DNA of 37,691 nt, taken from positions 134-37,824 of the forward strand of contig PLSB01000046.1 in assembly GCA_003165005.1 (NCBI GenBank), in the 5' to 3' direction. The notes below the pieces were generated by a model. That model did no database searches, was not told the origin of the DNA, and worked only from the letters and a program-made list of their open reading frames with translations. Source of the DNA: Acidobacteriaceae bacterium. Lineage in GTDB: Bacteria > Acidobacteriota > Terriglobia > Terriglobales > Acidobacteriaceae. Position 1 is the first letter of the stretch, and every line of letters begins with the position of its first letter. The position numbers and the translations under genes were made by a program. Shown here in pieces: positions 1-37,691 of this stretch.

Positions 1-796
1 CGCGCAGATTTTGCTGAACTTTCTCGAACTCGTTCTTGCGCAGCACCCCGTTGTTGACGAAGATGCAGGTCAGCCGATCGCCGATGGCCTTGTGCACGAG
101 CATGGCGGCCACCGAGGAATCCACGCCCCCCGAAAGCCCGCAGATCACGTGGCCGTCGCCGGCCTTTTCGCGGATCGATTCTACCGCGGATGCGATGAAG
201 TGGGCCGGCGTCCAATCCCCGCGCGCGCCGCAGATGCGAAGAAAGTTCGCGAGCAGTTGCGGTCCCAGCGGCGTGTGGTGTACCTCGGGGTGGAATTGCA
301 CGGCCCAGATGCGGCGCTCTTCGTTGGCGATCGCGGCCAGGGCGTTCGAGGTGACGGCCACGCGGCGAAAGCCCTCGGGCAACTCCTGCGCTTCGTCACC
401 GTGGCTCATCCACACCTGGATGGAATTGGGCAGGCCGGCAAACAACTGCGTTGAGCTGTCCTCGATTTCGACCTCGGCGTGTCCATATTCGCGCTTGAGC
501 GCCGAGCGCACTCTGCCGCCCATGTGATGCACGATGAAGTGCAGCCCGTAGCAGACGCCGAGGGTGGGCACGCCGAGCGAGAGCACAGCGGGGTCGGCGG
601 CCGGCGCGTCGGCGTCGTACACCGACGAGGGACCGCCGGAAAGAATCAGTCCGAGGGGTTTGTAGGCTTGAATCTCGCTCAAAGGCGCCGTGCACGGCAG
701 CACGACAGAGAAAACGTCCTGTTCGCGGATGCGGCGCGCGATGAGCTGCGTATACTGCGAGCCGAAATCGAGGATAACGACGGTCTGGGTGTCCAC
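1..796 (-). CDS. guaA: GMP synthase (glutamine-hydrolysing), N-terminal part, truncated by the window edge; probable GTG start at 796
   Basis: Reverse-strand translation reads VDTQTVVILDFGSQYTQLIARRIREQ...ILSGGPSSVYD...VCYGLHFIVHHMGG...WAVQFHPEVHHT...CGLSGGVDSSVAAMLVHKAIGDRLTCIFVNNGVLRKNE: class I GATase plus PP-loop SGGVDSS of GuaA. Absent from the ORF track because it runs off the window. Confidence 0.93.
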   Translation of the reverse strand, partial: MDTQTVVILDFGSQYTQLIARRIREQDVFSVVLPCTAPLSEIQAYKPLGLILSGGPSSVYDADAPAADPAVLSLGVPTLGVCYGLHFIVHHMGGRVRSALKREYGHAEVEIEDSSTQLFAGLPNSIQVWMSHGDEAQELPEGFRRVAVTSNALAAIANEERRIWAVQFHPEVHHTPLGPQLLANFLRICGARGDWTPAHFIASAVESIREKAGDGHVICGLSGGVDSSVAAMLVHKAIGDRLTCIFVNNGVLRKNEFEKVQQNLR

Positions 797-859
797 GCTC
801 CAGTGTGGCAGGGAGGTCGGCGGGATGTAAAGATCGGAAAAGCCGGTCGAATTTGGCGG

Positions 860-1135
860 TTATTCGTAGTGATACCGCGCCTGGACGAATTCAATCCGGT
901 CTGCAAACACTCGATAGACGATACGATGTTCCTGGTTAATTCTGCGGCTCCAACAACCGGCGAAATCATGCCGCAAAGGTTCGGGTTTGCCAATTCCCTG
1001 GAATGGGTCGGCGAGTATCGCCGTCATCAAGTCAAGAACCCGAAGCGCGGTTTTGCGGCCGGTTTCAATCCAGCGCCGCAGATCCTCGCAAAAGTGCGTT
1101 GAAACAGCGGCGATTCTTGCGTCTTGCCTGGTCAT
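860..1135 (-). CDS. yoeB: Txe/YoeB family toxin
   Basis: DPFQGIGKPEPLRHDFAGCWSRRINQEHRIVYRVFADRIEFVQARYHYE matches the YoeB signature (GKPEPLKHNLSG.WSRRI..EHR.VY...RYHY). An internal Met gives a start 8 nt after the antitoxin stop. Confidence 0.9.
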   Translation of the reverse strand: MTRQDARIAAVSTHFCEDLRRWIETGRKTALRVLDLMTAILADPFQGIGKPEPLRHDFAGCWSRRINQEHRIVYRVFADRIEFVQARYHYE

Positions 1136-1142
1136 TATCGAC

Positions 1143-1430
1143 TCAGTTCTTATCTTCCAGACCAACGGAACGGCGTAGCTCTTCCACGGTCATCTTCTTC
1201 CCTCTACCGCGGTCCAGTTCGCGAAGAGACTCCAGCAATCGCTTCGCATTCGCAGGCGAACGCAGAAGGTACGCCGTCTCTTCCAGTCCTGCCAGCTCAT
1301 CGGCCGCGATGATCGCCACGTCACGCGCGCCGCGGCGCTTCACCACGACGACTTCGCGATCATCGACCACGCGATCCAGATAAGCCGCCAGATTCTCGCG
1401 CAGCGCTGTATAGGTGGTTTCGGTTGGCAT
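1143..1430 (-). CDS. yefM: Phd/YefM family antitoxin
   Basis: MPTETTYTALRENLAAYLDRVVDDREVVVVKRRGARDVAIIAADELAGLEETAYLLRSP is typical YefM; directly upstream of the YoeB gene. Confidence 0.92.
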   Translation of the reverse strand: MPTETTYTALRENLAAYLDRVVDDREVVVVKRRGARDVAIIAADELAGLEETAYLLRSPANAKRLLESLRELDRGRGKKMTVEELRRSVGLEDKN

Positions 1431-1453
1431 GGAAAAACCCTCTCTCTATGAAC

Positions 1454-1470
1454 GTACAGGTTACCTGTAC
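1454..1470. promoter_or_regulatory. Perfect 17-bp palindrome upstream of yefM (candidate autoregulatory operator)
   Basis: GTACAGGT-T-ACCTGTAC lies 24-40 nt upstream of the yefM start; it overlaps a TGTACA hexamer (1466-1471). Confidence 0.7.
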
Positions 1471-1600
1471 AGAAGTCAAGGCATATATTTCCCCGCGTAT
1501 CGGCCGGAAACGGAACCTGTTTCGCCGTAAGGTTTTGTTCATGCGATGGCCCTGGACTCTTCCGCACGCGTCACACCTGTCGATGCTTTAAAGTGGTGAT

Positions 1601-2443
1601 ATGGGAAGTTATTCCGCCAGTCCCCCGCCTGAGTTGCTTCCTCCAGAAGGTGCAACTGCGCCGCCGGCTCCTCCGCGACCGCGGCGCCGCCGGGCCTCCG
1701 CCTGGGCCACCTATCTGCTCGTGGGCATCAATTGCGCGGTATTTCTGCTGATGGTGCTGCGCGGATCGAGCATCTGGATGCCGACAGTTGACCAGCTCAT
1801 GCAGTGGGGCGCTGACCGGTCCAATAACGTTTTGATTTACGGCCAATGGTGGCGCATTGTCTCCGCCATGTTTGTCCACGTGGGGATTCTCCACCTGGCC
1901 ACCAATATGTGGTGCCTGTGGAATCTGGGATTGCTGGCGGAACCGCTAATGGACTCATTCGGACTGATTGCGGTGTACATTCTCACCGGCGCAGCCGGAA
2001 ATTTGCTTTCTACCTGGCACAACTGGGTGTATCCCGGGCACGACCCCTCGGGCGCGCCATTTTTCGCCGCAGGAGCGGGGGCTTCCGGGGCCGTTTTCGG
2101 CATCGCCGGCGCGCTCATTGTGCTGCTCAAATCGAAGCGCCTGCCCATTCCGCAGTACGAGCTCAAGCGTTTGCGGAAGTCCGTCATCTATTTCGCCGCC
2201 ATCAACCTTGTCATCGGTCTTTCGCTCAACTTCGGCAGCGGATTGACCGGCGTCGAAATCGATAATTCTGCGCACATCGGCGGCTTTCTTTGCGGATTGC
2301 TCTTTGCCGTGCCTCTGGTGCCGCGCATCGGGTCGCCGCGCAGCGAATTTAAGACACGCATGCGCATCGCCGTCAGCGCGATCGTCGTCCTGCTTGTGCT
2401 CTTTGGTTTCTACGTGGCGCACATTCCGCCGCCGCGTGGCTGA
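1601..2443 (+). CDS. Rhomboid family intramembrane serine protease
   Basis: HLATNMWCLWNLG, GASGAVFGIAGAL (catalytic Ser) and AHIGGFLCG (catalytic His) motifs; multiple TM segments. Confidence 0.92.
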   Translation: MGSYSASPPPELLPPEGATAPPAPPRPRRRRASAWATYLLVGINCAVFLLMVLRGSSIWMPTVDQLMQWGADRSNNVLIYGQWWRIVSAMFVHVGILHLATNMWCLWNLGLLAEPLMDSFGLIAVYILTGAAGNLLSTWHNWVYPGHDPSGAPFFAAGAGASGAVFGIAGALIVLLKSKRLPIPQYELKRLRKSVIYFAAINLVIGLSLNFGSGLTGVEIDNSAHIGGFLCGLLFAVPLVPRIGSPRSEFKTRMRIAVSAIVVLLVLFGFYVAHIPPPRG

Positions 2444-2471
2444 CCTGGCCGCACCCGCAGCGGGCTGAAAG

Positions 2472-2489
2472 CTGACCCCTGAAACCTGA
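2472..2489. repeat. Short dispersed repeat CTGACCCCTGAAACCTGA (copy 1)
   Basis: Identical 18-mer at 35693-35710; both lie 1-2 nt beyond the stop codon of a minus-strand gene. Confidence 0.85.
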
Positions 2490-2490
2490 A

Positions 2491-2838
2491 CTACCGCGTC
2501 GCCGTGGCGGCGAACTTCTTCACCATGGCCAGCAGCAGCTTGCGGTCGCTATCGTTCAAATTCGAGGAGTAGCGGCGGATCTGCGACAAAAAACGCAGCT
2601 CGTCGTCGGAGAGGCTCTGCGCGTTCAACTGACGGCCCAGGGTGTCGCTGGCGAAAAACTGCGCAATCCCCAGGTCCAGCGAGTGGGCGATCTTGGCCAG
2701 CGTGTCCAGCGAGGGGACGGTGTGGCCGTTTTCCACGCGCGACAGATAGCAGCGCAGCAATCCGGTCTTCTTCTCGATGTCTCCCTGCGACAAGCCCTTC
2801 TGCAGCCGGTAAGCGCGAATCGTGGTGCCGATCTTCAT
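2491..2838 (-). CDS. XRE-family helix-turn-helix transcriptional regulator
   Basis: MKIGTTIRAYRLQKGLSQGDIEKKTGLLRCYLSRVENGHTVPSLDTLAKIAHSLDLGIAQFF: canonical HTH_3. Confidence 0.92.
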   Translation of the reverse strand: MKIGTTIRAYRLQKGLSQGDIEKKTGLLRCYLSRVENGHTVPSLDTLAKIAHSLDLGIAQFFASDTLGRQLNAQSLSDDELRFLSQIRRYSSNLNDSDRKLLLAMVKKFAATATR

Positions 2839-2896
2839 CCCCGAACCATCCTGTCCTATGCCGCCCCAAGGTTTACTGGTTTGGCAGCAATCGGAA

Positions 2897-2915
2897 AACT
2901 ATTATCATAATAGTT
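2897..2915. promoter_or_regulatory. Perfect 19-bp palindrome upstream of the XRE gene (candidate operator)
   Basis: AACTATTAT-C-ATAATAGTT, AT-rich in a GC-rich context, between the divergent XRE and TonB-receptor genes. Confidence 0.7.
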
Positions 2916-3080
2916 AACATGCGGACGCGCGGATTGCAAGCGCAATCCTCGACTCCGCATGAATTTGCGGGAAAATTCTTTGCGCGCGCGGCTGCCCGGC
3001 GCCGCCGGAGTCCATCCGTAAACCTTAGCGGCGCGCGATCCGTCAGACTGAATACAGGCACGAGAGGCCGGATAGCGCTG

Positions 3081-6000
3081 ATGATGACGCGGGCGGGAGT
3101 GGTGTCGATTGTTGTGGCCGGGTGTCTGGCGGCCTGGGCGCAGGCTCCGGTCCCAGGTGGTGCCCCCGCCTCCGCGCCTGCCGCGCCGGCGCAGGCCGTC
3201 GCACCTGCTCCAATCTCATCTCCGAGCCAGTCTGCCACTGGCGGCAAATTGCATGGCACGGTCAAAAGCGGCAACATTCCCCTGCCCGGCGTCACCGTGA
3301 CCGCGCAAAACACCCTTACGGGCAAGCGCTACTCCACCACCACCGACGTCAGCGGCGCGTGGCAACTGAATATTCCGCAAAACGGCCGCTATGTCATCCG
3401 CACCCAGTTTGCGGCCTTTGCTGGAGGGGCGCAGGAGGCGGTTTTGAACGCCACGAGCCACGACCAGTTGGTGAATTTTGAGCTCATCCTGGCCTCGCGC
3501 CAGGCCGAGCAGGAACAGCAACAGGCGCGTGCATCGGCGCGGCCTGGCATGCCTGGCGAGGGCGTGCGGCAATTGGCCGGCAATGCGCCGGAAAGCGTGA
3601 ACCTGCAAAGCGCCTTGAGCGCCGATACCGACACCGGAGCCGGAAGCGAAGGCCAAAGCGGCGCGGCGCTGCCCTCCATCGCCGGCAACTCCGACTTCAG
3701 CGACGAGTCGGTGGCCATTACCGGCCAGGCGGGCCAGGTGAGCTCGAATGCCGGCATGGGCTCCGACGACCGGCTCAACGCGGGCCCCAGCGCGGGCCCC
3801 AACGCGGGTATGGAAGCGCCGGGCGGCCAGAGCGACCAAAACAGTTCCGGCCAGGGCGGCCTCTTTGGCGGATACGGCGGCGGTGGAGGATTCGGCGGAG
3901 CCTTCGGCGGCGGCGGCTTTGGCGGAGGCGGCGGATTCGGCGGCGGACGTGGCGGAGGGGGCGGAGGCACGCGTGGCAACTTCCGCGGCTTCGATCCCGC
4001 GCAGCCCCACGGCTCCATCGCGTGGAATGGTACAGACTCCATCTTCAACGCGCAGCCCTTCGCTTTGCTGGGCCAGCAGCAGGAGCAACCGTCCAACGGG
4101 ACTAACAAATTCACGATTACGTTCATGAGCGCGCCGTATCTGCCGCATCTCACCAAGCCCAGCGGCAAAGATTCGGTTTTCTTGACGCTCTCCGGCACGC
4201 GCCAATCCACGCCGGAAGACTTTTACGCAACCGTACCCACAGCCGCGGAGCGGATCGGCAATTTCACTGGATTGGCTCCGATCTACAATCCCGTCACAGG
4301 CCAGCAATTCGCGTCCAACACGATTCCCAACCTCGCGACCTACGTTCCTTATCAATCGATCTCGCCGCAGGCCGCCGCTCTGCTTGCCTACTTTCCTTGG
4401 CCGTTGGCCAACGGCGAGACCGTCAACGGCTACAACTACCACCTGCTCACCACCGCGCAATCGAACTCCACCAACGCCGGCATCCGCTACAACCGCAGTC
4501 TGGGAGCCAACGCCACGCAGCCCGGCGGCCGCGGCGGCTTCGGCGGCGGGCGTCGCGGCGGATCGCAGAATCAGGGCCTGCGCCAGAGCATCAACTTCAA
4601 TTACAACGAGGGCCACTCGGCCTCCGATCTGGTGAATCTGTTTCCTCAACTCGGCGGCAAAAGCGCTTCGAACTCGTACTCTCTGCAGGCCGGCTATACC
4701 GTCGGCTACCATCGCGTGACCAACATCTTCAACGCCAACTGGAACCGCTCGAACGGCCACACCGCTAACTTCTTCACGAATACTGCGAATAATGTGGCGG
4801 GACCGGGCCCGACCGGCGCGGACATCCCTGTGCCCAACCAGGTTCCGCTCAATTACGGATTGACGAATATCTCGCTCAGCAACGGCATCCAAGGGCTGAG
4901 CGAAACCCAACCCAGCTTTTCCATCGCGCAGACCATCTCGTTCTCCGAGGTGCTGAGCTGGATCCACGCCAAGCACAACATGCGTTACGGCGCGGATTAC
5001 CGCCGCGTGCACCGCGACTTTCTCGCCGGTTCCAACGCCACCGGGAACTTCGCATTTACCGGGCTGTTCACCGAGCAGTTTGTGAACACCGCGAGCGGCC
5101 CGCAGCCCGTCTCCGGCACCGGCTCCTCCATCGCCGATTTCCTCCTCGGACTGCCGCAATCCACCACTCTCAACTCCTCGTTGGCCAAAAGCTACCTGCG
5201 CGACAACGTCTACGACGCGTTTGCCATGGACGACTGGCGCCTGCTGCCTTCGCTCACCCTCAACTACGGCTTGCGCTGGGAGTACTTCGCGCCCTACACG
5301 GAGAAATACGGCCGCCTGGCCGATGTGGCGACCAATCCGGGCGCAGCGTTTAGCAGCGAGACCGAGCAGAGCGCTGGCCAAAACGGCCTGCCCGCGTCGC
5401 TCGTCTTCCCGTGGCGCAAGGCCTTTGCGCCGCGCGTGGGGCTGGCCTGGCGCGTGCCGAAGATGAAGAACACCGTGGTGCGCGCAGGCTTCGGGATGAA
5501 CTATACGGTGGGCGAATACGCAACGTTCGCGACGACGATGGCGCACCAGCCGATGTTCGCCAACGGACAGGCCTTCAACAATGAACAGACCAACCAGGAA
5601 GCCGCCGGTAACACGCCGTCCACCTCATGCGTGCAAACCGGCACATGCTTCGCGCTGGCCAATGGATTCACATTAACCGGACAAACCGTGGGCAACTATG
5701 CTTTGAATTCTCATTACGGCCTTCCCTACGTGATGGTTTGGAACTTCGATTTGCAGAAGACGCTGCCGATGGGCATCGCGATGAACCTCGGCTACAACGG
5801 AGCGCGATCGAACCACCTGGACGTGGAATTGGCGCCGCGCGCGCTGCCGCTGCCCTCCAGCGCAGGCACCGATCCAGTGAACATGGGTACGAGCAATCTG
5901 CCGCCGTCCTTTAAGTACGACGAAGCCGAAGCCTACTACAAGAGCCACCAGGCCACGGTGCGGCTGAACAAGCGGCTGCAGCACGGTATTTCCATGGGCG

Positions 6001-6674
6001 CGAATTACCAGTACGGCCACGCCATCGACGACGCCAGCTCCGTGAATGGAAGCTCCGGCTCGGTGGTGCAGGACTGGCAGGATCTGGCGGCGGAGGAGGG
6101 CCACTCGGTTCTCGACATTCGCCATCAGGTCAGCGGGACTTATCTCTTCGAATTGCCCTTCGGCCCCGATAAATACTGGGTAACATCAGGCATCGGCGCG
6201 CACCTTCTGGAGGGCTTCTCAGTTTCGGGCAGCTTCAAATTCTCGACCGGTGGCTGGCTCGATCCCGGTTTCGAGCCCACAGCGGAGAGCGTTGCGTGCG
6301 GCAACACGAGCGGACTACGGCCGAACCTCGCGCCAGGCCAATCCGTGACTACCGGGGGCGGCGGCCTGCGGCAATGGTTCAACACGGCGGCCTACTCGGC
6401 GCCCGGCAATACCGCGGGCTACTGTAATTATTTCGGGAGTGCGCCGCGCAATTCAATTGAGGGTCCGGGAACGGTCAGCAACAACATGGCGCTCTCCAAA
6501 ACCATGGGCCTCGGCGAAACGCGCACCCTGGAGATTCGCGCCACCATCGACAACGTCTTCAATACCGTGCAGTACTCGGGCGTAAACACCACGTACGGAG
6601 ATCCGAAGTTCGGTGAAGTCACGTCCGTCGGGCAGATGCGGCAGTTTCAGTTCATGGCCAGGTTCAGGTTTTGA
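3081..6674 (+). CDS. Oar-like TonB-dependent receptor with N-terminal carboxypeptidase-regulatory-like domain and Gly-rich linker
   Basis: Signal peptide (MMTRAGVVSIVVAGCLAAWAQA), GKLHGTVKSGNIPLPGVTVTAQNTLTGKRYSTTTDVSGAWQLNIP, FAMDDWRLLPSLTLNYGLRWEYFAPYTEKYGRLAD, C-terminal beta-strand ending QFMARFRF. The ORF opens at 2919; the Met at 3081 fits the signal peptide better. Confidence 0.9.
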   Translation: MMTRAGVVSIVVAGCLAAWAQAPVPGGAPASAPAAPAQAVAPAPISSPSQSATGGKLHGTVKSGNIPLPGVTVTAQNTLTGKRYSTTTDVSGAWQLNIPQNGRYVIRTQFAAFAGGAQEAVLNATSHDQLVNFELILASRQAEQEQQQARASARPGMPGEGVRQLAGNAPESVNLQSALSADTDTGAGSEGQSGAALPSIAGNSDFSDESVAITGQAGQVSSNAGMGSDDRLNAGPSAGPNAGMEAPGGQSDQNSSGQGGLFGGYGGGGGFGGAFGGGGFGGGGGFGGGRGGGGGGTRGNFRGFDPAQPHGSIAWNGTDSIFNAQPFALLGQQQEQPSNGTNKFTITFMSAPYLPHLTKPSGKDSVFLTLSGTRQSTPEDFYATVPTAAERIGNFTGLAPIYNPVTGQQFASNTIPNLATYVPYQSISPQAAALLAYFPWPLANGETVNGYNYHLLTTAQSNSTNAGIRYNRSLGANATQPGGRGGFGGGRRGGSQNQGLRQSINFNYNEGHSASDLVNLFPQLGGKSASNSYSLQAGYTVGYHRVTNIFNANWNRSNGHTANFFTNTANNVAGPGPTGADIPVPNQVPLNYGLTNISLSNGIQGLSETQPSFSIAQTISFSEVLSWIHAKHNMRYGADYRRVHRDFLAGSNATGNFAFTGLFTEQFVNTASGPQPVSGTGSSIADFLLGLPQSTTLNSSLAKSYLRDNVYDAFAMDDWRLLPSLTLNYGLRWEYFAPYTEKYGRLADVATNPGAAFSSETEQSAGQNGLPASLVFPWRKAFAPRVGLAWRVPKMKNTVVRAGFGMNYTVGEYATFATTMAHQPMFANGQAFNNEQTNQEAAGNTPSTSCVQTGTCFALANGFTLTGQTVGNYALNSHYGLPYVMVWNFDLQKTLPMGIAMNLGYNGARSNHLDVELAPRALPLPSSAGTDPVNMGTSNLPPSFKYDEAEAYYKSHQATVRLNKRLQHGISMGANYQYGHAIDDASSVNGSSGSVVQDWQDLAAEEGHSVLDIRHQVSGTYLFELPFGPDKYWVTSGIGAHLLEGFSVSGSFKFSTGGWLDPGFEPTAESVACGNTSGLRPNLAPGQSVTTGGGGLRQWFNTAAYSAPGNTAGYCNYFGSAPRNSIEGPGTVSNNMALSKTMGLGETRTLEIRATIDNVFNTVQYSGVNTTYGDPKFGEVTSVGQMRQFQFMARFRF

Positions 6675-6686
6675 GGGGCTTGTAGC

Positions 6687-6730
6687 GCCGGTCTCCTGAC
6701 CGGCTGTCGTGCGGGCCTCCAGGCCCGCAC
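6687..6730. terminator. Tandem double hairpin after the TonB receptor gene (terminator or dispersed element)
   Basis: GCCGGTC-TCCT-GACCGGC (6687-6704) followed by GTGCGGGCCT-CC-AGGCCCGCAC (6709-6730), both perfect stems. Confidence 0.65.
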
Positions 6731-6772
6731 TCAAGGCGGCCATCTCGGCGGCGCTAAATCTTTGGGAATTTC

Positions 6773-8938
6773 ATGACGGGCTTAACACAAAAACTCGCCG
6801 CAGCCTTTGCCTTGCTGGCGCTAGCCGCTGCCGGTGTGCCGCCGCTTCCCGCGCAAGCGCCCGGCCAGGTCACGGCAACGCCGCAGGGCGGATTCGTGCT
6901 CAAGGCCAATGCCGAACTCGTCCTCACCAACGTGGTGGCGCGCGACGTCAAAACCGGCGAGATCGTCAAAGACCTCAAGCAGAGCGACTTCAGAATCTAC
7001 GAAAACGGCAAAGAGCAGCAAATCTCGACTTTTGATTTCGAGAGCGTCGACATGGCCACGCCGCTCAAGGAGGCCACGGTGAGCGGCCTCGCCGCCGGCC
7101 CCACGGGCAGCAAGGCGGTGGTTGTGGCCAAGCCCGAGGAGCTGCGCAATCACCGGCTCATCGTGATGTTCTTCGACCTCACTTCCATGCAGCCAGAGGA
7201 TCTGGAGCGCAGTGTGGAAGCGGCCCAGGCCTTCCTCAAAACCAAAATGCAGCCCGCCGATCTCATCGCGCTGGTCTCTCTGGGCGACACGCTCACCGTG
7301 GACCAGGACTTTACCGCAGACAAGGACGCGCTCATCCACAAGGTGGGCGCTTACAACGGCACTGAGGGGCAGGGCTTTGCGCAAGGCGCGAACGCGAGCT
7401 CGAACCAGGCGGAGGACACCACTGCCTTCACGCCCGACGAAAGCGAGTACAACGATCTGAACACCGACCGCGAGCTCTTCGCGCTGCGCGCCGTCGCGCA
7501 GTCGCTGGCCAAAATCAACGAGAAGAAATCGCTGCTCTATTTTTCGGGCGGCATCTCACGCGACGGCATCGAGAATGAGGCCTCTTTGCGCTCGGCCATC
7601 AACGCCGCGGTGCGCGCCGATCTCTCCATTTACAGTGTCGACACGCGCGGCCTCCAGTCCATCGGCCCTCTGGGCGACGCTGCGACGGGCAGCTTGCGCG
7701 GACAGGGCGCATTCAACGGCGGCTCGCTCATGAACAACATGCAAAGCAACTTTGACACCCAGGAAGTGATGGCCACGCTCTCCTCCGAAACCGGCGGCAA
7801 GGCGTTCTTGGACTCCAACGACTTCGCGCCCGCCTTCGCGCAGGTGCAGAAAGACATCTCCACCTACTACGCCATCGGTTTCCACTCCTCGAACCCGGCG
7901 CGCGACGGGAGATACCGCAAGCTCACCGTAAAGATCACGAGGCCGGGCATCAAGCTCGAATACCGGCCCGGCTACTACGCGCCCGCGGACTTCAGGCACT
8001 CCGGCAAGGAGGATCGCGAGCAGGAATTAGCGGATCAGCTTTCAAGCGACCTGCCCGCCACCGACATCGCGGTTTACATGGACGCCATGTACTTCCGCCT
8101 CGACGCCAACCGCTATTCCATGCCGGTGTCATTCGTCGTGCCGGGCTCGCAAATCCCATTTGTGAAGGGTGGAGACAAGGACAAGGCCACGCTCGACATC
8201 ATCGGCGCCGTGATCGACGAGGCCAAGCGCCCCGTGGGACGCGTGCGCGACACGGTCAAGCTCAATCTGGACGCATCGCTCGATGCGCGGCAGAAGAACA
8301 TCCAGTACACCACCAGCTTCAACCTGCCGCCGGGCAAATACGAGATCAAATTCGTGGTGCGCGAAAACCAAACCGGCCGCATGGGCTCGTTCATCGCCGG
8401 CGTGACGCTACCCGACCTCAGGAAGGCGCCGCTCAAAATGAGTTCGATCTTGCTGGCCTCGCAACGCGCGCCCAGCAAGAAGCAGGACCCGCTGGTGCGC
8501 AACGGCCAGGAGTACGTGCCCAACATCAGCCACGTCTTCCGCCAGGATCAGCACCTCTACCTGCTTTACGAGGTCTACGACCCCGCGCGCGAGAAGGCGA
8601 GCGGCGGCGAACCCAGGGGAGCAAAGCCGGGCGTCAATTTGTTGAGCAGTCTCGAACTGATTCAGGGATCGACCAAGGTCTACGAAACGCCCATCGTGCA
8701 GGCCCGCGCCATCAACGTGGAAGGCCGCGACGCCGTCTCCTTTGAATTGGATGTCCCGCTCAGCGGACTCAAGCCCGGCCTGTACCTTTGCCAGTTGAAT
8801 GTGATCGACGATGCCGCCGGGAGTTTCGCGTTTCCGCGCTTTGCCGTGCTGGTGCGCGGGCCGGCAGCGCCGCCGGCCGCCGCGCCCGTCATTGCACCGG
8901 CTACTCCACCCGCTCCGGCCGGCGGCGGCGCTGAGTGA
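6773..8938 (+). CDS. VWFA-related Acidobacterial domain protein (secreted)
   Basis: LTNVVARDVKTGEIVKDLKQSDFRIYENGKEQQISTFDFE ... RLIVMFFDLTSMQPEDLERSVEAAQAFL ... LLYFSGGISRDGIEN ... YYAIGFHSSNPARDGRYRKLTVKITRPGIKLEYRPGYYAP. Confidence 0.9.
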   Translation: MTGLTQKLAAAFALLALAAAGVPPLPAQAPGQVTATPQGGFVLKANAELVLTNVVARDVKTGEIVKDLKQSDFRIYENGKEQQISTFDFESVDMATPLKEATVSGLAAGPTGSKAVVVAKPEELRNHRLIVMFFDLTSMQPEDLERSVEAAQAFLKTKMQPADLIALVSLGDTLTVDQDFTADKDALIHKVGAYNGTEGQGFAQGANASSNQAEDTTAFTPDESEYNDLNTDRELFALRAVAQSLAKINEKKSLLYFSGGISRDGIENEASLRSAINAAVRADLSIYSVDTRGLQSIGPLGDAATGSLRGQGAFNGGSLMNNMQSNFDTQEVMATLSSETGGKAFLDSNDFAPAFAQVQKDISTYYAIGFHSSNPARDGRYRKLTVKITRPGIKLEYRPGYYAPADFRHSGKEDREQELADQLSSDLPATDIAVYMDAMYFRLDANRYSMPVSFVVPGSQIPFVKGGDKDKATLDIIGAVIDEAKRPVGRVRDTVKLNLDASLDARQKNIQYTTSFNLPPGKYEIKFVVRENQTGRMGSFIAGVTLPDLRKAPLKMSSILLASQRAPSKKQDPLVRNGQEYVPNISHVFRQDQHLYLLYEVYDPAREKASGGEPRGAKPGVNLLSSLELIQGSTKVYETPIVQARAINVEGRDAVSFELDVPLSGLKPGLYLCQLNVIDDAAGSFAFPRFAVLVRGPAAPPAAAPVIAPATPPAPAGGGAE

Positions 8939-9035
8939 TCGCAGCCAAAGCCATTGCGCGGACGCCTCGCGTTTCGCAGTCAGCCCATCCGTCCCCCGCG
9001 TTCTTCTATTCTTTCGGAATCTTCTCCGCGGGCTC

Positions 9036-10523
9036 TTACGGTTTGCTCGTTGACTTCGCAGCTGCCGCCGGTGACGCCGCCATGTGCTTCAGCTCCACCA
9101 GCGCCGCCCCGTACTCGACATAGTCCTTGATGCAATTGCCCTGCACGGCGTGGAAGCGCGCCAGGGCCGTGGTTCGCTTTTGATGCGCCAGTGCATCCTC
9201 GCCAGTGTAGAAATTCGCCTCGCAGGCCCGGCCCACGTGGGTTTCCGGATCGGGATCGGCGGCGGCGGCCATCAGATCGTCTTCTGTCGTCTGCCCCAGA
9301 TAGAACTTCAGCACCGGCCCCGGCCAGTTCGAGAGGTTCGCCTTCTGCGCCACCTCATTAAGTTCATCGTTGCCCTCCTCGTGCAGCCGCGCCTTGGCCA
9401 TGTGCAGCCACAGCGCCGCGTAAACCGCTGAGGAAGTGGAGGAATCGGCCGCGATGGCGAGTTCGAAGTCCGCCTTTGCCTGGCTGGTCTGCCCCGCCAG
9501 AAAATGCGCGCTTCCGCGCTCCACGAAGGCGTACTGCCGTGTCGGCTGCAGCTCCAGGGCCTTGCTGAAGTCCGTGATGGCCGCCGTGTACTGGCCCTCC
9601 TCGTAGTACTCCAGGCCACGCACCGCGAATCCGTCGGAATCCTTGGGCTCCATCTCGACGTATCTGATCAGGTCGGCAATCGCAGCGTCGTATTGTCCAT
9701 CGAGCCCGTGCGTGAGGCCGAGATAGTAGTAGGCGAGCGAATAGTCCGGCTTCACTTGCAATGAATGGTTATAATCGGCAATCGCTTCATCGTACTGGCT
9801 CTGGTGCCGGTAGGCGTTGCCGCGGCTCTCGTAGCCGTCCGGGTCGCTTGGCTTGAGCGCAATGTAGCGCGTGAACCAGGTCACCGCTTGCGCGTACTCA
9901 TTCTTGTCGCTCATCGTCACGCCGGTGTTGTAGATCGCCAGTGCATGATTGGAATCGAGGCGCAGCGCCGCCTGGAAATCCTCGAGAGCGCGGTCGTAAT
10001 CGCCCTTCGCCATGTAGGCGTGGCCGCGGTTGTTGAAGCCATCCGGATCGGTGGGCGCCTTCTGCACGTACACGTCGTAATCGGCGATGGCCTTGTCCCA
10101 CTCTTTCTTGTCGCCCCAGGCATTGCCGCGGTTATAGTAGGCCAGCGCGTAGCTCGGATCGAGGCGGATGGCGTCGTTGTAGTCGGCCATGGCGCGGTCG
10201 GTCTCGCCCTTGTCGGAATAGACATTCCCCCGGGTGTTGAGCGCGCCGGCAAAGTCCGGCTTCACACGCAGCGCTTGATCCAGATCCTGCAAAGCCAGGT
10301 CGTATTCCTTTTTGTCACGGTAAGCGATGCCGCGGTCGAAGTAGGCGCTGGCCAGATCGTTGGTCGATTCCTGACCCGACTGGATGAGCGCGGTGCAGCC
10401 GGCAATGCTGGTATCGGGATCGTCGGCTTTGCAGTTATCCCAATTTTGGTCGCGGGTCTGTCCCGCGGCAGCCACTGCGGCGCCGAGAAGAATACATGCG
10501 TAAAAGCCAGACTTGCGGATCAT
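9036..10523 (-). CDS. Secreted tetratricopeptide repeat protein
   Basis: Many consecutive TPR units (e.g. NTRGNVYSDKGETDRAMADYNDAIRLDPSYALAYYNRGNAWGDKKEWDKAIADYD); signal peptide from MIRKSGFYACILLGAAVAAAGQ. Confidence 0.9.
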   Translation of the reverse strand: MIRKSGFYACILLGAAVAAAGQTRDQNWDNCKADDPDTSIAGCTALIQSGQESTNDLASAYFDRGIAYRDKKEYDLALQDLDQALRVKPDFAGALNTRGNVYSDKGETDRAMADYNDAIRLDPSYALAYYNRGNAWGDKKEWDKAIADYDVYVQKAPTDPDGFNNRGHAYMAKGDYDRALEDFQAALRLDSNHALAIYNTGVTMSDKNEYAQAVTWFTRYIALKPSDPDGYESRGNAYRHQSQYDEAIADYNHSLQVKPDYSLAYYYLGLTHGLDGQYDAAIADLIRYVEMEPKDSDGFAVRGLEYYEEGQYTAAITDFSKALELQPTRQYAFVERGSAHFLAGQTSQAKADFELAIAADSSTSSAVYAALWLHMAKARLHEEGNDELNEVAQKANLSNWPGPVLKFYLGQTTEDDLMAAAADPDPETHVGRACEANFYTGEDALAHQKRTTALARFHAVQGNCIKDYVEYGAALVELKHMAASPAAAAKSTSKP

Positions 10524-10586
10524 GTTTTCTGCCCCCTGGTTTGGCAAAATGCGAGTGGCAACATCATACACCCGAATGGATTCGCG

Positions 10587-11567
10587 CTATCTCTCGGCCT
10601 CGCGCAGCGCCTCCAGCAATTTGCGATCCTCGGCGCTTAACGCCGCGCGCTCCAGCAGATCCGGCCGGTTTTTGAGCGTCTTCTTCAGTTGCTGCTCGCG
10701 CCGCCAGCGCCGGATCCCGGCATGGTCGCCGTTCAAGAGCACCTCCGGCGCGCGCAACCCGCCAAATTCGGCCGGCCGCGTGTAATGCGGATAGTCGAGC
10801 AGCCCTCCCGCTCCATGCTGCGAGCGCGGAACCCCCTCGACGTCCACATCGATCTCCGCGTCGGCCGCGCCAAAACTCTCGAACTCGCCCGAAGCCTCAT
10901 TGCCCAGCACGCCCGGAACCAGCCGCATGGTCGCGTCGACCACCACCGCCGCCGCCGGCTCGCCGCCGCTCAGCACATAATCCCCAATCGACAGCTCCAT
11001 GTCGCAGTAGAGCTCGTTGATGCGCTCATCGACGCCTTCGTACCGCCCGCAGATGAGCACCACGCGCTCCAGCCCGGCAAGCTCCCGCGCCACGGCCTGC
11101 GTAAACACCCGCCCCTGTGCCGAGAGTAGGATCACGCGTGTCCCGGCTGCGTCTCGCTTATCCGCTGACTCGCAGGCTTCCTCGCTCGCCAGGGGTGCCC
11201 CATCCTTGGCGCAGCTTTTTGCGCCAAGGGTGGGATCGCTGCTGACTTGATCACTCGCCGAATCGCTGACTCGCCGAGTCGCTGACTCGCTGGCTTGCTG
11301 ACTTGCCGACCCGCTCGCCAAACGCTCCGCCTTCGTTCCGATCTCGAGCTTCTCGAGCGCTTCGGCCAGCGGCTCCGGCTTCAGCACCATGCCTTCTCCG
11401 CCGCCAAACGGCCGGTCGTCCACCGTGCGATGGCGGTCGTGCGTAAACTCGCGCAGATCGTGCAGCCGGATCTCAACCAGCCCTTCAGCCTGCGCACGGC
11501 GCACAATGCCCTGCGCAAACACGCTTTCAAAATAGCCGGGGAAGAGAGTCACGATATCGAAGCGCAT
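10587..11567 (-). CDS. trmD: tRNA (guanine-N1)-methyltransferase with a repeat-derived internal insertion
   Basis: MRFDIVTLFPGYFESVF...HRTVDDRPFGGGEGMVLKPEPL...LICGRYEGVDERI...SIGDYVLSGGEPAA...VPGVLGNEASGEFESF...LLDYPHYTRPAEFGGLRAPEVLLNGDHAGIRRWRREQQL. Confidence 0.95.
   Translation of the reverse strand: MRFDIVTLFPGYFESVFAQGIVRRAQAEGLVEIRLHDLREFTHDRHRTVDDRPFGGGEGMVLKPEPLAEALEKLEIGTKAERLASGSASQQASESATRRVSDSASDQVSSDPTLGAKSCAKDGAPLASEEACESADKRDAAGTRVILLSAQGRVFTQAVARELAGLERVVLICGRYEGVDERINELYCDMELSIGDYVLSGGEPAAAVVVDATMRLVPGVLGNEASGEFESFGAADAEIDVDVEGVPRSQHGAGGLLDYPHYTRPAEFGGLRAPEVLLNGDHAGIRRWRREQQLKKTLKNRPDLLERAALSAEDRKLLEALREAER
11195..11237. repeat. Palindromic element family A, intragenic copy (inside trmD)
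   Basis: gtgccccatCCTTGGCGCAgcttttTGCGCCAAGGgtgggatc; same outer sequence and architecture as 31015-31056 and 31150-31190. Confidence 0.85.
11238..11319. repeat. Degenerate short-period array built on (G)CTGACTCGC inside trmD
   Basis: gctgctgacttgatcactcgccgaatcgctgactcgccgagtcgctgactcgctggcttgctgacttgccgacccgctcgcc. Confidence 0.75.
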
Positions 11568-11633
11568 ACTCTCTGATCATAGAAGCGCGCGCTTGATCTG
11601 CCATCTCGACTCGCCGTTTTCTTTTTCCCTTGG

Positions 11634-11697
11634 TCCCTGCCTTCTTGATCCCTTGGTCCCTTGGTCCCTTGTTCCCTCGGTCCCTTGGTCCCTGCCT
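11634..11697. repeat. Degenerate CCCTTGGTCC(CTT) array adjacent to a stop codon
   Basis: cttggtccctgccttcttgatcccttggtcccttggtcccttgttccctcggtcccttggtccctgcc, ending just before the gene stop at 11700. Confidence 0.8.
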
Positions 11698-11699
11698 TT

Positions 11700-14078
11700 C
11701 TACCTCCCCTGCTGGCAGGAAAGCACCACGCGATTCTTCACGTACTGCTGGCACAGCCCCATCATCCCCGAGGGGCAGACAAAAGCTCCGGTCTGGGCGT
11801 TGTCGTTGCACCCTCCGCGCTTCAAAATCTCGTCCACCACTTGAGGCACCAGCACGCCGCAGCTCAGCACCGCGCCGTTGTTGAGCATGGTGTTGCACAG
11901 GCCCAACATTCCATTCACCGGGCACAGATAGTTGCCGATCCTGCCGCCGTTACGCTCGCAGCCTCCGCCGGTTAGTGTCCTATCGGCCGAGTCTTCTTCT
12001 TTGAGCACCATCCCCGGATTGCACGACTGCACGCCGAGAAGGCTGTGCGCGTTCACAACGTTCTCGCAATCGTTGTAGCCCTGGAGCTTGGTGCAATTGA
12101 TCACGCTGCCCTGCTTGGTGCAGCCCTCGCTCTGCAACCGCGAGAGCAGGCCCCCGGCCGCGCCCGACTCGTGCTCCGGTTCAAAATCGATCACGCACGT
12201 GGTTCCCGCGTGGCAACCGAAATCGATGCCGTTGGGCGGCAGGTTCACCGCAAGCTGCGGAAACCACACCGGCCAGTCCCAGCTATCCGACCAGACGGCC
12301 ACATCCACGTAAAGATGCGCGTCGATGCCGGGCGTCAGCGTGAATCCCAGATTGTAGACGGGGTTTCCGAAACTGAAATGGCTGTCGTTGTTCTTGCCCG
12401 GGTCCGTGGCCACGTTCACCGTCTGCCCGGTCGCCGTGATCTGGGTCTGCCGCTTCGCGACCTCGTCGTTCACCGTGAAATCGAGCTTGTTGGAATGCAG
12501 ATTGATGTCCACGGCGGGAAACACCTGCCCGCCCAAGGCGCCAAAGTCGAGCAATCCGCCCAGCAGGTCGATTTGATTAAATACGAACGGCGTGTCGATG
12601 CCGTGTTGTCCCGGCGCGGGAGGCAGAAAATGCCCGCCCGTGTACGGCGCGGGCAGCAGGTCGGTAAAATCCACGTTCACCGAGAATCCTGTCCCGCCGC
12701 TGCCGACTACCGGCAGGTTGTAGTTGAAGCCGGCCTCGGCGCCCACCTGCGCCACCAGTTCCTTGCCGTCGAAGAGCTGACTTGGGTCGATGCCCGTATC
12801 CTGGAAGTCCGCTTCCGTGCCGTTGATGGGCGCGAAATCTGCCTTCAGGCTTGCCTGGGCCGTGTTGTTGGCGTGCGTGACGTTGTGGTAGCTGAGTTCG
12901 GTCTGGATGGGGAACCGGAGTCCGAATCCGTAATTGAAGCCCGCATAGACCCCGATGCTGTAAGTCGATGAGCAGCCGATCAGGCACCAGTTGATGGTGA
13001 TGCTCACGCCCTGGCTCCACTCGTAATCGTGGCCGAGGGTGAATCCCGTCAGGTACACGTACGTGCCCAGATCGACATCGGTCGTCTGGTCGCCGCCGGG
13101 CTTCGCGGAGCTGTTCGTGGTGTGGTATTGCGACGCCGGCACGATCCTCAGCAGGCGGGGGTAATTGGGCGGGCTAGAGGTATTGTTCGACGACGTCAAC
13201 AACTGTTTGCCCGCCGCCATCTCGGCCGCATCCGGCGCCGCGTTCAGCGCTTCCAGCGGGTGCGCGTAATTGGCCGACTGCTGATTGGGCACGAACATCG
13301 TCTGCTCCACGCGCTGCACGGCCGAGTTGATCACCTCGTCCTTTAACTGATCGTCCGAGAGCGTGTTCAGCCGCGCCGCTTCTGCCTGGCCCACCTTGGC
13401 CACAATTTGCGCGCGTTGCGCGGGGTCGGCCAGCGACTTGCGCAGGTTGGCAATTTGCTGAGTTGCTTCCGCGCTCTCTGCCGCGATATTGCGCTGCCAG
13501 GCCGCGATGGCCGCCTGCCGCTTTCCGGGATCGGCCACGTAACGCGGGCTGCCCGGCGAGCCGAATTCGGCCACGCGCTGGCTGGCCGTTTCTTCGCTGA
13601 AGCAGGTCACGCCCGCCTCGGCCAGTTGCGCCTTCGCGCCTGCATCGGCGCACTTGCCGGGCAGAATCTGGTAGCTCAGCACATGATGAATCACCAGGCC
13701 CTGTTCGACTTCCGTCATGTCCGTGGTGTTCTCCTGGATCTGCACATGCTGCGGCAGCGCCTGCAGGCGCAGGGCCACGTTCGGCAACGCCTTGGGATTC
13801 GTCAGCATCGGCGTGAAGTCGAGCTGCTGCTCTCCCAGCATTACGCGCGGGTTGGCGCGCACGGCTTCCAGCGTGTACTGGCGCACCACGCGCAGCCGCG
13901 CCATGGTCTGCTCATGCGTGCCGCCGCCCAGGGTCACGGAGTTGGGCAGCGAGCGCTGATTGGTTACGCGCGATTGCATCTTCGGGGCTTGCGCTGCGGC
14001 GGGACGGCTCATTGGGAAAGTCAGGATCATGAGCGCAGCACTCATGGCCCAAAAGGCTTTTTGGGGGGGGAATAACAT
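11700..14078 (-). CDS. Large secreted hypothetical protein with three C-terminal Cys-rich repeats
   Basis: Signal peptide MLFPPQKAFWAMSAALMILTFPMSRPAAAQA at the Met encoded at 14078. C-terminal repeats GGCERNGGRIGNYLCPVNGMLGLCNTMLNNGAVLSC / GGCNDNAQTGAFVCPSGMMGLCQQYVKNRVVLSC. Confidence 0.8.
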   Translation of the reverse strand: MLFPPQKAFWAMSAALMILTFPMSRPAAAQAPKMQSRVTNQRSLPNSVTLGGGTHEQTMARLRVVRQYTLEAVRANPRVMLGEQQLDFTPMLTNPKALPNVALRLQALPQHVQIQENTTDMTEVEQGLVIHHVLSYQILPGKCADAGAKAQLAEAGVTCFSEETASQRVAEFGSPGSPRYVADPGKRQAAIAAWQRNIAAESAEATQQIANLRKSLADPAQRAQIVAKVGQAEAARLNTLSDDQLKDEVINSAVQRVEQTMFVPNQQSANYAHPLEALNAAPDAAEMAAGKQLLTSSNNTSSPPNYPRLLRIVPASQYHTTNSSAKPGGDQTTDVDLGTYVYLTGFTLGHDYEWSQGVSITINWCLIGCSSTYSIGVYAGFNYGFGLRFPIQTELSYHNVTHANNTAQASLKADFAPINGTEADFQDTGIDPSQLFDGKELVAQVGAEAGFNYNLPVVGSGGTGFSVNVDFTDLLPAPYTGGHFLPPAPGQHGIDTPFVFNQIDLLGGLLDFGALGGQVFPAVDINLHSNKLDFTVNDEVAKRQTQITATGQTVNVATDPGKNNDSHFSFGNPVYNLGFTLTPGIDAHLYVDVAVWSDSWDWPVWFPQLAVNLPPNGIDFGCHAGTTCVIDFEPEHESGAAGGLLSRLQSEGCTKQGSVINCTKLQGYNDCENVVNAHSLLGVQSCNPGMVLKEEDSADRTLTGGGCERNGGRIGNYLCPVNGMLGLCNTMLNNGAVLSCGVLVPQVVDEILKRGGCNDNAQTGAFVCPSGMMGLCQQYVKNRVVLSCQQGR

Positions 14079-14373
14079 GGACTTACCTCCGTTGCGGTCC
14101 CCAGCGATGGGGCCCAGGAGAAAACAGCCGGGGTAGGACGGAACATACACCGCGAAAGAGGACGTGTCAACGATTGATTTGCGGGGATTGATTTGCGGGC
14201 TCTCCGCTGCTGCCGGGCGCCCCAGGTCAGGGGACCCCACGGACACCGGGATCCCCAGCAAGCGATCTTTGCTCGCCGGGGTGAGGTTAGGTCTTCGCCC
14301 GTGGGGTGGAGATCCCGATTTTGGGGAGCTGGGAAAGCACGAACTCAAAGGACGATTTTGTGCTGTCAAACGC

Positions 14374-15045
14374 TCAGGGCCTTTTCACGCTATGCAACCA
14401 CGGCCGCGCCGGCGTCCACAGCCGCGCGGTCGCCACGCCGAACAGAAAGCCGCCCACATGCGCGAGATAGGCCACGCCGCCGCCCTGAATCGTCGCCCAG
14501 GGCCCCACCACATTCAGCAGTTGGATCAGGAACCACACGCCGATCAGCAGCGCCGCGGGAATGTAAGCTACACGGATAATAATCACAATCCAGACCAGTG
14601 ACCGGATCCTGTCGCGGGGAAACATCACGATAAACGCGCCCATCACCGTGGCGATGGCGCCGCTCGCGCCCAGGCAGGGAACATGCGAGCCGGGACTTCC
14701 CGCCACCTGCGCCAGCATCGCCACCACACCGCCCGTCAGGTAGAAGACCAGGTAGCGCATGCGTCCCATGGCGTCCTCGATGGCGGGTCCAAACGCCCAC
14801 AGGAACACCATGTTGCCCGCGATGTGCAGCCATCCAGCGTGCAGAAACGTGCCGGTAACGAGCGTGATCAGGTGCTGGCCGTGATCGATGCGGACGGGAA
14901 TCACCGCCCAGCGGCGCACGAATGCGTCGCCCTCGACCAACTCGCGCAGGAAAACATAGGCGTTCGTCAGAACAATCAGCAGCGTCACCAGCGCAAAGCG
15001 GCGCGACCGTCGCGATACATCCCCAAGCGGGATCAGAGTTGCCAC
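14374..15045 (-). CDS. Rhomboid family intramembrane serine protease (second in window)
   Basis: HIAGNMVFLWAFGPAIEDAMG, CLGASGAIATVMGAF and AYLAHVGGFLFG motifs. Confidence 0.92.
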   Translation of the reverse strand: MATLIPLGDVSRRSRRFALVTLLIVLTNAYVFLRELVEGDAFVRRWAVIPVRIDHGQHLITLVTGTFLHAGWLHIAGNMVFLWAFGPAIEDAMGRMRYLVFYLTGGVVAMLAQVAGSPGSHVPCLGASGAIATVMGAFIVMFPRDRIRSLVWIVIIIRVAYIPAALLIGVWFLIQLLNVVGPWATIQGGGVAYLAHVGGFLFGVATARLWTPARPWLHSVKRP

Positions 15046-15156
15046 GTTTGCATTCCTTAAGGATTTCCAGCGCCCAGGCAGAGAGCATCTTTGGCGCCGG
15101 CGGCCTTTGTTTGCCGCGCCGGCGCCTCATGGTGCGCTTGCCCGCGCCGTTCTATT

Positions 15157-15714
15157 TCAGGCCAGCTTGGGGAGCACACGCCGCGCGGCCGACAGCACCG
15201 CCAGGCGTCCCGCGCCGCTGAAGATCAAGCTCACTCCCAGCAAAGTGCCTATGGCCCACTCGCTGCTTGACGGCCAGGTCGTCCAGATCGCGGCCGCAAG
15301 AAGCAGCATGACAACTCCGTTGAACACCAGCCAGGCTGAGGCGCCCAGCCGCCGCAGATGCCACGCCAATACAAACTCCAGAATCGCCTGCACAGAAAGG
15401 TAGGCCCCCAGCATCAGCGTCAGCGCGGCCAATCCGGCCACGGGATGCATCAACGTGTAAATCCCCGCCAACTCGTAGATAAGCCCGAGAAGGATTGCCC
15501 AGGCCAATCCACCCATTTTGCGGGTATGCCAGCCGAATACAAAGTGCACCGCACCGCCGAATACCAGAAGCCAGCCGATCAGAATCGTTGCCGCGATTCC
15601 CCCTGCCAGTGGCACCACGATGGCCAGAATTCCCGCCACGATGATCAGAATGCTTAGAGCCTTCGACCACGCTATCGAATGTTTTTCCATGGTCGCGATG
15701 GAATTGTCACTCAT
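15157..15714 (-). CDS. HdeD/DUF308 family membrane protein
   Basis: Six-TM pattern with ILIGWLLVFGGAVHFVFGWHTRKMGGLAWAILLGLIYELAGIYTLMHPVAGLAALTLMLGAYL. Confidence 0.85.
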   Translation of the reverse strand: MSDNSIATMEKHSIAWSKALSILIIVAGILAIVVPLAGGIAATILIGWLLVFGGAVHFVFGWHTRKMGGLAWAILLGLIYELAGIYTLMHPVAGLAALTLMLGAYLSVQAILEFVLAWHLRRLGASAWLVFNGVVMLLLAAAIWTTWPSSSEWAIGTLLGVSLIFSGAGRLAVLSAARRVLPKLA

Positions 15715-15837
15715 ATTCGATCTCCTTTCTTGGATTGCCGCATCGGGACTTGCGACGTTGCCCCAGCCGCAAAGTGCGGCGTCGATGGCAGTCCGTTGGG
15801 AAGCGGATTCGGGGCGTCCGAATTGGCGTATCGGTAG

Positions 15838-17306
<1,469 letters not shown>

Positions 17307-17504
17307 TTACTGCCGAGGATTCTCGCTCGCGCGACCTCGCATGGCATGCGAGGCGCGACCTTCCACCATGATGATTATCCGCCTTCTCACTCCCTCGCTC
17401 CCCGGTCCCTACGTCCCCGACCTCTTGCTCCTACGTTCCCTTGTTGCCTGGATTTTCACCTTTACCGTCTTCCCTTCCCGGCCTATCATAGTGCACACAT
17501 CGCC

Positions 17505-18758
17505 ATGCCCGACCTTGAATCGCTCTTAAAGCGCTGGCAATCGGCCGGCGTCCTCGATCGGGAGACAGCCTCCCGCATTCGCGCGCTGGAATCCGAGAGC
17601 GCAACCGAACCCGGCGCCCGTGCCGCTGCGGCTCCATCGATAGCCACGCCCGCCGGCCTCAAATCGCTGGTGGTCACGGGGCTCATTCTCGGCGCCATTC
17701 TGCTGGCCTGCGGCGTCGTGCTCTTTGTCTCCGCGCATTGGGATCAGCTCAGTCCCGGCGGACGCTATCTGCTCGTCATTGCCATGGTCGCCGTCTTCCA
17801 CATCGCTGGCGGCCTCACGCGCTCCAACTTCGAGGGCCTCTCCACCGCGCTCCACGCCGTGGGAACCATCTCCACCGGCGCGGCCATCGCGCTCGCCGGC
17901 CATATCTTCAACATCCAGGAGCACTGGCCGGCCGCGGTGCTGCTGTGGGCGCTGGCCGCCTTGGCCGGATGGGCGCTCCTGCGCGACCAGGCGCAGCAGA
18001 CGCTAGCCCTCCTGCTGCTTCCTGCGTGGATCTTTTCGGAACTCAGCTTCCGCATGGAAGGCCACATCGGCAGCGAAGTCTACATGGGCCGCCTTTACTT
18101 TCTCTGGGCGATCCTCTACCTCACCTTTTTTGCCGGCTCGCGGCGCAAGGTGGTCCAGGGAATTCTCTTCGCGGCGAGCGCCATCGGCGCGGCTGCCGGC
18201 ATTTATTACATGCTGGGTAAATGGACCTCCTGGTCTTCCGAGCAGTCGTTCATTCCCTTCGGCACGTGCGTGTGGGCCTGGGTCGCCATCGCCACCGTGC
18301 CGCTCCTCGTTGCCGCATTTCACGGCCACAAGGGACTGGTTCCCATCGCCGCTGCGATCGCCTTCGTGATTGCATTGCCGTGGTGCTACTCCACCTGGAG
18401 CGAACCCGTGAACCTGGCCGACGGAAGCTCTCACCTCTGGACGGGCACCCGTCCCAATCTTGCCGCCCACGCATTGGTGGCTGCCTTCGCCGTCTTTTTC
18501 TGCTGGTGGGGCGTGCGCATGGTCTCGCGCGCGCTGGTCAATCTGGGCATTGTGGGCTTCGCGGCTGCGGTGCTCTGGTTCTACTTCAGCGACATCTACG
18601 ACGATCACGAGCGCGCTCTCGGTCTCATCGGTCTCGGCATTCTCTTCCTGGCCGGCGGCTGGGCGCTGGAAAAGATGCGGCAGCGGATTCTCAGGCGCAT
18701 GGGGACCTCGGCGCCTGAGAAGGCGCTTGCGGCGGACGCCCACGGAGGTGCGCGATGA
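17505..18758 (+). CDS. DUF2157 domain multi-TM protein
   Basis: MPDLESLLKRWQSAGVLDRETASRIRALESE ... GLILGAILLACGVVLFVSAHWDQLSPGGRYLLVIAMVAVFH. The ORF opens upstream; 17505 is the first sensible start. Confidence 0.85.
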   Translation: MPDLESLLKRWQSAGVLDRETASRIRALESESATEPGARAAAAPSIATPAGLKSLVVTGLILGAILLACGVVLFVSAHWDQLSPGGRYLLVIAMVAVFHIAGGLTRSNFEGLSTALHAVGTISTGAAIALAGHIFNIQEHWPAAVLLWALAALAGWALLRDQAQQTLALLLLPAWIFSELSFRMEGHIGSEVYMGRLYFLWAILYLTFFAGSRRKVVQGILFAASAIGAAAGIYYMLGKWTSWSSEQSFIPFGTCVWAWVAIATVPLLVAAFHGHKGLVPIAAAIAFVIALPWCYSTWSEPVNLADGSSHLWTGTRPNLAAHALVAAFAVFFCWWGVRMVSRALVNLGIVGFAAAVLWFYFSDIYDDHERALGLIGLGILFLAGGWALEKMRQRILRRMGTSAPEKALAADAHGGAR

Positions 18759-19363
18759 AGATTGGCCGTTTCACGCTCTCCGCCGCCTCGCTTGCTCTGC
18801 TCATCATTCAGTTGGCGCTGGTCTCCACCGTCGCAGCCAAATATCTCTACCAGCGCTGGACCTGCCCGCGCGTCTGGACCCGCGCCGTGGCCGTCGATCC
18901 CGAATTGCCCATGCGCGGCCGCTACCTGGCGCTGCGGCTCACCGTCGATGGCTGCCAGAGTACATTGCCCTCGGCCAAAGACGCGACCTTCCCACGCAAG
19001 GTCGACGGCACCGTCAAGCCCGGCCCCTATGTGCTGCGCGAGAATACCAATTGGTTTCGCGTCAATCTCAAGGTCGTGAACAACACGCTGGTCGCGGTGC
19101 GTCCCGAAGGCCAGGAAGCTGCCGGCCAGGAAGACTCGCGCGCGGGACAGGAGATCCAAGGCAGTGCCGGCGCTCCCTGCGACCAGATGTGGCTTGCATC
19201 CCCCGTCGATTTATTCATCGCCGACACGGCGCAAAGCCCGCTGCCGCTCAAGCCCAACCAGGAACTTTGGATCGAAGTGACCGTGCCGCCCAAGGGACCG
19301 CCGCGCCCGCTGCAATTGGCGCTCAAAGACAATGGCGTGTGGAAGCCGCTGGATCTGAAATAG
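18755..19363 (+). CDS. GDYXXLXY-like protein, partner of the DUF2157 protein
   Basis: N-terminal TM, then LPMRGRYLALRLTVDGC in the GDYxxLxY position; ATGA start/stop overlap with the upstream gene. Confidence 0.6.
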   Translation: MKIGRFTLSAASLALLIIQLALVSTVAAKYLYQRWTCPRVWTRAVAVDPELPMRGRYLALRLTVDGCQSTLPSAKDATFPRKVDGTVKPGPYVLRENTNWFRVNLKVVNNTLVAVRPEGQEAAGQEDSRAGQEIQGSAGAPCDQMWLASPVDLFIADTAQSPLPLKPNQELWIEVTVPPKGPPRPLQLALKDNGVWKPLDLK

Positions 19364-19456
19364 CCGCACTGGACGCTACGGTGCCCATGCCAGAAATCGG
19401 TCATCCGCAAACTACGACTGTCCGGAAGCAAGGGATACGCTGCTCCGCGACGCTGG

Positions 19457-20386
19457 CTACTTCTGCCGGGCCGGTACTCTCACCATTCGGCCAGGTTCGG
19501 ATTCCTTCAGTTTGTCCTTGACCAGTTCCATGAAGGCGGCCATGGCCGGAGAAATCCATTTGTCCTTGTGCCACAGGATTTGCGTGACGATGTCGAGCGC
19601 TGGACCGGTCCAGTGCAGGGCTTTGATATGATTCTGGCGCAGTTCGCGGCTGACGACGATCTCCGGCAGCAGCCCCAGTCCCATGCCGAGGCCGATGCAC
19701 TGCTTCAGCGCCTCCACGCTTGAGAACTCTGTCACGTTGGCGGGGCGAATGTTCCTGAGCGCCAGCGCACGATCGAGTTTTTCCCGGTAACTGCATCCCG
19801 ATTCGGTCAGCAGCAGATTCTGTCCGGCAAGATCGGCCGGCTTTACTGTGGCCTGGCTGGCGAGCGGGTGGCTGGCATCCGACAGCAACAGGATTCGCTC
19901 CGTGCGCAAGCGGCAGGACTTGATGCTCGAGGAGGGCGGCAGATTGTCGCCGTGAATCACCATGTCGAACTTTCCGGCCTCGAGATCGAGCGTAACCGTC
20001 GCGGTCGAGTGTTGACTGAAGATGAGTTCCACGTGCGGAAAGCGCCGGTGGAAAGCGCGCAGTACTTCCGGCAAACGATATGTAAGCTGGCTCTCTGCAG
20101 CCCCGATGCGCAGCGGCCCGCTGGGCTCGGCGCCGATTTGGATCGCGCGCTGACCCTGGTCCATGGCCGCGAGGGCCTGCGACGCAAAGGGCAGGAAGTT
20201 GCGGCCCGCGTCCGTGAGGGTGACGCGACGGCCGAGGCGGTCAAAAAGCGGTATACCGAGTTCTTCTTCAAGCGCCTTGATCTGCGCGGTCACGTTGGAC
20301 TGCACAGTGTGCACCTTTTCGGCGGTGCGCGTGAAGCTCAACTCTTCAGCGAGCGCGCGAAAGATTTGTAGCTGCCGGACTTCCAT
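19457..20386 (-). CDS. LysR family transcriptional regulator
   Basis: MEVRQLQIFRALAEELSFTRTAEKVHTVQSNVTAQIKALEEELGIPLFDRLGRRVTLTDAG... Confidence 0.95.
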   Translation of the reverse strand: MEVRQLQIFRALAEELSFTRTAEKVHTVQSNVTAQIKALEEELGIPLFDRLGRRVTLTDAGRNFLPFASQALAAMDQGQRAIQIGAEPSGPLRIGAAESQLTYRLPEVLRAFHRRFPHVELIFSQHSTATVTLDLEAGKFDMVIHGDNLPPSSSIKSCRLRTERILLLSDASHPLASQATVKPADLAGQNLLLTESGCSYREKLDRALALRNIRPANVTEFSSVEALKQCIGLGMGLGLLPEIVVSRELRQNHIKALHWTGPALDIVTQILWHKDKWISPAMAAFMELVKDKLKESEPGRMVRVPARQK

Positions 20387-20837
20387 CGATGAATCTCCAA
20401 TACAGATGCAATATATCACATCAATCTATTGGACAGATATAAACTTCTGAGCCAGACTCTCGATATGAAGCGATCGAATGGGACACCAAATTATGCCGGA
20501 GCGATCGAGCGAGTAGCAATCGATGGTGTTCCAGCAAGCTCTTGGAGAGAGTATTCCGGAGCTTATAGAGAGCCGAACAAAAACATCCCCAAAGGAGGTT
20601 CCTATGGGCCGCATCGCACCCGCACGCGAGTTTTTTCACATTGTGACCAATCGCATGTCTCCTGTGACCAACAGCATCTGAGGTCATTTGTATGCACCTC
20701 TCAGCATGACGGAGCATGCCCGTAAACCGCTCAAACCACATGACATCTGGAATCGTTGGTGGTCTACTGGGCATCAGTTCAGCAGCTTCGAAACTACGCA
20801 ATTCCCCTTGAACCCTAAACCGAATTGGAGAAAAATC

Positions 20838-21977
20838 ATGACGCTGATACACAACAATTCGCTCAGGCACACTGTCCTCTCATTCGCAGCATTCTCGTTC
20901 CTCCTTCTCGGAGCGTCGAGCGTGCTCGCCAACCCTGTTAACAATCCCGACGTTCCGGCAACGCAATCGCGATTTGAGCCGCGCACAATTCAGGAGCAGA
21001 TCCAGCTCGCCGGCGAATACCTTGCCGGACACGGCGCGCCGCAGGATTGGAAACGCGCGGCGTTCTGGTACGAAAGGGCAGCTGGAGCCGGCGATCCCCG
21101 GGCGCAGCTGCAGATCGGTTATTTGTATGAGGCAGGCATCGGCGTTCCCAGGGATCCAGTCCGCGCCGTTCACTGGTATCAACTCGCCGCCGCCGGTGGA
21201 CTGGTCAGCGCCAAGGCGAATCTTGGCATTGCCTATCTTTGGGGAGATGGTGTTGAGAAGAATGAGCAGGAAGCCTTCGCGCTCTTTGATGAAGCCGCTC
21301 AAAAAGGCAGCGGGCTCGCGGCATTCTATCTGGGAGGCATCTATCATTTCGGAATCGGCGTGGTGCAGAATGACGCCGAGGCCGAACGTTGGTATCTGAA
21401 GGGCGCAAAGCTGCACAATCCACAGGCGCTGTACACTTTGGGATGGCTGTTTGTCGCAGGAACGAATCACGAGCACAACCCGAGCACGGCCGCAACTCTG
21501 CTGCGGGAATCCGCAGAGGCCGGTTATGTTCCCGCGATGTATCAGCTTGGCCTGTTGCTCGAGAAGAACCCGGATCTCGCGAAGCATCCAGGAGAGGCTC
21601 TGACTTTGCTTAACGATGCGGCAAATGCCGGCTCGTGGACTGCGTCGATGATTCTGGGCGTGCTCGCGCGGGACGGCAGGGAGGTTCCGTACAATGCATC
21701 CTCGGCGTACTTCCAATTCCGTGTTGCTGCGCTCGAAGGAGGAGACGAGGCGGAAAAACTCCTCAAAAACGATCTGCAGTTCCTCGCCACCGAACTGGGC
21801 GCAGACCGCACGGCAGAGATCGATGCCCAAGCCGAGGGCTGGCGCCAGCGCCACCATGCTCGACTTGAATTCGTCTATAAACAGGGAGAAGATATGACTG
21901 GATTCCCCTCCAGCGCGTTGGCGGTTCCCGAGGATGGCGCGCATGCGGCTGTATTGGTTCCTGTCGAGGCGGAATAG
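20838..21977 (+). CDS. Secreted Sel1-like repeat protein
   Basis: Signal peptide, then AAFWYERAAGAGDPRAQLQIGYLYEAGIGVPRDPVRAVHWYQLAAAGGLVSAKANLGIAYLWGDGV... Confidence 0.92.
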   Translation: MTLIHNNSLRHTVLSFAAFSFLLLGASSVLANPVNNPDVPATQSRFEPRTIQEQIQLAGEYLAGHGAPQDWKRAAFWYERAAGAGDPRAQLQIGYLYEAGIGVPRDPVRAVHWYQLAAAGGLVSAKANLGIAYLWGDGVEKNEQEAFALFDEAAQKGSGLAAFYLGGIYHFGIGVVQNDAEAERWYLKGAKLHNPQALYTLGWLFVAGTNHEHNPSTAATLLRESAEAGYVPAMYQLGLLLEKNPDLAKHPGEALTLLNDAANAGSWTASMILGVLARDGREVPYNASSAYFQFRVAALEGGDEAEKLLKNDLQFLATELGADRTAEIDAQAEGWRQRHHARLEFVYKQGEDMTGFPSSALAVPEDGAHAAVLVPVEAE

Positions 21978-22121
21978 AGCGTTTTCGATTCACTTTCTGA
22001 CATCGTCGGCATTGCTCTGCCGCAATCTTTTCTACATCGGCCCGCAATGCGGATTTTGACAATCTGGTCACTCGTTGACGGCATCGCGAGAGGCGATGCG
22101 TTGAGTTAAGAACGGAGGCTT

Positions 22122-23297
22122 GTGCCCGATCTGAAAGATGAAGCGGCTGAATTCGCTCTGCGCGCGGGTGCGCCGGGATCGCCCAAAAGGTCGATCCTGA
22201 TGCACCCCGCTTTTTTTATCACTGCTTCCACGCTGGTGGGACTGCTCTTCGCCTTGCAGCAGTGGGGGCACATGAACGTGGAGGGCTACCCAATCGGGCT
22301 CTGGAGGACAATCGGACCGTGGGGCGTGCAATATTTCTTGTGGGGAACCATCGCCTGGGTTCTTTGGCGGCTCTTCCGGCAGTTCATCCAAACTGCCAGC
22401 ATCCTTCAAATTTTTACGATCGTCCTTCCCGTGAGTCTGGCAGCCTACTTGATCGAGACCATGATATGGGTTGCCTTCTTCCCGCATTACTCAATCAATC
22501 ATCCGGTCATGGGCTATTGGCAGCGTGTTGCCTTCAATTACCAGGGCGACCTGATGGAAAGCATGGCCATCTTCTGGTGCGCCTTCTTCTTTTTCCGCGG
22601 CATCGGATATTACCAGCAGTTCCGGGAGAAGGAAACCGTTGCCGTCCAACTGCAAGCGCAACTGGCGAACGCACAAATCGCCGCACTGCGCATGCAGCTC
22701 AACCCCCACTTCCTTTTCAATACCATGAACAGCATTTCCAGCCTGATGCGCAGCGATGTGGATGCCGCCGACGCCATGCTGGAACATCTGAGCAGCTTGC
22801 TGCGTATGACTCTGGAACGCGGCGATGTTCAGCTCATTCCGCTGCACGACGAGATCGATTTCACGGAGACCTATCTTGCCATGCAGGATCGAAGATACGC
22901 AGGGCGCGTCACGCGGACGCTTTCAGTTGACCCCGAACTTCACGATGCGCTGGTACCAGCCATGATCCTGCAGCCGATCGTTGAGAATGCATACGCCCAC
23001 GGCTTGTCGAAACTGGATCGCGGCGGACAGCTTTCAATCGACGTCCGCAAGTACGGGCAACAGTTAAGGGCGCTGATCACGAACAATGGCGTCGGCCTGA
23101 AACCCGGCGTGAATCGGAAATCGAACGGCTACGGCGTGGGCTTGACCAATGTCAAAGATCGCCTCCGCCTGCACTACGGGGACGGCTGCTCGTTCACCAT
23201 GGGCGAGCTGGATGCAAACCGAGTGCAGGTTGCCATCTCATTTCCTTTGCAATTCTCGGCAAACCCTGCCGAAAGCCTGACAAGGTACGGTGCCTGA
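22122..23297 (+). CDS. LytS/YehU-type sensor histidine kinase (His_kinase PF06580 type), GTG start
   Basis: LRMQLNPHFLFNTMNSISSLMRSDVDAADAMLEHLSSLLRMTLERGDVQLIPLHDEIDFTETYLAMQDRR...PAMILQPIVENAYAHGLSKL; N-terminal TM helices. Confidence 0.93.
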   Translation: MPDLKDEAAEFALRAGAPGSPKRSILMHPAFFITASTLVGLLFALQQWGHMNVEGYPIGLWRTIGPWGVQYFLWGTIAWVLWRLFRQFIQTASILQIFTIVLPVSLAAYLIETMIWVAFFPHYSINHPVMGYWQRVAFNYQGDLMESMAIFWCAFFFFRGIGYYQQFREKETVAVQLQAQLANAQIAALRMQLNPHFLFNTMNSISSLMRSDVDAADAMLEHLSSLLRMTLERGDVQLIPLHDEIDFTETYLAMQDRRYAGRVTRTLSVDPELHDALVPAMILQPIVENAYAHGLSKLDRGGQLSIDVRKYGQQLRALITNNGVGLKPGVNRKSNGYGVGLTNVKDRLRLHYGDGCSFTMGELDANRVQVAISFPLQFSANPAESLTRYGA

Positions 23298-24052
23298 TGA
23301 TTCACGCAGTGGTGGCAGACGATGAAGTCCTGGCAAGGCAGAAGTTGCGCCAATTGCTTCGCGACGACCGCGACATTGAGATCGTAGGCGAGTCGGCAAC
23401 TGCCCTGGAGACGATCGAACTGGTGAAAGCAACGAGCCCGGAGTTGCTGTTCCTCGACATTCGCATGCCGGGTATGGATGGATTCGATGTCGTCGATGCG
23501 TTGGCCAATCACGCGGATGTTTCGTTGCCGCGCATCATTTTCACCACGGCCTACGACCAATATGCCCTGCGCGCCTTCGAGGTCAATGCCGTCGACTATT
23601 TGTTGAAGCCCTTTACGCAAGAGAGACTGCGCACTGCCATCGAACGGGTTCGCGAGCAGTCTCAGGCGAAGCCGCAGGGAACCGGCGCTGCGAACGGGAA
23701 AAGCCAGGGCGTCAATTTTTACACCAACCGCATCATCTTCAAGTCGCGTGGCCGCATTCTGTTTCTGCCCGTATCGGACATTCGCTGGATTGGCGCCGAG
23801 GGCAATTATGTGCGCCTTTCCACGGCAATGGAGACTCACCTTTTGCGGGAAACCATGGCTCACCTTGCGGAGCGGCTCGATCCGCGAGGATTCCTCCGCG
23901 TGCATCGCTCGTTCATTGTGAACCTGAAGTATGTGAAGGAGGTGCGCCGGGAAAGCAACGGTGACTCCGTCGTGATCATGGATAGCGGCCAGAAGGTTGC
24001 ATTGGGCCGCAGCTATCGCTCGTCACTTACCGAGCAGCTCCATCGCGCGTGA
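23297..24052 (+). CDS. LytTR-type DNA-binding response regulator
   Basis: VADDEVLARQKLRQLL...LLFLDIRMPGMDGFDVVDAL...DYLLKPF...RILFLPVSDIRWIGAEGNYVRLST...FLRVHRSFIVNLKYVKEVRRES; TGATG overlap with the kinase gene. Confidence 0.94.
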   Translation: MIHAVVADDEVLARQKLRQLLRDDRDIEIVGESATALETIELVKATSPELLFLDIRMPGMDGFDVVDALANHADVSLPRIIFTTAYDQYALRAFEVNAVDYLLKPFTQERLRTAIERVREQSQAKPQGTGAANGKSQGVNFYTNRIIFKSRGRILFLPVSDIRWIGAEGNYVRLSTAMETHLLRETMAHLAERLDPRGFLRVHRSFIVNLKYVKEVRRESNGDSVVIMDSGQKVALGRSYRSSLTEQLHRA

Positions 24053-24065
24053 AAATCACGCGGCC

Positions 24066-24232
24066 TTACGCTCCCGCCGCGTTCAAATCCACCAACCCCT
24101 CCGGCAGCGCCATTTCCACGCGCTTGCCTTCAAGGTCCATCCGGCGCAGGTAGCTCTTCGCAAACGGGATCAGCAGCTCGCCGCTTGCGCCGCGCACCAC
24201 GAGAATCGGCACCGGTCCGGCCGTCCGGTCTA
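24066..24232 (-). pseudogene. Truncated 3' fragment of rimM
   Basis: VDRTAGPVPILVVRGASGELLIPFAKSYLRRMDLEGKRVEMALPEGLVDLNAAGA is near-identical to the C-terminus of the full rimM at 26573-27241. The DNA aligns ungapped at a constant offset of 2507 bp. Confidence 0.88.
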
Positions 24233-24390
24233 CTCTCCGTTCGATTTGGTCCACGAGAGGCATGCGCGTGTGGATGCATGTCGCGTTCGAAGCCGGGCTG
24301 CTCGCGTCGCAGGGTTGAAACAAAGCGCATTAGGCTGCTCCCCGCTATCAAATACACTGATGTGAACCACCAGAATGCTGGAGTAGCAGC

Positions 24391-25296
24391 ATGTGCAGTT
24401 GTACAACTCCATTGGTATCGCTTGATTTCGACACGTCCCACCCTTCGAACTCGGTTTCGGTGATCATCCCTGTATACAACGGCGCACGCTTCATCGCGGA
24501 GACGCTCAAGTCCATTCTGGCGCAGACAGCGCCACCGGCAGAGGTGATCGTCGTCAACGATGGTTCCACAGACAACACCGTCTCCGTGGTCGAGGAGTTC
24601 GGAGATTCTGTCACCTTGATCAGCACTCCCAACGGCGGTGAGTGTGCGGCACGGAACACCGGCGCGTCCAGAGCCAAGGGAAACTGGCTTGCGTTCTGCG
24701 ATGCTGACGATCTCTGGCTTCCAACCAAACTCGAGAAGCAGCTCCGTCTCGCCAACGAGATTCCCGAGATTCACTGCGTCATAACGGATTATGCCGAAAT
24801 CGCAAACGGAGTCGTAGCCAACCGAAGCCATTTTTCCTGGGCGCCTAAGAACTTTTGGCTACCAGAGCAGCACGCAGCCGGCTTTATCGTCCGTGAGCCA
24901 ATTACCGGCAAACTCACAACCTTCCAGCCCGGTATTTCCTCCACTCCGCTCGTTAAGCGGGACTTTTATCTGAAGGTCGGGGGATTCGATGCGCAGGAAA
25001 CGCAGTGGGCGCCAGATACCTGCTTCCACTTTCGCTGCTTGAGTGTTGTGCCCTTTGGCGTCGTTCCCGAGGTGCTGATGCACTACCGCCGGCATCCCGG
25101 CGCACTGAGTGCGGATGGCCTCAAACAGTTGCGTGACGCTGTCGTCGTCTGGAACCATATCATCGCTAATTACCCTCAGGCGCAGCCCTACCGCGCCGAG
25201 CTGCTGCAAGGCCTGGTGGCAATGCGCAAAGAAATCAAAGAGAATGCCCGCTACCGGAGGCGGCAGAAATTGAAGCGCCTGCTGGGATTGAGATAA
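24391..25296 (+). CDS. Glycosyltransferase family 2
   Basis: SNSVSVIIPVYNGARFIAETLKSILAQTAPPAEVIVVNDGSTDNTVSVVEEFG...NGGECAARNTGASRAKGNWLAFCDADDLW. Confidence 0.94.
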   Translation: MCSCTTPLVSLDFDTSHPSNSVSVIIPVYNGARFIAETLKSILAQTAPPAEVIVVNDGSTDNTVSVVEEFGDSVTLISTPNGGECAARNTGASRAKGNWLAFCDADDLWLPTKLEKQLRLANEIPEIHCVITDYAEIANGVVANRSHFSWAPKNFWLPEQHAAGFIVREPITGKLTTFQPGISSTPLVKRDFYLKVGGFDAQETQWAPDTCFHFRCLSVVPFGVVPEVLMHYRRHPGALSADGLKQLRDAVVVWNHIIANYPQAQPYRAELLQGLVAMRKEIKENARYRRRQKLKRLLGLR

Positions 25297-25417
25297 CTTT
25301 GCATAGATAAGTCGTAGGCAAGTCGCTCCCTCAAGAGTCTGTTGCCAATCTGCGTGTAATCGATATGGCCCTCGGTTCAAGTCGGATTGGGAAGACATAT
25401 CTTGTAGATTTGTTCAA

Positions 25418-26206
25418 CTAAGCACGTATGTCTAGGTAGAGCGTGTATTCGCCAGTCTTGCCAGTGCGGTGCCGATACGGTGCAAGTGCCCGGACAACAG
25501 CTTCAGCGCATTCAGAATCGTGTGTCTCGATGCATATGTTACGCACACGTGGGAGCCATTCATCGGTATCTCCAGAAAAAAGTACTCCCTCACTCCCTTC
25601 GATATCGATCTTCAAGATATCGATCTCATTCCGTGGGCACATCGCAAGTAGCGCTGGCATATCAAAAGCAGTAACACTGCCGCTCTCGCCGGGCTCAGGG
25701 GGACGCACTTGTGTGGCCCATTCGCGACCATCGCGAAAAGTGCCGCGAGAAAGGGCGAGTTGGCCACAGGAATGCCATGCGGCGCCTTCAACCACTTTAG
25801 CCCGATCGCCATAGCGAGCCAAAGTTCGTTTGCAGATTTCGTAACTAGCTGGGTCGGGTTCGACGGCAAGGACGAATGCGCCAGGGAAGAGGCTCAAGAA
25901 AAACGAGCTAGTAAAGCCTACGTTAGCACCGAGATCCAGAATCACCCGGGGTGAGCGGCATAGACTCGACCGCCAAAAATCCATTTCGCCAAAGAGGAAG
26001 ATGTTCCGGAACAGATCAAAGTCACTGCTCTGCCCCATGCGGACCGAAACTGGATGACGCAAACATTTCGGGCGAAGGGAAACCGCTTTATGAACAAGTC
26101 CCCTGCGATCAGCCGCGTTCGCAAAGCTCCAGCGCAGGCCACCCAAGAGCCCAAGGCGACGCTGATACCAAAAGTGAGTTTCCCATCTCGTCATCTCAAG
26201 CCTCAA
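25418..26206 (-). CDS. FkbM family methyltransferase
   Basis: VILDLGANVGFTSSFFLSLFPGAFVLAVEPDPASYEICKRTL ... EIDILKIDIEGSEGVLFSGDTDEWLPRVRNICIETHD. Confidence 0.9.
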   Translation of the reverse strand: MRLEMTRWETHFWYQRRLGLLGGLRWSFANAADRRGLVHKAVSLRPKCLRHPVSVRMGQSSDFDLFRNIFLFGEMDFWRSSLCRSPRVILDLGANVGFTSSFFLSLFPGAFVLAVEPDPASYEICKRTLARYGDRAKVVEGAAWHSCGQLALSRGTFRDGREWATQVRPPEPGESGSVTAFDMPALLAMCPRNEIDILKIDIEGSEGVLFSGDTDEWLPRVRNICIETHDSECAEAVVRALAPYRHRTGKTGEYTLYLDIRA

Positions 26207-26339
26207 AACACGATGCGACCTTGGTAATTCTGGGCGGAGTGAAATTTAGAGCGGTCACTCTGAATCCGCGGCACATAGGAAGTGAAATAGCGCCGTCCAT
26301 CGCAATCGCCCCATCAATTCCAGTTGTTCCTTCGCGTGC

Positions 26340-26557
26340 TCGCCTCTCGCGCCCCGCAAACAGGCCCTGGCGCATTCACAGCATCCTTCTGTCCCGGTGC
26401 TTCCTCCACACCCGTCACAGCATCTGCGCCCACGGCCTCAATTCGGCAATCGCTTCCGCCACGTTCGCCGGATTTGGTCCGCCCACTGCGATCCGAAGTT
26501 CCTTTGGCGCAAGGCCCGGCTCTTGAGAATGCAAACTCACCACGGCATGAGGCGCAT
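26340..26557 (-). pseudogene. trpF-like (phosphoribosylanthranilate isomerase) C-terminal relic with a frameshift
   Basis: Reverse strand reads ...HSQEPGLAPKELRIAVGGPNPANVAEAIAELRPW (26430-26483), then, after a one-nucleotide shift, ADAVTGVEEAPGQKDA (26380-26427). This matches the TrpF pattern GGLNPENV..AI...RP[FW].VD..SGVE..PGKKD. Confidence 0.55.
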
Positions 26558-26572
26558 GAAAATCACGCACCC

Positions 26573-27241
26573 TCACGCTCCCGGCGCGTTCAAATCCACT
26601 AACCCCTCGGGTAGCGCCATTTCTACGCGCCTGCCTTCGAGGTCGAGCTTGCGCAGGTAGCTCTTGGCGAACGGGATCAGCACCTCGCCGCTTGCGCCGC
26701 GCACCACGAGAAGCGGTACGGGGCCGGCCGTCCGGTCCACGTCCTCAATCTCGCCGACATTCACCGTTGCCGCACCCGCCACGTCCACCAGCACGCACCC
26801 GATCAGGTCGCCGATGTAGGTTTCATCGGCGGCAAGCGGAGCTCGATCGGCTTGCGGAATGGCCACCACCAGCCCCTTCAGCTCTTCCGCTGCGCTGATC
26901 GAGTCCACGCCCGCGAAGTGCAGCACGATACCGCCTTTGTGCAGCCAGTGGTTGGCCAGGTCCATGGGACGAACCTGAGGAGGAACGGGCATGGTCTCCC
27001 GGGTCCCCAAGTGCGAGGGACCCGGGGCACCCACACCCACACCCACACTCACACTCACACTCACACTCGCACCCGCACTCGACGGGGCTCCCGCGCCGTC
27101 AGGCTTGAGCACCCACAAACGCTTACGTTCAGTAAATTTTTCAGGGAAATCGGTGAGAAGCTCGGCGAGAACCTCGCCTTTGCGGCCTTGCGGACGGCGA
27201 ATCCGCGCCAGCCAAACCCATGTTTCCGGCTGTACCGGCAC
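26573..27241 (-). CDS. rimM: 16S rRNA processing protein RimM with a repeat-derived internal insertion
   Basis: WVWLARIRRPQGRKGEVLAELLTDFPEKFTERKRLWVLKPDG [insert] ...HKGGIVLHFAGVDSISAAEELKGLVVAIP...YIGDLIGCVLVD...GEIEDVDRTAGPVPLLVVRGASGEVLIPFAKSYLRKLDLEGRRVEMALPEGLVDL; located next to khpA and rpsP. Confidence 0.93.
   Translation of the reverse strand: MPVQPETWVWLARIRRPQGRKGEVLAELLTDFPEKFTERKRLWVLKPDGAGAPSSAGASVSVSVSVGVGVGAPGPSHLGTRETMPVPPQVRPMDLANHWLHKGGIVLHFAGVDSISAAEELKGLVVAIPQADRAPLAADETYIGDLIGCVLVDVAGAATVNVGEIEDVDRTAGPVPLLVVRGASGEVLIPFAKSYLRKLDLEGRRVEMALPEGLVDLNAPGA
26996..27031. repeat. Palindromic element family B, intragenic copy (inside rimM)
   Basis: tcCCCGGGTCCC-caagtgcga-GGGACCCGGGgcaccc-type palindrome; same core (GGTCCCCAAGTGCGAGGGACC) as the reverse complement of 31090-31126. 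Confidence 0.85.
27028..27081. repeat. Hexanucleotide (CACACT/CACACC-type) array inside rimM
   Basis: cacccacacccacacccacactcacactcacactcacactcgcacccgcactcg; encodes SVSVSVSVGVGVG on the minus strand. Confidence 0.9.
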
Positions 27242-27289
27242 GGCGACCTCCGCTCCCGGAAGACGATAACAGCGCGGCCTCGGACGACG

Positions 27290-27559
27290 CTAGATCTCGT
27301 CGTCCTCTTCCAGAATGTCGAGCGTGTAGCGGTGGTGCAGCTTCATGCTGACTGCGCCCAGAATGGTGCGCACCGAGCGCGCGGTACGCCCCTGCTTGCC
27401 GATGACCTTGCCCACATCCTGCGCGGCCACGCGGAGCCGGAGCACCGTATTCTCTTCCCGGTTTACGGACTCCACCTCGACGGCTTGCGGTTCATCCACC
27501 AGGGCCCGCGCAATTTCGCGAACCAATTCGTCGACTTGCACCATTTCAGCTTGGGTCAT
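27290..27559 (-). CDS. khpA: KH-domain RNA-binding protein (KhpA-like)
   Basis: MVQVDELVREIARALVDEPQAVEVESVNREENTVLRLRVAAQDVGKVIGKQGRTARSVRTILGAVSMKLHHRYTLDILEED; lies between rpsP and rimM. Confidence 0.93.
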   Translation of the reverse strand: MTQAEMVQVDELVREIARALVDEPQAVEVESVNREENTVLRLRVAAQDVGKVIGKQGRTARSVRTILGAVSMKLHHRYTLDILEEDDEI

Positions 27560-27717
27560 GATCGTGCCTCTGACCATCTACAGTACGGAAATTGTAGTCT
27601 GTTGGACCGTGCGCGAATAGTACCACGCATTGCCGCCCGGAGCAAAGCCCTGCACAAAGCCTGGGAGCCGCCCACGGCCTTTGCGGCCTTGGACGCGGCA
27701 GAAGCGTGGCCGGAAGC

Positions 27718-28011
27718 TTAGGCTGCCGCCGGGGCGGGAACCGCCGGCGCGAGCGAGTCTGAAACCGCCGGCGCAACTGCCGGGTTCTTCTTCACCAGCT
27801 TTTCCACGGTGGGTGAGAGCGTGGCGCCCTTGCCGCGCCAATAGGCGATCCGCTCGTGCTTCAGAGCGACGGTCGCCGGGTTGGTGCGGGGGTTGTAGGT
27901 GCCTACCACCTCAATCGAACGGCCGTTGCGGGCGCGGTCCTTCTCGATCACGACAATGCGGTAATAGGGCTGCTTGGGGGCGCCGACACGCGCCAAACGA
28001 ATCATGACCAC
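27718..28011 (-). CDS. rpsP: 30S ribosomal protein S16
   Basis: MVMIRLARVGAPKQPYYRIVVIEKDRARNGRSIEVVGTYNPRTNPATVALKHERIAYWRGKGATLSPTVEKLVKK. Confidence 0.96.
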   Translation of the reverse strand: MVMIRLARVGAPKQPYYRIVVIEKDRARNGRSIEVVGTYNPRTNPATVALKHERIAYWRGKGATLSPTVEKLVKKNPAVAPAVSDSLAPAVPAPAAA

Positions 28012-28316
28012 GGCGATACAGTTCCTTTCAGGTGCAAATCTCTGTTGGGGTCTTTAGAGCGCCTGGGGCCCCGGGCGATTGGCAGGCCGGCGCACATCCA
28101 AAGCAAAGGCCAGACTCGTCGTCCGGCCTGGGCAAGACTCAACACCTAAGTATCGCTGAAACCGGGCCTTCGAGGCAAATCGTCTGCGGCCTGCCCGCAA
28201 TCGCTCCGGAAAAACCCGCATCGGACCCTTTCCGCGGCCCGCTGGCTTATCCTAACCAGTTACAGCTTCGATTTTGTGCGCGAGCGAAGCCTACTACGAT
28301 CCGCCGGACCCAAAGC

Positions 28317-29027
28317 ATGAACCGCGAATATCACGAAGGTCAATCCAACAGGCTCAACCGCTCCATGGAGCTGCTTGTCTTTGGCCACGCCGGCCTGCCC
28401 GTTCTCGTCTTCCCAACCTCCGGGGGACGCTTCTTCGACTTTGAAGACCGCGGCATGATTGCCGCGCTGGCCGGCAAGATTGACGCCGGCCAACTGCAAC
28501 TTTTTTGCGTCGATTCCGTGGACCGCGAGAGCTGGTACAACCGCCAGGTGGCTCCCAGCCGCCGCGTCGCCCGCCACATGCAGTACGAGGCCTACCTTCT
28601 CGACGAAGTTGTGCCGCTCATCCGCCAGAAAAACCCCGGCCCGCGGCTCGTCGCGCTCGGCGCCAGCTTTGGCGGCTACCACGCGGTCAATATCGCCCTG
28701 CGCCATCCCGAAATCTTCAGCGGGTTTTTCTCCATGTCCGGCGTCTTCGACCTCACCGTCTTTCTTCAGGGCTACTACGACCAGAATTGCTACTTTCATT
28801 TGCCCACGCACTACCTGCCCCGGCTCGAAGACGACCGGCTTCTCGAGCGCATGCGCCTGAACACCTACGTGCTGACCACGGGCTGGGACGATCAATGCCT
28901 CGCCCAGAACCAGCTACTCGACCGCCTTCTGACCGGGAAGGGAATTCCGCATGAGCTTCACGTGTGGGATGCGCCGAACTCGCATGACTGGCCGACATGG
29001 CAACGCATGGCGCAGCAATATCTCTGA
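28317..29027 (+). CDS. Alpha/beta hydrolase, putative esterase
   Basis: VALGASFGGYHAVNIALRHPEIFSGFFSMSGVFDLTVF (GxSxGG nucleophile elbow) and NSHDWPTW near the C-terminus. Confidence 0.85.
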   Translation: MNREYHEGQSNRLNRSMELLVFGHAGLPVLVFPTSGGRFFDFEDRGMIAALAGKIDAGQLQLFCVDSVDRESWYNRQVAPSRRVARHMQYEAYLLDEVVPLIRQKNPGPRLVALGASFGGYHAVNIALRHPEIFSGFFSMSGVFDLTVFLQGYYDQNCYFHLPTHYLPRLEDDRLLERMRLNTYVLTTGWDDQCLAQNQLLDRLLTGKGIPHELHVWDAPNSHDWPTWQRMAQQYL

Positions 29028-29142
29028 CGCAGGCAGCGAGGAATCGGGAAAGGAAGGAGTGAGGGATCAGCATTCCCCTTCAAGGATGTGTGCTTGGGGC
29101 GCCAGAGACGGCGCCCGCTCGGAATGGGTTCGCTGAAAGAAG

Positions 29143-29167
29143 AAAGCCGCCGAACAACGGCGGCTTT
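29143..29167. terminator. Bidirectional terminator-like hairpin between convergent genes
   Basis: AAAGCCGCCG-aacaa-CGGCGGCTTT, perfect 10-bp stem with A/T tails on both sides. Confidence 0.8.
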
Positions 29168-29194
29168 CCATGAGCGGTTTTTCGAGGAGAAACG

Positions 29195-29875
29195 CTATGC
29201 CGTCAGCTTCTTGCGGAATGCGAACAGCACGCCCAGAAGCCCGGTGCAAAGGAGGACGATGCTGGAGGGCTCGGGAACGGGAGGAGTGGAGGACTCGGCG
29301 ATGAAAGCCATGTCACCGGTGCCCTGGTTGTTCGCGGCTAGCCATTCGCCGGTGATCACGTTGACCCCCGAACCCAACGCGAATGTCGCCGAGCTCATGT
29401 CCGCGTTGCCAAGCGACGCGTTGATGTCTCCAGCTTCGTAGTTGCCGTCAACGGTCGAAGCGGAGGTGTCCCCGCTTCCAGGCGACACCCACCCCGGATT
29501 TTGCGGCGCAACAACGAACGGGCTTGCCGCGGCTGCCATGGGGTCGCCATTGTCGAACATCTGAAACTCGTCGCCAGTTGCTTGCAGGTCGGTCACGGTG
29601 AGGGTGCCAGACGTCGTGAGTGTGATCTGCCAGCTTGTTCCGGTGGGGGCAAGCACCGAGTTGGCGAAATTATTTCCGCTTGGCAGGATAGGCCCATCAA
29701 CCCCAAGGGTATACTCAGCAGAACCGGCTCCAAACAGCGAACTGGGGGCATTAGAGACGAACTGCGCCGTATACCACTGATTGGTTACGATGTTGTCGTC
29801 AGCCTTCGCGGCTGGCGTCACAAAAAACCCTGAGATCGCCACGAGAAGCGCGATTACGAATAGTCTCCGAGACAT
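29195..29875 (-). CDS. PEP-CTERM sorting-domain protein
   Basis: N-terminal signal peptide MSRRLFVIALLVAISGFFVTPAAKA; C-terminal VPEPSSIVLLCTGLLGVLFAFRKKLTA. Confidence 0.88.
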   Translation of the reverse strand: MSRRLFVIALLVAISGFFVTPAAKADDNIVTNQWYTAQFVSNAPSSLFGAGSAEYTLGVDGPILPSGNNFANSVLAPTGTSWQITLTTSGTLTVTDLQATGDEFQMFDNGDPMAAAASPFVVAPQNPGWVSPGSGDTSASTVDGNYEAGDINASLGNADMSSATFALGSGVNVITGEWLAANNQGTGDMAFIAESSTPPVPEPSSIVLLCTGLLGVLFAFRKKLTA

Positions 29876-30366
29876 TGATATAGCTCCTTCTTTCACATCA
29901 CAGCGGTAATACGGTTTCACATAAAGTGAGAAGATCCGCTTCCGCTCTGGCCCTGAATGTCAAGTACTCCGTGATTGATGTTGCACGCAAAGGGCCACTC
30001 TCTGCCGCCTCGATCCCAGGACAGTCTTGTAGTAAATGCTTTATTTTGTTAACTATGGAATAACTCGGTGTTCCTGCCAACTGCCGGGAAGTGCGCTAGC
30101 ATTCGATGACTAGGAAAATAATTTCCCTAAGAACAGGGAATGAGTTTTCCCATTCCACAGGAGGTTGACAGTTTCCTTCCTGCGAGAGTTTGAACGGTCC
30201 CGCCCCGCCTTTCCAGTACTGTGCCCGTCCAGCGCCCCGATGGCGTGCCCACCCTAAAAAACATCGGGCCGAACTCGCGATGTCGGGAAGTGAAGCCAAT
30301 TTGCATTGAAATGAAAGGCTCGTATCACCTACTGCGGGTCAGCAACACTGGTGCGGAGCTGACTCG

Positions 30367-30957
30367 CTAACTCGCGGTCTTCTTCAGCAGCCACGCCATG
30401 TTCTGCCCCAGCGTCTTCATGGTCTGGATGCCTTCCAGGTCCTTTTCCACGTCGCCTTTCTCAAGGCCGATGCCGATGTTCCAATAGGACGAGCCGGGAA
30501 CGATCATCTCGCTGATCAGGAAGAAATGATTCAGCGTGTCGAAGGCGTGCATGGCGCCGGCGCGGCGCACCGCAACCACCGCTGCGCCCACCTTGCGCCG
30601 GAAGATGCCGCCGTTGGACTTCGACACCAGGCAGGCGCGGTCCATGAGCGCCTTCATCTCAGAGGACACGTCTGCCACATACGTTGGTGAACCAAGAAGA
30701 ATTCCGTCCGCCTGCTCCATCTTCTCGATGTACGTGTTGCCCATGTCGTTTTTCTGTCCGCAACGCCGGTCCTTGTTCTTCGAGCACTCGCGGCACGCCA
30801 GGCACCCGTGGATTTTGGCCCCGCTCATCTCGATCAACTCGGTCCCGATGCCTTCTTTTTCGAGCTCCCTCAGCACGTAGCCCAGCAGGATCGCAGTATT
30901 TCCGCCCTTGCGCGCGCTGCCGTTCAGCGCCACAACCTTCAAACTTTTCCCTTCCAT
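30367..30957 (-). CDS. Flavodoxin-like / NADPH-dependent FMN reductase family protein
   Basis: MEGKSLKVVALNGSARKGGNTAILLGYVLRELEKEGIGTELIEMSGAKIHGCLACRECSKNKDRRCGQKNDMGNTYIEKMEQADGILLGSPTYVADVSSEMKALMDRA. The ORF extends upstream only through intergenic repeats. Confidence 0.92.
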   Translation of the reverse strand: MEGKSLKVVALNGSARKGGNTAILLGYVLRELEKEGIGTELIEMSGAKIHGCLACRECSKNKDRRCGQKNDMGNTYIEKMEQADGILLGSPTYVADVSSEMKALMDRACLVSKSNGGIFRRKVGAAVVAVRRAGAMHAFDTLNHFFLISEMIVPGSSYWNIGIGLEKGDVEKDLEGIQTMKTLGQNMAWLLKKTAS

Positions 30958-31014
30958 TTGTTCCGTCTTCCTTTCCTGTTGGAGTGATTTAAAAAAATCC
31001 CTCAAAAAAATCCC

Positions 31015-31056
31015 GTGCCCCATCCTTTCCGCGTTTTTTGCGGAAAGGGTGGGATC
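31015..31056. repeat. Palindromic element family A, intergenic copy 1
   Basis: gtgccccatccTTTCCGCgttttttGCGGAAAgggtgggatc. Confidence 0.9.
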
Positions 31057-31089
31057 ACGGCCAAACTCTACGCTCACCTCGAAAATGGG

Positions 31090-31126
31090 TGCCCAGGTCC
31101 CTCGCACTTGGGGACCTGGGAGAGCA
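31090..31126. repeat. Palindromic element family B, intergenic copy
   Basis: tgCCCAGGTCCCtcgcacttgGGGACCTGGGagagca; matches the rimM copy in reverse orientation. Confidence 0.88.
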
Positions 31127-31149
31127 CAATTCCCAACCCAGCCGGGGCC

Positions 31150-31190
31150 GTGCCCCATCCTTTCCGCGCTCGTTGCGGAAAGGGTGGGAT
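31150..31190. repeat. Palindromic element family A, intergenic copy 2
   Basis: gtgccccatccTTTCCGCgctcgttGCGGAAAgggtgggat. Confidence 0.9.
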
Positions 31191-31467
31191 ACCGTGGACC
31201 GCACCTTTTTCCTTCTGTGCGGAATCTAACCCCGCTAGCACCGCTAGCTCCGCTGACACGCTCAAACTCACTATTGTGCCTCCAGCGGCCGGTCTTGTCT
31301 GTGACGCATGAAATAAATGCCCAAACGCCGGGAACCTTTTTGCCCGCCGCGTGGTCAAAGGAAATAGCGCCTGCATACACCCAAGCCGAGGATTCTTTTT
31401 GCAAGAATCGCAGGCAGTTGCGTTCAACGGTCGAGGGCTGCCGTCAGGGCTCTCTTCAGGAGGAGTC

Positions 31468-33636
31468 ATGCGCCGTTCCCTTCCCGCTGTTCTGCTCTTC
31501 GTTCTCCCGCTCGCGCTTCTCGCCCAAAACGTCAAAGCCCCCGCCGCCAAAGCGACGCCCTCGGTCGCGCCCGCCGCTATCGACCTGCCGGTGCGCAAGG
31601 TCGTGCTCTATAAGAACGGCGTGGGCTACTTTGAGCACGCCGGCACAGTCAACGGCAACCAGCGCGTGACCGTCGATTTCACCTCCGCGCAGTTGAACGA
31701 CGTGCTGCAGTCGCTCACCGCGCTCGACAGCAAAGGCGGAACCATCGGCGCCGTCGGCTACAACTCCACCATGCCCATCGAGCAGCAATTGAACACGCTG
31801 GCGCTGGGCCTCAAGGATTACCCCGCGACGTTGCAGGTCTATCAGGCGCTGCGCGGCCAGCGCGTGGAAGTGACGGGCGCGGGCGGTGCGCTCACGGGCC
31901 GCCTCGTCAACATCGAGTATCGCAAGGAAACCGACAAGAACGGAGCTACCTCCGAAGACCATTACTTCCTCATCGTCGAGACCGATGCGGGCGCGCTACG
32001 CACGGCCGAGATCACCGACTCCGTCTCGGTGCGCATGATCGATCCCACGCTCGAAAAGCAGTTCACATCGTATCTCGAAATCATCGCCTCGGCGCACGAT
32101 CAGCAGTTGCGCCACTTGACGCTCGAAGACCGCGGCCAGGGCGAGCGCCGATTGCAGGTCAGCTACATCAGCGAAGTGCCCGTATGGAAGTCCACCTATC
32201 GCATCGTCTTCCCGCGCGACCCCAACGGCAACGCCACCGTGCAGGGATGGGCGGTGGTGGATAACGCCGTGGGCGTGGACTGGGACAACGTAGAGTTGTC
32301 GCTTGTAGCCGGCGCGCCGCAGAGTTTCATCCAGCCACTCTCGCAGCCGCTCTACACCCACCGGCCGATGATTCCGATTGCGACCGTGGCGCAGAATTCG
32401 CCCATTACGCATGAGGCGACGGAAACAGTCACGGTGCAATCGGAGATGATGAACAATCAGCTCACGGCGCCCGCCCAAATCCCGCGTAACATGGCGCTGG
32501 CCATGAAGGCTGCGCCGCCTGCGAGCTTCGGCGTGGCCGGCATGGAAGGCATGGGCGGCGGACTCGGCTCCGGTTCTGGCGAGGGCTACGGCGGCGGCGT
32601 CTATCGCGCGTCGGACACGATCCATGAGGGCGACGTCTCCACCAACGCCTTCGACGACTTCTTCGAATACGCGCTCACCCTGCCGGTCACCATCCAAAAA
32701 AACCAATCGGCGATGGTGCCCATCCTTCAGCAGGAGCTGCCCGCAACCCACGTCACCCTGTGGAGCGACACGCACCCCACGCCGCTGCGCGCCATCTCGC
32801 TCGAAAACACGTCGAAGCTCACGCTTGATTCCGGCAGCTTCTCGATCTTTGAAAGCGGTGAGTTCGCCGGCGAGGGCCTGCTCGATCCCATTCATCCCGG
32901 AGAAAAGCGCCTGCTCTCCTACGCCGTCGATCAGGCGGTCAAGGTGCGCCGCGACGACTCTTCCCAGACGCGCACGCTGCATCACGTAGCCATGCACGAG
33001 GGCGTGCTGGTGGAGACCACGAGTTCGGTGACCGACACCACCTACACCGTGACCAACGCCGGCGATGAAACGCGAGCAGTCATTATCGAACACACGCGCC
33101 AGCCCCGCGCCGACCTCGACTCCGATGTGAAGCCGGAAGAGACCACGGCTACGGCCTATCGTTTCCGGCTGGCCGTCGAGCCGCATCAGACCAAGGAGCT
33201 GCACGTGCGCGAGCACGCCGACATCGTGAACAGAGTGCAGCTCGGGACGCAATTCCAAAACGGCGACACTCTGATTGTCGTGGGCAAGTACTCGCCGGCG
33301 CTCGCTGAGACGTTGAAGCCGGCCATCGACGCCCAGACGGCGCTCGCCGATCTGAGCGCCAAGATCGACGAGAACAGCGAAAAGCAAAAGACCCTCGCCG
33401 ACGACGAGAACCGCTATCGCGAGAACCTGAAGGCGTTGAAAGACACTGCCACGGCCAAGCGTTTTGTCGACGAGTTGAATCAGGCCGAGGATGCTATCGA
33501 AGCGGCGCGCAAGGAGCAGGCCGATCTCGAAAAGCAGCGCGACGCAGCCCAGGCGCATCTCGACAGCATCATCTCTAAACTTTCCTTCGACAGCGACCTC
33601 GACGTGGTGCTGTCAAAGACAGGGACTAGGGACTAG
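31468..33636 (+). CDS. DUF4139 domain-containing protein
   Basis: Signal peptide; VRKVVLYKNGVGYFEHAGTVNG ... LQVSYISEVPVWKSTYRIVF ... WDNVELSLVAGAPQSF; C-terminal coiled coil; SD aggagt just upstream. Confidence 0.88.
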   Translation: MRRSLPAVLLFVLPLALLAQNVKAPAAKATPSVAPAAIDLPVRKVVLYKNGVGYFEHAGTVNGNQRVTVDFTSAQLNDVLQSLTALDSKGGTIGAVGYNSTMPIEQQLNTLALGLKDYPATLQVYQALRGQRVEVTGAGGALTGRLVNIEYRKETDKNGATSEDHYFLIVETDAGALRTAEITDSVSVRMIDPTLEKQFTSYLEIIASAHDQQLRHLTLEDRGQGERRLQVSYISEVPVWKSTYRIVFPRDPNGNATVQGWAVVDNAVGVDWDNVELSLVAGAPQSFIQPLSQPLYTHRPMIPIATVAQNSPITHEATETVTVQSEMMNNQLTAPAQIPRNMALAMKAAPPASFGVAGMEGMGGGLGSGSGEGYGGGVYRASDTIHEGDVSTNAFDDFFEYALTLPVTIQKNQSAMVPILQQELPATHVTLWSDTHPTPLRAISLENTSKLTLDSGSFSIFESGEFAGEGLLDPIHPGEKRLLSYAVDQAVKVRRDDSSQTRTLHHVAMHEGVLVETTSSVTDTTYTVTNAGDETRAVIIEHTRQPRADLDSDVKPEETTATAYRFRLAVEPHQTKELHVREHADIVNRVQLGTQFQNGDTLIVVGKYSPALAETLKPAIDAQTALADLSAKIDENSEKQKTLADDENRYRENLKALKDTATAKRFVDELNQAEDAIEAARKEQADLEKQRDAAQAHLDSIISKLSFDSDLDVVLSKTGTRD

Positions 33637-33651
33637 GGAAGCTGCGGCTGG

Positions 33652-33774
33652 GTGTGAGTGTGAGTGTGAGTGCGCCGGACAGATACAACCACACTCACAC
33701 TCACACTCGCACTCACACTCACACCCACACCCACACTCACACTCGCACTCACACTCGCACTCGCACTCACACTG
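33652..33774. repeat. Hexanucleotide array with an inverted left arm, intergenic
   Basis: gtgtgagtgtgagtgtgagtgcg (33652-33674), spacer, then (cacact/cgcact/cacacc)n to 33774. Confidence 0.92.
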
Positions 33775-33819
33775 ACCACTGATCACTGACCACTGACCAC
33801 CGATCACGTACACTGTTTC

Positions 33820-33858
33820 CGTGCGCACTGCGGCGCTTCAACCGCGCCGCCGCGCACG
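33820..33858 (+). promoter_or_regulatory. Strong 5'UTR hairpin abutting the Shine-Dalgarno of the ATP-grasp-like gene
   Basis: CGTGCGC-act-GCGGCGC-ttcaacc-GCGCCGC-c-GCGCACG, followed directly by gagg...ATG at 33871. Confidence 0.6.
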
Positions 33859-33870
33859 GAGGATCGGCGC

Positions 33871-34881
33871 ATGAAGAAGATTGGCATCCTGTTCGGCGTG
33901 GAGAACAGTTTTCCCAGCGCCCTGGTCGAGCACATCAACGCCCGCAATCCCGAAGGCATCCGCGCTGAATTCGTCTTGACCGGCGCCGTCTTGCATCACC
34001 AGGCCCCGCGCTACGCGGTCATCGTCGATCGCATCTCGCACGACGTGCCGTTTTATCGCGCCTATCTCAAGCAGGCGGCCCTCAACGGCTCGATCGTCAT
34101 CAACAATCCCTTCTGGGCCGCGGCCGACGACAAATTCTTCAACTATGCGCTCGCCGTGCGCCTGGGCGTGGCCGTGCCGCCCACGGTGCTGCTGCCGCAC
34201 AAGCAACTGCCCAATGGAACCAGCGACAAATCGATGCGCAACCTGGAATTCCCTCTCGACTGGGAGAGCGTCTTTGCGGCGGTTGGCGAGCACGGATTCC
34301 TGAAGCCCATCGACGGCGGCGGCTGGCGCGATGTGCAGGAGGTGCACAGCCGCGACGAGTTCTTCCGCGCCTTCGACCAGACACGCGACCTGTGCATGGT
34401 CTTTCAAAAGGCGGTTGATTTCACGGAATACTTCCGCTGCTTCGTGGTGGGGCAGAAGAAGGTGCGCATCATGCCGTACGATCCGCGCCGGCCGCACGCC
34501 GAGCGGTATCTCAAGGACACCGCGCGGCCCAGGACCCTCCATGCCCGGCTGCTTTGGAGGCAGATGGAAGAGGACTCCATCAAGCTCTGCCGAGCCCTCG
34601 GCTACGACTTGAACTCCGTCGAGTTCGCGGTAAAAGAGGGCGTTCCCTACGCGATCGACTTCATGAATCCCGTGCCCGACGCCGATGTGCACTCGGTCGG
34701 CGAGGCGCACTTCGCATGGATTGTCGACCAGGTTGCGGAGTTGGCCATGGCTCGCGCCAAAGCGGCGCCGCACGTTCCCGGTTTACGCTGGTCGGCGTAT
34801 TTGGGTGCAGCGCCCCGTGCGAATCGCACGCGCAAACGGCCCGCATCGGCGGCGGGCAAAGCGAAAAACTCTGGCGACTGA
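33871..34881 (+). CDS. ATP-grasp-like protein of unknown specificity
   Basis: MKKIGILFGVENSFPSALVEHIN...NNPFWAAADDKFFNYALAVRLGVAVPPTVLLP...GFLKPIDGGGWRDV...SVEFAVKEGVPYAIDFMNPVPDAD resembles the RimK/ATP-grasp layout. Confidence 0.7.
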   Translation: MKKIGILFGVENSFPSALVEHINARNPEGIRAEFVLTGAVLHHQAPRYAVIVDRISHDVPFYRAYLKQAALNGSIVINNPFWAAADDKFFNYALAVRLGVAVPPTVLLPHKQLPNGTSDKSMRNLEFPLDWESVFAAVGEHGFLKPIDGGGWRDVQEVHSRDEFFRAFDQTRDLCMVFQKAVDFTEYFRCFVVGQKKVRIMPYDPRRPHAERYLKDTARPRTLHARLLWRQMEEDSIKLCRALGYDLNSVEFAVKEGVPYAIDFMNPVPDADVHSVGEAHFAWIVDQVAELAMARAKAAPHVPGLRWSAYLGAAPRANRTRKRPASAAGKAKNSGD

Positions 34882-34921
34882 AGCCACCTGCGGACTGAGA
34901 ACTACGAACTGTGAGCTGCCC

Positions 34922-35596
34922 TTAATATCCGTTCGCCACCAGCCAGGCTTCGGTCAAATCGAAGGTAGATTTCTTCTCCGCCTGCATCTGCATGGCGGCC
35001 AGCTTCACCAGCACATCGGCCTCGACGTTCACGGGCGCGCCCACGTCAAGCGTGTGCAGGTTGGTGCGCCAGTAAGTCAGCGGCAGAATGGCGATGGCGA
35101 TCTCTTCGCCGTCAAAGCCGGCAATCGTCAGACTGATTCCTTCGACGGCGACCGAGCCTTTCTGGACCATCCATTGGCGGACGTTTTCGGGAACACGGAC
35201 TTTGAGCGTCCAGTCGGTGGTCTGGCGGTCGAAACCAGGACTGGAACGCGGGACCAAAGGTTCAAGGGAACGGAGTTCCCCCGTGCCGTCGACGTGGCCC
35301 TGCACCACGTGGCCGCCGAGCGGGCTGCCGGCGGCGGTGGGCAGTTCGAGATTCACCTTGGCGCCGGGCGCGAGCGAGCCGAGCGAGGTACGGTCGATGG
35401 TTTCCTGAGCGAGATCGGCGTGAAAGTAAGTGGGGTCGGGGTCGAGCGCGGTCAGGCAGACGCCCGAGACGCCGAGCGAATCGCCTTCACGCAGGCGCGA
35501 GGCGATGCCAGGCGCTTCCACGGTGATGCGCCGCACTCCGCCGCGATCGGTGAGGCTGACGAGGGTTCCGGTCTGCTCGATGATGCCGGTGAACAT
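34922..35596 (-). CDS. ribE: Riboflavin synthase (alpha-chain type)
   Basis: MFTGIIEQTGTLVSL...GDSLGVSGVCLTALD...GGHVVQGHVDGTGEL...KGSVAVEGISLTI: duplicated lumazine-binding domains. Confidence 0.96.
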   Translation of the reverse strand: MFTGIIEQTGTLVSLTDRGGVRRITVEAPGIASRLREGDSLGVSGVCLTALDPDPTYFHADLAQETIDRTSLGSLAPGAKVNLELPTAAGSPLGGHVVQGHVDGTGELRSLEPLVPRSSPGFDRQTTDWTLKVRVPENVRQWMVQKGSVAVEGISLTIAGFDGEEIAIAILPLTYWRTNLHTLDVGAPVNVEADVLVKLAAMQMQAEKKSTFDLTEAWLVANGY

Positions 35597-35692
35597 GGTT
35601 TGATTCTAAGGGGTCAGGGGTCAGGAATCAGGGATCAGGTGTCGAGGGCCAGCGACTGGTGGACTAAGCGGACAGCGGACGGGAACTGAAAC

Positions 35693-35710
35693 CTGACCCC
35701 TGAAACCTGA
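35693..35710. repeat. Short dispersed repeat CTGACCCCTGAAACCTGA (copy 2)
   Basis: Identical to 2472-2489. Confidence 0.85.
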
Positions 35711-35712
35711 TT

Positions 35713-36219
35713 TCACTCGGCTGGGGCTTGCTCAGGCGTGGGCACCGGGAGCGAGGGCTCGGCGGTGAGCGCGCGATAGGCGACGAAGAGCTTGGCCCGC
35801 CAGCGCAGGATCATGCCGAAGGCCAGCAGGTAGAAGATGGCGCCGGTCTGTTCGAGCGAGAGAAAGCTGTCGAAGTAGCCGCGGGCGGCCCAGCGGATGA
35901 GGGCGAGCACGATGATGACCGCAAAAAACATGCTGGATCGCTTCATGCGGATTTCGCCGTTGTGCAAGTGCAGGTCGGAGGTGGCGAGCAGCGGATACGC
36001 CAAGACGATGGCGCCGATGAGGAAGGCGGCGAAGCCCCAGAGGAAGGGCACGCGGCACGGCGGATAGAAGAACATGCAAAAGCCCGTGGCCATCCCCAGC
36101 GGCGGCATCACGATCTTCTTGAGCGTCACGGCGGTGCGGCCCTCGCGCACGCGCCAGGCGAGTACACCGGCGAGTCCGCCGAGGGAAACAACGGCCGTGA
36201 GCACGGGAGTGGAGACCAT
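35713..36219 (-). CDS. CcdC-like membrane protein
   Basis: KKIVMPPLGMATGFCMFFYPPCRVPFLWGFAAFLIGAIVLAYPLLATSDLHLHNGEIRMKRSSMFFAVIIVLALIRWAARGYFDSFLSLEQTGAIFYLLAFGMILRWRAKLFVAYRAL follows the CcdC pattern. Confidence 0.78.
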   Translation of the reverse strand: MVSTPVLTAVVSLGGLAGVLAWRVREGRTAVTLKKIVMPPLGMATGFCMFFYPPCRVPFLWGFAAFLIGAIVLAYPLLATSDLHLHNGEIRMKRSSMFFAVIIVLALIRWAARGYFDSFLSLEQTGAIFYLLAFGMILRWRAKLFVAYRALTAEPSLPVPTPEQAPAE

Positions 36220-36463
36220 GAGATTTGCCTTTCCCTTCTTGCCGCGGGCCAGTAGCGTCTGCGATGTTGATTCCCGCGGGCCGCGATTCCCGCCGGGTCA
36301 AAGCTGGATGTCCCTATTGTAATTGGATGCCGGAACTCCTGAAAGCGCTTCATGAATTCCGGGCGGCCCGCGGCTCTCCGACTGGATTTAAAATGATTGC
36401 AGCGAGTCAGGCCCTGCACGGCACGGCAACTCCTTAACCTTGCTTCGCTTTACGGAGACAACA

Positions 36464-37237
36464 ATGGCACTGATCAAGACTTCGAATCCGGCGCTCGGCC
36501 AGAACACCTTCAGCGATTTCGCGCGCAGCGCGTCCGGCGGGAACCTGGTGGACGCCTCAGCGTGCATGACGCTGAGCGGCACCGTAAACAAGACCGGCAT
36601 TTTGCTGCTGTGCGCGGTGGCCACGGCGGCGTGGACCTGGAACCAGTTCATGCAGACGCACGACCTGAGCTTCGCCGGACCGGCGATGCTCGTGGGCGCG
36701 CTCGGCGGATTGGTCTTTGCCATGGTGACCATCTTCAAGAAGGAGTGGTCGCCGGTCACCGCGCCGATCTACGCGCTGCTCGAGGGGTTCGTGCTCGGCG
36801 GCCTGTCGGCCCTCCTCGAATTGCGCTATCCCGGCATCGCCATGCAGGCCGTAGCGCTCACCTTCGGCACTTTGTTCGTGATGCTGCTGGCCTACAAGTC
36901 CGGGCTGATCAAGGTGACGCAGAAGTTTCGCATGGGCGTGGTGGCGGCGACGGGCGGGATTTTTGTTCTCTACATGCTCGAGATGCTGCTGGGATTCTTC
37001 GGTATTCAATTCACCACCATCAATGGCGCGGGGCCAATTGGCATCGGTTTTAGCTTGTTCGTTGTCGCCATCGCGGCTTTGAACCTGGTGCTGGACTTCG
37101 ATTTTGTCGAGCGGGGCGTGGCCTGCGGCGCTCCCAAGTACATGGAGTGGTACGCGGCCTTCGGCATCATCGTCACGCTGGTGTGGCTGTACCTGGAAAT
37201 CCTGCGTCTGCTCTCGAAGTTGCGCAGCAGAAACTGA
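36464..37237 (+). CDS. Bax inhibitor-1/YccA-like membrane protein
   Basis: MALIKTSNPALGQNTFSDFARS...CMTLSGTVNKTGILLLCAVATAAWTW...FVLGGLSALLELRYPGIAMQAVALTFGTLFVMLLAYKSGLIKVTQKFRMGVVAATGG. Confidence 0.9.
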   Translation: MALIKTSNPALGQNTFSDFARSASGGNLVDASACMTLSGTVNKTGILLLCAVATAAWTWNQFMQTHDLSFAGPAMLVGALGGLVFAMVTIFKKEWSPVTAPIYALLEGFVLGGLSALLELRYPGIAMQAVALTFGTLFVMLLAYKSGLIKVTQKFRMGVVAATGGIFVLYMLEMLLGFFGIQFTTINGAGPIGIGFSLFVVAIAALNLVLDFDFVERGVACGAPKYMEWYAAFGIIVTLVWLYLEILRLLSKLRSRN

Positions 37238-37342
37238 AAAACAGCTTTCTGCCGTCAACTATCGGCTTTCAGCCGTCAGCGATCAGCTTTCAGCTTTTTC
37301 TTGCAGTGATCGAGGGAACTTGCAAACGCTGGCGTGGTGTCC

Positions 37343-37486
37343 GCGAACTCGTGAACCTGTGCGCCAGCGCATAAAGCCACCCAAGCGATATGCCGCGCGA
37401 ACTCGCCAACCTGTGCGCCAGCGCGTGAAGCCACCCAAGCGATATGCCGGGCGAACTCGCCAACCCGCGACGTCGCGAAGCGACGC
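37343..37486. repeat. 54-bp tandem repeat, about 2.6 copies
   Basis: gcgaactcg(tg/cc)aacctgtgcgccagcgc(at/gt)(a/g)aagccacccaagcgatatgccg... starting at 37343, 37397 and 37451 (exact 54-bp spacing); the third copy is partial. Confidence 0.9.
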
Positions 37487-37534
37487 CAACCTGCGAAAAC
37501 GCCAACAGCCTTTTTCATCCACCGCGGGTCGATA

Positions 37535-37642
37535 GCATTTTCGGAAATGGTGTAGGCCGGAGCCGCAGCTGCTGAGTGGATTTTTCCTCAAGAAAAATCC
37601 ACAACCACGGCTCTCAAGAGTTCACAGTATTTCCGAAAATGC
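37535..37642. repeat. Nested inverted-repeat element (MITE/REPIN-like)
   Basis: Terminal perfect 14-bp inverted repeats GCATTTTCGGAAAT (37535-37548) / ATTTCCGAAAATGC (37629-37642) enclosing the perfect stem GTGGATTTTTC-ctcaa-GAAAAATCCAC (37576-37602). Confidence 0.8.
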
Positions 37643-37691
37643 CGTAGAGCGCTGGTACGGGGCTGACCCAGGGCAAACGCACCATAGCGGC

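Follow-up and report, generated by a model that had tools for sequence, protein, structure and literature searches.

Short palindromes that are dispersed in bacterial genomes and can lie in frame within genes have been described in several settings. In REP/RAYT systems (REPtrons; PMC2817692, PMC3686654, PMC6006769), a short, high-copy and mostly intergenic palindrome carries a 5' tag, inverted copies of it flank the gene of a REP-associated tyrosine transposase (RAYT), and the tag is constant while the arms vary between transposases. The classical tag is GT[A/G]G (PMC3686654), and REPs lying in frame in genes, likely in loops of the products, are already reported in passages of PMC3733652 and PMC6006769. 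The Rickettsia palindromic elements (RPEs), of about 105-150 bp, are palindromes found in frame within conserved protein genes of rickettsiae, including those of RNA-modification enzymes (PMC10969869, PMC2229807), and two of them, RPE-4 and RPE-6, are CGTC-tagged according to a passage of PMC3733652. In the passages concerned, the same paper also deals with GTAG- and CGTC-tagged repeats and with the TIR-associated tyrosine transposases of Acidobacteria, and describes intragenic REPs in many species. Koribacter, Terriglobus, Acidobacterium and Granulicella are named there as hosts of TIR-flanked Y1 transposases; what these passages give for such genes is inverted repeats, not a GTGC-tagged REP family, and they report no acidobacterial gene insertions.

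An element related to these systems, hereafter F1, was analysed starting from a window of 37,691 nucleotides (the whole stretch of DNA under study) that belongs to a 3.9-Mb draft genome of an uncultured Acidobacteriaceae bacterium from soil (G000; 75%-complete, 327 contigs). With a probability of roughly 80%, F1 is a REP-like selfish palindrome, linked to a RAYT and tolerated in frame in surface loops of proteins, including that of TrmD, a tRNA-modifying enzyme that is normally essential. Two features define the trmD locus:

10587..11567, minus strand: trmD, encoding tRNA (guanine37-N1)-methyltransferase with an in-frame insert; ORF of 326 aa, recognised by NF000648 (283 bits) and TIGR00088 and by alignment.
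11154..11318, minus strand: additional ~165 bp (55 aa) of the TrmD loop between PLAEALEKL and RVILLSAQG, from the alignment, with borders accurate to about 10 bp on either side.

The frame is complete in the ORF listing of the window, the NCBIfam score lies well over the cut-off, and the protein is collinear with 11 relatives save for the stretch between these two motifs. The intact ORF and the alignment thus agree with the in-frame insert proposed at this place by the initial annotation; its size, then put at ~60 aa, comes down to a net ~55 aa. On solved structures, the insert maps between residues ~78 and ~85 of E. coli TrmD (1p9p), and directly precedes the strand leading into the SPQG motif (LSAQG in the window TrmD). 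An AlphaFold model made from a 12-sequence alignment has a mean pLDDT of 64, and values below 50 in the insert (residues 87-140); this model, of only fair quality as a whole and used as no more than a hint, points to a disordered region. Since the insert would form a disordered external loop, the enlarged TrmD is presumably still active.

The insert is composite: apart from the palindrome, it is made of an 8-bp tandem repeat. Its two ingredients, F1 and this satellite, are listed here with the other F1 copies of the window:

11195..11235, plus strand: F1 palindrome, reading GTGC, CCCATCCTTGGCGCA, loop, TGCGCCAAGGGTGGG and A, antisense to trmD; 41 bp, hairpin at 11199-11234.
11195..11198, plus strand: GTGC tag, on the 5' side of the hairpin foot, where classical REPs have their GT[A/G]G guide; also the tag in most palindromes beside RAYTs.
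11241..11315, no strand assigned: 8-bp satellite within the trmD insert, 9.4 tandem units of GCTGACTC (TRF).
11153..11190, no strand assigned: degenerate units of the 8-bp repeat GCTGACTC on the opposite side of F1 (repeat family D8).
31015..31054, plus strand: intergenic F1 copy (pattern match).
31150..31189, plus strand: intergenic F1 copy (pattern match), with a stem identical to that of the 31015..31054 copy.

The initial annotation had recognised the palindrome and pointed to both intergenic copies, which were recovered; it had located the core of the trmD copy correctly, but extended it to 11237, and had missed the 8-bp satellite as well as the other palindrome families that occupy the TrmD loop of relatives. 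A second octamer satellite (unit TCCCTTGG, ~8.6 units) is present near the intragenic one, at 11621-11693 of the window, directly upstream of the trmD start.

F1 consists of the 5' GTGC tag followed by a hairpin whose outer arms, CCCATCC...GGGTGGG, are constant and whose inner stem varies. This inner stem covaries: within one copy, its arms pair over a mean of 7.4 bp, versus 3.7 bp for arms taken from different copies, and several compensating pair types occur per position. The trmD copy lacks the right-hand GCACG foot and sits within the satellite, and hence may have come within a larger piece. Unlike the palindromes of REP/RAYT systems, some F1 copies lie in the middle of larger palindromes, of which there are at least four, with outer arms that differ and are unrelated (TATTGATCCGGC, GGTCTCTGACCGC, GCATTTTCACT and TAGAGCGGAACCA; L066, L072, L086, L104 and others). 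The possibility that F1 had inserted into an older GATCCGGC...GCCGGATC palindrome was rejected, as no F1-free copy of the latter was found and the sole match has an unrelated inner sequence. Two further repeats of the window were noted, namely a 35-nt inverted pair with CCCAGGTCCC...GGGACCTGGG (26992-27026 and 31092-31126), which resembles the CCCAGGTCTC-type palindromes flanking other RAYTs of the genus, and two 189-nt direct copies, 88% identical and 2.5 kb apart (24045-24233 and 26552-26740).

The dispersal suspected from the window is evident genome-wide, with 149 strict F1 matches as against none for a reversed-pattern control, and 179 matches to a looser pattern in the same draft. Of 89 sampled copies, 77 are intergenic, 11 lie inside called genes and one overlaps a gene edge, in DNA with a coding share of 79%, these figures being approximate since the gene calls come from a home-made caller. 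Within its class, F1 is nearly confined to Acidobacteriaceae: in a tally of the rows for 300 genomes, it is present in 53 of 74 members of this family versus 14 of 226 others, the latter with at most four copies each. The closed genome G080 carries 53 copies of the same element family. In the draft G022, F1 also occurs as tandem arrays of around ten copies in a row with ~90-bp spacing (L354-L363 on contig C49, and contigs C171 and C230). Joining the flanks of F1 copies revealed no within-genome empty sites in the sampled stretches of G000.

Linkage to a RAYT is demonstrated in the window genome itself. Among its eight Y1 transposase matches, one (L122:1360-1881, minus strand) stands between inverted F1 copies, the first lying 5 bp past the stop codon and the other upstream of the start, with the nearest upstream copy partly masked by N. 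None of the seven other Y1 transposases (L121 and L123-L128), which serve as a control, is flanked by F1. The L122 product belongs to the REP-associated tyrosine transposases according to NCBIfam (NF047646, REP_Tyr_transpos, 117 bits for a cut-off of 80). Homologues of this RAYT at 67-100% identity have inverted F1-type palindromes on both sides in all seven cases, usually ~60 bp upstream and near the stop codon. At 49-57% identity, the flanks are mostly palindromes with other arms (CCCAGGTCTC, CCCATTC or CCCACCC), and GTGC is retained just outside the hairpin; over the palindromes beside RAYT genes, each GTGC base is present in 46-49 of 56. The median F1 copy number is 78.5 in genomes with a close RAYT versus 18.5 in those without (p=0.0016, six genomes versus 54, relatedness being ignored), and the stem adjoining the RAYT of G083 is the commonest F1 stem of that genome. 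A point against this link is that no close RAYT was found in several drafts with many F1 copies (G003, G010 and G022). Near three of the other Y1 transposases of G000 (L123, L124 and L128), GGGCTTTAGCCC- or AGTCGTGCC-type sequences were observed, which are kinds also seen in the TrmD loops of related species.

TrmD is not the only protein concerned. Seven of the 89 sampled copies interrupt conserved enzymes in frame, five of them antisense and two sense: TrmD, QueA, UbiD, MoeA, the family-3 glycosidase NagZ/GH3, a nucleotidyltransferase (NTP transferase) and the methylpurine-DNA glycosylase MPG. The remaining four of the 11 intragenic copies lie near protein ends and may correspond to start-site or tail effects. 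In G022, F1 interrupts conserved domains of AnmK, HemD and GlyS and is found between domains in RlmN; in G083, it lies in the CysG linker, with one of 30 copies being intragenic. Gene insertion by F1 is real but uneven between species, and it is not universal, since none of the 53 copies of G080 is located in a gene. QueA, MoeA and GlyS carry F1 without period-8 satellites, showing that F1 is able to enter genes alone. No stop occurs in any of the six frames in 84% of the 89 F1 copies; the share is 37% for their dinucleotide shuffles and 15% for other intergenic stretches. In addition, the first base is read at codon position 3 in nine of the 11 intragenic copies; because the copies are related by descent, these figures are not independent evidence of selection, and both could result from shared ancestry or from flank stops, so that they are leads only. 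We consider a broader proposal unlikely, in which GTGC would mark a third superfamily of tagged REPs in Acidobacteriaceae, next to those tagged GTAG and CGTC; it would have RAYT clades of its own, and its members would have been shaped to be readable in any frame and thus to live inside essential genes.

Comparison between species provides an insert-free allele, which the initial annotation had proposed to look for in a sister strain: the TrmD loop is 72 aa long in the window genome versus 17 aa in the sister species G024. It is mostly 16-20 aa long in other Acidobacteriaceae and mostly short outside the genus (15-20 aa), and many members of the genus have some added sequence in it. In a TrmD tree built without the loop region, G000 is sister to G024 with support 97/81, and G020, which has another F1 copy in TrmD, is sister to the insert-free G005 with support 98/93. 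A third F1 copy is found in TrmD of G029, and the loops of other genus members contain GGGCTTTAGCCC-type palindromes or octamer tracts. Genomes whose TrmD includes GGGCTTTAGCCC or a near variant of it have 18-115 copies of GGGCTTTAGCCC. QueA provides a parallel case: about a dozen relatives lack the ~75-bp insert of G000. Another QueA site is occupied in G014 by an F1-like element of opposite orientation, and in G010 by a GTGCCCCAGATC-type palindrome. These data support separate gains in TrmD, with several palindrome families occupying the same loop. Because the empty sites are between-species comparisons, the junctions are blurred and inexact to the base.

A scenario for F1 can be proposed on the model of classical REPs. 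The RAYT, an enzyme of the HUH/Y1 type, probably copies or moves F1 in trans via single-stranded DNA, as proposed for those elements, and would do so by recognising the GTGC tag. The majority of copies would settle between genes, while those landing in a gene would survive where the frame is kept, no stop is introduced and the site is a surface loop. The trmD insert would be one such F1 copy accompanied by an 8-bp satellite, in the loop ahead of the LSAQG (SPQG) strand.

Other histories of the trmD insert have to be weighed against this one. The insert could have grown mainly by slippage of the 8-bp satellite, the palindrome having come along with intergenic DNA by recombination and not by transposition. 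We consider this unlikely. In its favour, the satellite does flank F1 in trmD, and the TrmD loop of G013 has an octamer tract without F1; of 11 period-8 arrays in the sampled DNA of the genome, all but the one in trmD lie outside called genes, and such arrays are also found beside other F1 copies. The satellite-free copies in QueA, MoeA and GlyS nonetheless argue for entry of the palindrome by itself. It is much harder to envisage a loop insert inherited from the ancestor of the genus and lost on many occasions, with the palindromes as relics and not as repeated arrivals. The added loop sequence of many genus members would agree with such an ancestry, but an insert-free sister exists for both G000 and G020, the inserts are from unrelated palindrome families, and short loops prevail outside the genus.

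A role of F1 as a host regulatory RNA structure (terminator, attenuator or mRNA stabiliser), functional in trmD, is likewise improbable. Both the covarying stem and a slight scarcity of F1 in divergent intergenic regions (10 of 70) could be read in this way; however, the two strands are used in nearly equal numbers relative to the flanking genes, F1 has no T tract, the window yields no Rfam match at gathering thresholds, and the element is found within the coding region of seven enzymes in either orientation. Finally, an assembly or binning artefact, which might be feared in an incomplete, fragmented metagenome-derived draft, is scarcely credible given that the frame stays open with homology on either side, that similar inserts exist in the independent genomes G020, G029, G014 and G022, and that the F1 family is present in the closed genome G080.

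The reading of F1 as a RAYT-linked, REP-like palindrome is also the one that best situates it among known systems. Palindromes in frame in core genes are best known from the reduced, intracellular Rickettsia, and are found here in larger, free-living soil bacteria. With a candidate transposase, insert-free sister alleles and recurrent hits on the TrmD and QueA loops, the questions raised by RPEs (what moves them, why proteins tolerate them and whether such insertions can come to serve a purpose) can be tested on a defined enzyme and a defined substrate. Our data further suggest that REP searches restricted to GT[A/G]G tags miss a group of REPs. A description of F1 was not found in the open-licence literature; what appears to be new is the GTGC tag, the existence of such a family, together with its transposase, in acidobacteria, and the fact that the same TrmD and QueA loops have been hit repeatedly by palindromes of several families.

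F1 agrees with classical REPs in its copy number and intergenic location, in the inverted copies flanking a cognate RAYT, and in a tag that is kept while arms differ between transposases, but this tag is GTGC instead of GT[A/G]G. Its intragenic copies recall the intragenic REPs of PMC3733652. With RPEs, F1 shares in-frame insertion in several unrelated conserved genes, and the RPE-like character proposed by the initial annotation holds in this respect, as judged from the insert-free sister, the separate gains, the six other enzymes and the many intergenic copies. It does not extend to anatomy: published descriptions set RPEs apart as longer, rickettsial elements, whereas F1 is ~41 bp long (the whole insert in QueA measures ~75 bp), acidobacterial and RAYT-linked, and has no CGTC tag. 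Its length of 41 bp, its GTGC tag, its near-confinement to Acidobacteriaceae and its tie to a RAYT make REP/RAYT systems its closer kin, and F1 is thus a GTGC-tagged, RAYT-linked REP-like element that is RPE-like inside genes without being an RPE.

Follow-up and report, generated by a model that had tools for sequence, protein, structure and literature searches.

A gap between two divergent genes in a draft Acidobacteriaceae genome holds three palindromes of two kinds, arranged A-B-A, and an open reading frame runs through them into a gene for a flavodoxin-like protein. Do these palindromes serve that gene, as coding sequence or as RNA, or do they belong to something else? We analysed the locus in a window of 37,691 nucleotides, the whole stretch of DNA under study, together with the rest of the draft genome and its relatives. 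We suggest that A and B are, very probably, non-autonomous REP-like elements spread by RAYT/TnpA_REP transposases, which are HUH single-strand nucleases, and that each family has a RAYT lineage of its own. We favour this explanation because of the copy number of the elements, their extragenic placement, the covariation of their stems, their near-invariant head, wobble and 3' A, the flanking of RAYT genes by hairpins, and the way in which RAYTs and REPs vary together on a tree. The hairpins are a variant of a known mobile repeat and not a new gene or RNA. As part of the same very probable explanation, the A-B-A group is an insertion cluster in a permissive intergenic gap, and not a regulator built for the flavin reductase.

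All three palindromes were found on the plus strand in the flavodoxin-like/DUF4139 gap, as the original prediction had claimed, within the 510 bp that separate the divergent ATGs at 30957 (minus) and 31468 (plus) (Table 1). The minus-strand neighbour is an NADPH-dependent FMN reductase (Pfam FMN_red) and the plus-strand neighbour a DUF4139 gene. Element 1 consists of a CC-GTGC head, a 14-15-bp stem with a T·G wobble, a loop of 5-7 nt, a GGGTGGGA foot and a CACG tail; the family B element has a GG-GTGC head, a CCAGGTCCC/GGGACCTGG stem, a GGGA foot and a GAGCAC tail. Folded as single-stranded DNA, the first A, the B and the second A gave z-scores against shuffles of -7.6, -2.9 and -5.1, and the copy in trmD gave -4.9.

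Table 1. Coordinates of the repeat copies and host genes in the window
Feature	Coordinates	Strand	Remark
Family A REP-like element 1	31013..31059 (palindrome 31015-31054)	+	Matches genome-wide family
Family B REP-like element	31087..31127 (palindrome 31089-31121)	+	B-type hairpins flank a separate RAYT clade
Family A REP-like element 2	31148..31195 (palindrome 31150-31189)	+	Same orientation as element 1
A-B-A cluster, direct orientation	31013..31195	+	Parts recur elsewhere in the same genome
Family A copy in trmD linker, in frame	11193..11240 (palindrome 11195-11235)	+ (gene on minus)	TrmD relatives without the copy
Further B-like palindrome	26992..27026	-	Compensatory A-T to G-C change (GTGCCCCGGGTCCC…GGGACCCGGGA)
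Flavodoxin-like / NADPH-dependent FMN reductase gene	30367..30957	-	Host gene, outside the element
DUF4139 gene	31468..33636	+	Host gene, outside the element

The cluster, or its A-B part plus spacer, was found again on four other contigs of the same genome (C93, C326, C72 and C60). The spacer from the first A to B is similar in the window and C93, and the other three share a different one. Since spacers recur together with A-B units, it seems that pieces of the cluster were copied together. The three units of the window are co-oriented, which sets the cluster apart from REPINs and from classical BIMEs with their alternating units; at other places in the genome (C110 and C324) inverted pairs are present. 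Upstream of the flavin reductase, homologues in four same-genus genomes have different DNA and different neighbours, with no clean empty site; the intergenic DNA of relatives is too diverged, and no transposition event was seen. Two further repeats of the window may be recorded here. Within 26992-27104 the B-like palindrome directly adjoins a CACCCACACTCACACTC tandem array, with a similar array at 33649-33792, and positions 24045-24233 and 26552-26740 form a direct duplication of 189 bp that is 88% identical.

The foot common to A and B, GTGCCCCA…TGGGA, has 237 exact matches in the draft genome (3.9 Mb, 75% complete), 119 forward and 118 reverse, against 2 matches (0 forward, 2 reverse) for the reversed-pattern control. 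Our sample of 110 unique copies comprises 89 A, 14 B and 7 others. When A copies were chosen by imposing the A stem only, which gave 99 copies, a T·G wobble occupied the fifth pair in 93 and an A lay directly 3' of the stem (GGG-A) in 93. GTGC stood directly 5' of the stem in 91/99, preceded in A copies by CC or, less often, GG; GG precedes it in 14/14 sampled B copies. Many copies carry a tail resembling A(G/C)CACGAA, the CAC of which is complementary to the GTG of the head. Predicted genes contain 13/83 A copies, as called with a simple home-made hexamer model, and the coding share of the sampled DNA is 81%. These short palindromes, mostly extragenic and in more than 100 copies, are REPs in the broad sense; with GTGC in place of the 5' GT[AG]G at the hairpin foot, they do not belong to the GTAG REP superfamily. 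Among 74 genomes of the home family the foot pattern has a median count of 16.5 and a maximum of 239, and within the genus it ranges from 6 to 239 per genome; elsewhere in the same class most genomes have few matches, near the control. From these data, a REP system with a GTGC head is widespread in Acidobacteriaceae.

The stem of the trmD copy (TTGGCGC/GCGCCAA) differs from that of the window A copies (TTTCCGC/GCGGAAA) while pairing is kept, exactly as had been noted, and the proposal that compensatory change maintains the structure was borne out among the genomic copies. In A copies, 98.4% of stem cells are paired, and 25 cells have changed on both sides compared with 4.7 in shuffles (0/500), a control in which relatedness among the copies stays in. 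The signal vanishes when the partner is shifted by one to three columns, and it is repeated in the copies of relatives. The outer stem is near-invariant and the inner stem varies freely yet remains paired. These patterns support the view that the stem is kept by compensatory change.

This genome has a transposase of the A lineage, and an A copy stands on either side of it, the two in inverted orientation. Eight Y1 transposase genes were found, and the one on contig C234 matches NCBIfam NF047646 (REP_Tyr_transpos) with 117 bits against a cut-off of 80; the profile of its family matches the E. coli TnpA_REP structure 4er8 with an E-value of 2.5e-18. It carries the RAYT motif set defined in PMC2817692 (HUH, catalytic Tyr, NP(L/V)(R/K)xG and N-terminal Thr) as HVH at 61-63, Y124, NPVKRG and T18 (alignment A2). 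One A copy lies upstream of the gene on its own strand and the other downstream in inverse orientation, 8 nt beyond the aligned end of the protein. Its closest orthologues (L192-L195), from Acidobacteriaceae MAGs and the isolate AB60, are 67-77% identical; A-type hairpins are present at all four, and at L192 and L193 hairpins with matching stems lie inverted on both sides. Beside the seven remaining Y1 transposases of this genome no matching A or B hairpins were found, and a B-lineage RAYT was not found among the eight Y1 genes of the draft (75% complete), in which at least 14 B copies are present; that RAYT may be missing from the draft or lost.

Around 90 related RAYT loci, 32 strict hairpins were counted in the 69 kb within 400 bp of the gene, against 5 in the 484 kb beyond 1 kb, which is a 45-fold enrichment (p about 3e-24), and 26 of the 32 near hairpins have the expected inverted arrangement. 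The RAYT gene between two inverted REPs is seen at C234, at L192 and L193, and in the enrichment over the 90 loci. No strict-pattern hairpin was found within 400 bp at 69/90 of the sampled RAYTs, some of which have differing palindromes of their own. Hand-assigned stem classes beside the RAYTs track the RAYT tree, with 13 changes compared with 25.4 when shuffled (0/200). The B-like class falls nearly into a single RAYT clade, separate from A; one MAG, fen_408, contains L193, a RAYT flanked by A, as well as L254, a RAYT flanked by B. As a separate observation, at two loci of relatives (L057 and L153) the RAYT genes themselves contain GTGCCCCACTCAAGCC… hairpins, apparently REPs that inserted into the transposase gene.

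The open reading frame had suggested that the palindromes might be coding and yield an N-terminally extended flavodoxin-like protein with DPTLSA…/YPTLSA… repeats, much as in Rickettsia palindromic elements (RPE). The peptides had been read correctly, the frame is indeed open from 31404, and the trmD copy truly lies in frame inside a gene, as RPEs do, being a genuine in-frame insertion in a linker of variable length among relatives. The two window copies were also said to share the frame of the trmD copy; palindrome lengths are 40 and 40 nt in the window and 41 nt in trmD, so this holds for the first half of the hairpin and fails beyond it. The meaning given to the open frame did not survive four separate lines of evidence. 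In four relatives, in-frame stops lie upstream of the flavodoxin-like start, and the extension has no counterpart; in the extended ORF of 345 residues, Pfam FMN_red starts at residue 156, after Met150, and a Pfam search found no domain in the 149-codon extension; frame scoring gave that extension -0.04 per codon, against 0.55 for the flavodoxin-like gene; and the hairpin is free of stops in almost every frame of almost all copies, whose lengths (38-50 nt genome-wide) fall in all three phases. The A/B family differs from RPEs, moreover, in being mainly extragenic and RAYT-linked. We conclude that the open reading frame is incidental and that the true start of the flavodoxin-like gene is most likely the ATG at 30957, and we regard a coding role as highly improbable, the least likely reading of these palindromes.

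A strong fold and covariation would suit RNA too, and the hairpins could act in the transcript of the flavin reductase or of DUF4139, as terminators, as a structured 5' leader or by stabilising the mRNA. Most copies are flanked by co-directional or convergent genes, and a divergent gap like that of the window is a minority context (6 A copies). Of the extragenic copies of A and B, 60/83 have a 3' end as their closest gene end, so that some may have secondary effects on transcripts; this placement matches that published for REPs (PMC3733652). We do not favour a transcribed-RNA role, because the copies have no preferred strand between co-directional genes (24 same, 19 opposite, p 0.54) and because the terminator and promoter scan called nothing on the palindromes, including no GC hairpin with a U-tract of the Rho-independent type. 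In addition, an Rfam scan of the window at the gathering threshold gave 0 matches, the window palindromes sit 5' of both genes, and copies occur in hundreds of unrelated contexts. We give an RNA role no more than a slim chance. Movement was not directly observed, and one might instead see the hairpins as fixed binding sites or duplicated relics with no mobile history, the RAYT simply having ordinary neighbours; against this stand the enrichment and inverted orientation at RAYTs, the tracking of RAYT phylogeny by stem class and the variable copy number within the genus, which make such a static origin highly improbable.

The REP-like explanation places the A and B elements alongside the REP/REPtron systems of E. 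coli and Stenotrophomonas (PMC2817692, PMC8266576), with which they share high-copy extragenic imperfect palindromes, a RAYT between inverted copies, a conserved unpaired head with a stem irregularity, and family-specific RAYT-REP pairing. Of the E. coli residues listed as reading GTAG (PMC6006769), the counterparts of W94, Q95, H101 and R104 are kept here and E100 is replaced by D. The differences are a GTGC head instead of GT[AG]G, a T·G wobble as the irregularity, the additional CC or GG in front of the head, and the CACGAA tail. The clusters resemble BIMEs and REPINs in their partly conserved spacers, but the window units all point one way instead of alternating. Acidobacterial tyrosine transposases were described earlier (TIRYT/TIRtron; PMC3733652); their flanking TIRs, of which some have GGGGWSAS in common, were said to bear no relation to GTAG REPs, and a repeat family was reported with them in Koribacter versatilis. 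Compared with A and B by the published description, they are alike in phylum, in transposase superfamily and in having inverted repeats beside the gene. Judged by head sequence, A and B are REP-like elements with their own RAYTs that fall outside the GTAG superfamily. What is new is the non-canonical GTGC head, the conserved T·G wobble and the restriction to one family.

We infer mobility and cleavage of these elements by analogy with the TnpA_REP proteins of E. coli and Marinomonas, the model for binding, head reading and cutting (PMC8266576). The RAYT would bind the element as a folded single strand, recognise its tetranucleotide head together with the stem irregularity (the wobble) or the loop, cut near the foot at a dinucleotide chosen by the head, and rejoin the element elsewhere; selection for recognition by the RAYT would keep the stem paired while its sequence drifts. 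Given a GTGC head, the published cross-pairing rule would predict a GA or GC cut, and the near-invariant GGG-A beside the stem would fit such a site. We tentatively propose, as a possibility that we think somewhat doubtful, that GTGC is a re-specified guide: the last base of the tetranucleotide would have changed in an Acidobacteriaceae-wide RAYT radiation while the head-reading residues stayed, cleavage would have moved from CT to GA or GC with the 3' A (GGG-A, 93/99) in the new site, and the A and B lineages, with the same core head, would have diversified through their stems and flanking CC/GG.

The REP-like explanation accounts for hundreds of intergenic Acidobacteriaceae hairpins, which could otherwise be mistaken for RNA genes, terminators or coding repeats, and it links them with a transposase family. 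Because their head is GTGC and not the GT[AG]G of the REP systems investigated to date, these elements offer a natural test of how a REP head sets the cleavage site, and also one of RAYT-REP co-evolution over several stem classes.

REP insertions in flexible linkers are known (PMC6006769). The tRNA methyltransferase gene trmD here tolerates a REP within its reading frame, and other genes have been reported to do so as well. The linker (window 11153-11312, minus strand, residues about 90-140) holds degenerate 8-bp repeats (GCTGACTC) besides the A copy, and tandem 8-bp CTTGGTCC repeats lie between trmD and the neighbouring gene at 11621-11691. In same-genus relatives the TrmD linker is hypervariable, and three of them (G154, G160 and G167) carry another insert, reading …RALA(P/L)EG. 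RALAPAM/RALAPEG-like peptides, present in these relatives' TrmD linkers, are also found upstream of Y1 transposase ORFs in the same genome (L011, L012) and in relatives (L113, L115, L119), and possibly mark a second transposase-associated repeat family.
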